Source: Desulfovibrio sp. TomC (lineage in GTDB: Bacteria > Desulfobacterota > Desulfovibrionia > Desulfovibrionales > Desulfovibrionaceae). From it: DNA of 64,000 nucleotides. The notes beneath the pieces were generated by a model. It was given only the letters and a program-made list of their open reading frames with translations. It did not search any database and was not told the origin of the DNA. The first letter of the stretch is position 1; every line of letters begins with the position of its first letter. The translations under genes were made by a program, and so were the position numbers. The DNA is taken from NCBI RefSeq assembly GCF_000801335.2, contig NZ_JSEH01000002.1:248001-312000 (forward strand), read 5' to 3'. Positions 1-64,000 of the stretch are shown here, piece by piece.

Positions 1-171
1 GAAATAGACCTGCTGCATGATCTTGGTCCACGACGGGGCCGGGACCACAATGCGCCACAGGCCCTGAGCCAGGAAAATGGCCAGACCGCCAAGCTCGGCC
101 ACAAAGGCCAAAACGACGCGGCCGAGAGCGGCAAATGGGGAGCACAGTAGGGAAAGGGCGGTATGTGTCAT
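1..171 (-). CDS. mlaE: MlaE-family phospholipid ABC transporter permease, N-terminal fragment
   Basis: Only the first 57 codons are in the window, and the frame runs off the left edge. The start ATG is at 171-169. The translation begins MTHTALSLL and continues through LGRVVLAFVAELGGLAIFL to a QQVYF motif. This is the usual first amphipathic/membrane segment of MlaE permeases (elbow helix plus TM1), which move phospholipids between the inner and outer membrane together with MlaF and MlaD. The gene points away from tetR, so they share the 160-bp intergenic region. The fragment is short, so the family call rests on this N-terminal signature only. Confidence 0.7.
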   Translation of the reverse strand, partial: MTHTALSLLCSPFAALGRVVLAFVAELGGLAIFLAQGLWRIVVPAPSWTKIMQQVYF

Positions 172-267
172 CGCATCCAGGCTCGGCAATTGGTCTTTCA
201 CGGGCCGGCCGAAAATCGGGTTACACTTCTTTAAGGCAAATGGGAAGCAGGGCGGCAGGGTCGGGAG

Positions 268-296
268 TTGACGCCTGTAACGGAACGGTTTAACCA
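268..296 (+). promoter_or_regulatory. putative sigma70 promoter of the tetR efflux operon
   Basis: TTGACG (268-273) is followed after exactly 17 bp by TAACCA (291-296), about 35 bp before the tetR ATG. The -10 overlaps the left arm of the palindrome at 286-309, the geometry expected for autorepression. Confidence 0.45.
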
Positions 297-309
297 TTTG
301 TTTAAACCG
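286..309. promoter_or_regulatory. palindromic operator, probable TetR-binding site
   Basis: CGGTTTAA (286-293) and TTAAACCG (302-309) are perfect 8-bp inverted arms with an 8-bp spacer, 22 bp upstream of the tetR start and in the divergent gap to the mlaE-like gene. Size and placement fit a TetR operator controlling the efflux operon and perhaps the divergent gene. Binding is inferred. Confidence 0.55.
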
Positions 310-331
310 AATAGTCAAACCGGAGATTCCA

Positions 332-982
332 ATGGCCGAAGCCCCCGATGTCCTGACCCGCATTCTTGATGCCGCAACCGAAGCATTCGGCCGGCAGGGC
401 TATGCCGGAGCCAAGGTTGAGGCCATCGCCCGGAAGGCCGGCGTCAACAAGGCAGGGCTCTATTACCATGTCGGCCCCAAGGAAAAGCTCTACGAGGCCG
501 TGCTGTTGCGCCTTTTCGGCCAGGTGGCCGGCACCCTGGAGCAGGCCGCCGCACCCGGGGCTTCACCTGGCGAAGACTTGGCCGCTCTGACGGCCGCCCT
601 GGCTGATCTGTTTTCCCGTCTGCCCATGTTGCCCCGGATCATGGCCATGGAGATGGCCTCGGGCGCGGCCAATATGCCGGCGGCGGCTCTGGCCGAGTTT
701 CGCCGCATTTTTGCCGTGACCCGGGGCATTCTGGCCCGGGGGCAGGCGGCAGGACTGCTTGTCCCGGCCGAACCGGTGTTTGTCCATCTCACCCTGGTCG
801 GGTCGCTGATTGTCTATTCCCTGTCCGAGCCGCTACGCCTGCGTTTTGCCGAGGAAGGCCGGGGTCTGGGAATGCGTGTGGATATGCCTTTGGCCGATAT
901 GGCGGCATTTCTGGCCCAGGTCGTGGGGCGCGGCTTGTCTGCGGCCGACAGCGGCAACCTTCTGCTTGGAGACGGCGCATGA
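332..982 (+). CDS. TetR/AcrR-family transcriptional regulator
   Basis: 216 residues. Residues 8-55 form a typical TetR N-terminal helix-turn-helix (ILDAATEAFGRQGYAGAKVE, then IARKAGVNKAGLYYHVGPKE). The remaining ~150 residues are helical and Ala/Leu-rich, as in TetR ligand-binding domains. The stop overlaps the start of the following membrane-fusion gene (ATGA at 979-982), so it heads the efflux operon and very likely represses it through the palindrome at 286-309. The inducer is unknown. Confidence 0.9.
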   Translation: MAEAPDVLTRILDAATEAFGRQGYAGAKVEAIARKAGVNKAGLYYHVGPKEKLYEAVLLRLFGQVAGTLEQAAAPGASPGEDLAALTAALADLFSRLPMLPRIMAMEMASGAANMPAAALAEFRRIFAVTRGILARGQAAGLLVPAEPVFVHLTLVGSLIVYSLSEPLRLRFAEEGRGLGMRVDMPLADMAAFLAQVVGRGLSAADSGNLLLGDGA

Positions 983-1962
983 GACAGTTTCCCCTGTTGC
1001 TCCCGCTTCTGTGGCTGCTGGCCGGCGTTGTTACGGGCTGCACCAAGCCTGCACCGACAACCTACCAGGGATATATTGAGGGCGAGTTCGTCTATGTGGC
1101 CGGCAAACTGGCCGGACGCCTGGATCAACTGCTGGTTTCGCGCGGGGAGCGCGTCACGATCGGGCAGTCCCTCTATGCCCTGGAACATGGCTTTGAGGCG
1201 AAGGGCTTGGCCCTGGCCGAGGCGGACCTCCGGCAGGCCGAGGCCATCCTTGATGACCGCAAGAAAGGGCTGCGTCCTGACGAGATCGACCAGATCCTGG
1301 CTGAACTGCGCCGGGCCGAGGCCGCCCATGAACTGTCGCGCCTGGAGTATGAACGCCGGGTCAAGCTCTACGCCTCGGCCACCATTGCCAAGGAAGAACT
1401 GGATACGTCCCGCACCACCAACGCCAAGGACAAGCATCAGGTCAAGGAGTTGGAAGCCAAGCTGGCCACCGGACGATTGCCGAGCCGTATTGACCAGATC
1501 AAGGCGGCAGCCGACGCCGTTGAGGCCGCCCGGGCGACTGTCGGGCAGGCGCAATGGAACCTCGACCAGATGACCCAGGCGGCCGGGGTAGCCGGGCTGG
1601 TCTACGATGTCGTGCATTATCAGGGCGAATGGGTGGCGGCCGGGAGTCCGGTGGTGGTGCTTCTCCCCGAGCAAAACGTCAAGGCTCGGTTTTTCGTGCC
1701 CGAAGCCGTGGCCGGCGCATTGGCCGTGGGCAGCGCCATCCAGGTCGCCTATGACGGCGGCAACGGCCCGATGGCGGCCACGGTCACGTATATCGCGCCC
1801 AAGGTGGAGTACACCCCGCCGGTCATCTACAGCCAGAATTTTCGGGAAAAACTGGTCATTATGGTCGAGGCCGCCTTTGCCCCGGCCGACGCCGCCCGGA
1901 TGCATCCGGGCCAGCCCATCGACGTGTCTTTGGGCGCGGTCGGCAGCGGAGGCGGAAAGTGA
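979..1962 (+). CDS. HlyD/YbhG-like periplasmic membrane-fusion lipoprotein
   Basis: 327 residues. An N-terminal hydrophobic segment ends in VTGC, a lipobox giving a cysteine near residue 21, so this is probably an inner-membrane-anchored lipoprotein. A biotinyl-lipoyl-like half-motif (VAGKLAGRLDQLLVSRGERV) is followed by a long Glu/Ala/Arg-rich coiled coil (about residues 75-200), the second lipoyl half and a beta-barrel region. This is the adaptor of an ABC exporter, linking it to an outer-membrane TolC-like channel not encoded here. It overlaps tetR by 4 nt upstream and the ATPase gene by 4 nt downstream. Confidence 0.88.
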   Translation: MRQFPLLLPLLWLLAGVVTGCTKPAPTTYQGYIEGEFVYVAGKLAGRLDQLLVSRGERVTIGQSLYALEHGFEAKGLALAEADLRQAEAILDDRKKGLRPDEIDQILAELRRAEAAHELSRLEYERRVKLYASATIAKEELDTSRTTNAKDKHQVKELEAKLATGRLPSRIDQIKAAADAVEAARATVGQAQWNLDQMTQAAGVAGLVYDVVHYQGEWVAAGSPVVVLLPEQNVKARFFVPEAVAGALAVGSAIQVAYDGGNGPMAATVTYIAPKVEYTPPVIYSQNFREKLVIMVEAAFAPADAARMHPGQPIDVSLGAVGSGGGK

Positions 1963-2876
1963 CGCCTGAGGCCCCGGTCATCGACGTCGTCGGCCTGACC
2001 AAGGTGTTCGGCCGCAAGACCGTGGTGGACCATTTGGACATGCGGGTGGCCAAGGGGGAAATCTACGGTTTTCTCGGTCCCAACGGCTCGGGCAAGACCA
2101 CCTTTATCCGGATGCTGTGCGGACTGTTGCGCCCGGATGACGGCCATGGCGCCTGCCTGGGTTTTGACGTGCGCACCCAAGCCGAGCTGATCAAACCCCA
2201 TGTCGGCTACATGTCCCAGAAATTTTCCCTCTACGAGGACATGACGGTGCGGGAAAATCTCGATTTCATTGCCCGCATGTACGCAGTCGGCAACCGCGCA
2301 GCCGCGGTTGACCGCACCATCGGGCGTATGAACCTGGGGCGGTTCCGCGACCAGCTGGCCGGCACGTTGTCCGGCGGCTGGAAGCAGCGTCTGGCCTTGT
2401 CCGCCTGCATGATCCACGAGCCGAAGCTCTTGCTGCTGGACGAACCAACCGCCGGCGTCGATCCCATGGCCCGGCGCGATTTCTGGGACGAGGTCCACAA
2501 GCTGGCCGGCGAGGGGATCACCGCCCTTATTTCCACGCATTATATGGACGAGGCCGAGCGCTGCCACCGCCTGGCGTATATTGCCTACGGCCATCTCCTG
2601 GCCACGGGCACGGTCCAGGAGATCGTGGCGGCCGAGCGCCTGATCACTTACGAAATCGCCGGGCCGCAACTCTACGGCATCATGGACGCGATTCGCGTCC
2701 TGCCCGGGGTCGAGCAGGTGGTGGCCTTTGGCGTCACCCTGCACGTCAGCGGCCGCGACGCCGACGCCCTGGCCCAAAGCCTCGCTCCCTACGGCGCGGA
2801 GCCGCTGACGCTGCGGCAGATCCCCTCCAACCTCGAAGAGGTGTTTATCAGCCTCATGCGCAAGGCGGTGGTGTGA
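1959..2876 (+). CDS. ABC transporter ATP-binding protein (YbhF/CcmA-type)
   Basis: 305 residues starting at GTG 1959. It has Walker A GPNGSGKTT (about residue 43), Q-loop region MSQKFSLYEDMTV, signature LSGGWKQR, Walker B LLLLDEPTAGVD and switch His in STHYMDEAERC. The C-terminal ~80 residues form the regulatory extension common in drug and polysaccharide exporters. It energises the permease encoded immediately downstream, whose start overlaps this stop. In family terms this is the YbhFSR class of multidrug exporters; substrate unknown. Confidence 0.93.
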   Translation: MTPEAPVIDVVGLTKVFGRKTVVDHLDMRVAKGEIYGFLGPNGSGKTTFIRMLCGLLRPDDGHGACLGFDVRTQAELIKPHVGYMSQKFSLYEDMTVRENLDFIARMYAVGNRAAAVDRTIGRMNLGRFRDQLAGTLSGGWKQRLALSACMIHEPKLLLLDEPTAGVDPMARRDFWDEVHKLAGEGITALISTHYMDEAERCHRLAYIAYGHLLATGTVQEIVAAERLITYEIAGPQLYGIMDAIRVLPGVEQVVAFGVTLHVSGRDADALAQSLAPYGAEPLTLRQIPSNLEEVFISLMRKAVV

Positions 2877-4018
2877 TGGTGCGTGTCTTTGGTCTGTCGC
2901 CGGCCCGGTTTGCAGCCATGGTGTCCAAGGAATTCACCCAGATGCGTCGGGACCGGGTGACCTTTGCCATGATGGTCGGCATCCCGCTGCTCCAACTCAT
3001 TCTCTTTGGCTTTGCCATCAACTCCGACCCCAAAAACCTGCCCACCGCCATCCTGGACAACGATCGCACGGCTTTTTCCCGGGACATGGCCACGGCCATG
3101 AAAAACAGCGATTATTTCAAGTTCACCAAGGCGATCAGCACGGAAGCCGAGGCGGACGAACTGTTGCGTCTGGGGCGCATCCAGTTTGTCCTGACCATTC
3201 CCCAGAATTTCGGCCGCGATCTGGTGCGCGGCGAGCGTCCGGTAGTGCTGCTTGAAGCCGACGCCACCGACCCATCGGCCACTTCCAACGCCGTGGCCGC
3301 CATCCGACAAGCCGCAACCGATGCCTTCAACCGGGATCTGACCGGCCCCTTGCTGCCGCTGCGGGCAACCGATGGCCCGGTGACCCTGCGCCTGCATGCC
3401 CGCTACAATCCAGAAGCCGTCACTCAGTACAACATCGTTCCCGGCCTCATGGGCGTGGTGCTGACCATGACCCTGGTCATCATCACTTCGCTTGCCATCA
3501 CCCGCGAACGCGAACGCGGCACCATGGAAAATCTGCTCATTACGCCGGTGCGGCCGGTGGAAGTGCTGCTCGGGAAGATGCTGCCCTATATCGTGGTGGG
3601 CTACATCCAGATGGGGCTTATCATTGTCGCGGCCAAGGTGATCTTTCAGGTGCCGTTCGTCGGCAGCCTGCCGCTGCTCTTTCTGGTGTCGTTTCCGTTT
3701 ATCGCGGCCAATCTGGGCGTTGGCATCACCTTTTCCACTATTGCCCAGAATCAGTTGCAGGCCGTGCAGATGTCGTTTTTCTTCTTTTTGCCGTCGATTC
3801 TGCTGTCCGGCTTCATGTTTCCCTTTCAGGGGATGCCAGAGTGGGCGCAGTGGATCGGTTCGGTGCTGCCGCTGACCCATTTTTTGCGGGTGGTGCGCGG
3901 CATTGTGCTCAAGGGCAACACCTTTGCCGACATCGTGCCCCATCTGCTGCCCATCTGCCTTTTTCTCCTGGTCTCGCTGGGTGTTGGGGTCAAGCGCTAT
4001 CGCCAGACGCTTGATTGA
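2876..4018 (+). CDS. ABC-2 type transporter permease (YbhR/YbhS-like)
   Basis: About 381 residues. The ATG at 2876 overlaps the ATPase stop by one base; a GTG one codon earlier is also possible. Architecture is typical ABC-2: one N-terminal TM (FAMMVGIPLLQLILFGFAI), a ~150-residue periplasmic domain, then five C-terminal TM segments including the conserved TRERERGTMENLLITPVRP loop. It forms the membrane channel of the tetR-controlled exporter. Only one permease gene is present, so a homodimer is expected. Confidence 0.93.
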   Translation: MVRVFGLSPARFAAMVSKEFTQMRRDRVTFAMMVGIPLLQLILFGFAINSDPKNLPTAILDNDRTAFSRDMATAMKNSDYFKFTKAISTEAEADELLRLGRIQFVLTIPQNFGRDLVRGERPVVLLEADATDPSATSNAVAAIRQAATDAFNRDLTGPLLPLRATDGPVTLRLHARYNPEAVTQYNIVPGLMGVVLTMTLVIITSLAITRERERGTMENLLITPVRPVEVLLGKMLPYIVVGYIQMGLIIVAAKVIFQVPFVGSLPLLFLVSFPFIAANLGVGITFSTIAQNQLQAVQMSFFFFLPSILLSGFMFPFQGMPEWAQWIGSVLPLTHFLRVVRGIVLKGNTFADIVPHLLPICLFLLVSLGVGVKRYRQTLD

Positions 4019-4055
4019 AGGGAGAAGGGCGGGTATGTCTGGTGCAGAAAGCAGC

Positions 4056-4135
4056 CCTTTGCCTCCCCCTTGTCCCCTTCCGGGGGGCTGGGGGGATGAT
4101 CCCCCCGGCGGGGCCTGGGCCAGCGCCCCAGTCTT
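4056..4135. repeat. interspersed GC-rich palindromic element, copy A
   Basis: Lies between the 3' ends of the convergent permease and GT2 genes. It contains GCCTCC followed by the hairpin GGGGGGATGATCCCCCC (about 4091-4107) and GGCGGGG. It shares the GATRATCCCCCCGG core with copies at 13.1 and 21.4 kb. It may act as a bidirectional terminator. Confidence 0.6.
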
Positions 4136-4145
4136 CTCTCTCCTC

Positions 4146-5822
4146 TCACAATCCATCCACCACGTTGGCCTTTTCCAGCAGATCGCGGCCGATCAGGGCC
4201 AGATTTTCGCGCCACAGGCGGTCGGCGTCGGCGTCGGACACGGCGTATTCCAGCTTGATCTTGTTGCCGAGCACCTGGCTTACCTGGGCCTGCGTCTGGG
4301 CTTTGGCCAAACTGGACCCTTGTTTGTGGGCTACGCGCACGGTGCCGTCGTAGACGCAGGGATAGCCGGCCAGAAAGGAGCGGATGTCGCGTTCGAGGTC
4401 GTCAAACTGGGTGGGATTGAACCGGATGTCGAAGGGGCCGGCCTTTTCAAGAGCTTGGCGCGAGAGCAGGTGACAGCAGCCGGACACGGACAGGCAGGGC
4501 CGGGCGTAGGCGAAAAGGCTCAGGTCGGGCGCACCCCGGCAGGGTTCGCAGACAAACAGGCGTTCCTTGACCTCGGCCATGGAGGGCTGGCCCATGTCCG
4601 GGGGGAAGAGGTTGAAGTCGGCGGACTGGTGGTCGCGCGGGGCGTCCATGTCGGTGATGGCGCAGCCGACAGCCCCGCTGGCGGGATAGTCCCGGGCGGT
4701 GGCCAGCAGTCGGGAGAGCCAGTCGGTTTCCGGGAAGGCGTCGTCGTCGAGGAAGGCGACATGGCGGCAGGCAACCACTTCGGGTAGGGCCAGCAGCCAG
4801 TTCCTGGCCCCGGGAGCGCCGATGTTGACCGGCAGGCGGACGCTGACAAACCGGTCGGCCGGGAAGCGGCCGGCCATCCCGGCCAGCATGTCCGGGGTGG
4901 CGTCGGTGGAACCGTTGTCCAGCACGGCGATAATCGCCTCGCCGAGATCGGTCTGGGCCAGATGCTGCAGACAATCGTGAAAGAGTTCGGCCTTGTTCAG
5001 TGAATAGAGGCACACGGCCGCCTCGCCGGCCTTGGCCGGGAGCGGGGCGGACACCGGTCTGGCCAACTCGAAGGCCCGCAAGGTGAGATTGACGTGGCAG
5101 GGCAGGGCGCGCCGGGCAGCCAGACAGGCGGCCAGCGCCCCGCCCCGGTCGCCCAGGCGGTCCAGACAGTGCGAGGCGGCCACAGCGGCAAACAGGCCCC
5201 ATATCTCGGTATCCAGAGTAGCCAGGCGGTCCAGGGCGACCTGGGGCGGTAGGCGCAGCACGGCGAATTCGGCAGTAAGCCGGGCGAAAAGCGGCGGCGG
5301 CAGGAGGGGGGCAAAGGCGGCCAGCAGCCCTTCGGCCTGCTCGGCGTCGGGCAGCCGGCACAGGGCGCCAAAGGCCGGAGCCAGCCGGGCAAGTCCGGCG
5401 GCACGATCCCGGGCGGACACTTCCAGATAGCGGGCCAACAGCTCGTCGTCGCCGCTGGCCCGGATGGCTTCAAAGGAGATGTCGTCGTTGTCCAGGTTGG
5501 GCAGGCCGGCCAGCAGACCGGCCATGCCGGCGGCCCGGGGCGGCAGGAACGGGGCTTCGGCCTGGGTCCGGGCCAGCAGGGCCAGACTTGGCGCGTCAAA
5601 GGGGTCGAACTGGCAGCCGTAGGCGAGGAGCCCCTTGGCGGCAGCGGCGAAATCCGGCTGGTTCGGTCCCTGGGCCAGGAGCAGACCGGCCAGGGAGCGG
5701 CGCAGTTCGGGTTGCTGGGAGGTCAACGCCCAGATCGGCAGGGCGTTTACGATGCCGGCCAGAAACTGCGGGCCAGGTTGCGGCAGGGGGGGGATGGCGA
5801 TGCGGTGCGGATCGATAGGCAT
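4146..5822 (-). CDS. family 2 glycosyltransferase with long helical N-terminal region
   Basis: 558 residues. Residues ~265-520 form a GT-A domain: VCLYSLNKAELFHDCLQHL, then AVLDNGSTDATPDML and the metal-binding acidic motif FLDDDAFPETDW, followed by an acceptor region rich in Cys (VCEPCRG, VSGCCHLLS). The first ~260 residues are Ala/Leu-rich helices of TPR-like character with no catalytic motif. Such enzymes transfer sugars from NDP-sugars to glycans or proteins in the cytoplasm; the acceptor is unknown. RBS AAAAGGA lies 6-7 nt before the ATG. It is monocistronic, with convergent and divergent neighbours. Confidence 0.85.
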   Translation of the reverse strand: MPIDPHRIAIPPLPQPGPQFLAGIVNALPIWALTSQQPELRRSLAGLLLAQGPNQPDFAAAAKGLLAYGCQFDPFDAPSLALLARTQAEAPFLPPRAAGMAGLLAGLPNLDNDDISFEAIRASGDDELLARYLEVSARDRAAGLARLAPAFGALCRLPDAEQAEGLLAAFAPLLPPPLFARLTAEFAVLRLPPQVALDRLATLDTEIWGLFAAVAASHCLDRLGDRGGALAACLAARRALPCHVNLTLRAFELARPVSAPLPAKAGEAAVCLYSLNKAELFHDCLQHLAQTDLGEAIIAVLDNGSTDATPDMLAGMAGRFPADRFVSVRLPVNIGAPGARNWLLALPEVVACRHVAFLDDDAFPETDWLSRLLATARDYPASGAVGCAITDMDAPRDHQSADFNLFPPDMGQPSMAEVKERLFVCEPCRGAPDLSLFAYARPCLSVSGCCHLLSRQALEKAGPFDIRFNPTQFDDLERDIRSFLAGYPCVYDGTVRVAHKQGSSLAKAQTQAQVSQVLGNKIKLEYAVSDADADRLWRENLALIGRDLLEKANVVDGL

Positions 5823-5946
5823 GGCGGTCCTTTTCCCTTGAAGGCGATGGTGCTAGGTTGCCTGTCGCAATTACCCGGTCCTTCGGGCCAAGTCCAATTC
5901 CGGTCCCGGCGAGCCGGAGACCGTCACCATCCAGGGCGGCACCATC

Positions 5947-6585
5947 ATGCAGGCGAGTTCTCCGGCCCAGGCGGCCATGATTGTGCGCGGCGGCGGCTGC
6001 GTCATCTATCCGACGGAAACCTATTTCGCCCTGGGAGCGTTGGCAACCGATGCGGCCGCCCTGGCCCGCATCGTGGCCATCAAGGCCCGCCCGGCGGCCA
6101 AGCCGCTGCCGCTTCTGGTCGGCGACATGGCCCAGTTTGCCGCCGTGTTGCCGGACGGTTTTGTTGACGGTCCGCTCGGGAGGGATTTCACCGCTCTGGC
6201 CGCCCGATTCTGGCCCGGGCCGCTGTCGCTGGTGGTGCCCTGCCGGGAGAGTCTGCCCGGGCTGGTCAAGGACGGGCTGGGGCGGGTGTCGGTACGCTTT
6301 ACCCCGCATGAAACGGCGGCGGCCCTGTGCCGGCTGGCCGGCGGGGCGCTGGTCGCCACCAGCGCCAATGTCAGCGGCGGCGCGCCGGCGGCCGTGCCGG
6401 ACGACCTTGAGCCGGCCGTGGTGGACGCGGCGGATGCCCTGGTGACCCAAGGCCCTCCCCCGGCCGGCGGCCCGGCCTCGACCGTGGCGGGGTTGCTTGG
6501 CCGGGGGCGGCTACAGATTTTTCGCCAGGGCGCGGTGGCGGCAGCGACGCTTCTTGAGGCGGGGTATCAGCTCATCTACGGGTAA
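5947..6585 (+). CDS. tsaC: L-threonylcarbamoyladenylate synthase (Sua5/YciO/YrdC family)
   Basis: 212 residues. It makes threonylcarbamoyl-AMP from Thr, bicarbonate and ATP, the donor for the t6A37 modification of ANN-decoding tRNAs. The YrdC fold signature is clear: GGGCVIYPTETYFALGALA near the N-terminus, IVAIKARPAAKPLPLLV, FWPGPLSLVV, VSVRFTPHE and TSANVSGG. It lacks the C-terminal Sua5 extension, so it is the short TsaC type. YciO-type paralogues look similar, and the exact substrate cannot be fixed from sequence alone. Confidence 0.88.
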   Translation: MQASSPAQAAMIVRGGGCVIYPTETYFALGALATDAAALARIVAIKARPAAKPLPLLVGDMAQFAAVLPDGFVDGPLGRDFTALAARFWPGPLSLVVPCRESLPGLVKDGLGRVSVRFTPHETAAALCRLAGGALVATSANVSGGAPAAVPDDLEPAVVDAADALVTQGPPPAGGPASTVAGLLGRGRLQIFRQGAVAAATLLEAGYQLIYG

Positions 6586-6659
6586 GACGTCTGGCCGCGA
6601 CCTCCCCTGGCCACAGGCCCCAGGAAGGGGCATGGACAGCCGGGGGTGAGAAGACATGC

Positions 6660-7700
6660 CTAGGCTTCCTTTTTTTCCCCAATGCGCCACAATTTTTCCG
6701 CCACATGGCCCAGGCCCCAGAAGCTGGCCGCCAGCAAGACGAAGAAAATAACCTTGTTGGTGGAATCCCAGAAGTATTCGAAAAACCGCGTGTAGCAGTT
6801 CAGCAGCAGAAAGGTCAGGCCGAATCCCTTGACCGTGGCGTTGTCGTGACGCAGACCGTAATAGATGGCCCAGCCGGAGGCAATGGCGAACAGTAAGGAC
6901 CAATGAAACAGCTCGATCTGCTTGACCTGCTCCCAAGTTGTTTCATCCCCGTGATTGCCGAAGATGGACAGTATCCACAGGGCGATAAACAGATAGAGCA
7001 AGCCCATGACCATGGTGGTGTGTTGAAACGGCCGCAGCTTTTCCTGACTTTGCAAAGCCAGGGCCGCAGCGGTGAGCAGCCCGCCAAAGAGCGTAAAACG
7101 CAGCGGATAGTTCATGCCCAGATAGTACGCGCCCCAGCCCGACACATAGCCGGTTTCGGCCCCGAGCCAGCCCCCCAGGGAAAGCAGGGCGAACAGCCAG
7201 ATTAACCTCGACCGGAAGCAGTAGCCCAACACGCCGTAGGTGATGCAGGACAGTAAGATAAGCAGGGAGAAGTGGCCGTTTCCTGTATCAAGCGCCAAAC
7301 CGAGAAAATACACGGCCCCGGCCACGGCCAGGACCCCGAGAAAGAATATTGCTTCGTTGCTGAAACTTTTTTCCGGGTGCTTGCGCCGCCTCCTCAGGCC
7401 GAAACCAAAAATGCTTCCGGCTATCGTGACCATACCGGTGCATTTGAGCAACGGCGGGGAATCGAAAAGGATATGCAAGAGCTCTCGCAGAAATTTGTCA
7501 TGACTGATCGAAACAACAGCGATAATTATGCAGGTGATTGAAATCAAAAATGAATACTTGCCGAGAGTCTGCCAGTCAAATGATATTATCTGAATGCTGT
7601 CATTTAGCCGTTGTGCTGTTTTATCGTCAAGTTGTTCGTTTTGTTTCCAGTCAGCAATTGCCCTGCGTATTATAGACGCTTCCAGTTTGTTGACATGCAT
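6660..7700 (-). CDS. DUF2157-like polytopic membrane protein
   Basis: 346 residues. A short cytoplasmic N-terminal helix (LEASIIRRAIADWKQNEQLD) typical of DUF2157 precedes about ten hydrophobic segments of 18-22 residues. No catalytic motif is visible and function is unknown. The 5' third of the gene and its upstream region are visibly AT-richer than the neighbours, with AT-ending codons, suggesting acquisition by transfer. RBS GAGG lies before ATG 7700 and overlaps the end of an open coding-like stretch (7710-7846). Confidence 0.7.
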   Translation of the reverse strand: MHVNKLEASIIRRAIADWKQNEQLDDKTAQRLNDSIQIISFDWQTLGKYSFLISITCIIIAVVSISHDKFLRELLHILFDSPPLLKCTGMVTIAGSIFGFGLRRRRKHPEKSFSNEAIFFLGVLAVAGAVYFLGLALDTGNGHFSLLILLSCITYGVLGYCFRSRLIWLFALLSLGGWLGAETGYVSGWGAYYLGMNYPLRFTLFGGLLTAAALALQSQEKLRPFQHTTMVMGLLYLFIALWILSIFGNHGDETTWEQVKQIELFHWSLLFAIASGWAIYYGLRHDNATVKGFGLTFLLLNCYTRFFEYFWDSTNKVIFFVLLAASFWGLGHVAEKLWRIGEKKEA

Positions 7701-7709
7701 GTCGCATCC

Positions 7710-7846
7710 TCACACTCGTTTTCTAAATATGTCGGCGTATCTGTCAAAGAGCTCTTTAAAGAGTGGATGTAATAAGTGCGCTTTAACGTCGTATCCAAAT
7801 TCTAGTTGGTTACCGTGTCCTCTGCCAGGGTTTTTTATTTCTCCGC
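7710..7846 (-). pseudogene. AT-rich coding-like remnant between GT9 and DUF2157 genes
   Basis: On the minus strand, in the frame different from the GT9 gene, an open stretch encodes GEIKNPGRGHGNQLEFGYD, then VKAHLLHPLFKELFDRYADI and FRKRV, ending in TGA 7 nt before the DUF2157 ATG. It reads like the amphipathic C-terminal end of a protein, but no ATG, GTG or TTG start lies between the GT9 stop and this segment. It may be a degraded gene tail carried in with the DUF2157 gene. It could also be chance. Confidence 0.3.
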
Positions 7847-8779
7847 TTAACGCCTTGCCGGGCTTCGCGACAGCAGATCCTGCACCCGCTCCCAGACCGC
7901 CGCAATGCTGACGCCGGTCAGACACGACAGTGGGCGCAGGCAGTTGGCGGCAAATTCCCCGGAGGTCATGCCGGTGCACGGCGAGCAGGGCAGTCCGGCC
8001 GTGACCACGGCCAGCCCGTCCGGTCCCCATTGATCCGGCGCGGTCGGCCCGAAAATCGCCACGCCAGGGACGCCGTGCATCCCGGCCAGATGCAGGGGGC
8101 CGCAATCCGGGCCGACGACACAGCGCGCGGCACAGAGGGCCTGCGAGAGCGCTTCCGTGCTTGGCGGCGAAAGCGTCTCGCCAGTCTTCGGGGCCACGCA
8201 GCGTTCCAGTTCCGCCGGCCCCAGGACAAACACGGGCTTGCAGCCATATGTTGCAATGAGGCCGGCCAACGCTTCAAAGTGGTCCATGGCCCAGCACTTG
8301 TCGGTATGGCCAGCCCCCGGAAAAAGCAGCACCGTGTCGCCAATCGGCCTACTGCGACCGAATAACACCTGAAAAGTTTCGCGCCAGTCCTCGGCAAAAG
8401 CAATCCCGCGTCGGGCGAGTCCCTGCCGGTAGAGGTCGCGGGGCGAATCCCAGCGGCCCGGGACGACGCCGTGCAAAAACACGAAATCCGGGCTATCAGT
8501 CATTTCCGGCCGAATGGCCAAGCCTGGGCGCACCACCAGCACGTTTTTGAGGGCATCCGGCCAGCCGTTGTCGTGAAACCGGGCGTCAAGCCCCCGTCGG
8601 ATGTCGGGCGGGCAGGGGGAAGCCAGGGGCGAAAGAAACCGGGCCAGGGACGGTCGCACGGCGAAATAGGCGGGAACTCCGGGAAATTGCCGGCTGATGG
8701 ACAGGAAAGCAGGCCAGGCCAATAAAAAATCTCCAAGGGCTCCGGCATGTTCCAAAACGATCTTGTCAGGGGTTTTCAT
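7847..8779 (-). CDS. family 9 glycosyltransferase (heptosyltransferase-like)
   Basis: 310 residues from ATG 8779, chosen because AGGAAG precedes it and the GT9 fold begins there (KIVLEHAGALGDFLLAWPAF, the N-terminal glycine-rich loop). The open frame extends to 9190 but that part is antisense to the Nudix gene. C-terminal half: VLLFPGAGHTDKCWAMDHF, then VGPDCGPLHLAGMHGVPGVA and FGPTAPDQWGP, the typical nucleotide-sugar site of heptosyltransferases. It probably adds a sugar (heptose-like) to LPS core or another glycan at the inner membrane. Confidence 0.85.
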   Translation of the reverse strand: MKTPDKIVLEHAGALGDFLLAWPAFLSISRQFPGVPAYFAVRPSLARFLSPLASPCPPDIRRGLDARFHDNGWPDALKNVLVVRPGLAIRPEMTDSPDFVFLHGVVPGRWDSPRDLYRQGLARRGIAFAEDWRETFQVLFGRSRPIGDTVLLFPGAGHTDKCWAMDHFEALAGLIATYGCKPVFVLGPAELERCVAPKTGETLSPPSTEALSQALCAARCVVGPDCGPLHLAGMHGVPGVAIFGPTAPDQWGPDGLAVVTAGLPCSPCTGMTSGEFAANCLRPLSCLTGVSIAAVWERVQDLLSRSPARR

Positions 8780-8905
8780 TTCGCGTACTCTTCCTAATGG
8801 AAAAAGACGATTCTTTATAATTGGTTGAGACAACTTCCCGAAAAGGGTTGGGCATCGTGTGCAACCCGGGGATAAGCCTCCAGTATCCTTTACGGAGTCT
8901 GCGCC

Positions 8906-9373
8906 ATGGCCCTCGTCAAACCCTGTCCCCAGTGCGGCCACCCCATTGTCCACTATCGCAACCCCGTGCCCACGGTGGATACGCTGATCCATCTGCCCGG
9001 ACGCGGCGTGGTCCTGGTCGAGCGTCTCAATGAACCCTACGGCTGGGCCTTGCCCGGCGGCTTTGTCGACTACGGCGAAGCGGCCGAGGCGGCGGCCATC
9101 CGCGAGGCCAAGGAAGAGACCGGGCTGACCGTGGAATTGACTGCCCTGCTTGGCGTTTATTCCGATCCGTCCCGGGACCCGCGCCAGCATACGTTAAGCG
9201 TCGTCTACATCGCCCAGGCCCTGGACCCCGACGAACTGGCCGCCGGCGACGACGCCAAGGGCGTGGACGTTTTCCCTGTCGGGAAGTGGCCGGAGCCGCT
9301 GTGTTTTGACCATGCACGCATACTCAACGATTACGCCATGCTTTTAAAGCGGATCAAACCGCGGGAGCGATAA
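8906..9373 (+). CDS. Nudix hydrolase with N-terminal zinc ribbon
   Basis: 155 residues. An N-terminal half zinc ribbon CPQCGH (residues 8-13) precedes the Nudix fold. The Nudix box matches GX5EX7REUXEEXGU exactly ([20 protein letters not shown], then ETGL). Members hydrolyse nucleoside diphosphates linked to a moiety X; with this ribbon they are often ADP-ribose or NADH pyrophosphatase-like or housecleaning enzymes. Substrate not deducible. Divergent from the GT9 gene. Confidence 0.9.
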
Positions 9374-9390
9374 CGGATAGGGCTTTACAG

Positions 9391-9451
9391 CCTTGCGCCG
9401 GCGGCGGTTTCCTGAAAGACCGGACCGGGTCGCCGTGTACGCGGCGCAAGG
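9391..9451. repeat. 10-bp inverted repeat with 41-bp loop between nudix and glgA
   Basis: CCTTGCGCCG (9391-9400) and CGGCGCAAGG (9442-9451) are perfect inverted arms. No T-run follows. It could fold in the glgA leader or act as a weak terminator of the Nudix gene. Confidence 0.4.
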
Positions 9452-9526
9452 ATGCTCGACACGATACGCGATCAAGGGGCGCTGTCCCGTTGTCGCGGAT
9501 TGCAACCGGCCATGCCGAGGAGTGCG

Positions 9527-10984
9527 ATGAAGTTTCATCACAAGGTCCTCTTCGTTGCTTCGGAAATGTATCCCTTCTCCAAGACCGGCGGTCTGGGAGA
9601 CGTCATGGGGGCATTGCCCAAGGAACTCAAACGCCAGGGCGTCAACGTCGCCCTGATTGCCCCATACTACGGCCGTCTCAACCACGGCGACCACCAGCTG
9701 CGCCTGATCTATTCCAAGTGCCGCGTCGGCTATCCCTGGGCTCCGATCACCGCCGACATCTACACGGCCACCTGCGATGACGTGCCGGTCTATTTCGTCC
9801 AGCGCGGTGAATATTTCGACCGCCGTTTTTATTACAATACCCATGACGGCGATTATTTCGACAACTGCGAACGTTTTCTGTTCTTCTGTCGGGCCACCAT
9901 GGCCTGGGCCAGCCGCCTCGACGGCGCGCCGGCCATTGTCCACGCCCACGACTGGCAGGCCGCCCTGGTGCCGGCCTATCTGCACTTCCTGCGCCCGGCT
10001 GCCCCGTTTTGGCGCAACACCAAGACGGTGATGACCATTCACAACTTGGCCTTCCAAGGCCGGTTCGCTTCTCGTCTGTTTTTTGATTCAGGCCTGCCCA
10101 AGGAAGCCTGGGGCATGGACGGTGCGGAGTTCTGGGGCGATTTCAACCTGCTCAAGGCCGGCATTGCCTATTCCGACATCATCACCACGGTCAGTCCCAC
10201 CTATGCCCTGGAAATCCTCTATCCGCAGTTCGGCTGCGGCCTGGAAGGCATCCTGACCAAGCGGGCTCCGCAACTGCGCGGCATTTTAAACGGCGCTGAC
10301 TACACCGTCTGGGATCCGATAAACGACCGCCATCTGCCAAGCACCTACAGCCCCGACGATCTGTCCGGCAAGGACATCTGCAAGCGCAACCTCGTGGCTG
10401 AACTGGGCTTGGACCGCCGGTTCCTCAAGCGGCCCATCCTGGGCTTTATCGGCCGCATCCGCGACCAGAAAGGCATCGATCTGCTGATCGACATCATGGG
10501 CCGCATCATGGCCAAGGACGCAGCCGTCGTGGTCCTTGGCGAGGGCAGCCTCGATTACGAGGCCGTGCTGCTCGACATGATGGAAAATTATCCCGGCCAG
10601 CTGGCCGTGCGCATCGGTTATACCGAAGACTTGGCCCACCGCATCCAGGCCGGTTCCGATATCTTTCTCATGCCGTCCCGCTACGAACCGTGCGGGCTGA
10701 CCCAGATGTACGCCCTGCGTTTCGGCACACCGCCTGTGGCCACGGCTGTTGGCGGCCTGCGCGACACCATCGTGCCCTGGCCTGATCCGGAAGCCACCGG
10801 GTTCACCTTTTCCGACACCGACCCGGAACTGTTTTATCGGGCCATCCTCGATGCTCTGGAGATGTGGAACCAGCCCGAAGCGTGGCGGACCATGGTGGTG
10901 CGGGCCATGCGGGCGGATTATTCCTGGGAAAAAGCGGCCAAGAACTATATCAATCTCTACCGGGAACTTGGGGCGGACATCTAA
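9527..10984 (+). CDS. glgA: glycogen synthase (ADP-glucose)
   Basis: 485 residues from ATG 9527 (GAGG 6-10 nt upstream; the frame opens further upstream but the family N-terminus [19 protein letters not shown] fits here). GT5 fold: KTGGLGDV at residues 19-26 is the ADP-glucose-binding KxGGL motif. [15 protein letters not shown] opens the C-terminal domain, and [20 protein letters not shown] followed by [10 protein letters not shown] is the conserved glutamate/second GGL region. It transfers glucose from ADP-glucose to alpha-1,4-glucan. glgB lies 215 bp downstream on the same strand. Confidence 0.96.
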
Positions 10985-10990
10985 TATCGC

Positions 10991-11024
10991 GTTCCCAACA
11001 AAACAGTGCTGTTTTGTTGCGAAC
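10991..11024. repeat. inverted repeat downstream of glgA
   Basis: AACAAAACAG-TG-CTGTTTTGTT (10997-11018) is a perfect palindrome. GTTC/GAAC extends it outward past a 2-nt mismatch (10991-11024). It starts 7 nt after the glgA stop and has no T-run. It could be a terminator variant or an operator upstream of glgB. Confidence 0.5.
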
Positions 11025-11199
11025 ACCTGTTATGATTCCGATCTACTGTCACGCCAACAAGGATAACGGCGTTTCTTATACGTGACACGAGGCGCGCCCC
11101 TCTTCCGTCTCCCGGCGCGAACGACGCCGGTTGTCTACGGTTCGACGCCGTCGCCGACCCATGACGGCATTGCCGCTCGCGCGGCCCAAAGGAGTCCCC

Positions 11200-13128
11200 A
11201 TGCCCACATCCGCTGCGTCCATACTGCCGTGCCTGCCTGTTGCCCTCGGCGAATTGGATATTTTTCTGTTTGGCCAGGGCAAGCACTGGGACCTGTATCG
11301 GGTGCTGGGCGCTCATGGCCATAACGGTCCTGACGGGGTGGGCTATCGGTTCGCTGTCTGGGCGCCCAACGCCCAAGCGATCTCGGTCGTCTGCGATCAA
11401 AACGACTGGACCCCGGGTCGTCATGCCCTGTATCCCGTGGCCGCTTCGGGCATTTGGGCCGGATTCATCCCGGGGTTTGAAAAAGGCTGGCTCTACAAGT
11501 TCGCCGTCAAACAGAAGCACGGCGAAACCGTGCTCAAAGCCGATCCCTTCGCCCTGTGCACGGAGATGCGTCCCGGCATCGCCGCCCGGGCCTGGGACCT
11601 CGACGGCTATGTCTGGCAGGACGAGGCCTGGATGGCCATGCGTCGGGAAAAAGGCCTGCCGCTTAATGACGCCATTTCCATCTACGAGGTCCACCCCGGA
11701 TCCTGGCGCTGGAAAAGCGAGGAGTACGGCTCGTTTTATTCCTACCGCGATCTGGCCGAAACCCTGGTGCCCTATGTGCACGACCTGGGCTTTACCCATA
11801 TCGAATTCATGCCCCTGGCCGAGCATCCCCTCGACGAATCCTGGGGCTACCAGACCGGCCATTATTTCGCCCCGACCTCCCGCTTCGGCAGCCCGGAAGA
11901 CCTGCGCTATCTGATCGACGTCTGCCACCAAAACGGCATCGGCGTCATCCTCGACTGGGTGCCGGCCCATTTCCCCAAGGATGCCTGGGGGCTTGGCCGC
12001 TTTGACGGCACAGGTCTTTTTGAACATGAAGACCCCCGCCAGGGCGAGCATCCGGACTGGGGCACCTATGTCTTTAATTACGACCGCCACGAGGTCAAAA
12101 ATTTCCTGCTGGCCAATGCCCTGTATTGGTTTAAGGAATTCCATGTGGACGGGCTTCGCATCGACGCCGTGGCCAGTATGCTCTACCTCGATTATTCGCG
12201 GGAGGAGGGCCAGTGGATTCCCAATAAGTACGGCGGCAAGGAGAATATCGGGGCCATTGAACTGTTGCGCGAATTAAACGGCGTCGTCCACGAGCATTTC
12301 CCCGGCGCGTCCATGATCGCCGAAGAATCCACCTCCTGGCCCGGCGTCTCCCGGCCGGTCTACACCGGGGGCCTGGGATTCACCTTTAAGTGGAACATGG
12401 GTTGGATGAACGACACGCTCGACTACTTCGCCAAGGACCCCATCTACCGGGCCTATCACCAAAACCAGCTCACCTTTTCCATGCTCTACGCCTTTCACGA
12501 GAATTTCATTTTGCCGCTGTCCCACGATGAGGTCACCCACGGCAAAGGCTCGCTCATAAGCAAGATGCCCGGGGACCAGTGGCAGCAGATGGCCAATCTG
12601 CGGCTGTTTCTGGCCTACATGTGGGCCCATCCCGGCAAGAAGCTTATTTTCATGGGCTGCGAATTCGGCCAGTGGAAGGAGTGGAACTCCCGGGAACAAC
12701 TTGATTGGGTGCTGACCGAGTTTCCCAGCCATCAGGGCGTGGCCGAACTGCTGCGGGCGCTCAACCGCGTGCACAAGGAGCACCCCTCCATGCACGCCAA
12801 GGACAATGACTGGACCGGGTTTGAATGGGTGGACCTGTCGGACTACGCCGCCTCGGTCATCACCTTTTTGCGCAAATCCCCGGACGGAGCCCCGATTCTG
12901 TGGGTCTTTAACTTTACCCCCATCGTGCGCGAGAACTATACCGTCGGCTGCCGTATCCCCGGCTACTGGCGAGAGATCGCCAATACCGACGCGGCCCTTT
13001 TCGGAGGCACCAATGCCGGCAATGGCGGCGGCGTCATGGCCCAGCCCGCTGCCTACGGCGGCTGGCCCCACTACCTGTCACTGACGCTCCCCCCCCTGGC
13101 CGCCGTGGCCCTGACGCCTGAAGGATAA
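11200..13128 (+). CDS. glgB: 1,4-alpha-glucan branching enzyme
   Basis: 642 residues from ATG 11200, chosen over two upstream in-frame ATGs because AAAGGAG sits 6 nt before it. An N-terminal CBM48 (GYRFAVWAPNAQAISVVCDQ) is followed by a GH13 (beta/alpha)8 domain. The catalytic nucleophile is in GLRIDAVASM (Asp322), the acid/base in AEEST (Glu375) and the transition-state Asp in LSHDEVTHGKG. A C-terminal beta domain follows. It introduces alpha-1,6 branches into the glucan made by GlgA. Length is in the range for the shorter single-CBM48 enzymes. Confidence 0.96.
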   Translation: MPTSAASILPCLPVALGELDIFLFGQGKHWDLYRVLGAHGHNGPDGVGYRFAVWAPNAQAISVVCDQNDWTPGRHALYPVAASGIWAGFIPGFEKGWLYKFAVKQKHGETVLKADPFALCTEMRPGIAARAWDLDGYVWQDEAWMAMRREKGLPLNDAISIYEVHPGSWRWKSEEYGSFYSYRDLAETLVPYVHDLGFTHIEFMPLAEHPLDESWGYQTGHYFAPTSRFGSPEDLRYLIDVCHQNGIGVILDWVPAHFPKDAWGLGRFDGTGLFEHEDPRQGEHPDWGTYVFNYDRHEVKNFLLANALYWFKEFHVDGLRIDAVASMLYLDYSREEGQWIPNKYGGKENIGAIELLRELNGVVHEHFPGASMIAEESTSWPGVSRPVYTGGLGFTFKWNMGWMNDTLDYFAKDPIYRAYHQNQLTFSMLYAFHENFILPLSHDEVTHGKGSLISKMPGDQWQQMANLRLFLAYMWAHPGKKLIFMGCEFGQWKEWNSREQLDWVLTEFPSHQGVAELLRALNRVHKEHPSMHAKDNDWTGFEWVDLSDYAASVITFLRKSPDGAPILWVFNFTPIVRENYTVGCRIPGYWREIANTDAALFGGTNAGNGGGVMAQPAAYGGWPHYLSLTLPPLAAVALTPEG

Positions 13129-13133
13129 AAGAC

Positions 13134-13212
13134 TGGGAGGAGGCGTTGCCTCCTCCCAGACCCTCCTCCACCGGGGGGGATAATCCCCCCGGACCCCCTT
13201 GATAAGGGTGGG
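13134..13212. repeat. interspersed GC-rich palindromic element, copy B
   Basis: Begins 6 nt after the glgB stop. GGGAGGAGGC/GCCTCCTCCC (13136-13160) forms one hairpin. A second is centred on GGGGGGGATAATCCCCCC (about 13173-13190), followed by GGACCCCCTT. It shares the core with copies A and C and probably also terminates glgB transcription. Confidence 0.65.
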
Positions 13213-13306
13213 CCGGGTGTTGGCAAGTGTTTCGGGGGGAGACCCGGGACGGGGAGTTGACTCGCCTGGGAAGCGAAGCCCAACCCCAAGAGAAAGATGG
13301 AGTATT

Positions 13307-14350
13307 ATGACCGCGTCTGCCAATGCCGCCGCCTCTGCCGGAGCTGTCCCGATTCTGCTCACCCTCGGCGATGCCAACGGCCTGGGGCCGGAGCTGGCCT
13401 GCCGACTCCTTGGCGGCCAGGACGCCGTCGCCTGTGATCGTCCCGTTGCCCTGGTCGGACCGGAGTCGGCCTTGCTGTGGCATTGTGAGCGCCTGGGGCT
13501 GGCCCCATTCTGGACACGCCTGGAAGACGGTGGAGCCTTGGCTGGAGCCGCGCCCGGCGTCTGGCTGCTGGAACCGCCGCGTCTGGCCGGCCTGCCCGTC
13601 ACCCCGGGGCAGGAAACGCCGGCCGGTGGGCTGGCCGCCGGGGAAAGCCTGGAATACGTCGTGACGCTCCTGGCCGCCCATCCCGACTGGGGGCTGGTCA
13701 CCGGGCCGCTGTCCAAGGCAGCGCTCAATGCCGCCGGCTTCGTCTTCCCGGGCCACACCGAATTTCTGGCCGAACGCTCGGGCGTAGGGCGAAAGGGCGT
13801 GTGCATGCACCTGTGCGGCCCGATTTTGCGGGTGAGCCTCGTCACCACCCATCCGCCCTTGGCCAGGGTGCCGTCCCTTGTCACCTACGACCGGGTGACC
13901 CGTTGCCTGGAACTCACCTGGAACTATGTGCGACGCCTGGGCGTGGCCGACAAGCCCATTGCCGTGTGCGGCTTAAATCCCCATGCCGGTGAGGGTGGAC
14001 TGCTCGGCCACGAGGATGAGGACGTGGTGCGCCCGGCCGTGGCCGCGGCCGTGGCCAAGGGTGTTTCGGCTGTCGGGCCGTTGCCGGCGGATACGGTTTT
14101 TTATCGGGCCGCCCAGGGCGAATTTTCCGCCGTCCTGGCCATGTACCATGATCAGGGCCTGCCGCCGCTCAAGCTCCTCCACTTCAAAGACACGGTCAAC
14201 GTGACCCTGGGCCTGCCCTTTGTGCGCACCTCGGTCGGCCACGGCACGGCCTTTGATCTGGTCGGTACGGGCAAGGCGGCCGTCAGCAGCTTGCAGGCAG
14301 CTTTGCTTCTGGCCAAACGGCTGGTCGGTTCGAGAACTCCCAGGAAATGA
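13307..14350 (+). CDS. pdxA: 4-hydroxythreonine-4-phosphate dehydrogenase
   Basis: 347 residues from ATG 13307 (GGAG 5 nt upstream). It oxidises 4-phosphohydroxy-L-threonine in the DXP-dependent pyridoxal 5'-phosphate pathway. Family motifs: LTLGDANGLGPELA (N-terminal), VTGPLSKAALN, FPGHTEFLA with the metal-ligand His, CGLNPHAGEGGLLGHEDE, ADTVFYRA and MYHDQGLPPLKLLHF. The 3' end overlaps the next gene by 4 nt (ATGA). Confidence 0.95.
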   Translation: MTASANAAASAGAVPILLTLGDANGLGPELACRLLGGQDAVACDRPVALVGPESALLWHCERLGLAPFWTRLEDGGALAGAAPGVWLLEPPRLAGLPVTPGQETPAGGLAAGESLEYVVTLLAAHPDWGLVTGPLSKAALNAAGFVFPGHTEFLAERSGVGRKGVCMHLCGPILRVSLVTTHPPLARVPSLVTYDRVTRCLELTWNYVRRLGVADKPIAVCGLNPHAGEGGLLGHEDEDVVRPAVAAAVAKGVSAVGPLPADTVFYRAAQGEFSAVLAMYHDQGLPPLKLLHFKDTVNVTLGLPFVRTSVGHGTAFDLVGTGKAAVSSLQAALLLAKRLVGSRTPRK

Positions 14351-15600
14351 CCATGATGCGACGACATCCGTTGGGTTCGTCGTCTTTCAAGGCGGCGTAT
14401 GCCTTGAGTGTTGTCGTCCTTTTGTGGGCGGCCGGACTCTTTGCCGCCACGGCCGAACAGCCCTTGCTGTTTCTCTCCGCGCCCGACCTTCTCCAGGCGC
14501 GAAGCGCCGTGGCGGCGGGGGACGCCAGGCTTGCCCCGGCCCTTGAACGCCTGCGCGACGAGTGCCGCGAGGCCATGGCAGTGGGACCTTGGTCGGTGGC
14601 CGATAAAAAGACGTTGCCGCCAAGCGGTGATGTCCATGACTACCAAAGCCAGCCCCCGTATTGGTGGCCCAACCCGGCCACGGCCGATGGCCAGCCTTCG
14701 GTGCAGCGTGACGGCGAGGTCAACCCGCAGTCCCGGGAAGGCGACGTTGCGGCGCTGGAACATCTGATCGAGACCGTCGACACCTTGTCGCTGGGCTACT
14801 TTTATACCGGGGGCACGGCGTTGGCCGAGCGGGCGGCCCTGTTGTTGCGGACGTTTTTTCTCGATCCGGCCACGGCCATGCACCCGCATCTGCGTTTTGC
14901 CCAAGTCGTGCCGGGCAAGGCGCAGGGTTCGGGGTTTGGCCTCATCGATACGCGCATGCTTCCGGTCGTGTGCGACGCCGCCACCTTGTTGCTCGGTTCC
15001 CCCGCCTGGAGCGAACGGGACATGCAGGGCTTGCGGGCCTGGTTCGCGGCCTATCTGGCATGGCTCCAGAACAGCCCGGAAGGGCGACAAGCCAGGGACG
15101 CCAAAAATAACCACGGCACCTGGTATGACGTGCAGACGGCGGCCTATGCCCTGTTTTGCGGACAGATCGATGCAGCCAGGACCGCCTTGGCCCGTTTTCC
15201 CGATCGTCTGGCCGTCCAGATCACTGCGGATGGGAGCCAGCCGTTGGAATTGGCCCGCACCCGGTCGTTGAGCTATAGCTTGAGCAATCTGGAAGGGCTG
15301 TTTCGCCTGATGCTTCTTGGCGACCGCCTTGGACTTGACCTGTGGCGGGCCGGACGGCCGGAGCAGGGCACTCCCCGGCAGGCCCTGGATTTCCTGGAAC
15401 CCTATCTTGGGGATCGGACTCCCTGGCCTTACAGACAAATCGCGCCCGTGGGCCATGCCCGGGGGATGGCCCTGGTGCTGCGGCTGGCGGCCAGGCACTA
15501 TGCGAACCCGGCCTATGAAGCGACTCTGGCCGCAGTGTTCGGGGAAAAGGCTTCCAAGCGCCGGGTCTGGCTGCTCTATCCTCCAGCTGCGGCCAACTGA
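14347..15600 (+). CDS. secreted alginate-lyase-family protein
   Basis: 417 residues. An N-terminal signal peptide (ALSVVVLLWAAGLFAATA, cut near residue 36) directs it to the periplasm or outside. The mature part has the (alpha/alpha)n toroid features of the PF05426 alginate lyase family: PPYWWPNP near residue 100, a central NNHGTWYDVQ motif with the expected catalytic Asn/His, and RTRSLSYS. Such proteins cleave or bind uronate polysaccharides by beta-elimination. No alginate biosynthesis genes are visible here, so substrate is open. Translationally coupled to pdxA, an odd pairing. Confidence 0.8.
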   Translation: MTMMRRHPLGSSSFKAAYALSVVVLLWAAGLFAATAEQPLLFLSAPDLLQARSAVAAGDARLAPALERLRDECREAMAVGPWSVADKKTLPPSGDVHDYQSQPPYWWPNPATADGQPSVQRDGEVNPQSREGDVAALEHLIETVDTLSLGYFYTGGTALAERAALLLRTFFLDPATAMHPHLRFAQVVPGKAQGSGFGLIDTRMLPVVCDAATLLLGSPAWSERDMQGLRAWFAAYLAWLQNSPEGRQARDAKNNHGTWYDVQTAAYALFCGQIDAARTALARFPDRLAVQITADGSQPLELARTRSLSYSLSNLEGLFRLMLLGDRLGLDLWRAGRPEQGTPRQALDFLEPYLGDRTPWPYRQIAPVGHARGMALVLRLAARHYANPAYEATLAAVFGEKASKRRVWLLYPPAAAN

Positions 15601-15627
15601 TCCAAAGACCGTGTCGGTCTTCGGGCT

Positions 15628-15655
15628 GTGGGTGGCGGCTTAAGCCACCACCCAC
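15628..15655. terminator. hairpin at the convergent alginate-lyase/uspA 3' ends
   Basis: GTGGGTGG-C-GGCTTAAGCC-A-CCACCCAC overlaps the uspA stop codon. A smaller AAGACC/GGTCTT hairpin lies at 15605-15621. No clear T-run on either strand, so termination strength is uncertain. Confidence 0.4.
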
Positions 15656-16128
15656 ACGGCCAGCCCTTTGGCGGCGTGGATGATCTTGGTCGAGACGCTG
15701 CCAAACAGAAATTCCTCCTGCTTCGACACCCCTCGCCGGCCGACCACCACCGTGCCAAAGCCGCCTTCAGTGGCCAGCCGCAGAATTTCCAGCGCAATGC
15801 TGGTGCCGATGCTGCATTCCTGGGCGTCACGCAGCGGCGAGCGGCAACTTTCCACAAAGCGCGTGGTCACTGCCGCCTCGGCTACGCCGGCGGCAACGAG
15901 CATGTCCCGGGCCTGGACCAAGGCAGCCTGCATGGTCTCAATGCGCTTGGCGCATTCCGCTTTCCAGGCCGCGTCGTCGGCAAACAGGTCACGGTCCGGC
16001 GGTCGCTCGATAGCCACCACCTCCACCTGTCGTCCGCCGTCGCAGCCGACCATGGCGGCTGTGTAGGCGACAGAACGTTGCGCATTCTCCGAACCATCGT
16101 AGGCAATGAGGATTTTATCCGTGTTCAT
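15640..16128 (-). CDS. universal stress protein (UspA family)
   Basis: 162 residues, one Usp domain. The N-terminal strand ILIAYDGSENAQRS contains the conserved Asp. The C-terminal VVVGRRGVSKQEEFLFGSVS fits the ATP-binding G-x2-G-x9-G(S/T) motif, so it is probably an ATP-binding Usp. It follows the kinase-like gene by 15 nt on the same strand (GGAG RBS in the gap) and is probably co-transcribed with it. Confidence 0.92.
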   Translation of the reverse strand: MNTDKILIAYDGSENAQRSVAYTAAMVGCDGGRQVEVVAIERPPDRDLFADDAAWKAECAKRIETMQAALVQARDMLVAAGVAEAAVTTRFVESCRSPLRDAQECSIGTSIALEILRLATEGGFGTVVVGRRGVSKQEEFLFGSVSTKIIHAAKGLAVWVVA

Positions 16129-16143
16129 GATTGCTCCGGTTGC

Positions 16144-17100
16144 TCAAAGCATTGGCTTGGACAGGGCATCGCGGACGCGCGACAGATCGTCGATCAATTC
16201 CCGCGTCGTGTCGTAATAGACCTCCGCAGCCAGGGAGTATCGCAGCAGGATCCGATTGAGACTGTCCGGGATGTAGGGAAACAGTTTTTGAAGATTGACG
16301 ATGCGATTGGGGAACATGATGGAGCAGTCGTCAGTGCTGATCTCGGCGCGCTTGGCTGGGGTCAGAGCCTGGGTGGTGTGCTGTCCCATGCCGACCAGAA
16401 ATTGGATGATGTTCCCCAAGCCGAAGAGATCGAGGCCAAAGGGACTTTCCCGGAAATCAAAGGTGTAGTCGAAATCGATCCAGCAATAACGGCCGGTGTC
16501 GTAGAGCACGTAGAGATGGTCGCGTCGGATGTCGCCATGTTTTTCGCCCCGGTCATGGAGCCACTGTATTGCCTGGCAGGCCTCGATGAAGCGTTCCAGT
16601 ACTTCCGGGAACAGTTCATGGAAATAGTCGCGGTGGGGCATCTCCAGGGCTTCGATTTTTTCATCGAGGCGTTTGCCTGAGACGACGTCCAAAATGCGGA
16701 CCGGGTTTCCCACTGTATCGTAGATGGTCACCCCCTGCATGAACCGGCTGTCACCGTGGACCAGATCGAGGATGCGGGTCTCCTTGCGCGGGCTTCGGGT
16801 GCAGGTAACCACCATGGAGCCAATGGTCATGGGGAATGTTTCGTGAAAGACAAGCTTTAAGATGTTGCGCTCCCCGGTTTCCAGGCAGCGGCAGCGCTTG
16901 ACCCAGAACTTGGGGTCTTCCATGCCGAATCGGCGCTCGGCCTCGTCGCGAAGGACCAGAAAATGGCGATCTTTCAGGACGATGACGTCGCCATGGCTGA
17001 TACGCATGAACTCGGTCGTGTCGGTGTAGAGGTCGCCGACGTGGCGGGCCGGAAAATCCGGGGCCATCTTTGTGAGCAGTTCGCGGGCTGATGGGGCCAA
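16144..17100 (-). CDS. serine/threonine protein kinase-like protein
   Basis: 318 residues if translation starts at TTG 17100, which has GGAGG 5 nt upstream; the next in-frame ATG (17067) has a poor site. The C-terminal lobe shows kinase features: LHDRGEKHGDIRRDHLYVLY (catalytic-loop HGD replacing HRD) and CWIDFDYTFDFR (DFD replacing DFG) followed by FGLDLFGLGNII. The N-terminal glycine-rich loop is not obvious. It may phosphorylate a small molecule or protein, or be a pseudokinase. It pairs with the downstream uspA. Confidence 0.65.
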   Translation of the reverse strand: MAPSARELLTKMAPDFPARHVGDLYTDTTEFMRISHGDVIVLKDRHFLVLRDEAERRFGMEDPKFWVKRCRCLETGERNILKLVFHETFPMTIGSMVVTCTRSPRKETRILDLVHGDSRFMQGVTIYDTVGNPVRILDVVSGKRLDEKIEALEMPHRDYFHELFPEVLERFIEACQAIQWLHDRGEKHGDIRRDHLYVLYDTGRYCWIDFDYTFDFRESPFGLDLFGLGNIIQFLVGMGQHTTQALTPAKRAEISTDDCSIMFPNRIVNLQKLFPYIPDSLNRILLRYSLAAEVYYDTTRELIDDLSRVRDALSKPML

Positions 17101-17263
17101 GGATGCCTCCGTATCGCAAAAGGAGTTCCCATATCTTTTGCCCCAATTGCCACGCTTCGGCAATGCCCAACCCCGGGGTACGCCTGGGGAAAAGGAGAAG
17201 GATACCGGATTTGCGGCCAGACCGGCCCGTTTCGCAGCGACCGGACTTGTCGACAATTCCTTG

Positions 17264-17278
17264 GCAGTGTTACACTGC
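17264..17278. promoter_or_regulatory. 15-bp palindrome in the divergent kinase/SDR region
   Basis: GCAGTGT-T-ACACTGC is a perfect 7-bp inverted repeat. A second, shorter palindrome TTGTCGACAA lies at 17247-17256. Both are in the 281-bp divergent gap between the kinase-like gene and the SDR gene. Probable operator for an unidentified regulator. Confidence 0.4.
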
Positions 17279-17381
17279 AAGCAAGAAGACGCAGTCGGGC
17301 CGCGTCCCTGTCGCATGGGGCGACTGCGGCCCGGGCTGACAAACGTGTCGGCCGGCGTCGGACCCAGGAGTGGAAAACAGT

Positions 17382-18122
17382 ATGGATCAGAAACGGGTTG
17401 CCATTGTGACGGGAGCGTCCCGGGGTATCGGCGCGGCCATTGCCAAGCGGCTGGCGGCCGACGGGCTGGCTGTGGTCGTCAATTACGTCGCTGGCGAGGC
17501 CAAGGCCCAGGCTGTGGTCAAAGACATCGTGGCTGCCGGCGGGCACGGCGTGGCCATCCGGGCCGACGTATCCGATTCCGGAGATGCCGCCAAACTGTAC
17601 GAGGCGGCCGAAGCAGTGTTTGGCGGGGTGGACGTGCTCGTCAACAATGCCGGGGTGATGCAGCCCGGATTGGTTCCTTTGGCCGACACCGACGACGCGC
17701 TTTTTGACCGGTTGGTGTCGATCAATCTGCGCGGCAGCTTCAACATGCTGCGTCTGGCCGCGTCGAAGTTGCGCCAGGGCGGGCGCATCGTCAACTTTTC
17801 GTCGAGCGTGGTCGGTCTGGCTCCTGCGGGCTATTCCATCTACGCCGGCACCAAGGCAGCTATGGAGACCATCACCGCTATCTTTGCCAAGGAGCTGCGC
17901 GGCCGGGATATTGCTGTGACGGCCCTGGCTCCCGGGCCGGTTGGCACCGAGCTTTTTCTGACCGGCAAGACGCCGGAGATGGTGGAAAAAATCGCCCAGG
18001 CCACACCCATGGGCCGCCTGGGAACACCTGAAGACATCGCCGGGGTGGTGGCCTTTCTGGTCGGGCCGGAAGGCGGCTGGATCAACGGCGCGGTCATCCG
18101 GGCCAACGGGGGCATGGTCTAG
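17382..18122 (+). CDS. short-chain dehydrogenase/reductase (SDR)
   Basis: 246 residues from ATG 17382; a GTG four codons earlier (17370) overlaps the AGGAG site. Classical SDR: TGASRGIGAAIAKRL (NADP/NAD-binding TGxxxGxG), NNAG, catalytic Ser in FSSSVVGLA and YAGTK (YxxxK). The C-terminus GGWINGAVIRANGGMV is FabG-like. It reduces or oxidises a carbonyl/alcohol with NAD(P)H. The substrate is not deducible, and as a single gene away from fab genes it is more likely an accessory SDR than FabG. Confidence 0.9.
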   Translation: MDQKRVAIVTGASRGIGAAIAKRLAADGLAVVVNYVAGEAKAQAVVKDIVAAGGHGVAIRADVSDSGDAAKLYEAAEAVFGGVDVLVNNAGVMQPGLVPLADTDDALFDRLVSINLRGSFNMLRLAASKLRQGGRIVNFSSSVVGLAPAGYSIYAGTKAAMETITAIFAKELRGRDIAVTALAPGPVGTELFLTGKTPEMVEKIAQATPMGRLGTPEDIAGVVAFLVGPEGGWINGAVIRANGGMV

Positions 18123-18146
18123 GGGCGGAGCTCGTCGCTGCGTCCC

Positions 18147-18170
18147 TCAAAAATACGTCAGTATTTTTGA
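18147..18170. terminator. bidirectional terminator between SDR and thioesterase genes
   Basis: TCAAAAATAC-GTCA-GTATTTTTGA is a perfect 10-bp stem, A-rich on one side and T-rich on the other. It sits 24 nt after the SDR stop in a convergent gap. Confidence 0.65.
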
Positions 18171-18195
18171 TAAAAATAATTATATGAGCATATTA

Positions 18196-18226
18196 TCCTG
18201 GGGAAAAAGGTGCACTTTTTCCAGGA
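18196..18226 (-). terminator. second hairpin downstream of the thioesterase gene
   Basis: TCCTGG(GG)AAAAAG and CTTTTTCCAGGA pair with a 2-nt bulge, just 8 nt from the thioesterase stop. Probable terminator for the minus-strand gene. Confidence 0.5.
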
Positions 18227-18233
18227 CGCGACA

Positions 18234-18653
18234 CTACTCGCTGCGGCGGATGTTGTAGACGCCGCGGCCCTCGGCCACATGCGCCTCCGGGCTGCCGTCG
18301 GACCACAGGACGACCTGGGCGTTGCCCACCCGGTTGCCCAGGAGCCTGACGGTTGCCTCGGCGTAGAGATCGTGGGCCGTGGCCGGGCGCAGGTAATCCA
18401 CCCGCAGATCGATGGTGGCGATGCGGTCGCTGAGCTTGCAGCGCGTCCAGACCGCAAATCCGGCGCAGACGTCGGCCAGGGTGGAGATCACCCCGCCGTG
18501 GATGGCCGGACGGCGGGCGTCGCCGATGAGGTCCTCGCGAAAAGGGATGAAAAGTCGCACGCGCCCTTCTTCGATTTCGGACACCCGGATGCCGAGCATT
18601 TTCTGAAACGGCAGTCCGTTTTCAATCAGATCGGCCAACACCTTGAAATCCAT
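18234..18653 (-). CDS. PaaI-type hotdog-fold thioesterase
   Basis: 139 residues, single hotdog domain. The signature IHGGVISTLADVCAGFA contains the conserved HGG on the central helix; IATIDLRVDYLRPA and VRLLGNRVGNAQV are the following strands. It probably hydrolyses an acyl-CoA thioester in the cytosol. Its neighbours give no pathway context. Confidence 0.88.
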   Translation of the reverse strand: MDFKVLADLIENGLPFQKMLGIRVSEIEEGRVRLFIPFREDLIGDARRPAIHGGVISTLADVCAGFAVWTRCKLSDRIATIDLRVDYLRPATAHDLYAEATVRLLGNRVGNAQVVLWSDGSPEAHVAEGRGVYNIRRSE

Positions 18654-18813
18654 AGTGTAACCTCCACAGCGTACGGTAGCCCCGGTCAGGCAGGGGGCGC
18701 ACGATAGCGCGGTCGGCCGGTCGGGGCAAGCCGCCAGGATGACGCGTCAGCCAATATGGAGAGGGTGGAGGAGATAACGAGAGCAGGGGGAGTGGCATCT
18801 CCCTGTACAACAC

Positions 18814-18847
18814 GAAAAAAAGGCCTCGCGACAAGCATCGCGAGGCC
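18814..18847 (-). terminator. rho-independent terminator of tRNA-Ala
   Basis: GGCCTCGCGA-CAAGCA-TCGCGAGGCC (18822-18847) is a perfect 10-bp stem. On the minus strand it is followed by a run of seven T (18820-18814), 12 nt after the tRNA CCA end. Confidence 0.85.
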
Positions 18848-18859
18848 CTGGAAATCCGG

Positions 18860-18935
18860 TGGTGGAGGCGATGGGACTCGAACCCACGACCTCTGCGTTG
18901 CGAACGCAGCGCTCTCCCAGTTGAGCTACGCCCCC
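18860..18935 (-). tRNA. tRNA-Ala (anticodon CGC)
   Basis: 76 nt including an encoded CCA. Acceptor stem GGGGGCG/CGCCTCC (one G-T pair) with discriminator A. Anticodon stem CTGCG/CGCAG encloses loop TTCGCAA, anticodon CGC reading GCG. The T-loop TTCGAGT is canonical. Unlike many Ala tRNAs it is not in an rRNA operon here. Confidence 0.95.
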
Positions 18936-18948
18936 ATCGGGAAGACGG

Positions 18949-18977
18949 TTATTAAGCGTAATCGCCCGTCCGGTCAA
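18949..18977 (-). promoter_or_regulatory. promoter of tRNA-Ala
   Basis: On the minus strand, TTGACC (18977-18972), 17-bp spacer, TAATAA (18954-18949), placing the start a few bases before the tRNA 5' end at 18935. Near-consensus sigma70 promoter. Confidence 0.75.
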
Positions 18978-19040
18978 GAAGACCTTTCACGAAGATCGCT
19001 GCCAATTGCATCCGTTAACCAAATCGTCAGGCCGTCCCTG

Positions 19041-19069
19041 TTGACCTCACCCGGACCTGATGCCACTAT
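19041..19069 (+). promoter_or_regulatory. putative sigma70 promoter of the ferredoxin-AOR operon
   Basis: TTGACC (19041-19046), 17-bp spacer, CACTAT (19064-19069), about 65 bp before the ferredoxin ATG. Confidence 0.4.
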
Positions 19070-19134
19070 GCCAGTTGAAACACCCCTGAAACCATTATGT
19101 CTTTTTTGGCGGACCACCCGCCAGGAGCTCTTTC

Positions 19135-19584
19135 ATGAAGATCCATCGCGCCCTGCGCATGGAGCGCTGCATCGGTTGCCATTCCTGTTCCCTGGCTTGC
19201 GCCCGGCTGGTCTACAAGTCTGTGTCCTGGGACAGGGCCGGCATCCGCATCCGCTCAACCGGCGGCGTCTCCAGCGGTTTCCAAGCCATTTTGTGCCTGG
19301 CCTGCGATCCCGCCCCCTGTGCCGCGGCCTGCCCGACCGGGGCCATGGTCCAGCGCAAATCCGGCGGCGGCGTCCTGCTGAAAAAATCGCTTTGCATCCA
19401 ATGCGGCAAGTGTGCTGCGGCCTGCCCGGTGGACGCCATCGCCCTGGACGTTGCCGGCAATCCCAGCGTGTGCGTCCATTGCGGCCAATGCGTTGCCTAT
19501 TGCCCCCACGATTGCCTGGAGCTGGTTGAGGCTGACCAGACCACGGCCGCCCCCTGCCTGGAGAGTTGCCATGTCGAGCGATAA
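19135..19584 (+). CDS. polyferredoxin with four [4Fe-4S] motifs (AOR electron-transfer subunit)
   Basis: 149 residues with four cysteine clusters in order: CIGCHSCSLAC (residues ~12-22), CLACDPAPCAAAC, CIQCGKCAAAC and CVHCGQCVAYC. Each is followed by Pro or a typical ferredoxin turn, so four [4Fe-4S] clusters are expected in the cytoplasm. It overlaps the following AOR gene by 14 nt, so the two are translationally coupled. By analogy with AOR complexes built from a polyferredoxin and a tungsten subunit, it probably carries electrons to or from AOR 1. Confidence 0.92.
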   Translation: MKIHRALRMERCIGCHSCSLACARLVYKSVSWDRAGIRIRSTGGVSSGFQAILCLACDPAPCAAACPTGAMVQRKSGGGVLLKKSLCIQCGKCAAACPVDAIALDVAGNPSVCVHCGQCVAYCPHDCLELVEADQTTAAPCLESCHVER

Positions 19585-21337
19585 TGATCTCTTTCGCGTC
19601 CTGATCTACGACCTTGAGCGCCAACGCGGCGACCTCGTCCTCATTCCCGGCCGGCGGCGGTTTATCGGCGGTTCGGGCTTGGCCGCGCTCCTTTATGAAA
19701 AATACGGTCTGCCCGGGGCCGCGCCCTTTGATCCCGGCCAGCCGCTCATTTTCGCCATCGGCCCGGCCACCGGCTATTTCCCGCTCATGAGCAAGACCGT
19801 GTGCGGCTTTAAATCGCCCTACAACAGCAACTACGCCGAATCCCACGCCGGCGGCCGCTCGGCCCTGGCCCTGCGCTTTGCCGGCTACGATGCCCTGGTC
19901 GTCACCGGCAAGGCGGCCCAGCTGTCCACTCTGGTGGTCGGGTCGCGGCGCATCGAACTGATCAACGTCCACTATCTGGCCGGGGCTGATGTCTTCACCA
20001 CTGGCAAGCTCCTGCGCAAGATCGCCTCGGGCGCCTCCGGCCATCGCAGCATCCTGCGCATCGGCCCAGCCGGTGAAAACGGCTCAAGCTACGCCTGCAT
20101 CAATGTCGACACCTACCGCCACTTCGGCCGGCTCGGAGCCGGGGCGGTCATGGGGGCAAAAAACCTCAAAGGCATCGTCCTGATGGGCGACAGCGATCTG
20201 CCGCTCCCCGACGACAAGGGCTATGCCAAGCTTTTTAAAGACATCCACGAAAAGGTCACCTCGTCCGGGATGATGGAAAAATACCATAATCTCGGCACAC
20301 CGGCCAACGTATTGCCCTTGAATGAATTGAAATCCCTGCCCTGGCGCAATCTGGCCGCCACCTCAGATCCCGATGCCGACAAGATTTCCGGCGAGGCCTT
20401 TGCCGAAAAACTCCTCATGCACAACGCCGCCTGCTCCGGCTGTCCGGTGGGCTGCATCCACGTCGGCATGGTGCGCGAGATGTTTTCCACCTCCCACCGC
20501 TTCGCCATCCATCAGGTGGCCTACGACCACGAGCCGAATTTTGCCGCCGGCCCCATGCTCGGCGTGGTCGATCCGGTCGAGGTGTTGGCTATAAACGATA
20601 TGTGCGACCGGCAGGGACTGGATATTATTTCCGCCGGCGTGGCCCTGGCCTGGGCCGTGGAAGCGACCGAAAAAGGGCTTATTTCGGAAAAGGAAACCGA
20701 GGTGAAGCTGACCTTTGGCGACGCTGCGGCCTTCAAACGGGCCATGTGGCTCATTGGGCACAAGGCCAACGAGTTCTATGCTCTCTTGGGACAGGGCACC
20801 ATGGCAGCGGCGGCGCACTACGGCGGCGGGGACTATGCCTGCGTCCTTGGCCAGGAGATGGCCGGCTACGCCACCGGGGAAACCTATTTTGCCTCCCAGA
20901 CCGTCGCCTTCCGTCATTCCCATCTCGACACCGGGGCTTACTCCTATGACCAGAAGCACAAGGAGCAGGATGTCGACGCCGTGGTCAAATTCCTCGTGGA
21001 CGACGAACGCGAGCGCGTGCTCCTGACTTGCCTTGTGGCCTGCCTGTTTGCCCGGGAGGTCTACAAACCCCAGACCATGGTCGATATCATGGCCTGTCTC
21101 GGCCATACGGAGCTGGCCGCCAATCTCGACACGGCAGCCGAAAACGCCCGCCGCGCCCGGTGGCGGCTCAAAATTGCCACCGGCTTTGATCCCATGGCCA
21201 CACACATCCCCAAACGGTTTTCCGAAGTGACCACCTGGAAGGGGCCAGTGGACGCCGTCTACATGGAGGCTCTGCGCCAAGGCTACGCCCGAGCCGTGGC
21301 CGAACTCGGCGCACCTGTTGCGGCGCATGAAGCGTGA
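19571..21337 (+). CDS. aldehyde:ferredoxin oxidoreductase family protein (AOR 1)
   Basis: 588 residues from ATG 19571. AOR fold: N-terminal RRRFIGGSGLAALLYEKYG, GPAGENGSSYACINVD and FGRLGAGAVMGAKNLKGIV (tungstopterin-binding region). Cluster cysteines are at C288-x2-C291-x3-C295, with a fourth probable ligand at C487 or C491. DMCDRQGLDIISAG is the conserved DxxGLD-type motif. The family oxidises aldehydes to acids (or the reverse) with a tungsten bis-pterin and ferredoxin. It lacks the usual EGPEYET motif (DHEPNFAAGP instead), so substrate may differ from classic AOR. Confidence 0.93.
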   Translation: MSSDNDLFRVLIYDLERQRGDLVLIPGRRRFIGGSGLAALLYEKYGLPGAAPFDPGQPLIFAIGPATGYFPLMSKTVCGFKSPYNSNYAESHAGGRSALALRFAGYDALVVTGKAAQLSTLVVGSRRIELINVHYLAGADVFTTGKLLRKIASGASGHRSILRIGPAGENGSSYACINVDTYRHFGRLGAGAVMGAKNLKGIVLMGDSDLPLPDDKGYAKLFKDIHEKVTSSGMMEKYHNLGTPANVLPLNELKSLPWRNLAATSDPDADKISGEAFAEKLLMHNAACSGCPVGCIHVGMVREMFSTSHRFAIHQVAYDHEPNFAAGPMLGVVDPVEVLAINDMCDRQGLDIISAGVALAWAVEATEKGLISEKETEVKLTFGDAAAFKRAMWLIGHKANEFYALLGQGTMAAAAHYGGGDYACVLGQEMAGYATGETYFASQTVAFRHSHLDTGAYSYDQKHKEQDVDAVVKFLVDDERERVLLTCLVACLFAREVYKPQTMVDIMACLGHTELAANLDTAAENARRARWRLKIATGFDPMATHIPKRFSEVTTWKGPVDAVYMEALRQGYARAVAELGAPVAAHEA

Positions 21338-21371
21338 TGAAAGCGTGTTCCGGCGGCCGGAGCAGTGAGGG

Positions 21372-21440
21372 AAGAGGGTGATGCCTCCGGCGGCCGGGGC
21401 GATGATCCCCCCGGACCCCCCGACTGGGTTAAGGGAGGGG
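21372..21440. repeat. interspersed GC-rich palindromic element, copy C
   Basis: About 40 nt after the AOR 1 stop: GCCTCCGGCGGCCGGGGCGA, then TGATCCCCCCGGACCCCCCG. The CCGGGG/CCCCGG arms fold with a short loop. The GCCTCCGGCGGCC block matches copy D in reverse orientation. No gene is evident in the surrounding 21338-21754 gap (417 nt), which also holds CGGCCGG-type inverted repeats near 21674-21717. Confidence 0.6.
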
Positions 21441-21754
21441 CGTTACCGCGACGGTGAGCGGGAGCGGGGAAATAAACGCGCTGACGGGAACCACAGTTGC
21501 TCCGCCGGCCGGGCCGAAAGCCCAAAGAGTGCCGACGGCCTGGGTTCACGGACCCCTCGAAGAGAGAAATTTTTCCTGGGGATACTGCCTGATCGGGCTT
21601 TTTCTAGAGGACTGGAGGGACGTTCTGGTCTACGATACTTCGGCCTGGACCGGCCGCATCAACAGCGGTTTTCCGGCCGGGCCAACCGGCTGCTTAATCC
21701 CCGGCCGGCCGGGAGAAACCGCTTACGCCAGCATATCCATAAGGAGCACGGCTC

Positions 21755-23401
21755 ATGGCACTTATGACGGAACTGCCCGCCCACGCGGCCCTGGCCGAGC
21801 ATTACCAGTCGGCCCAACATCTTCACATGCGCGAACTCTTCGCTGCCGATCCCGACCGTTTTGCCAGGTATTCCCTGCGTCTGGGCGATATTCTGTTTGA
21901 TTATTCCAAAAACCGGGTGACCGACGCCACCATGGGGTTGCTGTTTGATCTGGCCCGGCAGGCCGGGGTCGAGGCCCGGCGCGACGCCATGTTTGCCGGC
22001 GAAAAGATCAACCGCACCGAGGACAGGGCCGTGCTCCACGTAGCCCTGCGCAATCGGGCCAACCGGCCCATCGTGGTCGACGGCGCAGACGTCATGCCCG
22101 AGGTCAATCGGGTGCTCAATCAGATGCGCATTTTTTGCGGCCGCATCCATTCCGGTCAGTGGAAAGGGTACACCGGCAAGCGCATCACCGACGTGGTCAA
22201 TATCGGCATCGGCGGCTCGGACCTGGGACCGCAGATGGCTTCCCTGGCCCTGGCCCACTTTGCTGAGCCGGGCATCACGTCGCATTTCGTCTCCAATGTG
22301 GACGGCACCCACATGGTCGAGACACTGAGGCGCGTCTCGGCGGAGTCGACGCTGTTTATCATTGCCTCCAAGACCTTTACCACCCTGGAAACCATGGCCA
22401 ATGCCCATGCGGCCCGGGACTGGTTTCTGGCGCAAGCCGGGGACGAGGCCGGGGTGGCCAAGCATTTCGTGGCTCTGTCCACCAATGCCAAGGCCGTGGC
22501 TGCCTTTGGCATCGACACGGCCAACATGTTCGCCTTCTGGGACTGGGTCGGCGGGCGGTATTCGCTGTGGTCGGCCATTGGCCTGTCCATTGCCCTGGTG
22601 GTCGGGTTTGACAATTTCGAGGCCATGCTCGAAGGGGCCTTTGTGGCTGATGAGCATTTTCGCACGGCTCCCCTTGAGCGCAACATCCCCGTCATCATGG
22701 GACTGCTCGGCATCTGGTACAATAATCATTTCGGGGCCCAGACCCAGGCCATCCTGCCCTATGACCAGTACCTGACGCGCTTTGCCGCCTACTTCCAGCA
22801 GGGCGACATGGAGAGCAACGGCAAGTCGGTGGCCACCGACGGCCGCCCGGTTCCCTATTCCACCGGCCCGGTCATCTGGGGCGAACCCGGAACCAACGGC
22901 CAGCACGCCTTTTACCAACTCATCCACCAGGGGACCAAACTCATTCCCTGCGACTTCCTGGCTGCCGCCCGGACGCAAAATCCCCTGGGCCGCCATCAGG
23001 ACATGCTCCTGTCCAACTTCTTTGCCCAGACCGAGGCGCTTATGCGCGGCAAGACCGTGGACGAGGCCCGGGCGGAACTGGCCGGCAAGGGCCTGCCCGA
23101 CGAGCAGTTGGAGCTGCTGGCCCGGGCCAAGTCCTTTAGCGGCAACCGGCCCACCAATTCGTTTCTATATGCCGCGCTTGATCCCAAGACGTTGGGAACG
23201 CTCATTGCCCTGTACGAGCACAAGATATTTACCCAGGGCACCATCTGGAACATCAATTCCTACGATCAGATGGGCGTTGAACTGGGCAAGGTGCTGGCCG
23301 GGGCGATCCTGGATGAGCTTTCGGACGAGAAACCGGTGGCCGGGCACGACGGCTCGACCAACGGGCTGATCAATTACTACAAGGAATTGCGCGGCGAATA
23401 G
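21755..23401 (+). CDS. pgi: glucose-6-phosphate isomerase
   Basis: 548 residues, the normal length of the long PGI class. It interconverts glucose 6-phosphate and fructose 6-phosphate, feeding glycogen synthesis and glycolysis. Motifs: [28 protein letters not shown] (phosphate-binding SKTFTT), the signature [15 protein letters not shown], and [13 protein letters not shown] with the catalytic His. C-terminal [13 protein letters not shown] has the active-site Lys region. RBS AAGGAG precedes the ATG. Confidence 0.97.
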
Positions 23402-23430
23402 GCTTTTTTCGTCTGCTCTGCTGATCCGGG

Positions 23431-23472
23431 GCGGCCGCAGTGTCCTTGCTTTGGACGGTGCGGCCGCTGCTT
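23431..23472 (+). terminator. terminator of pgi
   Basis: GCGGCCGCA-GTGTCC and GGAC-GGTGCGGCCGC form an imperfect long stem (23431-23467), then TGCTTTTG. It lies 30 nt after the pgi stop. The rest of 23473-23820 holds no recognisable gene. Confidence 0.6.
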
Positions 23473-23825
23473 TTGTATCGGCATGGAGCCGGGGGCAGGC
23501 CGGGTCTGGTTCGCCAGGAGATGTCGGTTCGTGTCCTGACCAGGACCGCCAACTGGTGCCAGGAGAGCAGACAGGCAGCGTGAGGCGTTGGGATGCCTTG
23601 CTGCGGTGAACTCCGGGGGAAAGAAAATATCCCGGAACGCCGCCGTTTTTGGAGCAGGAGCGCGGAAAGCGGCCTGGCGCGGACTTCCACGCCACCTGAC
23701 GCGCCGGGCAGAGCCACCGTCCGGCAACGCTCCGGGATGGATTCTTGGTAATGAAATTGAAAATTATTGTCAATTGTGGTGAGGCGTGAGGGGAAAGACG
23801 AAAATTGAATCTTCCAAGCGGGATT

Positions 23826-23866
23826 CCAAAGGGCACTGCCCTTTGGCCGCCGGAGGCTTCCTATTT
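23826..23866. repeat. interspersed palindromic element, copy D
   Basis: CCAAAGGG-CACTG-CCCTTTGG followed by CCGCCGGAGGC. Read on the minus strand it is GCCTCCGGCGGCC then AAAGGGCAGTGCCCTTTGGA, the same plan as copy C with the stem sequence changed on both arms. Downstream of hicB, where it may terminate transcription. Confidence 0.55.
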
Positions 23867-23873
23867 ACGTCAT

Positions 23874-24092
23874 TCAGGCCGGCAGGTCCGGGAGCAGGCA
23901 GGCGTCGCCGCAGACGGCCAAGTAATCGTCGACGGCTTCTTCAAAGGCGCGTTGCAGGGCTTCGGGGCTGTCGCCATGAAAGGTGACGATGTCGCGAATG
24001 CCGTGGACGCGGCCGTGCAGGACGCCGTCGGCTTCTTCGGTGCACAGCAGGCAATAGCCCTTATACGTGGCGTAGCAGACAGGAGTGTCCAT
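23874..24092 (-). CDS. hicB: HicB-like antitoxin
   Basis: 72 residues from ATG 24092. Residues 8-60 resemble the HicB partial RNase-H fold: YKGYCLLCTEE, then HGIRDIVTFHGDSPEALQRA and FEEAVDDYLAVCG (the typical SPEEAIENAKEAI-like helix). There is no C-terminal DNA-binding extension, so autoregulation would need another factor. It lies 14 nt downstream of the HicA-like toxin gene, the standard order. Expected to bind and neutralise HicA. Confidence 0.75.
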   Translation of the reverse strand: MDTPVCYATYKGYCLLCTEEADGVLHGRVHGIRDIVTFHGDSPEALQRAFEEAVDDYLAVCGDACLLPDLPA

Positions 24093-24106
24093 GGCGGGGA
24101 AGTCCT

Positions 24107-24418
24107 TCAGACGGCCATGCCGGAGCGGATGAGAAATTCCCGGATATCGGCGGCGCAGCCTTTGTCGAGCACCTTTTCCGGATGGGGGCGGTGGAAAAAG
24201 CCCTTCACCCCGCCAAGAAGAAACCGCACCCGTGATCCGGCGGTCTTCTGGTGGTGGTGGATTTCCTGTCCGCCCAGGGCGCGGATCAGCGCGGCCACGT
24301 CGTCCCAGAGGATGTCCGGACGGGCGGGGGCGGTAAAAAGCGCTTCCCAAGTGCGCTGCCGGGCGCTGTTGAGCTTGACCGGCGGCTTATGGGGCAGGGT
24401 TTGGGTGGATGCGGCCAT
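24107..24418 (-). CDS. hicA: HicA-like mRNA interferase toxin
   Basis: 103 residues. The double-stranded-RNA-binding-like HicA fold is visible at residues 42-100: LIRALGGQEIHHHQKTAGSR, then VRFLLGGVKGFFHRPHPEKV and DIREFLIRSG. HicA toxins cleave mRNA; in this subfamily the family GSHH motif is GSRVRF, with histidines just upstream (IHHHQKTAG). The ~40-residue N-terminal extension is longer than in typical 60-80-residue HicA. TTGACG at 24455-24450 may be the -35 of the pair. Confidence 0.72.
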   Translation of the reverse strand: MAASTQTLPHKPPVKLNSARQRTWEALFTAPARPDILWDDVAALIRALGGQEIHHHQKTAGSRVRFLLGGVKGFFHRPHPEKVLDKGCAADIREFLIRSGMAV

Positions 24419-24571
24419 ACATCTTCAGAGAAGCAAAAGGTGCACATGGCGTCAAGGGGTATGGCTGCACTGGTCTGTCGGGTGTGAGGTGCGTCTTTCC
24501 GCCCAAACCATGAAGCTGTTGGCCACCGCCGCCCTGCCCAAGGGCGATGCCCTGTCCATTGCCGGGTGTGG

Positions 24572-24612
24572 ACAAAAAGCCCGGACGGCCTGAGCAGGGA
24601 TGGCCGTCCGGG
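24572..24612 (-). terminator. terminator of the aminotransferase-liv-AOR-CBS operon
   Basis: CCCGGACGGCC (24580-24590) and GGCCGTCCGGG (24602-24612) are a perfect 11-bp stem. On the minus strand it is followed by CTTTTTG. It lies 36 nt after the CBS gene stop. Confidence 0.85.
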
Positions 24613-24647
24613 ACGAGGCGAGAACAGGAAAGACCGGGACTGGCAGG

Positions 24648-25304
24648 CTAGTCGCGGGTCCAGTACAGCAGGTGACCGGTTTTCTCCAGCACGGCGCGCA
24701 ATTCGCGCTCCCGGGTTTCGGGCAGTCCCTGGATGCGCACGGCCACTTCCCGCTGGCCCGGGGTCACCCGGCCGTACGACGACAGGATGCTGATGATACG
24801 GGCCTCGAACCGACGCAGTTCGTCGAGAATGGGTTTGAGGCTGCCTTCGGACATATCGAGGCGAAGCCCGATCTGGATGCCGCCCTGGTCGATGCCGGTG
24901 ATGGAGACGAACAGCCGGAAGATGTCAGTGTCGGTGATGATGCCGACCACCTTGTTCGCTTCGTCGACCACGGGCAGGCTGCCAAACTTGCGGTCGCGCA
25001 TAATAAGCGCCGCCCGTTCCACCGTGTCCGTCGACCGGATATACACCGGCTCCCGGGTCATGATGCCTTTGACCTTCAGTTCCGAGAGCAGATAGGTCAT
25101 CTCGTACATATCCAGGGAGGTGGCCGAAGAGGGTGAGGCGGCCTTGAGGTCGCGTTCGGACACAATGCCGACGAGCCTGCCTTCCTTGTCCACCACCGGC
25201 AGGCGGCGAATCTTTTTGTCGCGCATGATCCGTCCGGCCTTGATCATGGAAACGTCCTCGGTCACCGTAGCCACATCGGTGGACATCCAATCGCCGACAA
25301 GCAT
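24648..25304 (-). CDS. CBS-domain protein with C-terminal ACT-like domain (AcuB-like)
   Basis: 218 residues from ATG 25304 (AAGGAG 7 nt upstream). Two CBS motifs are clear: MSTDVATVTEDVSMIKAGRI with IRRLPVVDKEGRLVGIVSER, then GIMTREPVYIRSTDTVERAA with GSLPVVDEANKVVGIITDTD. Residues ~150-218 resemble an ACT domain (GLRLDMSEGSLKPILDELRR). Tandem CBS binds adenine nucleotides and ACT usually binds amino acids, so it may sense energy state and the transported amino acid. Last gene of the operon, 25 nt after AOR 2. Confidence 0.88.
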   Translation of the reverse strand: MLVGDWMSTDVATVTEDVSMIKAGRIMRDKKIRRLPVVDKEGRLVGIVSERDLKAASPSSATSLDMYEMTYLLSELKVKGIMTREPVYIRSTDTVERAALIMRDRKFGSLPVVDEANKVVGIITDTDIFRLFVSITGIDQGGIQIGLRLDMSEGSLKPILDELRRFEARIISILSSYGRVTPGQREVAVRIQGLPETRERELRAVLEKTGHLLYWTRD

Positions 25305-25329
25305 TTGCTGCTCCTTGGGAAAACAGGGT

Positions 25330-27120
25330 TTACAGGACGGGCTGGCCGGGCGCGCCAAGGCCGGGAACGCCTTCGGGCGACCAGGAGCGCAGCCGGTAAT
25401 AGTCGGCCAGCATGGTTTCCAACGATTCCAGGGGCAGATGTTTGCCACTAGGCAGCGACTCGCGGTGCAGCCGGGCCGGCAGGCGGTCATCGGCCGGGGT
25501 CAGGCCTTCACGCAGATTAAACGTCCGGGTCATGTCGGCAATGGCCGCCGCCCGGCGTTTGAGCGCGGCCTCGGAAGCGTCCAGGCCCGTGGCCAGGGAG
25601 ATGACCTGGGACAATTCTTCCCAGGTATAGAGGTCGCGGAAAAACCGGCACAGGATCAGCGTGTCGAAGATGGTGAGCCGGTCTTCGAACTCGATGAGCA
25701 GGGCCGCCTTGTTTTCGACCTGATCGGTCGGGATCATGCCGGCCAGCTCGGGTTTGTAAAACGTGGTGCGCAGATGGCAGGCCCCACGGTCCGAAGTGGC
25801 ATAGGCCAGCCCCATGCCTTGGAGTGTGCGGGGATCATAGCCGGCCGGCTCCAGGCCTTTGACGTGGATGGCCAGATCCTCAAGCCCCCAAGCCTTGGCC
25901 GCAACCTTGATGCCCTGGCCAAGGAGCGCCCCTATGCCGGTTCCGGCGGCGATGTCGGCAATGAGCCGGGCCGCGCCGTCAGGGTCGTTGTAGCTGATGG
26001 GGTACTCCACACGTCCGAGCTTGACCGCCTCAATGACAAAGCCGCACAGGTTGCCAGCCGAGATGGTGTCGATGCCCAGGCGATCGCACAGATCGTTTAG
26101 GTAGACTATCTCGGCCATGTCCTCAATCATGCACAGCCCGCCAAAGGCATAAATGGTCTCATATTCCGGGCCTTCAAGGACCATGCCCTGGTGGCGGCCC
26201 GAGGAGAGCTTGGCCATGCGGCCGCAGGACATGAAGCACTTGGCGCAGGCATGGGCCTTGACCTCGTGCTCTTTATGAAACCGCTCGCCCGAGATTTTTT
26301 CCCAATGCTCGCAGTTGCCTTGCGTCCAATACTTGGCCGGGAAGGCGCCGGCGGCGTTCATGATGCCAACCATCATGGTGGTGCCCAGGGCCTTGTAAGC
26401 CGCCACGCCCTTGTTTTCCGCCCCGCGTTTGGCAAAAGCGGCGGCATAGGCGGCCAGACCCTTGGCATCGGCCGGCTCGCGCTTGCGGTCGCCCTGGAAG
26501 ACAATGGCTTTGATCCGCTTGGACCCCATGACCGCGCCAACGCCGGTACGGCCGGCACAGCGCCAGCGTTCATTGGCGATCATGGCCAGCCGGCACAGGT
26601 TTTCCCCGGCCGGGCCGATGACCACCACGCCCACGCGCTTGGCGTCGGGACGCGGCAGGACGAATGTGGCTTTGGCCAGGTCGTCGGCCTCGTAGACGTC
26701 CAGACCGGCCAGGGCGGTCGCGTCGTGGAAGTCGCAGCCGTCGGGGTGGATGGTCAGGGCGGTCAGGCTATCGGCCGCGCCGGTAAGGATGACGGCGTCA
26801 AAGCCGGCAGCGTCCACGGCTTGCGGGGTGCGGCCGCCGGCATAGGATTCGGTGTAGAATCCGGTCTGGGGCGATTTGGTGAACACGCCGTAGCGGCTGG
26901 CTCCCCAGGACACCCCGCCGCACAGGGGGCCGGTGGCGAAGATGAGGTTGTTCTCCGGGGCCAGGGCATCGACCCCGGCCGGATTGCGATCGAGCAGCAG
27001 GCGCGTGGCCAGCCCCTTGCCGCCGAGATAGGCGTCGAGGTGGGCCGGGTCGGTCGCTTCGATGGCAAAGGTGCGCCGGGTGAGATCGACGGTCAGGATA
27101 CGTCCGTAAAAGCCGTGCAT
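25330..27120 (-). CDS. aldehyde:ferredoxin oxidoreductase (AOR 2)
   Basis: 596 residues. Canonical AOR: GRILTVDLTRRTFAIE start, FATGPLCGGVSWGASRYGVF, SYAGGRTPQAVDAAGFDAVI, GPAGENLCRLAMI, RTGVGAVMGSKRIKAIV. Cluster Cys at C292-x2-C295-x3-C299 with a fourth in TLILCRFFRD, EGPEYET (binuclear/pterin region) and NDLCDRLGIDTISAG. It should oxidise an aldehyde to a carboxylic acid with a W- (or Mo-) bis-pterin and ferredoxin. It sits 12 nt after livF in an amino-acid uptake and transamination operon, so the substrate is probably the transamination product. Confidence 0.95.
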   Translation of the reverse strand: MHGFYGRILTVDLTRRTFAIEATDPAHLDAYLGGKGLATRLLLDRNPAGVDALAPENNLIFATGPLCGGVSWGASRYGVFTKSPQTGFYTESYAGGRTPQAVDAAGFDAVILTGAADSLTALTIHPDGCDFHDATALAGLDVYEADDLAKATFVLPRPDAKRVGVVVIGPAGENLCRLAMIANERWRCAGRTGVGAVMGSKRIKAIVFQGDRKREPADAKGLAAYAAAFAKRGAENKGVAAYKALGTTMMVGIMNAAGAFPAKYWTQGNCEHWEKISGERFHKEHEVKAHACAKCFMSCGRMAKLSSGRHQGMVLEGPEYETIYAFGGLCMIEDMAEIVYLNDLCDRLGIDTISAGNLCGFVIEAVKLGRVEYPISYNDPDGAARLIADIAAGTGIGALLGQGIKVAAKAWGLEDLAIHVKGLEPAGYDPRTLQGMGLAYATSDRGACHLRTTFYKPELAGMIPTDQVENKAALLIEFEDRLTIFDTLILCRFFRDLYTWEELSQVISLATGLDASEAALKRRAAAIADMTRTFNLREGLTPADDRLPARLHRESLPSGKHLPLESLETMLADYYRLRSWSPEGVPGLGAPGQPVL

Positions 27121-27132
27121 GGCTTTTCCTCT

Positions 27133-27843
27133 TTATATGCCAAGATAGGCGGATTTGACGTGCGGATTTTCGAGCAGTTCCTTGGCCGGACCGGACATGG
27201 CCACCCGGCCGTGTTCCAGGACGTAGCCCCGATCCGACAGCCGCAGGGAGTGGTTGACGTCCTGTTCGACCAACAGCACCGTGGTGCCGGTGTCGGCGAT
27301 CTTGCGCAAGGTGTCGAAGATGGACTTGACCAGGATGGGGGCCAAGCCCAGGGACGGCTCGTCGAGCATGAGAAGGCCGGGCAGGGCCATGAGGCCACGG
27401 CCGATGGCCACCATCTGCTGCTCGCCGCCGGACAGCGTCATGGCCAGCTGAGTCTGGCGCTCCAGCAGGCGCGGCAACATTTCGTAGACCTGATGCAGGG
27501 TCTTGCGGCGATCCTTGTAGGCCCGGGTGTTAAAGGCCCCGATGTCCAGGTTTTCGGCCACGGTCATGAGTGAAAACAGCCGTCGGCCTTCGGGAACGTG
27601 GACGAGGCCGCGTTCGACGATTTTTTCCGGGGGCAGGGCCTGGACCGGCTCGTTGCGAAAGCGGATGATGCCCGAGGTCGGGGGGACCAGACCGGAAATG
27701 GCCTTGAGCAGGGTGGATTTCCCAGCCCCGTTGCCGCCGATGATGCTGACAACCTCGCCTTCCTCGACGGTGAGCGACAGGTCGTTGATGATCTGGACGT
27801 CGCCGTAGGCGACGTTGATGTGTTCCACGCTAAGCAGCGTCAT
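27133..27843 (-). CDS. livF: branched-chain-type amino acid ABC transporter ATPase LivF
   Basis: 236 residues from ATG 27843; the open frame extends upstream but homology begins at MTLLSVEHINVAYGDVQII. Walker A GGNGAGKST, Q-loop region VPEGRRLFSLMTV typical of LivF, signature LSGGEQQM, Walker B LLMLDEPSLGLAP, switch His region LLVEQDVNHSL. It overlaps livG by 14 nt. One of two ATPases of the HAAT-type importer. Confidence 0.95.
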   Translation of the reverse strand: MTLLSVEHINVAYGDVQIINDLSLTVEEGEVVSIIGGNGAGKSTLLKAISGLVPPTSGIIRFRNEPVQALPPEKIVERGLVHVPEGRRLFSLMTVAENLDIGAFNTRAYKDRRKTLHQVYEMLPRLLERQTQLAMTLSGGEQQMVAIGRGLMALPGLLMLDEPSLGLAPILVKSIFDTLRKIADTGTTVLLVEQDVNHSLRLSDRGYVLEHGRVAMSGPAKELLENPHVKSAYLGI

Positions 27844-28558
27844 ACTCGCCTCCCAGATAGGCCTTGATGACGTTTTCGTCTTTGGTGACAGCCTCGGGCG
27901 TGCCTTCGGCGATCTTCTGGCCGAACTGGATGACCACCACCCGGTCGGACAGGGCCATAACGGCCCGCATGATGTGTTCGATGACAAAGACGGTCACGCC
28001 GCGGTCGCGCAGGCCCCGGATGATGCCGATCATGTCGTCGACCTCGGTTGGCCGCAGGCCGGCCATGACTTCGTCTAAGAGCAGCAGCTGGGGATCGGTG
28101 GCCAGGGCCTTGGCAATTTCCAGACGTTTGCGGTCGGCGATGGTCAGGTTGCCGGCCAGCTTGTCGCGCATATGGTCAAGCTGGAGGGTGACGAGGACCT
28201 CATCAGCCTTTTCCTGGGCCTTTTTGGGGGAATTGGTGCGCAAAAAGGCCCCGACCATGACGTTGTAGAGCACTGTTTTGGCGGCAAAAGGTTTGACGAT
28301 CTGGAAGGTGCGGGCCAGTCCCAGCCGGCACAGATCCCAGGGCTTCTGGCCCTGGATGGTATGCCCGTTGAACTTGATCGTACCTTCGGAGGGGGCAAAG
28401 ACCCCGGCCACGAGGTTAAATACCGTGGATTTGCCCGCGCCGTTGGGGCCAATGAGCGCCAGGATCTCGCCCTTGGCGATATGCAGATCCAGGGCGCTGA
28501 CGGCGGTCAAGCCCCCGAAGTGTTTGGTGAGGTTGGTTATTTCCAGGATATTGCTCAT
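27830..28558 (-). CDS. livG: branched-chain-type amino acid ABC transporter ATPase LivG
   Basis: 242 residues. Walker A GPNGAGKST and the LivG-specific GLARTFQIVKPFAAKTVLYN segment. The signature is modified: NLTIADRKRLEIAKAL, where the usual LS(Y/G)G is replaced by LTIAD. Walker B LLLLDEVMAGLRP carries DEV rather than DEP. Ends with the GTPEAVTKDENVIKAYLG tail usual for LivG. Overlaps livM (4 nt) and livF (14 nt). The degenerate signature suggests asymmetric ATP sites in the heterodimer. Confidence 0.94.
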   Translation of the reverse strand: MSNILEITNLTKHFGGLTAVSALDLHIAKGEILALIGPNGAGKSTVFNLVAGVFAPSEGTIKFNGHTIQGQKPWDLCRLGLARTFQIVKPFAAKTVLYNVMVGAFLRTNSPKKAQEKADEVLVTLQLDHMRDKLAGNLTIADRKRLEIAKALATDPQLLLLDEVMAGLRPTEVDDMIGIIRGLRDRGVTVFVIEHIMRAVMALSDRVVVIQFGQKIAEGTPEAVTKDENVIKAYLGGEYDAA

Positions 28559-29559
28559 TTCGCGTCTCCCTGGACGGTGATTTTGCGGGCCAGCCGGTCG
28601 TAGATGGCGGCCAGCGGCGCGGTGAGACCCTTGGGCAGGTAGAGCATGACCAGGATGAGGATAAGCCCGAAAATGACCAGATGCAGGCCGGGCAACATGT
28701 CGCTTAAATAGATGCGGGTGAACTCGTTAAGCGGTCGTAGGAGCAAGGCGCCAATAACCGGGCCGGCAATGGTGCCGCGTCCGCCGATCAGCGCAATGAA
28801 GGCGATTTCAAACGAGAGATCGAGGCCCATGAGTCCCTTGGGATAAAAGTACAGCATGAGCTGGGCGTAGAACGTGCCGGCCAGGGCCGTTAAAAAGCAG
28901 GACATGGCCATGGCGAAGAGCTTGTAGTTGGCCACGTTGATGCCAAGGGCCGCAGCAGCTTCGGGTTCTTCGCCGCCAGCGGCCAGATAGTAGCCGATCT
29001 TGGAGCGGGAGATGAACCAGGTCAGCCCCAGAACCAGAATGAGGAGTATCAGGATGATATAGTAGTACGGCAGCTTCGACATGAACTGGTAGTTCCAAAA
29101 CGACGGATCTTTGAGCGGTATGAGCAGGCCCCGGGGACCATTGATGCGCAGAGGGCCGATGTTGTCGATGTTCTCGATCATGACCCGGATGCCCTCGGCA
29201 AAGGCGATGGTGCACAGACAGAAGTACGCCCCGCGCATGCGGAAGGTGGGCAGGCCGATGATGATGCCGATCAGGGCGGCGAGCAGGCCGCCGACCAGCA
29301 TGCCGATCCAGGGCGAGATGCCGTATTGGAGGGTCAGGATGGAGGAGGCGTAAGCTCCGATGCCGACGAAGACCGAATGCCCGAGCGGCAGCACGCCGGC
29401 GAAACCGCCGACGAGGTTCCAGGAGGTGGTCAGGTAGGCATAGAAAAAGAGCAGGATAAGGATTTGCAGATAGGTGGGCGAGGTCACCACCAGGGGCAGC
29501 GCAAAGGCGACCAGTGCCGCCAACACAAGGAGCGTTCGGTCGAGTTGTTTTCGGCTCAC
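28555..29559 (-). CDS. livM: branched-chain-type amino acid ABC transporter permease LivM
   Basis: 334 residues from GTG 29559, chosen because GTAGGAG lies just upstream and the start then falls 10 nt after the livH stop; an ATG at 29613 would overlap livH by 44 nt. About nine hydrophobic segments and the family motif WNLVGGFAGVLPLGHSVFVG near residue 60, then FAEGIRVMIENID. Inner-membrane half of the importer channel with LivH. Confidence 0.93.
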   Translation of the reverse strand: MSRKQLDRTLLVLAALVAFALPLVVTSPTYLQILILLFFYAYLTTSWNLVGGFAGVLPLGHSVFVGIGAYASSILTLQYGISPWIGMLVGGLLAALIGIIIGLPTFRMRGAYFCLCTIAFAEGIRVMIENIDNIGPLRINGPRGLLIPLKDPSFWNYQFMSKLPYYYIILILLILVLGLTWFISRSKIGYYLAAGGEEPEAAAALGINVANYKLFAMAMSCFLTALAGTFYAQLMLYFYPKGLMGLDLSFEIAFIALIGGRGTIAGPVIGALLLRPLNEFTRIYLSDMLPGLHLVIFGLILILVMLYLPKGLTAPLAAIYDRLARKITVQGDAK

Positions 29560-29569
29560 AGCGCGTCTC

Positions 29570-30454
29570 CTACCAGTCCTGTTTGTGGCCGAAGAAGCCT
29601 GATGGTTTGACAAAGAGAATGATCAGAAAAATGGCGTAGATGATGGCTTCCGTCCAGGTCGAAGCCATAAACTGCGAGAACACGGATTCAATAAGGCCGA
29701 TGACCAGGCCGCCGAGCAGCGCCCCCGGGATGCTGCCCAGGCCGCCGAGCACCACGATGATAAAAGCCCGGATGTCGAAGACCACGCCCACCGACGGATA
29801 GACGTAGTAAAAGGGGATGAGCACGCAGCCGGCGATGCCGGCAATGGCCGTGCCCAGGCCAAAGGCGATGTTGTAGACGCGGTACTGGTCAATGCCCATG
29901 AGGTTGGCCGCCTCGCGGTCAAGACTGGTGGCGCGCAAGGCTTTTCCGGTCTTGGTCTTGCGCATGAAGATGGCAAGACCGACGGCCGTCAGGATGGCCA
30001 CGACAAAACCGGAGAATTTCGGAATGGAGATGATGTATTGCCCAAGGGCGAAAGATTTATTGGAAATGGCCGTGCGAACGGTGCGGTACTCGGCGCCAAA
30101 GAGCATGAGCGCCAAGTTGTCCAGGACATACCAGACGCCTGTGGTGACGATGATGACCGTCAGCGGTTCGCGGACCTGGCCTTCGGCTTTAAACACGGGT
30201 TTGATGACCACGTCCTGCAGATAGTAGCCGAAAACGAACAGGACGGGCGGTACAATGACAAGGGCCAGATACGGGTGGATGCCCGTGAGACGAATCAGCC
30301 AATAGGCGCTGAACATGCCGACCATGAGCAGTGAGCCGTGGGCGAAGTTGACGACCTTCATCACGCCGAAAATCAGCGTGAGTCCAAGGGCCGTCAGCCC
30401 GTACATGGCTCCCATCATGGCGCCGTTAAGCGTCGCCTGAATCACCGCGGTCAT
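29570..30454 (-). CDS. livH: branched-chain-type amino acid ABC transporter permease LivH
   Basis: 294 residues, about eight membrane segments. N-terminal GAMMGAMYGLTALGLTLIFG and VNFAHGSLLMVG are LivH hallmarks; DREAANLMGIDQYRVYNIAF is the ATPase-coupling region. RBS GGAGAGG before ATG 30454. Follows livJ after 66 nt that contain a strong hairpin. Confidence 0.95.
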   Translation of the reverse strand: MTAVIQATLNGAMMGAMYGLTALGLTLIFGVMKVVNFAHGSLLMVGMFSAYWLIRLTGIHPYLALVIVPPVLFVFGYYLQDVVIKPVFKAEGQVREPLTVIIVTTGVWYVLDNLALMLFGAEYRTVRTAISNKSFALGQYIISIPKFSGFVVAILTAVGLAIFMRKTKTGKALRATSLDREAANLMGIDQYRVYNIAFGLGTAIAGIAGCVLIPFYYVYPSVGVVFDIRAFIIVVLGGLGSIPGALLGGLVIGLIESVFSQFMASTWTEAIIYAIFLIILFVKPSGFFGHKQDW

Positions 30455-30474
30455 GAGGCCTCTCCGGACGTTTG

Positions 30475-30504
30475 GCCCCGGACCGGCACGGACCGATCCG
30501 GGGC
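30475..30504 (-). terminator. intra-operon hairpin between livJ and livH
   Basis: GCCCCGGA (30475-30482) and TCCGGGGC (30497-30504) with inner CCGG pairs form a GC-rich stem without a T-run. This is the usual position for a hairpin that stabilises or partly terminates the abundant binding-protein mRNA. Confidence 0.5.
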
Positions 30505-30520
30505 GTTGGTGCCATGAATG

Positions 30521-31768
30521 CTATTTATTGGCCGGGAAGACCGGGGTGTAACCGGCGCGGCGGGCGGCTTTCGGCCATACGGTGACGCGCTCGGGCTTGC
30601 CGTTCACATTGGCCACCTGGACAATGACGATGCCGGCGTTCTTGTTCTGTCCGGTCTCGTCGAACTGGACGCCGTCGTAGGAGACGACCATACCCGGTCC
30701 GGTGGTCAGGTTGGTGGTGGCCAGGGCCTCGCGGATCTTGGCCGGATCGGTGGAAGCAGCGCGCTCCAGGGCGTCGGCGATGACGTACATGGCGACGTAG
30801 GCGTCAACCGACTCGCCGGTCAGGTCGTAGCCGTACTTCTTTTTGAACTTCTCGTTGGCGGGCTTGGCCTGGGGCTTGTTGACGTCGGTGTTCCACTCGA
30901 CTTCGTCAAAGATGCCAAGGGCGTTGGTGTCGGTATTGTCCAGGAAGGTGGGATCGGCATGGCCGCCGCCGCTGGCCAGGACGACTTTGGGCTTGAGCTG
31001 CATTTCAGCCATGGTGTTGGTCAACAGGATGGCGTCGGCCGCGTTGGAGACCAGCATGACGATGTCGGGGTTGGCCGACTTGAGCTTGGTCACGACCGGG
31101 GTCAGGTCGGTGGCGGTTGAGGGATACGGCTCGTCCAGAACGATCTCGTAGCCGTCTTTCTTGGCCAGCTCGCGCCATTTCTCGGCAAAGCCGGTGCCCC
31201 AGTCGCCGTTTTCAAAGAGGAAGGCGATCTTTTTGAGCTTCACGCCGGTTTCTTCCTGCATGTCTTTCAGGAAGCGGAATTGGTCGCGCACCCACCAGGA
31301 GTCCTTGGCGGCGATGCGGAAGACGTTTTTAAAGCCACGCTCGGTAATGGTGTCGCGCACGGCAACCGGCACCACAAAGGGGATGCCGTAGCGCTCGGCC
31401 ACCTGGGTGGCCGGGTAGGTGACGGCGGAGTTCCAGCAGCCGGTCATGAGGTTGACCTTCTCGGTATTGATCAAGCGCTCGGTCTCGGTGACGCCGACGG
31501 TGGGGTCGGACTTGCTGTCGGCATAGACCAGCTCCAGCTTGGCTCCGCCCAGCGACTTGATGCCGCCGGCGGCGTTGATCTCTTCCACAGCCATTTCCCG
31601 GGCCTGCTTGCCCTGGACGCCGACCGAGGCCGAGGGGCCGGAGAGCGGCTCGACGTTGCCGATTTTGACGGTTTTGTCAGCGGCCAGGGCCGGGACGGCG
31701 AACAGGGCGGCGGAGAGGGCCACGCCCATACAGCCGGCCAAAAGCGACGTAAAAGAACCGTTTTTCAT
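30521..31768 (-). CDS. periplasmic amino-acid-binding protein (LivJ-type, HAAT family)
   Basis: 415 residues from ATG 31768. Signal peptide MKNGSFTSLLAGCMGVALS... ends at AALFAVPALAA, cleavage near residue 29. Mature part has the Peripla_BP_6 fold: IGNVEPLSGPSASVGVQGKQ, EINAAGGI, YADSKSDPTVGVTETERLI. WVRDQFRFLKD and FLFENGDWGTGFAEKW line the cleft. It delivers the ligand to LivHMGF. The ligand is likely an amino acid, amide or omega-amino acid; the following aminotransferase and AOR argue for one giving an aldehyde. Confidence 0.93.
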   Translation of the reverse strand: MKNGSFTSLLAGCMGVALSAALFAVPALAADKTVKIGNVEPLSGPSASVGVQGKQAREMAVEEINAAGGIKSLGGAKLELVYADSKSDPTVGVTETERLINTEKVNLMTGCWNSAVTYPATQVAERYGIPFVVPVAVRDTITERGFKNVFRIAAKDSWWVRDQFRFLKDMQEETGVKLKKIAFLFENGDWGTGFAEKWRELAKKDGYEIVLDEPYPSTATDLTPVVTKLKSANPDIVMLVSNAADAILLTNTMAEMQLKPKVVLASGGGHADPTFLDNTDTNALGIFDEVEWNTDVNKPQAKPANEKFKKKYGYDLTGESVDAYVAMYVIADALERAASTDPAKIREALATTNLTTGPGMVVSYDGVQFDETGQNKNAGIVIVQVANVNGKPERVTVWPKAARRAGYTPVFPANK

Positions 31769-31820
31769 GCCTACACCCCTTTGTTGGTTGTCGGTTGCCT
31801 GTGTCGGACCGTGTTGCCAG

Positions 31821-33146
31821 CTATTTGCCGAGGGTCTTGGACACCTCGCGGATGCCTTCTTCCATGATGTCGAGGCCGCGTTCGAGCTGCTCGCGGGTGA
31901 TGACCAGAGGCATAAGCACTCGGATACAGTTGCCGAAGTTGCCGCAGGACAGCACGAGCAAGCCGTTGTCCTGGCAGAACTTGGCCACGCCCTTGGCCGC
32001 TTCCGGGCACGGGGTCTTGGCGGCGCGGTCCGAGACGAATTCCAGGGCGCGCATGGCCCCCAGGCCGCGTTCGTCGCCAATCAGTTCGTACTGTTTCTTG
32101 AAGGCGGCAAAGCGCCGTTTGACGGCGTTGCCCAGGCGCTCGGCCTTGGCCAGCAGGTTGTCCTGCTCAAAGATGTCCATGACGGCAAGGCCAGCCCGGC
32201 AGGCCAGCGGATTGCCGCCATAGGTGCCGCCGATGCCGCCGGGAGCCACGGAATCCATGATTTCGGCCTTGCCGACCACGCCGGCGAGCGGCAACCCGCC
32301 GCCCATGGACTTGGCCACGCACATGAGGTCGGGAGTGACGCCGAAGTGTTCCATGGCAAAGAGCTTGGAGGTGCGGCCAAAGCCGGACTGGATCTCGTCG
32401 GCCACGAACACGATGCCGGTCTCGTCGCAGATGGCCCGTATTTTTTCGAAGAATTCCTTGGGCGGGACAACAAAGCCGCCTTCGCCCTGGACCGGCTCGG
32501 CCACGATGCAGGCGATGTTCTCGGCGGCGGCAGTGCCTACGAAGAATTCACGCATCTTGTCGGCGCAGGCTACGCCGCACTTGGGATAGGTCAGGCCCAG
32601 CGGGCAGCGGTAGCAGTAGGCGTAGTAGGGGTACTGGTAGACTTCAGGAGCCATGGGACCGAAGCCGAACTTGTAGGGTTTGACCTTGCTGGTCATGGAC
32701 ATGGCCATCAGGGAGCGGCCGTGGAAGGCGTTTTTCATGGCTACGACGCCGCTGCGGCCGGTGTGGCAGCGGGCAATCTTGACGGCGTTTTCCACCGCCT
32801 CGGAGCCGCTGTTAACGAACATGGCCTTCTTGTCGCCCTCGCCCGGAGCCGCGTCACAGAGGCGTTTGGCCAGCATGACGTAGGGTTCGTACATGGTGAC
32901 CATGGAGCAGGTGTGGAGATAACGCCCGGCTTGGTCCTTGATGGCGGCCACGACTTTGGGGTGGCAGTGTCCGACGTTGAGTACGCCGATGCCGCCGACG
33001 AAATCGATGAACTCGCGTCCGGTGACGTCGCGAAGCAAAGCGCCCTTGGCAGATTCGACGAAAAAGGGCGTGGCGTTGGGATGTCCCTTGGGGACATAAC
33101 GGTCGCGCAGTGCTTGCAGTTCTTGCGCCTTATCGGTGGTGTTCAC
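31821..33146 (-). CDS. class III aminotransferase (4-aminobutyrate/omega-amino acid type)
   Basis: 441 residues starting at GTG 33146 (GAGGA 7 nt upstream). PLP fold-type I: NSGSEAVENAVKIARCHTGR, AFHGRSLMAMSMTSK, AEPVQGEGGFVVPP, FVADEIQSGFGRTSKLFA and the PLP lysine in CVAKSMGGGLPLAG; GIGGTYGGNPLACRAGLAVM follows. This is the GabT-like class III group, which converts a terminal amine to a semialdehyde using 2-oxoglutarate or pyruvate. First gene after the sigma54 promoter. The natural amine is unknown. Confidence 0.93.
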   Translation of the reverse strand: MNTTDKAQELQALRDRYVPKGHPNATPFFVESAKGALLRDVTGREFIDFVGGIGVLNVGHCHPKVVAAIKDQAGRYLHTCSMVTMYEPYVMLAKRLCDAAPGEGDKKAMFVNSGSEAVENAVKIARCHTGRSGVVAMKNAFHGRSLMAMSMTSKVKPYKFGFGPMAPEVYQYPYYAYCYRCPLGLTYPKCGVACADKMREFFVGTAAAENIACIVAEPVQGEGGFVVPPKEFFEKIRAICDETGIVFVADEIQSGFGRTSKLFAMEHFGVTPDLMCVAKSMGGGLPLAGVVGKAEIMDSVAPGGIGGTYGGNPLACRAGLAVMDIFEQDNLLAKAERLGNAVKRRFAAFKKQYELIGDERGLGAMRALEFVSDRAAKTPCPEAAKGVAKFCQDNGLLVLSCGNFGNCIRVLMPLVITREQLERGLDIMEEGIREVSKTLGK

Positions 33147-33223
33147 GGATCATCCTCGGATGTTTCGGTTTATGGCGACAGTGCCTCGTACTAAAATGCA
33201 CATAGACGGTAACAGGTCTTTCC

Positions 33224-33239
33224 AGCAAGAACCGGGCCT
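33224..33239 (-). promoter_or_regulatory. sigma54 promoter of the aminotransferase-liv-AOR operon
   Basis: Minus strand reads AGGCCC-GGTTC-TTGCT: GG (33238-33237), exactly 10 nt, then GC (33226-33225), matching the invariant -24/-12 spacing. TTGCT fits the -12 element. The start would lie near 33213, a ~67-nt leader before the GTG. The gene just upstream encodes a sigma54 activator. Confidence 0.7.
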
Positions 33240-33297
33240 TCTTTGTAAATTGTGTTATTTTAGTGAGTTGATAATTTCATGTTGCTTTGAAGTGCAG

Positions 33298-33323
33298 TTG
33301 TTGATTCATGACTGAATCAACAA
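33298..33323. promoter_or_regulatory. 26-bp perfect palindrome, upstream activator site
   Basis: TTGTTGATTCA-TGAC-TGAATCAACAA, 11-bp perfect arms, centred about 97 bp upstream of the predicted sigma54 start. Placement is typical for an enhancer bound by a sigma54 activator; the adjacent TyrR-like protein is the obvious candidate. Confidence 0.7.
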
Positions 33324-33370
33324 AAATGCAAAAAAATAATCATAACAGGATATTAGTCGATGAACAGTTC

Positions 33371-33387
33371 TGACTCAGGATGAATCA
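33371..33387. promoter_or_regulatory. second, weaker activator half-palindrome
   Basis: TGACTCA-GGA-TGAATCA resembles the inner part of the 26-bp palindrome (TGATTCA/TGAATCA) with one mismatch and a 3-nt spacer, about 70 bp further upstream. Paired sites are common for sigma54 activators. Together with the promoter it accounts for most of the AT-rich, gene-free 33147-33563 gap (417 nt). Confidence 0.45.
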
Positions 33388-33493
33388 CAGCGATACAGCC
33401 GCTCAAACCACTCGAAATCCCGCATGAATATTTTGCACATTGACCGGAAATTGATGATAATATCAATAGATCCTGGATGTTATCCGCAAAACG

Positions 33494-33532
33494 GGAAAAA
33501 CCGGGACAACGCCTGAAAAGGCGTTTCCCGGT
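33494..33532 (-). terminator. terminator of the sigma54 activator gene
   Basis: ACCGGGA-CA-ACGCC-TGAAAA-GGCGT-T-TCCCGGT (33500-33532) folds into a long hairpin. On the minus strand it is followed by TTTTT (33499-33495). It separates the activator transcript from the operon promoter. Confidence 0.75.
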
Positions 33533-33563
33533 CCTGGCTCAACGAGGCTGATGCAAAAATGAA

Positions 33564-35264
<1,701 letters not shown>

Positions 35265-35383
35265 GGCGGGTATGCATTCTCCGTCGGGTCAGATCGTTTG
35301 AGGCGGTACAGATGGTGGTACGGCTCACATGGCACGAAAGGCGGGCCGGGCGCAACGCCGGGGTGGAGTCTGGGCCTGCCTGC

Positions 35384-36103
35384 CTACAGGCAGACCGTCT
35401 TCCTGCCCAAGGCCCGGACGAGCGCGTCGGCCAAGTGGTCGCTGACACTTGTAAGCGACTCCTCGCCGCCCAGGGCAAACCGCTGGTTCACCTCCAATTC
35501 CACGCCCATGTACCTCTCACCGAAGCGGCGGCGCAAGGCGGTCGCCAGTCCGTCGGATACCCCGCGATAGGGATAGTTGCGCCGCACAATGAGATCATTG
35601 TCCAGACAAGCCAGCTCACGCAACCAGCGGGCGCAAAACGTTTTTTCCGCTATCCTGCCGGGATCGTAGAGAAAGCCAACATCGCAATGGCGGGTTACTT
35701 CGCCCAAGCGCGGGGTGAAGCTGTGGCTGGCAATGTGGAGCACGGTTGCCCCGCCGGCCAAGCCGTCGGCCACCAAGCGAGCCACGGCCTCGCGGTGGGG
35801 ATGGTAGTGGGCGGCCAGGATGGCCTGCCTGGCGGCGCGGGGCAGGCCCTTTGTCACACCCGAGAAAAGCCGGGGATGTCCGACCGAACGGTTGAGGTCC
35901 ACGAGCAGGCGGCTGACCGTGGCGGCGAGCAGCGGGGCGGCTACGGCCCGGGCCAGCGCCTGGGCCGTGGCCAGCGCGCCGAGGTCGAAGCCCCGGTGGC
36001 TGGCCAGGACCTCGCCCCAGTCGGCAAAAAACGGGGCATAGTCCCCGGGCACGGCATTGCCGCCGTGCTCACAGGTAATAAGAAGCGCCCAGGATGCCGA
36101 CAT
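35384..36103 (-). CDS. N-formylglutamate amidohydrolase family protein
   Basis: 239 residues if started at ATG 36103, overlapping the GCS2 gene by 35 nt. Motifs: LLITCEHGGNAVP (family EHGGN metal motif) near residue 10, LLVDLNRSVGHP, HYHPHREAV, HIASHSFTP and VELEVNQRFAL. The fold is zinc carboxypeptidase-like; classical HutG/FGAH hydrolyses N-formyl-glutamate. No histidine-degradation genes are nearby. Its place in an operon with two ligases and a peptidase suggests it trims or deblocks a glutamate-containing peptide. Confidence 0.85.
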   Translation of the reverse strand: MSASWALLITCEHGGNAVPGDYAPFFADWGEVLASHRGFDLGALATAQALARAVAAPLLAATVSRLLVDLNRSVGHPRLFSGVTKGLPRAARQAILAAHYHPHREAVARLVADGLAGGATVLHIASHSFTPRLGEVTRHCDVGFLYDPGRIAEKTFCARWLRELACLDNDLIVRRNYPYRGVSDGLATALRRRFGERYMGVELEVNQRFALGGEESLTSVSDHLADALVRALGRKTVCL

Positions 36104-37334
36104 TGAACGGCTCGTTTCGGATGAGGCAATCCGCCAGCTGGCCGTAGATGCGTTTGATGGTGCCCGGGCGATAGTCCCCGTCCACGGCGGCCAGGATGCG
36201 CCGGGCCAGACTCGATTGATCGACCAGGACGCCAAGCGCCTTTTCCCAGTCCGGATCAAAATCCATGGTCGGCAGGGCGCTTAGGGCCAGCCGCCGCCAG
36301 ATGACCCTGGCTGGGATGTATGACGGGGCATAGACGCCAAAGAGCCGGGCATAATCTTCGGAAACCTTGGTGCGTCCGGCGTCGTGGACCGTCTTGCCCA
36401 GGATGTCGGCGAGTTCGCGAGTGCCCCAGGCCTTCTGCTCCTCGTAGGTGGACCAACGTTCTTCAACCAGACCTTTAAGAGCGGCCACCACCACCCCGGC
36501 CAGGGCGAAATCGGCAGCCGGGCACTCCTGGGTGTCGAGCACCCGGATTTCGATGGTGGAGCGCTCGAACCGGGGGATCGCCCCGCGGGCATTGAGAAAA
36601 TCACCGTGGAGCAGGCCGTCCGGGTCCAAGGGGGCAATGTCGCGGTAGAGGGGCTCAAGCACGCGCTGGTGGTATTCATCCATGGAAAACACCGCTTCCG
36701 GGATGACCAGGCCCATGACCGAGGGGACCCGATCGGCGTTGTGGGCATAGTATTCCATCCGGGTGTCCAGAAAACCCGTGGCCTTGCCGTTGAGAATGGG
36801 CGTGGAGGCGGCTAGGGCCGGCATGATGGGCAGGAGCACCCGAATGGCGGCATGGAGCCGGCCGAACTCGTCATCACCCTTGAAGGGCAGGTTGATGTGC
36901 ATGCTTTGCAGGTTGGCCCAGCCATGACCCTTGCAATTAAAGATACTGTCAAAGGTCCGGTAGAGGTCGCCATTCTCGTGGGGCCACAGCACGGTTTCCT
37001 TGAAAGGGTCCATGAGGGGGTGGGCGCCGGTGGGCAGCAGGCGCGCGCCAAGCGGTGCCAGCAATGCGTCGGCTTTCTCCACGCTCTTGGCAAAAGCGGC
37101 AGCCAGGCCCTTGAGACTCTTGGCCGGCTTGGTCACTTTCATTTCCAGCACATGGGCCACCAGTTCGTTGGACCAGGTGACCGGCCCCATGACCGCGTCG
37201 CAGGCCCCTTGCTGGCCGGCGGCTGCCGCCAGCAGGGCGTCGGCCACGGGTTTGATCTCAAGCGTTTCCCGATCCACGATCATGTATTCGATCTCGATGC
37301 CGAAAGCGGAAAAAAGCGGTCTGGCCTTGGTCAT
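36069..37334 (-). CDS. GCS2-family carboxylate-amine ligase (glutamate-cysteine-ligase-like)
   Basis: 421 residues. FGIEIEYMIVDRETLEIKPV at the N-terminus is the GCS strand with Mg/ATP-binding glutamates; LEMKVTKPAKSL, GAHPLMDP, NLQSMHINLPF with the family His, and STIEIRVLDTQECP follow. Such enzymes use ATP to join a glutamate gamma-carboxyl (or related acid) to an amine. It lies between the ATP-grasp and amidohydrolase genes; start overlaps the RimK-like stop (ATGA). Confidence 0.9.
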   Translation of the reverse strand: MTKARPLFSAFGIEIEYMIVDRETLEIKPVADALLAAAAGQQGACDAVMGPVTWSNELVAHVLEMKVTKPAKSLKGLAAAFAKSVEKADALLAPLGARLLPTGAHPLMDPFKETVLWPHENGDLYRTFDSIFNCKGHGWANLQSMHINLPFKGDDEFGRLHAAIRVLLPIMPALAASTPILNGKATGFLDTRMEYYAHNADRVPSVMGLVIPEAVFSMDEYHQRVLEPLYRDIAPLDPDGLLHGDFLNARGAIPRFERSTIEIRVLDTQECPAADFALAGVVVAALKGLVEERWSTYEEQKAWGTRELADILGKTVHDAGRTKVSEDYARLFGVYAPSYIPARVIWRRLALSALPTMDFDPDWEKALGVLVDQSSLARRILAAVDGDYRPGTIKRIYGQLADCLIRNEPFNVGILGASYYL

Positions 37335-38806
37335 ATATTGAGGCTCCCGGTTTTACGGCGTTCAATGCGTTTGAGAAAGACTTCCATCACCCGCAGATAG
37401 AGTTCATCCTGCAGGACTTCGTCTTCGTAGCCGACATCGATATTGGGGTTGTCGTTGACTTCGATGACGTAGACCTTGTCCCCAACCTGCTTGAGATCGA
37501 CGCCATACAGGCCGTCGCCGATGGCCGAGGCCGCCTTGAGCGCCGCGTTGATCACTTTTTTGGGTACCTTGGCCACCGGCAGGGTTTCCACCCGGCCATA
37601 GATGTCCTTGCCGGACTTTCCCTTGAGGAGAATCTGCCAGTGCCCGGCGGCCATGTAATACTTGCAGGCGAAAAGGGGGCGCTTGTCCAGAATGCCGATG
37701 CGCCAGTCATAGTCCGAGGGCAGGTATTCCTGGGCTATGACCAGATCGGATTTGGCCAGGAGGCGTCGGGCTTCCTGGATAAGGGCGTCGGATTCGCGCA
37801 CCAGGACCACGCCCTGGGAAAAGGCGCTGTCGGGTTGCTTGAGCACGCAGGGCAGGGACAGCTCTTCCAGGATGTGGTCGATGTTCTTGCAGTGGGCGAT
37901 GATGGTGCGCGGGGCCGGTATTTTGTGCCGAGCCAGCACCTCGGCCAGATAGACCTTGTTGGAGCAGCGCAGGATCGATTCCGGATCGTCGATGACAACC
38001 AACCCTTCGGCTGCGGCTTTTCGGGCCATGCGATAGGTGTGGTGGTCGACGTTGGTAGTTTCGCGGATAAAAAGGGCGTCAAACTCGGAGAGCCGGTTGG
38101 AATCCTCCCGGGTGATGATTTCAACGCCAAGTCCCAGGTTCTCGGCCGCCTTGGTGAAGCGCTTGATGGCCCGGGCGTCCGAGGGGGCGCGCTGTTCCTC
38201 GGGATCGTGCAAGATGGCCAGGTCGTAGCGGCTGACCTGGCGTTTGGGGATGCTGACTTTCTTGCCGGTGAAATAGTCGGCGGACACGGCTTCGGCGAAA
38301 TCGCGCTCCTCCTCGGGAATATCGCGTACGGACAGGGGGGAGACGTTTTGCAGCTGCCAGCCATTTTGGAAACTGAGATCGGCCCGCAGGAAGGGAGCCG
38401 GGAAGAGCTTGAACAGCCGTGAGGCCAGTTGCTCCAAACCTTTTTCCGGCGTCTTGCCGAAATAGGCCGAGAAGCTTGTTTTCTCGGGCGCGCGCTCGGC
38501 CAGCACCCGGTCCATGAGCTCGGAGAGTTCTTCCGAGGCCAGCCGGATGATGCCGACCGACTTCATGTCCTGGATGGCGGTAATGGAGGGCACGGGCCTG
38601 TGGCCACGGGCCTCGGCCAGAAGCGAAACGTAGTAGCCCATGGACTGGTAGCGGTAGGAACGGCAGATATTGATGATTTTGACGCCGCGCAGGGTAGTGA
38701 AGGCCTCGTCGGCCAGATAGCTGCGGGCGGCAACGGATTCGACGCCGGAAAAAACCAGGGAACAGTCCTCGGGGTTTTCGATGACCACCAGAACGGACAC
38801 GCTCAC
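37331..38806 (-). CDS. RimK-family ATP-grasp ligase with N-terminal RLAN domain
   Basis: 491 residues from GTG 38806 (AAAGGAG just upstream). Residues ~1-155 match the RimK-like ATP-grasp N-terminal (RLAN) type: VLVVIENPEDCSLVF, IINICRSYRYQSMGYYVSLL. A pre-ATP-grasp domain (residues ~200-290) precedes the ATP-grasp core: LPCVLKQPDSAFSQGVVLV, VIAQEYLPSDYDWRIGILD, GVDLKQVGDKVYVIEVNDNP (metal ligands E/N). Family members add amino acids, often glutamate, to peptide or protein carboxyls. Overlaps both neighbours by 4 nt. Confidence 0.92.
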   Translation of the reverse strand: MSVSVLVVIENPEDCSLVFSGVESVAARSYLADEAFTTLRGVKIINICRSYRYQSMGYYVSLLAEARGHRPVPSITAIQDMKSVGIIRLASEELSELMDRVLAERAPEKTSFSAYFGKTPEKGLEQLASRLFKLFPAPFLRADLSFQNGWQLQNVSPLSVRDIPEEERDFAEAVSADYFTGKKVSIPKRQVSRYDLAILHDPEEQRAPSDARAIKRFTKAAENLGLGVEIITREDSNRLSEFDALFIRETTNVDHHTYRMARKAAAEGLVVIDDPESILRCSNKVYLAEVLARHKIPAPRTIIAHCKNIDHILEELSLPCVLKQPDSAFSQGVVLVRESDALIQEARRLLAKSDLVIAQEYLPSDYDWRIGILDKRPLFACKYYMAAGHWQILLKGKSGKDIYGRVETLPVAKVPKKVINAALKAASAIGDGLYGVDLKQVGDKVYVIEVNDNPNIDVGYEDEVLQDELYLRVMEVFLKRIERRKTGSLNI

Positions 38807-39567
38807 AAGCTCCTTTGCCGGTCTTCGGACCGACTTTTCTTTTTGGGGGATAAGACGAGCAGATTGGCGTCACAGGTAATGATGCCAAGCATGACGGCGC
38901 ATACCAAGTGGTTGAGGGTGACCTCGTAGTACTGGCTGGCGCTTATGGGATTGGGCAGCAGCGGATCGGCGATATGGGTGGTGCGGCTGGCTGCCTCGTA
39001 GCCGTTTAAGACCACAAAATGGCCGGCCGGGCGGCCGCGCAGATCGTCAAAAACCGTGATGCCGTTTTTTTCGCGCTCCCGGGGGGTGCGGTAAAGATAG
39101 GTGGCCGAGAGACCGGCCAGAATGGGGCGGTTGCGTTTGAGGATGGAACGAATGAGCCCGGCCGTGAGATCCTCGAACCGGATTTTGCCGCCGCGCTGCA
39201 AAAAGGCCTGATAGGCAACGGTTGCTTCGCGCAGGCGCGGTTCAGTCTTGTAATGCAATTGATCGGTCAGTTTCCGGGCGAGATCGACGTCCGGGGAATC
39301 AAACCAGGTGATGTCAAAGACTGTCAGATCAAAAGAATACAGTTTGGCGGCGTAGCCCCGATCCAGGGCGTGGCAGCCAAGGTGGGCGGCCAGGGTGCCG
39401 CCGCCGGGCAGGGTGGTGACCCCGGCGATGACCGAGTCCAGGGAGACCGCGTCGCCGTAGTAGCCGTACACGGCCTGCAGGCAGGTCGGCCCGCAGGTGG
39501 TGTCGTCGGGCTGGGCCTGGATGGAAAGGGCAAGTTTGCTTGATTCCACGACTGTGGGGACTAGCAC
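38803..39567 (-). CDS. C39-like cysteine peptidase, cytoplasmic type
   Basis: 254 residues from GTG 39567 (start uncertain, no clear RBS; GTG 39549 is possible). Papain-like/C39 features: QPDDTTCGPTCLQAVYGYYG with catalytic Cys25, GHFVVLNGYE with His183 and IADPLLPN with Asp201, giving a complete triad. No signal peptide, TM or ABC module, unlike bacteriocin-processing C39 exporters. First gene of the four-gene ligase operon. It may cleave the product or precursor made by the ligases. Confidence 0.82.
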   Translation of the reverse strand: MLVPTVVESSKLALSIQAQPDDTTCGPTCLQAVYGYYGDAVSLDSVIAGVTTLPGGGTLAAHLGCHALDRGYAAKLYSFDLTVFDITWFDSPDVDLARKLTDQLHYKTEPRLREATVAYQAFLQRGGKIRFEDLTAGLIRSILKRNRPILAGLSATYLYRTPREREKNGITVFDDLRGRPAGHFVVLNGYEAASRTTHIADPLLPNPISASQYYEVTLNHLVCAVMLGIITCDANLLVLSPKKKSRSEDRQRSL

Positions 39568-39680
39568 GGGCCGGGTCGGCTGACCATGGCCCGATTTGTC
39601 ATATTCGCAGATTTTGCCTGGAATCGCATTGGTTTGGAATGATTTTGACGGGCAGGAAGTTTTTTTGCACCGGACAAAAC

Positions 39681-39704
39681 CCCCGCTTCCCGGGGAGGGC
39701 GGGG
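39681..39704 (-). terminator. terminator of fliM
   Basis: CCCCGC (39681-39686) and GCGGGG (39699-39704) form a stem. On the minus strand it is followed by GGTTTTG, 4 nt after the fliM stop. Confidence 0.5.
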
Positions 39705-39707
39705 CGG

Positions 39708-40688
39708 CTATTCCAGGCGAATTTCCTCTTCCTTGACGATCTGGAAGGCCTTGTTGGACTTGACCATGCCGGGAATGCCCTTGAACTTGCGCACGCCCTG
39801 GATTTCGGCTTCGAGCAGGTCGTCCACGTCGTTGTTGAGCATGAGGATGTCGCCAGGTTTGAGCGACAGGAGCTGGCGGCCGGTGATTTGCGACCGGCCA
39901 AAGCGCACGAGCAGTTCCACCGGCGTCTCCATGAGCCGCTCTTTGAACCGGGCGATCCAGGCGTGGTCCACTTCCAGGCGCTCGGTCTGGAAGGAGGCGT
40001 AGAGCTTGGAGCGGATGGGTTCGATGGTGGCGTAGGGCAGGCAGACGATGAGTGACCCGATGGCGTTTTCCAGTTCCACTTCAAAGGTGACGACGACCAC
40101 CACGTCGCTTGGCGGCACAATGGCGGCAAACTGGGGGTTGACCTCGCTGCGCACCAGTTCGATGTGCACCTCGTGTACCGGTTGCCAGGATTCCTCCATG
40201 TTTTCCAGGGCGATGCGAACCACGCGATTGATGATGGCCTGCTCGATGGGGGTGAAATCGCGGCCTTCTATCTTGGGCTGGGATCCGGCTCCGCCGAAAA
40301 AGCTCTCCACCATGGCAAAAACCAGCCGCGAATCAACAACCAGGATGGCGTTGCCGCGAAGCGGGTCGAGCTTGAAAATATTGATCGAGGTGGGCACGGG
40401 CAGGGAACGCATGAAGTCCCCGAATTTGGACATGTCTATGGAGATCGGGTTGACGTCGGCGCGCTTGCGCATGGCATTGGCCATGGCGTTGGAGGCCAGC
40501 CGGGCAAAACGGTCATTGATGATTTCCAAAACCGGCATCCGGCCCCGGATGATGCGGTCCTGGTTGGACAGGTCGAAGACCACGACCCCGGAGTCGTCCT
40601 CCAGAATGTCGTTTTCCGCCTCGATTTCGCCGCCCGAGAGCCCTCGCAGCAACGCATCAACTTCGTCCTGATCCAGTATTTTGCTCAT
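39708..40688 (-). CDS. fliM: flagellar motor switch protein FliM
   Basis: 326 residues. The N-terminal DQDEVDALLRGLSGG contains the CheY-P-binding EIDALL-like peptide. The middle CheC-like domain includes MPVLEIINDRFARLASNAM, FFGGAGSQPKIEGRDFTPIE and NPQFAAIVPPSDVVVVVTFE. The C-terminal SpoA domain is VELLVRFGRSQITGRQLLSL. It forms the C-ring middle layer and sets rotation direction. No other flagellar gene is in the window, so fliM is detached from the main cluster. Confidence 0.96.
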   Translation of the reverse strand: MSKILDQDEVDALLRGLSGGEIEAENDILEDDSGVVVFDLSNQDRIIRGRMPVLEIINDRFARLASNAMANAMRKRADVNPISIDMSKFGDFMRSLPVPTSINIFKLDPLRGNAILVVDSRLVFAMVESFFGGAGSQPKIEGRDFTPIEQAIINRVVRIALENMEESWQPVHEVHIELVRSEVNPQFAAIVPPSDVVVVVTFEVELENAIGSLIVCLPYATIEPIRSKLYASFQTERLEVDHAWIARFKERLMETPVELLVRFGRSQITGRQLLSLKPGDILMLNNDVDDLLEAEIQGVRKFKGIPGMVKSNKAFQIVKEEEIRLE

Positions 40689-40753
40689 GCCCGTACCTTT
40701 CGGCCGTTGATTTTTCCACTATAGGGCTATCAGCCCGAAATGAAAAGGGGAGC

Positions 40754-40789
40754 CGTAAAAACGAAAACCGGCCGCCTGGGGCGGCCGGT
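40754..40789 (-). terminator. terminator of the outer-membrane beta-barrel gene
   Basis: ACCGGCCGC (40767-40775) and GCGGCCGGT (40781-40789) form a perfect 9-bp stem. The minus strand then reads TTTTCGTTTTTA. Confidence 0.85.
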
Positions 40790-40847
40790 CGCATCCGTTG
40801 TCCGGGAGCGGCCCCGGACGAGGGCACGGCGGAAAAGCCGCCCCGGT

Positions 40848-41429
40848 CTAGAAGTTGACGTTTATGCCAAGCGTGCCGCCGAAGGCGTTGACGCCCTGTT
40901 CGCTGAACTGGCCGATGTGCAGGTACTTGACCGAACCTTTGAGGCTCAACTGCTGGCTCAGGGCATAGGTTGCGCCGAGTTCGCCGTTTTCGGTCACGCT
41001 GTTCTCAAAGCCGTTGTAGGGCACCTTGGCGTCGGCCCACAAGCCGCCAACACCCGCGCCGGCGAACATCGTGGCCTGGCTGGTGGCCACGAAATGCCAG
41101 CGGACGTTTAAGCCCGCGCCAATGCCGTTGGCCGGATCAGACTTGGTGCCAACGCCGTAGGCGGTTTCGAAGTGCTTGGTCTGGTCCACATAGACGCCCA
41201 TGCCTTCGGCTTCCACGGCAAAGTTGTCGAGGACGTAGTAGTTGATCGCGCCGCCGTAGCTCATGATGGAATTGACGCGCGGGTTGGTGGTTCCGTAAGC
41301 GCTGAACCGGGGTTCGAAGTTGAAACTTCCGGCGGTGAAGTTCTGGGCCATGACCCATCCGGCCGTCGCGGCCAGGACCAGGCAGGCGGCGGAAAGGACA
41401 AACAGCATTTTTTTGAGTAACGCATCCAT
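40848..41429 (-). CDS. small outer-membrane beta-barrel protein
   Basis: 193 residues. Signal peptide MDALLKKMLFVLSAACLVLA, cut near AGWVMA|QN. The mature ~165 residues alternate hydrophobic and polar residues, with many Gly/Tyr/Phe, consistent with an 8-stranded OmpA/OmpX/OmpW-like barrel, and end in Phe (GTLGINVNF), the BAM recognition signal. No OmpA peptidoglycan domain. Function unknown. GGAGAAGG RBS; a TGGCAC-type promoter lies upstream. Confidence 0.8.
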   Translation of the reverse strand: MDALLKKMLFVLSAACLVLAATAGWVMAQNFTAGSFNFEPRFSAYGTTNPRVNSIMSYGGAINYYVLDNFAVEAEGMGVYVDQTKHFETAYGVGTKSDPANGIGAGLNVRWHFVATSQATMFAGAGVGGLWADAKVPYNGFENSVTENGELGATYALSQQLSLKGSVKYLHIGQFSEQGVNAFGGTLGINVNF

Positions 41430-41471
41430 AGCCTTCTCCCTGTGTACCTTTTGGGGACTTTCTCGGAGGTT

Positions 41472-41487
41472 TACAATTGTTGTGCCA
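41472..41487 (-). promoter_or_regulatory. possible sigma54 promoter of the beta-barrel gene
   Basis: Minus strand TGGCAC-AACAA-TTGTA: perfect -24 element, correct spacing, but the -12 reads GT instead of GC. It would start transcription about 35 nt before the ATG. The -12 mismatch keeps this tentative. Confidence 0.4.
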
Positions 41488-41527
41488 ATAGTATTCGTCG
41501 AATTAATTCAATGATATCTGTAGGAAA

Positions 41528-41566
41528 GAAAAAAGACCCGGGCCGGGGAAGCCGAGCCGGGTCTTT
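41528..41566 (-). terminator. terminator of the hypAB operon
   Basis: AAAGACCCGG (41532-41541) and CCGGGTCTTT (41557-41566) are perfect 10-bp arms. On the minus strand the stem is followed by TTTTC, with further T residues. It lies 54 nt after the hypB stop. Confidence 0.8.
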
Positions 41567-41619
41567 GGAATGTTTCGTTTTATAAAAAAATTATACGACT
41601 CGTGGGGTTGCGCAGTGAT

Positions 41620-42276
41620 TCAGGACCGTTTGCCCTGAACTTTTTCCCGCAGCCAGTCGTACCAAGCCCCGAGTCCCTCGCCGGTGCGGGCCGAGAGCGG
41701 AAAGAGGCTGATGTCGGCGTTGAGCGTGCGGGCGTGGCGGCCAGCTTTGTCCAAATCGAAGTCGACGTAGGGAAGCAGGTCGATTTTATTGAGCAGCATG
41801 GCGGCGGAAATATGGAACATGAGCGGATATTTTTCGGGTTTGTCGTCACCCTCGGCGACGCTTAAAAGCGTTACCTTGAAGTCTTCGCCGACATCGAACT
41901 CGGCCGGGCACACGAGGTTGCCGACGTTTTCGATAAAGAGAATGTCCAGCCCGGTCAGGTCAATGCTTTTGAGGGCTTCCTGGACTTGGGAGGCGGTCAG
42001 ATGGCAGCCGCCCTCGGTGTTGATCTGTACGGCCTGGGCGCCGGTTGCGGCCACTCGGCGGGCATCATTGTCGGTTTGCAGGTCACCCTCAATCACGGCC
42101 ATGCGCAGTTCGCCGCGAAGGTCGGTCAACGTGCGTTCGAGCACGGTGGTCTTGCCCGCGCCCGGGGAGCTCATGAGATTTAAAACGAGAATGCCCTTTT
42201 GCCCGAAAAACGTCTTGAGTTCAGCGGCAACATTGCTGTTGGCCTCCAGGATGTTGCGCACCACGGGGATTTGCAT
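41620..42276 (-). CDS. hypB: hydrogenase nickel incorporation GTPase HypB
   Basis: 218 residues. P-loop SSPGAGKTT (36-44), EGDLQTDNDARRVAATGAQA, the metal-site region INTEGGCHLTASQV and LFIENVGNLVCPAEFDVGED are HypB signatures; LNKIDLLPYVDFD is the G4 region. The histidine-rich nickel-storage N-terminus of some HypB proteins is absent. It uses GTP to load Ni into [NiFe]-hydrogenase with HypA, encoded 12 nt upstream. No hydrogenase structural gene is in the window. Confidence 0.96.
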   Translation of the reverse strand: MQIPVVRNILEANSNVAAELKTFFGQKGILVLNLMSSPGAGKTTVLERTLTDLRGELRMAVIEGDLQTDNDARRVAATGAQAVQINTEGGCHLTASQVQEALKSIDLTGLDILFIENVGNLVCPAEFDVGEDFKVTLLSVAEGDDKPEKYPLMFHISAAMLLNKIDLLPYVDFDLDKAGRHARTLNADISLFPLSARTGEGLGAWYDWLREKVQGKRS

Positions 42277-42288
42277 GGCCAGTCTCCG

Positions 42289-42642
42289 CTATTCGAGTTC
42301 GAGGTATTCGATATAGAGTTCGCGGCCGGACAGGACCGTATGGCCCAGTTCCTCACCGCAACCCGGGCAGGGGGCAAAGGCGGCCGAGGCCTGCTCGGGA
42401 GAAAACTCCCGCTGGCAGGTCCGACAGCGCAGCAGGACAGGGGTTTCTTCAATGACCAGTTGCGCCCCGGCCAGCCTCGTGTCGGTGGTCAGGACTTCAA
42501 AGGCCATGGACAGGGCTTCCGGCACCACGGCAGAGAGCCGGCCGTGTCGGATCTTGACCGTCACAAGGGTTTTTTTGTCGTGCTTGGCCATCTCGTCTTC
42601 GATGAGGGCGAGCAGACTTTGGGCAATGGAGAGTTCGTGCAT
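42289..42642 (-). CDS. hypA: hydrogenase maturation nickel metallochaperone HypA
   Basis: 117 residues. The N-terminal MHELSIAQSLL supplies the His2 nickel ligand. The zinc site is C-x2-C (RCRTCQRE) and C-x2-C (PCPGCGEE). AAAGGTGACC RBS. First gene of the hypAB pair. Confidence 0.96.
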   Translation of the reverse strand: MHELSIAQSLLALIEDEMAKHDKKTLVTVKIRHGRLSAVVPEALSMAFEVLTTDTRLAGAQLVIEETPVLLRCRTCQREFSPEQASAAFAPCPGCGEELGHTVLSGRELYIEYLELE

Positions 42643-42702
42643 GGCCGGTCACCTTTACGGCAAAACCCCGGCCACGTAAAGAAATCCCGGCCGGCCTACC
42701 GC

Positions 42703-43389
42703 CTAGTCAACGAAAAAAGGCGCCAGAGCGGCGGCCAGGAGCATAGCCGGCAGGAGATTGGATACCTTGATCTTGAGCAGCCCCAGCATGTTGATGCCAA
42801 TGGCGATGATGAGCAGACCGCCCACGGCCGACAGTTGGGCCAGACGGGGCGGGGTGAAGGCCGCCTGGGTGGCCCCGGCAAACAGCGTCAGCCCGGTTTC
42901 GTACAGGGCGACCGGCAGAAAGGACAGGGCCACGCCGGCGCCGTAGGTGGTGGCCAGGATCATGGCCACACAGCCGTCGAGGATGGACTTGGTGAAAAGC
43001 AGGGTGTGGTCGTTTCGAAGGGCCTCGTCAAAGGAGCCGAGGATGGCCATGGTGCCGGAGCAAAAGATCACCGAGGCCGTGACCAGCCCATCGGTAAAAA
43101 GCGCGTTGTCCGAACGCAGCATGCCCTTTATGGCGTCGCCGGCTCGGGCGAACTGGCGTTCGAAGTCGAGGGCCTCGCCGACGACAGCCCCGACGAGCAT
43201 GGAAACGACAACGAGGATGGGCGAGGTCATGGACATGGCCATCTTGATGCCGATGGCCAGGATGGACAGGCCCAGGGCCTGGAACATGATGGTGCGCACG
43301 CGGTCTGGAAACCGTCCGTGCAGGGTGAGGCCAAGGAGGCTGCCGGCAATGATGGCTGCGCCGTTGACGAGTGGTCCAAGCGGAAACAT
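42703..43389 (-). CDS. DUF554 family integral membrane protein
   Basis: 228 residues from ATG 43389 (AAAAAGGAG 7 nt upstream). Seven or so hydrophobic segments, beginning GPLVNGAAIIAGSLLGLTLH, with GLVTASVIFCSGTMAILGSF, LLFTKSILDGCVAMILATTY and LLIIAIGINMLGLLKIKV, the standard DUF554 (YdfK-like) layout. Possible transporter; role unknown. 60 nt upstream of hypA on the same strand, divergent from tRNA-Leu. Confidence 0.88.
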   Translation of the reverse strand: MFPLGPLVNGAAIIAGSLLGLTLHGRFPDRVRTIMFQALGLSILAIGIKMAMSMTSPILVVVSMLVGAVVGEALDFERQFARAGDAIKGMLRSDNALFTDGLVTASVIFCSGTMAILGSFDEALRNDHTLLFTKSILDGCVAMILATTYGAGVALSFLPVALYETGLTLFAGATQAAFTPPRLAQLSAVGGLLIIAIGINMLGLLKIKVSNLLPAMLLAAALAPFFVD

Positions 43390-43461
43390 GGCAGCTCCTT
43401 TTTGCTCATGGGCAGGTGAGGGGCTATCAGGTTGGGCGATCCAGGACAAGGCATAAGGATA

Positions 43462-43490
43462 TTGACGGGTGGGAGGATGTCGCGTAGTGT
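43462..43490 (+). promoter_or_regulatory. promoter of tRNA-Leu
   Basis: TTGACG (43462-43467), 17-bp spacer, TAGTGT (43485-43490), ending 11 nt before the tRNA 5' end at 43502. Confidence 0.7.
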
Positions 43491-43501
43491 AACCAATCCG
43501 T

Positions 43502-43588
43502 GCCGGGATGGCGGAATTGGTAGACGCAGCGGACTCAAAATCCGCCGGTCGCAAGGCCTTGGGGGTTCGAGTCCCCCTCCCGGTACCA
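43502..43588 (+). tRNA. tRNA-Leu (anticodon CAA)
   Basis: 87 nt with encoded CCA and a long variable arm (GTCGCAAGGCCTTGGGG region), as in class II tRNAs. Acceptor GCCGGGA/TCCCGGT, anticodon stem GCGGA/TCCGC with loop CTCAAAA, anticodon CAA reading UUG. TTCGAGT T-loop. Confidence 0.95.
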
Positions 43589-43600
43589 GAATAAAAACAG

Positions 43601-43646
43601 TGGGTTACTTGTCTGCGAACAGGCAGGAGTAGCCCATTTTGTTTTT
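43601..43646 (+). terminator. terminator of tRNA-Leu
   Basis: TGGGTTACT (43601-43609) pairs with AGTAGCCCA (43628-43636; one G-T), followed by TTTTGTTTTTT. Confidence 0.8.
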
Positions 43647-43716
43647 TCGACGCCAGCCCAGCCCCGCTATCGCCCCGGTCGACTATCCGTTCCGACGTCT
43701 CCCGAATAGTCCGGTA

Positions 43717-43887
43717 TTACCGCCACTTGGTCTTATCAAACACCCCGCGCTGGACGATCTCCCGGGTTTTATAGCCATCGAAATTGAAATCCCCGGGCAG
43801 ATGCGTCCGGTTGGGCCGCCCCCGCTTCCCCAGACGGACGACTATAAGCAGCGCCAAGCCGGCCATGATCCACCCCAGCGCGGTCAT
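43717..43887 (-). CDS. 56-residue single-span membrane protein, unknown
   Basis: The reading frame begins MTALGWIMAGLALLIVVRLG, one N-terminal membrane helix, then a basic stretch (KRGRPNR) and a soluble tail with GDFNFDGYKTREI, ending DKTKWR. RBS AAGGAGG lies 6 nt before ATG 43887. The ATG overlaps the stop of the upstream gene (ATGA, 43884-43887), so the two are translationally coupled. Topology would be N-out with a cytoplasmic tail by the positive-inside rule. No family recognised. Confidence 0.75.
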   Translation of the reverse strand: MTALGWIMAGLALLIVVRLGKRGRPNRTHLPGDFNFDGYKTREIVQRGVFDKTKWR

Positions 43888-44447
43888 GGCCGGCCTCCTT
43901 GGCGTAAATGGGCATGGCTCCCCCGGGTGATGCCCAGGGCAAGGCCTCGGGCGAAGGCCAAGGCAAGCGTCCGCGCCCCGGCGCCGTCACCGGAAACCGA
44001 CACCCCGGGGTGTCCGCCCTGGCGGGCCGACTGTCGGCCGAAGCTCTCCAAAAGACCTTCGGCGGTGGGCAACATTTCCTGGTCAGGGTCCAAAAGTTCC
44101 AGGTCGATATGCCTGACGCCCCGCTCCAGCGCCCCCACCAGACAATCGCCGAGATTGGCTATGCCTGCTTCGCCAAGCACTCCTTCGATGCGGATGGCGC
44201 AGCGCTCCGGCCAGCGAACGGCCCAAATCGTGCTGCCTTCGGCCGGAGACAGATAGACGTCCAGGTCCGGATTGGCATCCGGTATGCTCGCCGCAACGTA
44301 CCAGCGGTCGGGGCCAAGCGGGCGGACAAACAATCCGGGTGTGCCGGACGGCGTGAAGCGGCATTGCGTCCCGGCCAGGAAGCCGGGACGCCCATTGGTT
44401 AACCCGGCGGCATCGATTCCGGGGACAACTGTTTCAGGCTGCGACAT
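43884..44447 (-). CDS. hypothetical protein, 187 residues
   Basis: Good RBS (GGGAGG, 6 nt before ATG 44447) and 4-nt overlap with the 56-residue membrane gene support translation. Features: FVRPLGPDRWYVAASIPDAN, then DLDVYLSPAEGSTIWAVRWP and ERCAIRIEGVLGEAGIANLG. The helix IANLGDCLVGALERGVRHID is followed by EMLPTAEGLLESFGRQ. No signal peptide or recognised motif. Divergent from the two-component genes, which hints at a sensory or regulatory link. Not recognised; function unknown. Confidence 0.65.
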   Translation of the reverse strand: MSQPETVVPGIDAAGLTNGRPGFLAGTQCRFTPSGTPGLFVRPLGPDRWYVAASIPDANPDLDVYLSPAEGSTIWAVRWPERCAIRIEGVLGEAGIANLGDCLVGALERGVRHIDLELLDPDQEMLPTAEGLLESFGRQSARQGGHPGVSVSGDGAGARTLALAFARGLALGITRGSHAHLRQGGRP

Positions 44448-44551
44448 AAACGACCTCCCTCCGGCTCCAGGCGGGCCGGAATACGGGACATCCTACGACG
44501 GGGCGGGCGTGGTGCAATCAGGCCGGCTCCTGAGATAATCCGGGATATCCT

Positions 44552-44586
44552 CCCGGGATTTTGGGATCGTCTCCCGAAATCCCGGG
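44552..44586. promoter_or_regulatory. 15-bp inverted repeat in the divergent region before the sensor kinase
   Basis: CCCGGGATTTTGGGA (44552-44566) and TCCCGAAATCCCGGG (44572-44586), one G-T mismatch, 5-bp spacer. A further CCGGGAT lies at 44540-44546. It sits between divergent genes, about 100 bp before the kinase ATG; candidate operator for the NarL-type regulator. Confidence 0.45.
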
Positions 44587-44684
44587 GGGCGGGCGGCCTG
44601 GTGCGGCCAGGGCTGACAAGGGCCTGGGAAAAGGCTATTGGTCCGACATCTTCAGGTGCCCTTACCGCCAAATTCGACACCAGC

Positions 44685-45812
44685 ATGAACGCTCCTGCAC
44701 CCCCCGATCCCCTTGCCGTCGTACGCGAAGCCGAACACGCCAAAACCGTGGCGGCGCTTTGTGAACGCATCAAGGAACTCGATTGTCTCTACGAGATCAC
44801 GCGCCTGTCTCAGCGCCAGGATACCGCCCTGGACGACATCCTGGCCGGGGCATGCAGCGTGGCCGCCAGGGCCTGGCAGTATCCGGCCGTGACCTGCGTG
44901 CGGGTGACCATTGGCGGGCGCAACCGGGCTACAGCCAACTGGCGTCGACCCGTTGCCCGCCAGGAAAGCCCCATCCGTATTCAGGGCGAATCTGTCGGGC
45001 GTATCGAGGTGGGGTATCTGGACAAGTGCGCCGAGGCCGACGAGGGACCGTTTCTGCGCGAGGAACGCCATCTTCTCGACGCAGTGGCCGACCATCTTGG
45101 GCGCATCATCGAGGCCCGCAAAGCCGAGGAACAGGTGCTCCGCCTCTCCCGGGAACTTATCAGAGCCCAGGAAACCGAGCGCCAGCGCATCGCTCGGGAA
45201 CTCCATGACGATGTGGCCCAGAATCTGTCCCTGGTCCGCCTATCCCTGGATCGGCTGGCTGTTGTGCCGGAGGCGGGCGTGAATCCGGGCTCGGACTGCC
45301 GGGACGCGATTCAGGAGAGTTCCGCTCGCCTGGGGGCGGCCATTGCCTCCCTGCGCAATCTGGCCAGCGACCTGCTCCCCCCGGCCCTTGACCGTCTGGG
45401 GCTGGCTGAGGCCGCCTCGAACCTCTGCCGCGAAACCGCTGTCCGCACCGGCTTGGTCGTGGAATTTTCCGCCGACGGGCTGGAGGTGGCACGGGTCGAT
45501 TTTGAAACCGGGCTGAACCTGTATCGTGTGCTTCAGGAGGCCCTGGCTAATGCCTGCCGCCACAGCCGCTGTTCCCGGATTGTCGTTCGTCTGATTGCGT
45601 CCCATCCCCTGCTGCTGCTGCGTGTTGACGATGACGGCATGGGCTTTGAACCCGAGGTTCGACTGGCCGAGGCGCTGGGACAAAAGCGCATGGGCCTTTG
45701 GAGCATGGGGGAGCGGGTGCGCCTGCTCGGCGGCAGGTTGCGCATCCGGTCGCGGCCGGGGCAGGGGGTGCGGATCAAGGCCGAGATACCGCTTGGCCTG
45801 GGGGGAGCATGA
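44685..45812 (+). CDS. NarX/DegS-type sensor histidine kinase (HisKA_3)
   Basis: 375 residues from ATG 44685. No TM segment, so cytoplasmic. The N-terminal ~150 residues resemble a GAF-like sensor (LYEITRLSQRQDTALDDILA onward), then a coiled linker (AEEQVLRLSRELIRAQETER). The phospho-acceptor box RELHDDVAQN and C-terminal HATPase_c (QEALANACRHSRCSRIVVRL, DDDGMGFEP, GLWSMGERVRLLGGRL) follow. It should phosphorylate the LuxR-type regulator whose gene overlaps its stop. Signal unknown. Confidence 0.92.
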   Translation: MNAPAPPDPLAVVREAEHAKTVAALCERIKELDCLYEITRLSQRQDTALDDILAGACSVAARAWQYPAVTCVRVTIGGRNRATANWRRPVARQESPIRIQGESVGRIEVGYLDKCAEADEGPFLREERHLLDAVADHLGRIIEARKAEEQVLRLSRELIRAQETERQRIARELHDDVAQNLSLVRLSLDRLAVVPEAGVNPGSDCRDAIQESSARLGAAIASLRNLASDLLPPALDRLGLAEAASNLCRETAVRTGLVVEFSADGLEVARVDFETGLNLYRVLQEALANACRHSRCSRIVVRLIASHPLLLLRVDDDGMGFEPEVRLAEALGQKRMGLWSMGERVRLLGGRLRIRSRPGQGVRIKAEIPLGLGGA

Positions 45813-46489
45813 GCGACAGCGTCAGGATTCTCATTGTCGACGATCATGGGCTGATGCGCCAGGGACTGACGGCGCTTTTGGTCGGCCATGCCCGGTATGC
45901 CGTGGTTGGGGAGGCGTCTGACGTGGCTTCGGCTGTAACGGCCGTCCGGGAATTGGCGCCGGATGTGCTGCTCCTTGATATCGGGCTGGGGCAGGGCAGC
46001 GGCGTCGAGGTTTTGAGTCGACTGGAAGGGGTGCATCCGCGTCCGAGAGTGCTTGTCGTCACCATGCACGTCCGCCTTGATCTCGTGGCCGAATGCTTCC
46101 GGACCGGGGCCATGGGGTATGTTGTCAAAGATTCGGCAGCATCAAGTCTGTTGGCCGGCATCGACGCGGTGATGCGCGGCGAACGCTACCTTGACGCGAC
46201 TATTACGCCGCAGGTGCTCATGCGCCTGGACGAATACGCAGCCCGTCGGCCCCAGCCCCGTGACCCGGCCTATGAGGGGCTTACCCGGCGCGAACAGCAG
46301 ATACTGCGCCTGTTGGCCGAGGGCAGAACTCCATCGGCCATCGCTGCAGAGCTGTTTGTATCCAAAAAAACCGTGGAAAATCATCGGGGCAATATTTTCG
46401 GCAAACTCGGCCTGACCAATCTGGCCGAACTGGTGCATTATGCTGTGCGCCTGGGCATTGTGGATCTGGATGACAATCCTGCCCAGTGA
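45809..46489 (+). CDS. NarL/FixJ-family response regulator
   Basis: 226 residues from ATG 45809, overlapping the kinase stop by 4 nt. Receiver: VDDHGLMRQG, phospho-Asp in LLDIGLGQGSG, Thr in VVTMH, Lys in YVVKDS. C-terminal LuxR HTH: GLTRREQQILRLLAEGRTPS then FVSKKTVENHRGNIFGKLG. Partner of the upstream kinase. May bind the inverted repeat at 44552-44586. Confidence 0.95.
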   Translation: MSDSVRILIVDDHGLMRQGLTALLVGHARYAVVGEASDVASAVTAVRELAPDVLLLDIGLGQGSGVEVLSRLEGVHPRPRVLVVTMHVRLDLVAECFRTGAMGYVVKDSAASSLLAGIDAVMRGERYLDATITPQVLMRLDEYAARRPQPRDPAYEGLTRREQQILRLLAEGRTPSAIAAELFVSKKTVENHRGNIFGKLGLTNLAELVHYAVRLGIVDLDDNPAQ

Positions 46490-46582
46490 AGACGGCCGGG
46501 GCGCACCGAGGTTCGGCCTCCGTTCGAGGCTTGGTTATTTCCTAGTTCTCCGGTAGATTGGCGCGCGAACTCTGGAGGCGAT

Positions 46583-47494
46583 ATGTCTGATTCGGCAAAA
46601 GCCATGGTTCTGGGCTCATTTATCGGCGACGCATTGGCGCTTGGGCCACATTGGGAATATGACACGACAGCCTTGGCCCAGCGATTTGGGTCGGTGACCG
46701 GGTATATCGACCCGCCCGAAGACAGCTTGCATGCCGGGAAAAAAGCCGGCGAGCTGACCCATTACGGGGATCAGACTTTGGTGTTGCTCGACTCCCTGGC
46801 CGCCCGGGGCTGCTTTGACCTGGATGATTTCGCCGCCCGCTGGCAGCAGCTTTTTGCGACCTACGACGGCTACGTCGATGGCGCTACCCGCATGACGCTC
46901 AACATATTCAACTTCGGCGAAGGACCAGCCAATTCCGGCTCCAATTCCAGTGATCTGGCCGGGGCGGCCCGGGTTGCGCCATTGGTTTTCGCGTTGCACG
47001 GCGACTTGATCGCCCTGGTGGAAGCGTCCCGAGGGCAGACCAAAATGACCCACAATCATGCCCGGGTCATTGAAGCCGCTGAATTTTTTGCCCGCACCGC
47101 CTGGGCTGTCCTTGGCGGCAAAACTCCGGTAGCTGCTCTGGAACTGGCGGCCGAGGCCGGATACGCCAGCGCCCCCATCAGCCAGTGGCTGCGCCTGGGA
47201 CTGGCCTCGGCCGGTCAGGAGACGGTGGAAGCCATTGCCGGCTTTGGCCAGACCTGCCACATCGACGAGGCCATGCCCGGTGTGATTCATCTCATTGCCA
47301 GATACCCCCGTGATCTGGCTTCCTGCCTGACCCAAAACGTCATGGCCGGCGGCGACAGCGCAGCCCGGGGGCTGTTGGCCGGCATGGTTGTCGGCGCGGC
47401 TGTCGGCATGGCCGGACTGCCCAAAGCCTGGGTCGGGGGACTGGCCGCCGGGAAAACCATTGCCGAAGATTTGCAGATCATTGCGGCACATTGA
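46583..47494 (+). CDS. ADP-ribosylglycohydrolase (DraG)-family protein with altered metal motifs
   Basis: 303 residues, GGAGG RBS. All-helical DraG fold: GSFIGDALALGPHWEYDTT, then THYGDQTLVLLDSLA (Asp63) and, near the C-terminus, MAGGDSAARGLLAGM (Asp258). Classical enzymes have TDDT and GGDTD for two Mg ions; here these read GDQT and GGDSA, so one or both metal sites are changed. The substrate could be ADP-ribosylated protein, a small ADP-ribosyl compound or something else. Single gene with no DraT nearby. Confidence 0.85.
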   Translation: MSDSAKAMVLGSFIGDALALGPHWEYDTTALAQRFGSVTGYIDPPEDSLHAGKKAGELTHYGDQTLVLLDSLAARGCFDLDDFAARWQQLFATYDGYVDGATRMTLNIFNFGEGPANSGSNSSDLAGAARVAPLVFALHGDLIALVEASRGQTKMTHNHARVIEAAEFFARTAWAVLGGKTPVAALELAAEAGYASAPISQWLRLGLASAGQETVEAIAGFGQTCHIDEAMPGVIHLIARYPRDLASCLTQNVMAGGDSAARGLLAGMVVGAAVGMAGLPKAWVGGLAAGKTIAEDLQIIAAH

Positions 47495-47625
47495 CCCCGA
47501 TACTTGGCGAACAGATTTTACAGCGTTCCAGGGTTGGGGTATAGAGCTTGCTGCATCGTGCCAAACCCGCCCGGCGCAGGTCCGGGCGCGACCGGTCGCT
47601 TTTGCCGGCGGCCAGGGGGGAGGAC

Positions 47626-47931
47626 ATGGAAGATTGCAAGGCGCATTTGCCGGAACTGGTGCAGTCGAGGATCGATGATCTGGTCAATGTCCAGGACGTC
47701 GACGGGGAACTGGCCGTTCATATGAAAGAACTTGAGGCCCGGATGGCGGCCCTGGAAGCCCTGGTTCGGGAAGAGGCCGGCGAGGAAGCCCGGCTCCTGG
47801 TTGAGGACATGGAGCGTCTTATCGACCGCATCCGCCGGGATTATGTGGCTATTGCCTACCGCCAGGGTGTTGTGGACGGAGCGGATTTTAAAAAGCTTGT
47901 GACCGGTCCGGGTGTTGCCGTCTCACTCTGA
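47626..47931 (+). CDS. small coiled-coil protein, unknown
   Basis: 101 residues from ATG 47626; GGGGAGG lies close upstream, and an ATG 78 nt earlier is less likely. The middle is a strongly heptad-like Glu/Arg/Leu helix (HMKELEARMAALEALVREEA then EEARLLVEDMERLIDRIRRD). No signal peptide, motif or recognised family. No obvious link to its neighbours. Confidence 0.55.
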   Translation: MEDCKAHLPELVQSRIDDLVNVQDVDGELAVHMKELEARMAALEALVREEAGEEARLLVEDMERLIDRIRRDYVAIAYRQGVVDGADFKKLVTGPGVAVSL

Positions 47932-48067
47932 TTGTTGTTTCCGAACAGCGAGATCTTGTTTCCCTTGTAAAAAAGTGGGCGAGAAGACGGCTGCAACGTC
48001 TCCCAGACGGTTTGGCGACGTTGTCACCGGGCGCATGGTCGGGCTGGCGATAGGATGAAGAGACATT

Positions 48068-48271
48068 ATGGCTGACAAGGACATCAAGGACATTGCCCAC
48101 TGCGTCTATATGATCGACCTCGTCTTGCGCGAGATCATGCATTCAGCAAGCATTACCAAAAAAGAGTTTGCAACCCAGTGCATCATTGACAGTTTCGTGA
48201 CCATTCTGCGGGAGGAGGGCTATGCCGTCACCCCGGCCCGCCTCAAAAAAATGCTCGCCTACGCCCATTGA
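48068..48271 (+). CDS. 67-residue conserved-looking small protein, unknown
   Basis: MADKDIKDIAHCVYMIDLVL, then LREIMHSASITKKEFATQCI and a basic C-terminus (ARLKKMLAYAH). Compact mixed helix, no membrane segment. Purine-rich GAAGAGA upstream of the ATG. The low redundancy and lack of compositional bias suggest a real gene; function unknown. Confidence 0.6.
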   Translation: MADKDIKDIAHCVYMIDLVLREIMHSASITKKEFATQCIIDSFVTILREEGYAVTPARLKKMLAYAH

Positions 48272-48301
48272 TTCATGACGTGTTGCGTGGCACACCCGGT
48301 T

Positions 48302-48344
48302 GGCCGCCCCCTGTGCCCAAGGACCCTTGGGGCATCCGGCGGCT
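48302..48344. terminator. long hairpin after the 67-residue gene
   Basis: GCCGCC...GGCGGC closes around TGCCCAAGG-AC-CCTTGGGGCA (one bulge). No T-run. Probable terminator or boundary element in the 227-nt gap before the acyltransferase. Confidence 0.4.
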
Positions 48345-48498
48345 ATGGTTGTGTGCGGCTTTTAACGAAAGCCGGTGAACGCGCCGGGAGGTGGACTGCC
48401 CGGCTCGTGCTCTGCCGTTTCCCACCCGGGATACCGCGCCGTTTGGGCTGCGGTCCTGGTGGTCAGGCAACCCCGGTCCCATCCCAGGAGTTCCCCTC

Positions 48499-49635
48499 GT
48501 GACCGAAACCGTCAAACCGGCCTGGAGACTCGGGCCGGCCCGTGAACCCCTTGATCGCGACGTTTCCAAACGCATTGATGTGTTGCGTATCATCCTCATC
48601 GGCCTGATTGTCTTGGCCCACGGCGCACGCGGCATCACCGTGCGCATCGCAGGCGAAACCGCCCCGGGCGCGGCGATCATGCTCGACATCTTAAACGGCC
48701 ATGTGGATTTTGTGGCTGTGCCGCTGTTTTTCACCATCTCGGGCTTCTTGTTTTTGCGCAAGTTCGAATTGTCATTGGCTGCCTACGGCGAAATGCTGCA
48801 AAAGAAATTCGCTTCGGTGCTCGTGCCCTACATTCTGTTCAATGTCGGCTTGGTTGCCTGGTTTTACTGCGTCGGCAGTATTGAGATGCTGGGGTCATGG
48901 AACTTCGTCCTCAGCGAGGGACTTGTCGCCAAGACCCTCGGTCTGGGCACCACGCCGATCAACTATCCCCTCTGGTTTTTGCGCGATCTCCTTGTGGTTT
49001 TTCTTGTGTCGCCGATCTTCCTGGTCTTTTTCAAGGAAGCTCCCGGTGTTGGTCTGGTGACGTTTTTTTGCCTCTGGACCGGCCTGTCGGAAGGGCCGTA
49101 TTCCTACGGCGGCGACATGTTCGCCTTTTATCTTGGCGGCTATCTGGCCCGGTGCCGCCTGCCCCTGGCCGGGGTCAGCTGGTGGCAGCGAGCCGGGACC
49201 TGGATCTTTTGCCTGCTGACCATCGTTCTGATCTGCTCTTCCTCACTGGGCCTGACTGACGAAGCTGTGCGCCAGTTTCTGTTCAAAGCCAATCTTGTCT
49301 TCGGCATCATTGCCTTTTGGAGGTTCTCGGCCATTGCCTGCATCCGCGACAGCAAGGTGCTTGCGCGCATGGGTCGACACAGTTTTTTTGTTTATCTGGC
49401 TCACGAGCCGACCATTTCCATGTTGCAGACGCGCTTGCTTGCCGTCTGGCGACCGGTTGGCAATGTCCAGCAGATTGTTTTTTATTTGGGCAGCGGCCTG
49501 ACCACCATTGTCGGCCTGTGGCTCTTGGCGGAACTGCTTTCCAGATTCGCGCCTATGGTCTACAACTTTGCCACCGGGGCCAGAACGCGGCCAGGACGTG
49601 CCCCGGGTGCCCGAGTTCCGGCTGGCAGCAGTTGA
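48499..49635 (+). CDS. acyltransferase 3 family membrane protein
   Basis: 378 residues from GTG 48499 (AGGAG 8 nt upstream). About ten membrane segments. Acyltransferase_3/OafA features: RIDVLRIILIGLIVLAHGAR with the conserved His near the start of TM1, FVAVPLFFTISGFLFLRKFE, YPLWFLRDLLVVFL and, late, MGRHSFFVYLAHEPTI. Such enzymes O-acetylate or O-succinylate surface glycans, peptidoglycan or lipids. Substrate unknown. Confidence 0.87.
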   Translation: MTETVKPAWRLGPAREPLDRDVSKRIDVLRIILIGLIVLAHGARGITVRIAGETAPGAAIMLDILNGHVDFVAVPLFFTISGFLFLRKFELSLAAYGEMLQKKFASVLVPYILFNVGLVAWFYCVGSIEMLGSWNFVLSEGLVAKTLGLGTTPINYPLWFLRDLLVVFLVSPIFLVFFKEAPGVGLVTFFCLWTGLSEGPYSYGGDMFAFYLGGYLARCRLPLAGVSWWQRAGTWIFCLLTIVLICSSSLGLTDEAVRQFLFKANLVFGIIAFWRFSAIACIRDSKVLARMGRHSFFVYLAHEPTISMLQTRLLAVWRPVGNVQQIVFYLGSGLTTIVGLWLLAELLSRFAPMVYNFATGARTRPGRAPGARVPAGSS

Positions 49636-49782
49636 TTGCATTTCCTGTTTTACTGTAAAGCAGGACATTCAAGAGCCGCAAAATTCTGAGAGTGAAAAAG
49701 AATATTTCTGTTTTCAACGTGTTAGGAGACGTGGTATAAGGCATGATTCCTGCTTGCCGGGCAGGAGGGAGGACCAGCATTT

Positions 49783-50151
49783 ATGCTGCGCATTCTGCTT
49801 GCCGAAGATGACGTCAACCATGCCACCCTGGCCCGCCAGACGCTGGAAGACGAAGGCCACTGCATCACCGCCGTTGCCGACGGAAAATTAGCCCTGGAAG
49901 CCGTTGTCCAGGAAACCTTCGACCTTGTCCTCCTTGATATGCGTCTGCCTGAACTTGACGGACGGGAGCTGATTGGCCGGATCAGAGCCGCCGACACCGC
50001 TGTCAGCCGTATCCCCATCGTGGTCGTTACGGGTTACGGCGTCAGGCAACACATGGATTTTTTTAAACATTCTGACGTTCGCCACTACCTCGCCAAGCCC
50101 TATGACTGCGACGAGCTGGCCTCGATTATCCGCAGTTACGACAGTCACTGA
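49783..50151 (+). CDS. stand-alone response regulator receiver (CheY-like)
   Basis: 122 residues, receiver domain only. Acidic pocket LAEDD, phospho-Asp in LVLLDMRLPELDG, Thr in VVVTGYG, Lys in LAKPYD. No output domain. RBS GGGAGGA. It ends 114 nt before smsC on the same strand. It may act by protein contact with an unlinked kinase or motor; partner unknown. Confidence 0.92.
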   Translation: MLRILLAEDDVNHATLARQTLEDEGHCITAVADGKLALEAVVQETFDLVLLDMRLPELDGRELIGRIRAADTAVSRIPIVVVTGYGVRQHMDFFKHSDVRHYLAKPYDCDELASIIRSYDSH

Positions 50152-50265
50152 CGTCAGCCGCGTTTTCTGCGGACCTTTCCGACCGGGTGAGTGGACTTTG
50201 CCGGGGTTTTTCCGTAGACCCCAGGCGGAGCAACGCCCGTATTGGGCGCAAAAAGCGAGGGAATC

Positions 50266-51027
50266 ATGCTTCGCATCGAAGATTTGCACGTGAAAATCGG
50301 CGACCGGCAAGTCCTGGCCGGCATCAATCTGCATATCGCCGACAACGAAACCTTCATTCTTTTTGGTCCCAACGGCTCGGGCAAGACGACCTTGCTCATG
50401 ACGCTCATGGGCTTTGGCAACTACGAAATAACCAAGGGCCGTATCCTGTTTCGCGGCCATGACATCACCCACGCCCCGATCTATGAGCGGGCGCGCCTGG
50501 GTATTGGCATGTCGTTCCAGCGGCCGCCCACCATCCATGGCCTCAAAACCCGCCAGATGGTGCGCATGTGCGCCCGCGACGCCGAAATCGACGTGGACGC
50601 CCTGGCCCGAAAGGTCAATATGGACGAGTTTTTGGAGCGCGATGTCAATGCCGGCTTTTCCGGCGGCGAGATCAAGCGCTCGGAACTGCTCCAGCTTATG
50701 GCCCAAAAGCCCTATCTCCTGCTGTTTGACGAGCCGGAATCCGGCGTCGACCTGGAAAACATGAAGCTCATCGGCCATACCGTGCGCGATGTGCTGACCG
50801 GCGGCATCGAACCCCGGCCCAATTCCAGCATGAAGCAGCAGCGGGTGCTCAAGCGTCCCGTCTCCGGGCTGATCATCACCCACACCGGCTATATTCTCGA
50901 GTATTTAAACGCCGACCGGGGGCAGGTGCTTTTCAACGGCCACCTGTGCTGCGAGGCCAATCCCCGCAACATCCTGGATCACATCAGCCAGTACGGCTAC
51001 CAGGAATGCGTGCGCTGCCTCAACTAG
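50266..51027 (+). CDS. smsC: SufC-like ATPase of a minimal SufBC (SMS) iron-sulfur system
   Basis: 253 residues from ATG 50266. ABC ATPase: Walker A FGPNGSGKTT, GMSFQRPPTIHGLKTRQMV (SufC-type Q-loop), signature FSGGEIKRSELLQ, Walker B LLLFDEPESGVD, SGLIITHTGYILEY. The SufC-specific ESGVD and GGEIKR are present. It pairs with a single SufB/D-like gene 16 nt downstream; no SufA, SufD, SufS or SufE gene is near. This two-gene form corresponds to the SMS machinery proposed as the ancestral SUF system of anaerobes. Confidence 0.9.
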   Translation: MLRIEDLHVKIGDRQVLAGINLHIADNETFILFGPNGSGKTTLLMTLMGFGNYEITKGRILFRGHDITHAPIYERARLGIGMSFQRPPTIHGLKTRQMVRMCARDAEIDVDALARKVNMDEFLERDVNAGFSGGEIKRSELLQLMAQKPYLLLFDEPESGVDLENMKLIGHTVRDVLTGGIEPRPNSSMKQQRVLKRPVSGLIITHTGYILEYLNADRGQVLFNGHLCCEANPRNILDHISQYGYQECVRCLN

Positions 51028-51043
51028 CCAACGGGAGCCTGTC

Positions 51044-52201
51044 ATGGAAAAGATTGATCTGAACGCCTTCCGGTTTAGCGGCTCGACGCTTGGCGAAATT
51101 CCGGATCTGCGCACCATGGATGCGGCGGACAAGGCCGAAATGCTCATGTCCGGCATTGATGTCGAAGAACGCGAACGGGCCGGCACCTATCTGCAGGTGG
51201 ACCACGGCCGGGTCCACTGCAAGAGCCTGCAAAAAGGCGTCGAGGTCCTGGACATCAAGGAAGCCCTGGCCAAATACGACGGGCTGCCGGACTATTTCTG
51301 GACCCAGGTGGACAAGGACAAGGATGAGTTCACCCGGTCCGCGGCCGGCGACCTGCACGGCGGGTACTTCATCCGCACCCAGCAAGGAGCCAAGATCGCC
51401 GAACCGGTGCAGTCGTGCCTGTTTCTCAAAGGCGACATGATCGGTCAAAACGTCCACAACGTCATTATTGTGGCCGACGATTCCGAGCTGCACATCATCA
51501 CCGGTTGCTCGGTGGCCCATGGCTCCAAGGGCGCGGCCCACCTCGGCATCACCGAAATCTTTGTCGGCAAGAACGCCAAGCTCACCTTCACCATGATCCA
51601 CAACTGGGCCGAGTCCACGGTTGTGCGGCCGCGTACCGGCGGCGTGGTGGATGAGGGCGGGGTTTTTATCAATAATTACGTGCTGCTCAAGCCGGTCAAG
51701 GATCTGCAGTCCTATCCGGCCATCCGGCTCAACGGCAAGGGGGCGGTGGCCCGCTTTAATTCCGTCATTGTCGCGCCCAAGGGGTCCTATGTGGACACCG
51801 GCAGCCGCATCGAACTCAATGCGCCCGATACCAAGGGCGAGATCATCTCCCGCACCATTGCCTCGGGCGGCACCATCATCGCCCGTGGATTTATCGGCGG
51901 CAATGCCGTGCCGGCCAAGGGCCATCTGGAGTGCAAGGGCCTCATCCTTGGCGGCGGCGTTATTCATGCCATTCCGGAACTGCTGGGCTCGGTCGACGGG
52001 GTGGAGTTGTCCCACGAAGCCGCTGTCGGCAAGATCGCCCAGGAAGAGATCGAATACCTCATGGCCAGGGGCATGGACGAAGAGGAAGCCACCTCCACCA
52101 TCGTGCGCGGCTTTCTCAACGTGGACATCATGGGCCTGCCCAAAGAACTGCAGGATGTCATCGAGGCGACCATCAGCGAGTCCGAAAAGGACATGTTTTA
52201 G
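51044..52201 (+). CDS. smsB: SufB-like scaffold of a minimal SufBC (SMS) system
   Basis: 385 residues. The right-handed beta-helix core of SufB/SufD is visible (SELHIITGCSVAHGSKGAAH, then ITEIFVGKNAKLTFTMIHNW, RTGGVVDEGG and AKGHLECKGLIL). Cys297 in HLEC aligns with the SufB scaffold cysteine, and His324 in LSHEAAVGKI with the partner region; AQEEIEYLMARGMDEEEATS is the C-terminal SufC-binding helix. It assembles Fe-S clusters with the upstream ATPase. Shorter than E. coli SufB (495) because the N-terminal domain is reduced. Confidence 0.9.
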   Translation: MEKIDLNAFRFSGSTLGEIPDLRTMDAADKAEMLMSGIDVEERERAGTYLQVDHGRVHCKSLQKGVEVLDIKEALAKYDGLPDYFWTQVDKDKDEFTRSAAGDLHGGYFIRTQQGAKIAEPVQSCLFLKGDMIGQNVHNVIIVADDSELHIITGCSVAHGSKGAAHLGITEIFVGKNAKLTFTMIHNWAESTVVRPRTGGVVDEGGVFINNYVLLKPVKDLQSYPAIRLNGKGAVARFNSVIVAPKGSYVDTGSRIELNAPDTKGEIISRTIASGGTIIARGFIGGNAVPAKGHLECKGLILGGGVIHAIPELLGSVDGVELSHEAAVGKIAQEEIEYLMARGMDEEEATSTIVRGFLNVDIMGLPKELQDVIEATISESEKDMF

Positions 52202-52273
52202 CTCGGCCGCCTGAAAAAGCATGTTTTTCCGGTGGCTGGCGTGACGGCAAGGCTGTCGCTCTGCTGACGGCAT

Positions 52274-52310
52274 AAAAAACGCCGGGACTCGCGCGAGTCC
52301 CGGCGTTTTT
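52274..52310. terminator. terminator of the smsCB operon
   Basis: AAAAACGCCGGGACTCG-CGAGTCCCGGCGTTTTT is a nearly continuous perfect palindrome with flanking T and A runs, about 70 nt after smsB. Works on either strand. Confidence 0.9.
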
Positions 52311-52363
52311 ATGCCGTCCGGCGGTTGCCAAGAAACACAACCTGGGATAAGCCCAAAACCGGT

Positions 52364-52413
52364 CGGCAGTTCACCCAGGCGTCGCCGCCCCGAAAGGGGT
52401 GCTAAACCTGCCG
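52364..52413 (+). ncRNA. candidate structured leader upstream of the DUF2087 gene
   Basis: CGGCAG (52364-52369) pairs with CTGCCG (52408-52413). Inside lie GGCG-TC-GCC and CCCC-GAAA-GGGG (a GAAA tetraloop hairpin), giving a possible three-way junction about 100 nt before the start codon at 52513. No known riboswitch consensus recognised. Part of the otherwise gene-free 52202-52512 gap. Confidence 0.3.
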
Positions 52414-52512
52414 CATTGTTTCATTCCGCACCGACACCTTATCCCGTGCCGCGTCGGAAGACGGCGACCACCGACATCCCTCCAAAGGACAGGCACGCTT
52501 GAAGGATAAGCG

Positions 52513-53094
52513 ATGTCACGAGAGCCTTTTCCCTTTCAGGTAGATGACATAGCCACTCTGGCCAAGTCCTTGCGCGCTCGTCTGGTCGCGTCCGAGGAGA
52601 CGCCGGGGCATGTGGAACTGCTCAACATTCTGGCCAAATCGGCCGGATGCCGCAATTTCCAGCACTTCCGGGCCAATGCCAAGGCCCGCGAACAGCTGGC
52701 CCAACTCCCGACCATGCCGCCGCCGTTGCAGGCGCCGGTTGATTTCGTGCGCGTCAAACGCCTTCTGCGCCACTTCGACCAAGCCGGTCGGCTCATCCGT
52801 TGGCCGGCCAAGCACAGCGAGCAGCAGCCGTGCCTGTGGCTCCTGTGGTCGCGGATTCCCGGGCGGCGCATCCTCAATGAGCGTGAGGTCAACGAGTCCT
52901 TAAATGCGCAGCACAGTTTCGGCGACCCGGCTTTGCTGCGTCGCCAGCTCTGCGACTCGGGCCTGCTGGTGCGGACCCCGGACTGTCGGGAGTACCGTCG
53001 GGTGGAAGGGCGGCCCACGCCGCTTGGGCTGGAACTGATCCGGCAGTTGGCCCGGTCGGGCGCGCCCCAGGCTTCCCCCGCTGCCGCGTCCTGA
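52513..53094 (+). CDS. DUF2087 domain protein (putative regulator)
   Basis: 193 residues. N-terminal ~60 residues (IATLAKSLRARL, ELLNILAKSAGCRNFQHFRA) resemble the small helical domain often fused to DUF2087. Residues ~85-165 match DUF2087: VKRLLRHFDQAGRLIRWPAK, GRRILNEREVNESLNAQHSF and LLRRQLCDSGLLVRTPDCRE then YRRVEG, winged-helix-like. Family members are thought to be transcription-associated; no operator is defined. Preceded by a structured-looking leader. Confidence 0.78.
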   Translation: MSREPFPFQVDDIATLAKSLRARLVASEETPGHVELLNILAKSAGCRNFQHFRANAKAREQLAQLPTMPPPLQAPVDFVRVKRLLRHFDQAGRLIRWPAKHSEQQPCLWLLWSRIPGRRILNEREVNESLNAQHSFGDPALLRRQLCDSGLLVRTPDCREYRRVEGRPTPLGLELIRQLARSGAPQASPAAAS

Positions 53095-53104
53095 TCCGCG
53101 ACCG

Positions 53105-53149
53105 AGGCAAACGCCCGCATCCGGCTTTGGCTGGTGCGGGCGTTTGCCT
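53105..53149. terminator. 15-bp perfect hairpin after the DUF2087 gene
   Basis: AGGCAAACGCCCGCA (53105-53119) and TGCGGGCGTTTGCCT (53135-53149), 15-nt loop, 11 nt after the stop. No T-run follows, but the length of the perfect stem suggests termination or mRNA protection. Confidence 0.6.
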
Positions 53150-53192
53150 TGGTACGGCTTGCCTGCCCGGCCTGGCCATGCCATGACGGGAC

Positions 53193-53867
53193 ATGGAGAA
53201 AACCAGTCTGACTTTCTGCCGGACCCTGGCGCTGCTGACGGGTATGTTCCTGTTGATCGGCCATGCCGCCCCGATGTCGTCCCGGGCCGCATCGGCCATT
53301 CCCCAGGAGGCGGTGACCGCTGATTTCCCGGAACGTGACCGTCTGCCCCAGTCGCCCCTGCCGCCAGAGGCGTGGTACGGCAATTCCGGCCTGGGCAGTT
53401 GGGGACCAAAGTCGGCCGCCTATCCGCCAGTGGCCGTCCCGGCCGGGTATGATGCCCTGGCCTGGAAGCGGGCGCGGGTGGCCGCCGTTGCCCGCCGGTA
53501 TAGCGGGCTGGCCTATCGCCACCACCACATCCCGGCCTACGACCCGCCGGGCGAGGGGGCGGGGCTGGACTGCTCCAACTTCACCTCCTGGGTCTACAAC
53601 TACGCCCTGGGGCTGCGCTTCACCTCGGCCATCACCGCCCAGGCCGATGGTCCCAAGGCTCCGGGCCGGCGGCTGGTCCCTGATGAACCCTGGAAAGTGG
53701 GTGATCTGCTTTTTATCACCAGCCGCGATGGTTCGCGGGTCTCCCATGTGGCCGTGTGGCTGGGCGACGGGCAGCTGATTGATTCCCACAAGACCGGTGT
53801 GGCCGTGCGACGCTATGCAGGCTGGTACCGGGACTGTCTGTCCCATGTCCGGCGGGTGATCGAGTAG
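53193..53867 (+). CDS. secreted NlpC/P60-family peptidase
   Basis: 224 residues. Signal peptide MEKTSLTFCRTLALLTGMFL... with cleavage near RAASA. The catalytic Cys is in GLDCSNFTSWVYN, the catalytic His in SHVAVWLGDGQLIDSH, with a third polar residue downstream (HKTGVAVR). NlpC/P60 enzymes cut peptide cross-bridges (often gamma-D-Glu to diamino acid) in peptidoglycan or related peptides in the periplasm. No LysM or SH3 domain. RBS is weak, so the start is moderately certain. Confidence 0.85.
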   Translation: MEKTSLTFCRTLALLTGMFLLIGHAAPMSSRAASAIPQEAVTADFPERDRLPQSPLPPEAWYGNSGLGSWGPKSAAYPPVAVPAGYDALAWKRARVAAVARRYSGLAYRHHHIPAYDPPGEGAGLDCSNFTSWVYNYALGLRFTSAITAQADGPKAPGRRLVPDEPWKVGDLLFITSRDGSRVSHVAVWLGDGQLIDSHKTGVAVRRYAGWYRDCLSHVRRVIE

Positions 53868-53955
53868 TCCCAGGCGGAATCGGCCTGGTGCTGTGGCATT
53901 GTCGGTTGGGAACCCCTGTCCGGCGTCGGATCGGATGGCCGCAGGCAGCTTAGGC

Positions 53956-54798
53956 TTAGCGCTGGTGGGGCCGGGGCGGGGCGGTTTCCCCGGACGAACG
54001 GGCCGGGGGGAAGCCTGGCTTTTGGGGCGGGGCCTGGGGGTCCAGCTCCACGGCTCGGTTCAGGGCGGCGGTTTCGTTGGGGGTCAGCAGCCGGTATTGG
54101 CCGGGCGGCAGATCACCGAGAATAAGCGGCCCCTGGGCAATGCGCACCAGGGTAAGGACAGTGAGCCCAAGGTCGCGGCACATGCGTCGGATCTGCCGGT
54201 TGATTCCTTGGGTCAGCTCCATTTCCAGGACAAAACGGTCGTCGGACGGGCGACCGACCAATTCGGTCCGCACCGGGGCGAGCAACTCCCCTTCGGCCAG
54301 ACGCATCCCGTTGCGCATGACGTCCAGGGCCTGGGGCGTCACCCGACCGCGTACCGCCACCTGATAGCGTTTGGGTACGTGCCAACGGGGATGGGCCAGC
54401 CGGAAGGCCAGTTCGCCGTCGGTGGTCAGCAGGAGCAGGCCTTCGGAATAGTAGTCAAGCCGGCCCACGGAAAAAAGCCGTCGGTCGCGCCAGGGTTCTG
54501 GCAGATGGTCAAAAACCGTTGGCCGGCCATCGGGGTCGTTGGCTGTGGTCACCACGCCGGCTTTCTTGTGGTGCATGACGGTCAGCGGCGCGGCGTCGGT
54601 CGCGGCCAGGACTACGGCAACGCCGTCCACAGCCAGGCTGTCTCGGGCGGGATCGATCTTCAATCCTTGCTCGGTGACGGTGGTCCCGTTGACCGTGACC
54701 CGACCAGCGGCAACGAGATCGTCGGCATGGCGGCGGGAACAAACCCCGGCGGCAGCCAGGGCCTTGTTGATGCGCAAGAGAGAAGCTGAGGCGCTCAT
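53956..54798 (-). CDS. RsuA/RluB-family pseudouridine synthase
   Basis: 280 residues. N-terminal S4 RNA-binding domain (LRINKALAAAGVCSRRHADD), then the synthase domain: catalytic Asp in VGRLDYYSEGLLLLTTDGEL, RYQVAVRGRV, LTQGINRQIRRMCRDLGLTV. C-terminal ~35 residues are Pro/Ala-rich and probably disordered. It isomerises uridine in 23S (RluB/F-like) or 16S (RsuA-like) rRNA; which one cannot be fixed here. It lies 3 nt upstream of the histidine-kinase gene's stop, whose transcription runs the same way. Confidence 0.92.
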   Translation of the reverse strand: MSASASLLRINKALAAAGVCSRRHADDLVAAGRVTVNGTTVTEQGLKIDPARDSLAVDGVAVVLAATDAAPLTVMHHKKAGVVTTANDPDGRPTVFDHLPEPWRDRRLFSVGRLDYYSEGLLLLTTDGELAFRLAHPRWHVPKRYQVAVRGRVTPQALDVMRNGMRLAEGELLAPVRTELVGRPSDDRFVLEMELTQGINRQIRRMCRDLGLTVLTLVRIAQGPLILGDLPPGQYRLLTPNETAALNRAVELDPQAPPQKPGFPPARSSGETAPPRPHQR

Positions 54799-54801
54799 AC
54801 A

Positions 54802-55935
54802 TTACACCGGAACCACAAGTTCAAAGCGTGTGCCGGTGTTGCCGGAGGATGTGAAGGTCACGTCCGCTCCCAGGCATTGCCGGGCGAAAAGACGCATGCT
54901 GTAGGTGCCAAATCCTCGCCCTTCGCCTTTGGTGGAATAGCCTTTTTCAAAAATGCGCATTCGGGTTTCCTCGGACAATGCAGCCGGGTTGTGCACCCAA
55001 AAAACGATGGTCCCCTCGATGGCGTCGCAGCCTACGGTCACGCATTCACCCGGAGCCGCGGCTTCCAGCGCATTTTTGATCATGTTGACCATGATGCGGT
55101 TGATGATGCGGGCGTCTGAGAAAAAAGTCCTGGCCGCCGTCTCGGGAGCAACGACCAGACGTCGTTTGCCGCTATGATTGAATGCCTGGCAATAGGCCGC
55201 AAGATAGGTCAGGACTTCATGGGTTTGTATCCAGGAAAAGGATTCCCGGTATTCCCTGGTCTCCACGGCCAGGAAATCGCGCTGGGTCTCAACGATATCC
55301 TGGATGTCGTCGATGGCCCGCCGCAGCAAATCCAGCTCGGCGGTATAGTCCGCAGGCAGGTCCAGGGCCATAATGTCGTGGATCCCTTTGATGCCGGTGA
55401 CGGCATTGATGATATCGTGGAAAAAGATGCGTTCAAAGCCACGCAGGGCTTTTTCATGGGCGATGTCGAGAATGGAATTGATGATGAGCTGATGGCCTTC
55501 GATGACCATGGGCGCGGCCCACACTTGCAGATTGAGCGCTTCAAGGGTGGTGCTGGTGGTACGGTTGATGGAACATTCCTGCGTTCCACGGTCGCCCCCC
55601 AGGCTTTTTACGATGGCCTGGGCTGCGCCGCAGTATTGGCAAAACCGCGTGGTGCCGCAGCCTCCAGGCATATCGTCAGCGTGTTCACAGCCCAGGGCCT
55701 CGCCGATGCGAAGGCCGATGACCTCGTTTTCATCGGTCATGTTGGCCAGGGAAACGAAGCGGGCATTGGCATAGACGATCTGGCGGGTGTCATTGATGAT
55801 GAGGATGGCCATTGGCATGAGCGACAGGGTGACGGCCGAAGGGGATCGGGCGATTTTCCTGGAGATGCGTTCGATGCTTTGGGGGTCGAGACGCTCGGCT
55901 GGTAAAAAAAAGGTGGAGGGCGTTTCGTCCGGCAT
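54802..55935 (-). CDS. PAS histidine kinase with four-cysteine motif
   Basis: 377 residues from ATG 55935; no TM, so cytoplasmic. PAS at ~35-165 (LMPMAILIINDTRQIVYANA) contains C-x9-C-x5-C-x2-C (in GCEHADDMPGGCGTTRFCQY, then CG), a likely metal or redox site. The dimerisation/phosphoacceptor helix has FFHDIINAVTGIKG, an atypical H-box with HD. HATPase_c: NMIKNALEAA (N-box), RIFEKGYSTKGEGRGFGTYS (F/G2 boxes). No receiver partner is adjacent. Sits downstream of yedF. Confidence 0.9.
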   Translation of the reverse strand: MPDETPSTFFLPAERLDPQSIERISRKIARSPSAVTLSLMPMAILIINDTRQIVYANARFVSLANMTDENEVIGLRIGEALGCEHADDMPGGCGTTRFCQYCGAAQAIVKSLGGDRGTQECSINRTTSTTLEALNLQVWAAPMVIEGHQLIINSILDIAHEKALRGFERIFFHDIINAVTGIKGIHDIMALDLPADYTAELDLLRRAIDDIQDIVETQRDFLAVETREYRESFSWIQTHEVLTYLAAYCQAFNHSGKRRLVVAPETAARTFFSDARIINRIMVNMIKNALEAAAPGECVTVGCDAIEGTIVFWVHNPAALSEETRMRIFEKGYSTKGEGRGFGTYSMRLFARQCLGADVTFTSSGNTGTRFELVVPV

Positions 55936-56051
55936 TGCTGATTCCTGAAAACTGCTTCGGTCGTGGGGCGACCTGAAGGGTCGGGCTGCGCCCCGAAAGA
56001 TGGACAACGGGCCGCTTGAACGACAACAGCCCGTATGCAAAGAGCCTGTTG

Positions 56052-56657
56052 TTAAATTTGGATAATCTTGTCTGCTACATCGAGGCTTGTGACCACATCG
56101 AGCATGTTGGTCGTCTGGCCAACCTCTTTCTTGTCCAAAATGCCGTAAAAGTCCAGGCAGGTGCCACAGACGAGAATCGACACTCCGGCATCAGACAGCG
56201 CCTTGAGTTTGTCCAGGGCCGGACTGCCGGTTACGGCCAAACGGACGCCGCCGTTGACCAGGACAATACGCCACAGGCGATCACCCATTTCCGGCAGAGT
56301 GCCCAGAAAGTTGACCATGAGTCTGGAACCAAGGGTCTCGTCGCCCCGGCCGATGGTGTCGGCGGTAATAAAGGCCACGGTTTTGCAGCCGCATTCGAAC
56401 GGGTTGACCGAGGGTGCGGAGGCCGTGTCCGGGACAGTTCCCCCGGCAACAGCTGTCAGTATGGACAGGCCGTCCGGGGCCTCGGCGATGGTGACGTTGT
56501 AGCCGCGCATCCCGAGGAATCGGGCGACATTTTCCCGGGCCGCTTCATTATCGACGGTCACGGTCAGCGTCGCCGGGCTGTCTTTTTCGACGCATTCCTT
56601 GCAGCGAAGGACCGGACCGGGGCAGGCGAGGCCCCGGCAGTCAAGGGATTTATCCAT
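56052..56657 (-). CDS. yedF: sulfurtransferase-like selenium metabolism protein YedF
   Basis: 201 residues from ATG 56657 (AAAGGAG 8 nt upstream; a TTG six codons earlier overlaps this RBS). N-terminal TusA-like domain with DCRGLACPGPV (active Cys in CPxP) and a C-terminal DsrE-like domain with VCGTCLDFYG; a linker Cys pair FECGC lies between. YedF is associated with selenium or sulfur relay; no selD/selA is visible here. Precedes the cysteine-motif histidine kinase by 116 nt on the same strand. Confidence 0.92.
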   Translation of the reverse strand: MDKSLDCRGLACPGPVLRCKECVEKDSPATLTVTVDNEAARENVARFLGMRGYNVTIAEAPDGLSILTAVAGGTVPDTASAPSVNPFECGCKTVAFITADTIGRGDETLGSRLMVNFLGTLPEMGDRLWRIVLVNGGVRLAVTGSPALDKLKALSDAGVSILVCGTCLDFYGILDKKEVGQTTNMLDVVTSLDVADKIIQI

Positions 56658-56768
56658 GGCAAGCACTCCTTTCAATTTGCCCTACGGTAGACGACAAGCC
56701 CATACCCAGGTCAAATCGATAGATGTGATGCCAAGGTGGTCAAGGAATAGGTGGCACTGATGGCAACC

Positions 56769-59642
56769 TCAAAACGGGCTGGTAAAGCCAAATGTCTTGG
56801 CCAGCCATTCCATGTAGGTCCGGGCCGAAGGGCTGGCTTGCGCCCCGTTGAAGGCGACCCGGGCCAGATCTTCGGCCTGGGAGAGCATCCCGGCCATGCA
56901 CAGGGTGTAGACCCGGGCCGGAGCGAGATTGCTCGGGTAGCCCAGCTCCTGGGCGCGCTTGAATTTGACTTCGGCTCGCAGATAGTTGCGATCGCCCAGG
57001 GCCTTGACCCCAAGTTGGAACTCGGTCTCGGCCGATGGCGGCATCCCGGCGGCCAGCGCCTTTTCCACGATTTCGACCTTTTTGGGGTCGGATTTCATGA
57101 GCCAAAGGGGCAACACGGTCAAATCCGTTCCCGAGAGCACATAGTTGACGGCAGGCAGCGGCGGCGGCGGCGGGATCATATTGTTGAGGAAGACGTTCAT
57201 GATCTGCTGGGTCTCGAACCAGGCGTCTGCCTCGGCCTTGACCGGCGGCGGCAACAGCAGGTCGGCTTCGGCCGACTGGGCAAAGCGGTCACGCGAGGCC
57301 AGTGCGTCCATGAGGGTGTAGTGGGTGGCGACGTCGCGCTGCTGGACTTGCGGATTTTCCGGGTAGCCGGTCAGGCGTTTGGGATAGTTGTCGGTCAGCG
57401 GTTTGGCGTCGCCGAGGTAGTCGGCCAGGGCTTTTCCGTCGAGCATGAAAAGCGCGCCAAGCTGGGCCGGTTTTTCAAGAGCGATCTGGCGCAGGCCGTC
57501 GGCAGTGGGACCAGCCGTCCACAGGGTCGGGAAGTCAACCGCCGGCTTGGGGCCTTTGGGGTTTTTGACCCCCACCATCATCCAGTTGAAGTTGTCGCCC
57601 ATCCACAGGGACGTATGTTCGAAGACCTCGCTAAACGCCTTGAGAATGGCCTTGGCGTCGCCAGGGGACAGCTCGAAGACCGGCAGCCAGTAGGTGACCA
57701 TGCCGCCGTCGTTTAAGCGATCCCGCATGAGGGCGAAGTATTCGCGGGAGTAGAGGTTGACCACCCCGGCCATCATGGGCGGCGGCGGTTCGGCGGTAAT
57801 GATGTCGAATTTCTTGCGCGTCGCCAGCAGGTAGAATCGGCCGTCCTCGACATGGGCCGAGACGCGGGGATCGTCCAGGGGATTGGCGCCGGGCTGGGGA
57901 TAGACCACCTTGCTGCCGGCCAGGACGTCGCGGGAAATGTCCACGATGTCGATATGCTCCAGGCGCTTGTCCTCGACCAGGGCCGAGGCGGTCGAGCCGG
58001 TGCCGAAACAGATGAGCAGCGCGGATTTGGGATTGGGCAGCACGGCTTCGGGAAAATATCCGAAGAGTTTCATATAACGCCGCGCGCTACGGTCCGTGGA
58101 AGACATCGAATAGCCGTCGGTGACCAGCCGGTAATACAGCGGCTGGCCGAGATAATCCTTGCGCAAGTACTGCAGTGTGCCGGCCACGCCCTCAACGGTT
58201 TTGACCAGTGTTTCGCCGTCCTTGAGGAAGTCCAGGCAGGCCCGGTTCAGGTAATCCCGCATGGAGCCAAAGGGAAAAAGGGCCAGGAACAAGGCGAAAG
58301 CGGCTGCCGCTCCTTGAAGGAAACGGTTGGTTCGGAATGAGGGCCAGGGCGGCGTGTCGCCGGCACACAACACGGCCGGCAGGAGGTAGAGCAGGCACAG
58401 GAGAAACAGCGATTTCTCCATGCCGATGGCCGGGATCAGCACAAAACCGGCCAAAAGCGGCCCGGCCATGGCTCCCAGGGTGTTGGCCATGGCCACCAGC
58501 CCGGCGGAACGGGCCCGATCGCCCACTTCGCGGTGAAAGGCTTCGGCCAGGGTCGTAAAGAGGATGCCTGAGAAAAAGGCGGCCGGAAACATGAGCGTAA
58601 CCGAGAGCAGGGCCACATAGCGCCAGTCCAGGGCCTGATAATCGGCGATGGACACTCCTGAAATCGCTTCAAAGAGCCGGAATGAGGCCAGTGCCGCCGC
58701 CGCCACCAACAAGGTCAGGGGGGCGGTAATGCGCCGTCCGTCCGCCTCCCGGCGCAGCCACCAGCCGGCGAACATGCCGCCCAGGCCGATCCCGGCCAAA
58801 ATCACCGACAGCATGACGGCAAAGGCCAGACTGGTTGAGCGCACAAAGAGTTGTAAAAACCGGGTCCAGGCCACTTCCAGAGCCAGGAAACAGCCGCCGG
58901 CCAGGAATCCGGCGAGCAGGAGCCGTCTGGCCCGGCCGGTGAGCGGCGCGGGAACGGGAATGGCTGGAGCATCCTCGCGGATCGGTTCGTCCCGAAAGCG
59001 CGCGGCAATGGTCAAGGCGCCGACCGCCGCCAGCACATTGAGGCCGGCCGCAAACAGTCCGGTGCCGACCAGGCCAAGCGGCGCAATGAGCACGGCCTCG
59101 CCGAGCAGCGCCCCAAGACAGGCCCCCAGTGTGTTGACGCCGTAGAGGCGTCCAAGGGCCTTGCCGAATTCGCCGGGACGGCGGGCCAGGGCTTTGACCA
59201 GAAGGGGCAAGGTCACGCCCATGGCCGTAGCCGGCAGCAGAAAGAGCAGGAAGGAGAAGGCAAAGCGCAGGGCGTTGAGCAGCGGCGGCGTCTCCAGGGC
59301 CGGATGGAGCATGGCCCCAAGCCAGACCGAGAGCATGGGGAAGCAAACGACGAGCAGCGCGCCCCACAGGCCGACCAGCAGTTCCATGGCCGCGTAAAAG
59401 CGGACCGGATCGGTGACGTCGCGCCCAAACCGGGAGATCAGCGCATTGCCAAGGGCCAGTCCACCCATGAAGCTTGACAGCACCAGGGCACTGGCATGGA
59501 TGCTGACGCCAAAGGTCAGCCCGGCCAGATGCAGCCACAAGGTTTCGAAAAGAAGCGCCGATGCTCCGGAAACCAGGAACACGGCAATAAGGACAAGACG
59601 GTCGCTGCGCGAGGCAGCGGGAGCAGGGGTCATGGCTGGCAT
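56769..59642 (-). CDS. MFS/spermidine-synthase-like fused membrane protein
   Basis: 957 residues. Residues ~1-450 hold about 12-14 TM helices (SGASALLFETLWLHLAGLTF start, MGVTLPLLVKALARRPGEFG). Residues ~520-720 are a Rossmann methyltransferase-like domain resembling spermidine synthase (LICFGTGSTASALVEDKRLE, IDIVDISRDVL, RVSAHVEDGRFYLLATRKKF, DIITAEPPPPM). The C-terminus has a TPR-like tail (FQLGVKALGDRNYLRAEVKF). The usual catalytic Asp of aminopropyltransferases falls in AEPPPPM, so a different reaction is likely. Unknown transporter/transferase. Confidence 0.85.
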   Translation of the reverse strand: MPAMTPAPAASRSDRLVLIAVFLVSGASALLFETLWLHLAGLTFGVSIHASALVLSSFMGGLALGNALISRFGRDVTDPVRFYAAMELLVGLWGALLVVCFPMLSVWLGAMLHPALETPPLLNALRFAFSFLLFLLPATAMGVTLPLLVKALARRPGEFGKALGRLYGVNTLGACLGALLGEAVLIAPLGLVGTGLFAAGLNVLAAVGALTIAARFRDEPIREDAPAIPVPAPLTGRARRLLLAGFLAGGCFLALEVAWTRFLQLFVRSTSLAFAVMLSVILAGIGLGGMFAGWWLRREADGRRITAPLTLLVAAAALASFRLFEAISGVSIADYQALDWRYVALLSVTLMFPAAFFSGILFTTLAEAFHREVGDRARSAGLVAMANTLGAMAGPLLAGFVLIPAIGMEKSLFLLCLLYLLPAVLCAGDTPPWPSFRTNRFLQGAAAAFALFLALFPFGSMRDYLNRACLDFLKDGETLVKTVEGVAGTLQYLRKDYLGQPLYYRLVTDGYSMSSTDRSARRYMKLFGYFPEAVLPNPKSALLICFGTGSTASALVEDKRLEHIDIVDISRDVLAGSKVVYPQPGANPLDDPRVSAHVEDGRFYLLATRKKFDIITAEPPPPMMAGVVNLYSREYFALMRDRLNDGGMVTYWLPVFELSPGDAKAILKAFSEVFEHTSLWMGDNFNWMMVGVKNPKGPKPAVDFPTLWTAGPTADGLRQIALEKPAQLGALFMLDGKALADYLGDAKPLTDNYPKRLTGYPENPQVQQRDVATHYTLMDALASRDRFAQSAEADLLLPPPVKAEADAWFETQQIMNVFLNNMIPPPPPLPAVNYVLSGTDLTVLPLWLMKSDPKKVEIVEKALAAGMPPSAETEFQLGVKALGDRNYLRAEVKFKRAQELGYPSNLAPARVYTLCMAGMLSQAEDLARVAFNGAQASPSARTYMEWLAKTFGFTSPF

Positions 59643-59717
59643 ACAGGGCCTCGGGGTGGACCGACGCCGGATCGGCAGGAGGAATGTCTCGGGCGTCGTC
59701 GCATGGGCATATGGCGG

Positions 59718-60350
59718 TCAAACCCCGATCTTGGGGCAGATATCATCCAGGACGCAGCTGTGGCAGCGGGGGGAGCGGGCTTTGCACACATCGCGTCCAA
59801 AAAGGACGAGCAGATGGTTGATCTCTCCATAACTGTCCCGCGCAAACAGCGGCATCAAATCTTTTTCAATGATGACCGGGTTTTCCGATGTCGTCAAGCC
59901 CATACGGTAAGCCAGACGGCGCACGTGGGTATCAACGGCAATGCCTTCGTGTATGCCCAGGGCATTGGACAACACGATGTTGGCGGTCTTGCGGGCGACT
60001 CCGGGCAGGGCGGTGAGTTCGGCCATGCTGGCCGGGATGTCGCCGCCGTGTCGGGTGACCAGGAGGTTGGCGGCGGCCACAAGGTTCTTGGCTTTTTGTC
60101 GGAAAAAACCGGTGGAGTGGACGACCATTTCGACTTCGGCGATCGCGGCCTGGGCCAGGGTCGTCGGATCAGGCCAGCGCCGGAAAAATTCGGGCGTGAC
60201 CGTGTTGACCCGGGCGTCGGTGCACTGGGCGGCAAGCACGGTGGCCACAAGAAGTTCGTAGGCGTTGCGATGGACAAGGGCCGGCTCGGGGGCAGGGTAC
60301 AGCGACCGAAGCCGGGTCTGAATCAGCCTAGCGCGAGCAGCCGCGTCCAT
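59718..60350 (-). CDS. nth: endonuclease III
   Basis: 210 residues from ATG 60350 (GGAG 8 nt upstream). HhH-GPD glycosylase: LPGVARKTANIVLSNA with the catalytic Lys, GIAVDTHVRRLAYRMG with the catalytic Asp, and a [4Fe-4S] site C-x6-C-x2-C-x5-C near the C-terminus (CKARSPRCHSCVLDDIC). It removes oxidised pyrimidines from DNA and nicks the abasic site. Length equals E. coli Nth (211). Confidence 0.97.
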   Translation of the reverse strand: MDAAARARLIQTRLRSLYPAPEPALVHRNAYELLVATVLAAQCTDARVNTVTPEFFRRWPDPTTLAQAAIAEVEMVVHSTGFFRQKAKNLVAAANLLVTRHGGDIPASMAELTALPGVARKTANIVLSNALGIHEGIAVDTHVRRLAYRMGLTTSENPVIIEKDLMPLFARDSYGEINHLLVLFGRDVCKARSPRCHSCVLDDICPKIGV

Positions 60351-60417
60351 CACCGGAGTCTCCGGATGGGCGCGGCTGCCGGCCAAGCAAGGAATGCCCA
60401 GGGAAATCCCATACGGG

Positions 60418-60972
60418 CTAAGGGATGAACACCACCGCCGAAATGGTCGTGGTCCACATACCCGTTTCACCGGTGGTGACGCAGGGCATGGAGGCGGAGT
60501 CGATGATTTTGCCGCTCATAAGGTAGGTCTGGCGACGTTCGTCGTAGGCCGTCTCGGGATCAAAGTCGATGCCAAGGGTGGTGGCCAGCATGGTGGAGGC
60601 CAGATCCTCGGCAAAGTCGCCGATCTCCTGCTCTTCAGAGCCAAAGCCGGTGTGCTCGGAGATATAGCCGTAGTTCGACTTGTCCGCTGGAAAGGCCATG
60701 CCCACGGCAGAGCCGACAAGGCGGTTTTTTTCGTCGGTAGCATTACGCGCCATGACGCAGAAGGTGATCTGCCCGGGGCTAAGCAGCTTGACGCCCTCTT
60801 CCGGGGTGAGCAACTGGCAATGGGGCGGGTAAATGCTCGACACGTAAACCAAGTTCAGCTTTTCAATGCCAGCCTCACGAAGCGCCAGCTCGAAAGACTG
60901 CAGCTTGTTTTTGTGGCGGCCGACGCCCTTGGTGAAAAACGCCTTGGTGGGAACGGAAGAGCCTGGAAGCAT
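60418..60972 (-). CDS. pdaD: pyruvoyl-dependent arginine decarboxylase
   Basis: 184 residues. PvlArgDC signature [11 protein letters not shown]: autocleavage between the two Ser generates the pyruvoyl cofactor on the alpha chain. [11 protein letters not shown] and [20 protein letters not shown] complete the family pattern. It converts arginine to agmatine, the first step of polyamine synthesis in organisms lacking SpeA. RBS AGAGGAC. It lies 48 nt downstream of the SPOR gene on the same strand. Confidence 0.95.
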
Positions 60973-61020
60973 GGGCAGTCCTCTTTATGCACTCAGATTT
61001 GCCGCGAAAGCGGGCAATCC

Positions 61021-61773
61021 TCATAAGGGTTTTTTGCCGAGAAGTATAGGGCCTTTTTCGCCGGTCTGTTTGAGGGCTGCGGCTATTTCCGCCTCAGACC
61101 CCTTGAACTGGATATTGACCCGGAAAACCGGGGAGTTGCCGGATTTTCCCTCGACCACGGTGGCCGTCAGGCCCTTTTTGGCCAAGGCCTTGACCTGGGT
61201 TTGCGCCTGTTCCCGGCCTGGGAACGAGGCAACCTGATAGGTGGCAGTATAGCGCTGCGGCGCTTTCTTGTCGAAGGGTGTCTTGGGATCGACTTTGGCC
61301 GCTGTTTTGGCGTCCTCGGCGGCGGTTTTGGACGCCTGCCGGGTCGGGGACACGGCCGCAGCCGCCCCGGGCGCCGGGCGCACCTCGGTCTGGTCGTGGG
61401 GCTTTTGCGCCACCGCCTGTTTTTTGGTTTCAGCCGGAGTCTTGACTGGTGCGTCGGCCGCCTCGGCGCCCGGCTGGTTGTGGACTTCCTCCATAAACTG
61501 GAGGTCTTCGGGTTTAAGGACCGAGGGCGGAGCCTGGGGCGTAGTATTGTCCGGCATTTTGGCCTCGGTGGTCGGCATCATCTGGGCGATCTGCGGCACG
61601 GCCGCCTCGGGCCGGTAGCCCCGGCCGACCAGGATGCCGAGAATAAACACCCAGCACATGCCAAGAACCACCACAATGCCGACGGATATGACGCCGGACA
61701 TGCTGATTTCGAAGGTGAACTTGCGTGGTCCGCCGTTGTCGCGGGACACGTTCAGTCTGCTCAAAAGCTTCAT
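61021..61773 (-). CDS. SPOR-domain cell-envelope protein
   Basis: 250 residues from ATG 61773 (GAGGAA upstream). One N-terminal TM (SGVISVGIVVVLGMCWVFIL GILVG in pieces), a long Ala/Pro/Lys linker (~65-170) and a C-terminal SPOR domain (TYQVASFPGREQAQTQVKAL, AKKGLTATVVEG, FRVNIQFKG). SPOR domains bind denuded septal peptidoglycan, so it is likely a division-associated protein. It follows argS by 55 nt on the same strand. Confidence 0.9.
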   Translation of the reverse strand: MKLLSRLNVSRDNGGPRKFTFEISMSGVISVGIVVVLGMCWVFILGILVGRGYRPEAAVPQIAQMMPTTEAKMPDNTTPQAPPSVLKPEDLQFMEEVHNQPGAEAADAPVKTPAETKKQAVAQKPHDQTEVRPAPGAAAAVSPTRQASKTAAEDAKTAAKVDPKTPFDKKAPQRYTATYQVASFPGREQAQTQVKALAKKGLTATVVEGKSGNSPVFRVNIQFKGSEAEIAAALKQTGEKGPILLGKKPL

Positions 61774-61828
61774 AGGCACAGTTCCTCGCCGAGAGAAAAG
61801 GGCTAAACGCGAGGCGATGTCAAGACGG

Positions 61829-63484
61829 TTACATGGTGTCCGGGGCACAGACGCCAAGCAGGTCAAGGCCGTTTCGCACCACCTGGGCCACGGCCTCAAG
61901 CAGGCGCAGCCGGGCCGCAGCGAGCCCTTCATCGCCGGCAGTCAGTACCGGATTTATGGTGTAGTAGCGGTGCAGCCGGGCCGCCAGATCGCGCAGGTAA
62001 AAGCTCACCAGATGCGGCGAGAAGGACCGGGCGGCAGCAGCCACGGTATCCGGGTATTGTTCAAGGAGCTTTAACAGTTCAATATCCTCGGTGGTGGTCA
62101 GGCACGACAGCAGTTCGGGACTGGCCTGCGGCACAGTCAGCCCGCGCTCGGCCGCCTTGGCAAAAAGCGAGCGCACCCGGGCATGGGCATACTGAACGTA
62201 GTAGACCGGGTTATCCATGGACTTTTCCTTGACGGCGTCAAGGTCGAAATCCAGGTGGCTGTCTGATTTGCGCGACAGGAACATGAAGCGGGCGGCATCG
62301 GCCCCGACTTCGGCCACCACATCGGCCAGGGTCTCGAACTTGCCGGCCCGGGTGGACATGGCGATCTGTTCGCCGCCTTTGAGGAGGTTGACGAGCTGGA
62401 CCAGAATGACCTTGAGGCTTGCTTCGGGATCGCGGCCCAATGCGGCCACGCAGGCCTTCATGCGCGGCACGTAGCCATGGTGGTCGGCCCCCCAGATGTC
62501 CACCACCACATCAAAACCCCGGCGGAATTTGTCGGCGTGATATGCGATGTCCGAAGCGAAATAGGTCAGTTCCCCGCCGGATTTGACCAGCACCCGGTCC
62601 TTGTCGTCGCCAAAGGCGGTGGTGGCGAACCAGAAGGCCCCATCCTGGTCAAAGGCCAGCTTTTTGTCGCGCAACTCGGCAAAGGTGGCCTCGACGGCTC
62701 CGGCCTTAAGCAAATTCGATTCCGGGAACCAGACATCATGGTGGACCCGGAAATCCTCCAGATCCTTTTTGATGCCGGCCAGGATCTCCCGTTCGCCGTG
62801 CAGGCGGCACAGGTCGGCGGCCTCGTCTTCAGGCATGGTCAACAGGGTGCGGCCATGGGCGGCGACTAGCTCCCGGGCCAGATCCTTGATGTAGTCGCCC
62901 CGGTAGTAATCTTCAGGCTCGGCGACCGTTTCACCCAGCAGTTCCCGGCAGCGGTAGAGGATCGACTGGCCAAGGATGCGCATCTGCCGGCCGGCGTCGT
63001 TGATGTAGTACTCGGTCTCGACGGTGAAGCCGGCGGCCCGCAGCACCCGGGCCAGACAATCGCCTACGGCCGCGCCCCGTCCGTGGCCGATATGGAGCGG
63101 TCCGGTGGGGTTGGCCGAGACGAATTCCACCTGGATCTTGACGCCCTGGCCGATGGTCAGCAGGCCGTAGCCGGCTGCGGCGCGGATGATGTCCAGGACG
63201 GTTTCCTGCCAGACGGCCGGGGCGAAGGTCACATTGAGAAAACCCGGACCGGCCACGCCGACCTCGGCCAGCAGGGGATCGGCAGCGAGGGCCTGACGCA
63301 GGATCTCGGCCAGTTCGCGAGGCGGCTTCTTGGCGGCCTTGGACGCCATCATGGCCACGTTGGTGGCCAGATCGCCATGGGCCTTGTCCCGGGGCGGTTC
63401 GATGGTGGTCTTGGCCGGCCAGGGGATGCCATGGCTGGCCAGGGCGCTTTCGAGCAGCCCCCGTAAAATCTCGGTGGCGCGCAT
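61829..63484 (-). CDS. argS: arginyl-tRNA synthetase
   Basis: 551 residues. Class I aaRS: FVSANPTGPLHIGHGRGAAV contains the HIGH motif; the KMSKS region is the Arg-type ISTRAGKFETL equivalent (MSTRAGKFETL). The N-terminal Add1-type domain (ILRGLLESALASHGIPW) and C-terminal anticodon-binding domain (PHLVSFYLRDLAARLHRYYT) are present. Essential for Arg-tRNA. Starts 4 nt after fabD; the RBS lies inside the fabD 3' end. Confidence 0.97.
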   Translation of the reverse strand: MRATEILRGLLESALASHGIPWPAKTTIEPPRDKAHGDLATNVAMMASKAAKKPPRELAEILRQALAADPLLAEVGVAGPGFLNVTFAPAVWQETVLDIIRAAAGYGLLTIGQGVKIQVEFVSANPTGPLHIGHGRGAAVGDCLARVLRAAGFTVETEYYINDAGRQMRILGQSILYRCRELLGETVAEPEDYYRGDYIKDLARELVAAHGRTLLTMPEDEAADLCRLHGEREILAGIKKDLEDFRVHHDVWFPESNLLKAGAVEATFAELRDKKLAFDQDGAFWFATTAFGDDKDRVLVKSGGELTYFASDIAYHADKFRRGFDVVVDIWGADHHGYVPRMKACVAALGRDPEASLKVILVQLVNLLKGGEQIAMSTRAGKFETLADVVAEVGADAARFMFLSRKSDSHLDFDLDAVKEKSMDNPVYYVQYAHARVRSLFAKAAERGLTVPQASPELLSCLTTTEDIELLKLLEQYPDTVAAAARSFSPHLVSFYLRDLAARLHRYYTINPVLTAGDEGLAAARLRLLEAVAQVVRNGLDLLGVCAPDTM

Positions 63485-63488
63485 AGAA

Positions 63489-64000
63489 TCAAATCTCCAG
63501 GGCGGCGGCGTCGGCAGGCGAGGCCACGGCCAGGGCGGTATAGGGTTCGTCGAATGCCTTCAGGTTGGCAGCCAAAAGCTTGGTCAGGACGCCTTTGGGA
63601 CCAAGCTCGACATAGGTGCGCGCTCCGGCCTGCCACAAGGCGGCGACGGTGTCGATCCAGCGCACCTGGGAGGTCATCTGCCGACACATGAGGTCCAGGG
63701 CCTTGGCTTCATCGGGCTCGGGCGCACCGGTGACGTTGTGAAAAACCGGGGCCACGGACGGGGCGCGAAGCCCGCTGCGGCGAAGGACTTTTTCCAGTTC
63801 GGCAGCCGGTTCGGCCATAAGCGGGCTGTGAAAAGCGCCGCTGACGGCCAGGGGCACGGCCCGGCCCTTGCGCTCCTTGACCAGGACGCCGGCGGCCTCG
63901 ACGGCCGGGGCAGCGCCGGAGATCACGAACTGGCCCGGGGAGTTGTAGTTGGCGATAAGGAGCACCTGGCCGCTCGACTCGGCCGCCGTGCGCACGACAT
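63489..64000 (-). CDS. fabD: malonyl-CoA:ACP transacylase, C-terminal part
   Basis: 170 codons at the 3' end; the 5' part lies beyond the right edge. The C-terminal FabD pattern is clear: IANYNSPGQFVISGAAPAVE, VPLAVSGAFHSPLM with the catalytic His, FHNVTGAPEPD, TSQVRWIDTV and YVELGPKGVLTKLL. It loads malonyl groups onto ACP for fatty acid synthesis. The active-site Ser (GHSLG) is not in the window. Confidence 0.93.
   Translation of the reverse strand, partial: VVRTAAESSGQVLLIANYNSPGQFVISGAAPAVEAAGVLVKERKGRAVPLAVSGAFHSPLMAEPAAELEKVLRRSGLRAPSVAPVFHNVTGAPEPDEAKALDLMCRQMTSQVRWIDTVAALWQAGARTYVELGPKGVLTKLLAANLKAFDEPYTALAVASPADAAALEI

Follow-up and report, generated by a model that had tools for sequence, protein, structure and literature searches.

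An order-conserved RLAN-GCS2 ligase operon in Desulfovibrio sp. TomC and its possible role in small N-capped peptide metabolism

Gene neighbourhoods combining RLAN, GCS2 and papain-like peptidase proteins were reportedly predicted by Iyer et al. in 2009 as amidoligase systems, and the Pfam entry for RLAN lists GCS2 among its neighbours. We know of no substrate for any RLAN protein, and searches of the open-licence literature for RLAN and for the gene combination considered here turned up no paper on RLAN and no reported function. The operon described below is a variant of this predicted, uncharacterised class, and the original prediction was therefore too strong in calling it undescribed. An RLAN-RimK ligase accompanied by a papain-like peptidase is common to the operon and the neighbourhoods said to have been predicted in 2009. 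In contrast to those neighbourhoods, GCS2 is found here together with an N-formylglutamate-amidohydrolase-like (FGase) enzyme, the peptidase stands alone or is absent, and the GNAT acetyltransferase that otherwise partners RLAN is lacking. Glutathione and phytochelatin synthesis likewise employ a GCS2-family ligase, an ATP-grasp ligase and a papain-like enzyme, but where the products of the operon matched glutathione models, they did so below the curated cut-offs. In the asnO-ngg pathway to the osmoprotectant NAGGN, Ngg both acetylates a glutamine and couples it to another, and the operon includes a peptidase (PMC8070244). N-acylation, peptide bond formation and an operon-encoded peptidase are points of likeness; however, the relevant passages of that source name asparagine synthase, a GNAT enzyme and a glutamyl aminopeptidase, and not RLAN, GCS2, FGase or C39 (PMC8070244). 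RimK/RimB glutamylation of ribosomal protein S6, as outlined in the corresponding accounts, relies on a same-fold ATP-grasp ligase that is opposed by a peptidase (PMC12239564, PMC10092738), whereas the operon adds an RLAN domain and a further ligase and draws on different peptidase families.

The window, a 64,000-nucleotide stretch of the Desulfovibrio sp. TomC genome, carries four genes on the minus strand, in the order C39-like peptidase, RLAN-RimK ligase, GCS2-family ligase and FGase-like enzyme (Table 1). Both the four families and the overlaps of 4 nt (38803-38806), 4 nt (37331-37334) and 35 nt (36069-36103) agree with the original prediction, and the Pfam matches of all four proteins exceed curated cut-offs. 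The peptidase probably starts at the GTG at 39549 rather than at 39567, because in L016, a relative from the same genus, a stop interrupts the frame two codons ahead of the corresponding GTG. The FGase frame stays open as far as a TTG at 36259. Adjoining the operon are a PAS-sigma-54 activator and, judged by eye from the open reading frames (ORFs), aminotransferase and amino-acid uptake genes. No sigma-54 site was matched in 39568-39707 with up to one mismatch allowed, and no RNA element reached the Rfam gathering score in seven loci.

Table 1. Positions of the four genes and of two ligase domains in the window.
Feature	Position	Strand	Evidence
C39-like cysteine peptidase, first gene	38803..39567 (likely start 39549)	-	ORF of 254 aa, GTG; PF13529; invariant residues
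RLAN-RimK ATP-grasp ligase, second gene	37331..38806	-	ORF of 491 aa, GTG; PF14401 and PF08443; AF2/Foldseek
RLAN domain, ligase residues 27-172	38291..38728	-	PF14401; AF2 model; Foldseek; sequence tests for and against
Catalytic ATP-grasp domain, ligase residues 282-457	37436..37963	-	PF08443; invariant columns; RimK alignment
GCS2-family carboxylate-amine ligase, third gene	36069..37334	-	ORF of 421 aa, ATG; PF04107; invariant residues
N-formylglutamate-amidohydrolase-like (FGase) enzyme, fourth gene	35384..36103	-	ORF of 239 aa, ATG; PF05013; invariant residues

Across 79 loci found via the GCS2 gene, in about nine phyla, the RLAN ligase adjoins GCS2 in every case, the FGase-like gene is present in 70 and missing from nine, and gene order is constant wherever the genes occur, whether in sulfate reducers, marine Bacteroidota, Planctomycetota or Fibrobacterota. 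Spacing is at most 30 nt between C39 and the RLAN ligase in 33 of 34 loci, between the RLAN ligase and GCS2 in 70 of 79, and between GCS2 and FGase in 64 of 70. Because order and adjacency recur across phyla, the gene set is not a product of chance. The two ligases are its core. The C39 peptidase is dispensable: its gene is present in 34 of the 79 loci and missing from 45, and no orthologue was found in any of the 45 genomes whose locus lacks it. These counts support the proposal of a linked functional unit; rare co-occurrence, named at the outset as a refuting outcome, was not observed. The glutamate-rich peptide or protein modification proposed along with it is conjectural. No viral carriage was found in a search with the peptidase, and a search of 72,556 plasmid records with the GCS2 protein returned one, which looks like a piece of chromosome, so that plasmid carriage was rejected.

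Each family keeps its likely catalytic residues. The peptidase (PF13529 Peptidase_C39_2, 2.3e-8) has invariant Q19, C25, H183 and D201 among 26 aligned sequences, in accord with the complete Cys/His/Asp set noted earlier, and is a stand-alone protein lacking an ABC module, as had also been stated, in place of the fusion to an ABC exporter that marks C39 leader peptidases of ABC transporters. In the FGase-like enzyme (PF05013, 8.9e-22), C11-E12-H13, D40, H123 and H127 are invariant in 21 sequences; it belongs to this broad family only, scoring 13.4 against a cut-off of 278.75 with the HutG N-formylglutamate deformylase model TIGR02017. The GCS2 protein (PF04107, 3.6e-26) has E14, E16, E57, H146, R192, E262 and R264 invariant in 28 sequences. 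It scores below every NCBIfam cut-off, including those of the glutamate-cysteine ligase (GshA) models (TIGR02048, 27.4 vs 249; TIGR01436, 14.4 vs 463), of EgtA (13.4 vs 371) and of the YbdK carboxylate-amine ligase (TIGR02050, 62.7 vs 176.4 bits). Simple synthesis of gamma-glutamylcysteine, considered at the outset as an outcome that would speak against a new pathway, is thus called by no NCBIfam model above its cut-off. The GCS2 substrate pocket cannot be read, since the family profile matched no solved structure at E 0.001; the single sequence matched one plant enzyme weakly.

The second gene product consists of RLAN (PF14401, 2.2e-47, 160.9 bits against a cut-off of 25) followed by a RimK-type ATP-grasp domain (PF08443, 4.8e-11, 43 bits against 21). 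R369, D437, E449 and N451 are invariant in 27 sequences, and D437, E449 and N451, which we take to be the metal-binding Asp/Glu/Asn of ATP-grasp enzymes, are intact. The ligase scores far below the PRK10446 equivalog for RimK modification of S6 (27.9 vs 331) and the glutathione synthase (GshB) models PRK12458 (49.3 vs 408) and PRK05246 (22.3 vs 272), and no Ngg model is among the 25 of its 26 NCBIfam matches listed. An AF2 model of the whole ligase (pLDDT 85.7) has LysX, ArgX and RimK as its top Foldseek matches. Over residues 1-185, the RLAN half (pLDDT 92.3), the modelled fold resembles an ATP-grasp enzyme without the ATP lid. The sequence counterpart of this likeness is the rank of one diagonal; profile comparison of RLAN with ATP-grasp was not significant, and sequence proof of homology was consequently dropped.

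RLAN ligases form two clades according to their partner, which is either GCS2 or a GNAT acetyltransferase mostly fused to C39. The comparison covered 132 loci, the 79 found via GCS2 and 53 more, 11 of which have GCS2 without the RLAN-partner GNAT, 41 that GNAT without GCS2, and one neither; no locus of the 132 has both. Of the 41 GNAT-type loci, 39 encode GNAT separately, no more than 284 nt from the ligase; in one locus it lies 1.4 kb away, and in one (L170) it is fused to the ligase. In 22 of the 41, the GNAT gene is on the opposite strand. Fusion of GNAT to the RLAN ligase itself occurs in three loci (L170, L215 and L219). In the ligase tree, the GCS2 type occupies one side of a single branch (SH-aLRT 100) and the GNAT type the other, with the exception of L170. 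None of the 79 loci is of the GNAT type, as no RLAN-partner GNAT or GNAT-C39 above 40 bits lies within 3 kb. Two of them have weak GNAT matches (24.9 and 28.2 bits), and in four a different GNAT, fused to a carbon-nitrogen hydrolase, lies near the operon, which makes the exclusion imperfect. The swap between GCS2 and GNAT may reflect clade rather than function.

The earlier observation that no small substrate peptide gene adjoins the operon is in line with ORF searches. Near the 79 loci, no substrate gene conserved across phyla was found among ORFs of at least 60 aa, nor was one found among the 2654 ORFs of 15-80 aa that lie no more than 600 nt from the operon; within the same limits, no cross-phylum conserved ORF was available as a linked graspetide (RiPP) precursor. 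The widest of the ten widest small-ORF families listed covers 41 loci; the first 12 loci named per family all belong to the Bacteroidota R-G-N type (RLAN ligase-GCS2-FGase), and an alignment of the underlying DNA from 10 loci resembles promoter sequence. A hidden substrate gene was thus rejected within these limits. A further candidate peptide gene, an ORF of 8 codons that overlaps the start of the peptidase, was also discarded, its residues not being conserved within the genus. The lack of a conserved fifth gene favours a small molecule as the product.

With a probability just short of even, the operon serves to build and recycle a small N-capped peptide in the cytosol; the likely catalytic residues kept in all four families count towards it, as do the linkage, order and tight spacing in the 79 loci, the partner split, the GNAT-ligase fusions and the precedent of Ngg. 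Against it weigh the loci that lack the FGase-like enzyme or C39, the imperfect exclusion of GNAT and the GNAT genes on the opposite strand. We infer the location, substrates, step order and product as follows. The GCS2-family enzyme would use ATP and a carboxylate, most likely the glutamate side chain, to cap an amine. With a second ATP, the RLAN-RimK enzyme would then couple the carboxylate of the capped acid to another amino acid. The FGase-like enzyme would hydrolyse the N-acyl bond, and the C39 peptidase, where present, might cut or transpeptidate the peptide. In sister systems, an acyl-CoA-derived cap would come from the GNAT enzyme, in the place that GCS2 would fill here.

LysX, ArgX and RimK, whose folds come closest to that of the ligase, have a carrier protein or the C-terminal end of a protein as substrate, which fits a protein-tagging cycle as well. 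In such a cycle, RLAN-RimK would add residues at the C-terminus of a protein whose gene lies elsewhere, GCS2 would add or branch glutamates, and C39 and the FGase-like enzyme would remove them, much as RimK and RimB act on S6. Invariant R248, R369 and N451 align with the RimK poly-glutamate contacts R64, R189 and N262; however, that arginine and asparagine are common to much of the ATP-grasp superfamily. The pairing of a ligase with an antagonist peptidase does match the RimK/RimB layout, as far as the published outline describes it (PMC12239564). Yet none of the 45 RGN- or RG-type genomes has an orthologue of C39, the would-be eraser, and the 79 loci yielded no conserved substrate gene; tagging appears unlikely.

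A glutathione-like gamma-glutamyl tripeptide seems improbable. Here GCS2 would form gamma-Glu-X, the ATP-grasp enzyme would add a third residue and the papain-like C39 protein would act like phytochelatin synthase. The three folds are those of glutathione and phytochelatin synthesis. The genome of the window holds a single GCS2 gene, and its best match to glutathione synthetase, at 25.7 bits, is unconvincing. Nevertheless, the proteins score below every glutathione family cut-off, and judged by these family models the operon is not one for glutathione synthesis. Among 42 carrier genomes tested for a glutathione-synthetase domain, 27 lie outside the phylum of the window, and 13 of these 27 hold a strong one (>160 bits), for which reason a general replacement of glutathione was rejected. 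The homology of the fourth gene product to N-formylglutamate amidohydrolases, together with the neighbouring activator, aminotransferase and uptake genes, would suit the breakdown or salvage of an amino compound that carries an N-acyl or gamma-glutamyl group, in which the ligases activate the substrate as in the degradation of gamma-glutamylated amines. This reading is very improbable: the activator is close to the operon in only 5 of the 79 loci, and the presence of two ligases that spend ATP, with no conserved oxidase or dehydrogenase, would speak against pure catabolism.

A broader extension of the capped-peptide pathway is tentative and stands well short of an even chance. RLAN systems as a whole may be a modular bacterial route to N-capped peptides with an exchangeable cap enzyme, GNAT for an acetyl-type and GCS2 for a gamma-glutamyl-type cap, built on a tandem ATP-grasp whose first copy, RLAN, would have lost its ATP lid to become a non-catalytic substrate- or partner-binding half. 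The split between GNAT and GCS2 leads directly to a prediction that can be tested, namely that both types share their ligase chemistry and differ in the N-cap. If the lidless reading of RLAN is true, an uncharacterised Pfam domain becomes recognisable as a pseudo-ligase. A gene set whose order is conserved in such distant phyla should yield a product useful to very different cells, and if the modular route is real, that product would represent a new class of metabolites across some nine phyla.

The operon in the window has a core of two ATP-dependent ligases, a GCS2-family enzyme (G) and an RLAN-RimK ATP-grasp enzyme (R), accompanied by a C39-like peptidase (C) and an N-formylglutamate-amidohydrolase-like enzyme (N). 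Consistent with the original prediction of four overlapping genes of these families, ORF reading places them on the minus strand with overlaps of 4, 4 and 35 nt, and all four exceed Pfam cut-offs. None of the four reached the cut-off of a listed NCBIfam model (for R, 25 of 26 matches were listed). The closest named relatives of the host genome are Solidesulfovibrio and Desulfovibrio, with GCS2 protein identities of 76-95%. Downstream, the stretch holding the sigma-54 activator also carries a system for branched-chain amino-acid uptake together with an aminotransferase gene (ORFs read by eye). A short element resembling CATGGYCA, about 11 bases and CCGTGRTAG lies 5' of the peptidase gene (window 39568-39594) and recurs at the matching place in many genomes of the genus (neighbourhoods among L003-L016). 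Because its codons are not conserved, it may be regulatory.

Features of the operon, its surroundings and related loci (L numbers denote fetched loci)
Feature	Position	Strand	Remark
C39-like peptidase (C)	window 38803-39567	-	likely start 39549
RLAN-RimK ligase (R)	window 37331-38806	-	
GCS2-family ligase (G)	window 36069-37334	-	
N-formylglutamate-amidohydrolase-like enzyme (N)	window 35384-36103	-	
fliM	upstream of operon	-	ORF reading
PAS/sigma-54 activator	downstream of operon, within window 29570-35264	-	Pfam
GNAT-carbon-nitrogen-hydrolase fusion	L070:2952-4478		also L076, L077, L098
Carboxypeptidase-like protein, ~584 aa	L070:1154-2887		and 17 other loci
GNAT-RLAN-RimK fusion	L170:6704-8650		genome G225; long branch in R tree
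DUF2817 (PF10994)-kind protein	L217:7225-8469		and four other loci

All four proteins look active, since their likely catalytic residues are kept in alignments of rows hand-picked from the loci, a subset of all. In C, Q19, C25, H183 and D201 are invariant across 26 sequences, bearing out the expectation of a peptidase with an intact catalytic set. R has invariant D437, E449 and N451 (27 sequences), G has 59 invariant positions that include acidic, His and Arg residues (28 sequences), and N retains C11-E12-H13, D40, H123 and H127 (21 sequences). The roles of individual residues are assumed here from general knowledge. R248, R369 and N451 of R align to R64, R189 and N262 of RimK, which contact bound poly-glutamate (PMC10092738).

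A contig scan with G (84,980 genomes by the database description) returned 175 relatives, the best 80 of which gave the 79 loci examined, a sample biased by its selection for similarity to the window protein. The predicted co-occurrence of the families in the same order holds for the two ligases, R adjoining G on the upstream side in 79 of 79 loci; 27 loci have C-R-G-N, the others having R-G-N (43), C-R-G (7) or R-G (2). The count of loci lacking N is an upper bound because at least one contig (L050) stops shortly after G; in L122, an extra gene separates G from N. By taxon labels, the loci span about nine phyla (Desulfobacterota, Bacteroidota, Planctomycetota, Nitrospirota, Deferribacterota, Myxococcota, Fibrobacterota, Sumerlaeota and Pseudomonadota), several represented by MAGs only. 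C is an optional member of the operon: among 48 genomes (45 of R-G-N or R-G type and three positive controls), a C profile matched strongly (367-375 bits) in the controls only. Nine non-control genomes gave partial matches, none above 26.3 bits, eight of which fall within frames of at least 730 aa, as would be expected of ABC exporters.

Within the window genus, R is found at 86% identity or more in 14 of 14 genomes (the host genome counted), in 2 of the 10 other genomes sampled from the family (46% and 56% identity), and as a strong match in 0 of 16 other genomes of the order. The RLAN family alone was positive in 17 of 395 genomes of the window-phylum sample, in 72 of 398 genomes of the phylum of genome G481 (labelled Pseudomonadota) and in 0 of 14 control genomes. 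A 9-kb record named as a Legionella adelaidensis plasmid (NZ_LR134436.1, L221) carries R-G-N beside fur, bamE and a ratA-type gene, and by these neighbours looks like a piece of chromosome. C-R-G-N also occurs on a MAG contig doubtfully labelled Klebsiella pneumoniae (L124), and the RLAN ligase gene of L171 (G267:C6) is broken into two reading frames. In 18 of the 79 loci, a protein that looks by eye like a secreted zinc carboxypeptidase is encoded upstream of R; the one tested had no Pfam match at 0.01.

RLAN ligases can be grouped by partner. Fifty-three further neighbourhoods comprised 13 from the window phylum (11 of the 17 RLAN-positive genomes plus G014 and G018) and 40 of the 72 RLAN-positive genomes in the G481 phylum, one of which (G481) was already known via G. 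With a GNAT-partner profile built from these same 53 loci, 11 contain G without such a GNAT, 41 the GNAT without G, and one neither; the two occur together in none of all 132 loci. In the 79 G-found loci the profile matched just twice, and weakly (24.9 and 28.2 bits); four of these 79 loci have, next to the R-G-N genes, a GNAT of another kind that is joined to a carbon-nitrogen hydrolase in one protein. The GNAT loci include 29 with GNAT-C39-sized genes, 11 with smaller GNAT genes, and one (L170) in which the match lies within the ligase itself. Thirty-nine of the 40 separate GNAT genes overlap R or lie at most 284 nt away (the other at 1.4 kb), 18 on the strand of R and 22 on the opposite one. 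Among six partner proteins, Pfam identified four fusions of GNAT with PF11814 (C39-like), one GNAT only and one DUF2817; four other neighbours gave unrelated families or none. PMC10318531 describes DUF3335 as often fused to GNAT domains. Five of the 40 G481-phylum neighbourhoods have a protein of the DUF2817 kind close to the RLAN ligase, one of them Pfam-confirmed.

A quick tree search without bootstraps, on 77 R sequences taken from the 53 further neighbourhoods and from 24 of the 79 loci, recovered one branch (SH-aLRT 100) parting 36 sequences (35 G-type and L170) from 41 (GNAT-type, one with neither partner). L170 has no GCS2 and no separate GNAT partner nearby; in L215 and L219, a GNAT match inside the ligase frame accompanies a separate GNAT-C39 gene. 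Such fusions are good evidence that GNAT and the RLAN-RimK ligase act together, and we infer that G takes the place of GNAT in the other ligase clade.

The AF2 model of R (mean pLDDT 85.7) has LysX, ArgX and RimK as best PDB matches. Residues 1-185, which contain the RLAN domain, reach pLDDT 92.3 when modelled alone, and the best 50 of their 884 Foldseek matches are all known as ATP-grasp-fold proteins; eight of these 50 have E <= 0.001 (top 4.1e-5). TM-scores by query length are 0.35-0.59 and rmsd 8-13 A, with alignments of about 230-330 columns for 185 residues, which require large gaps. RLAN helices 56-66, 75-82 and 84-101 match catalytic-half helices 256-266, 275-282 and 284-293 at an offset of 200. 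This offset had been spotted beforehand, both from the helices and by looking at the sequence, so the sequence test was not blind. The top ungapped window at offset 200 comes first to third among 379-419 diagonals in nine overlapping tests, with raw scores not clearly better than shuffles, of which 5 to 240 in 300 score as high. No sequence support for offset 200 comes from the C-terminal part of RLAN, offset 218 scoring nearly equally, and an RLAN versus ATP-grasp profile comparison was not significant (in one test, 3/60 and 4/60 shuffles as high). On balance, we lean towards RLAN being a lidless ATP-grasp.

GCS2 enzymes form an amide between an amine and a carboxylate, usually that of a glutamate side chain. 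Enzymes of the RimK/LysX type activate a carboxylate and couple it to an amino acid. A small N-capped peptide is the favoured product in the predicted chemistry, held at a shade below even confidence. G would add the N-cap, a step indicated by the GNAT counterpart in the sister systems, N would remove it, and C, where present, would cut the peptide. Together with that counterpart, this choice draws on the best-known parallel, the NAGGN pathway, in which Ngg acetylates one glutamine and links another to it on the route to the osmoprotectant, and whose operon also has a peptidase (PMC8070244). The GNAT-hydrolase fusions beside four GCS2-type loci lower confidence in the capped peptide slightly. 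The leading alternative is protein tagging by the operon, since proteins are what the closest folds of R modify. Glutathione-like synthesis is disfavoured by the family models and by the glutathione-synthetase domains of carrier genomes.

A 2009 study by Iyer et al. reportedly defined RLAN-type amidoligase neighbourhoods. It is among the references of PMC12239564 and PMC4431377; the accessible parts of PMC2922099 and PMC3597751 contain nothing on the operon. Open-licence literature on RLAN, RimK with GCS2, and RimK with N-formylglutamate amidohydrolase yielded no title on this operon among those listed, which is weak evidence of absence. The amide-ligase operon is real, conserved and uncharacterised, and of a kind already predicted, with a putative chemistry; the partner split and the lidless reading of RLAN make the operon hypothesis testable.
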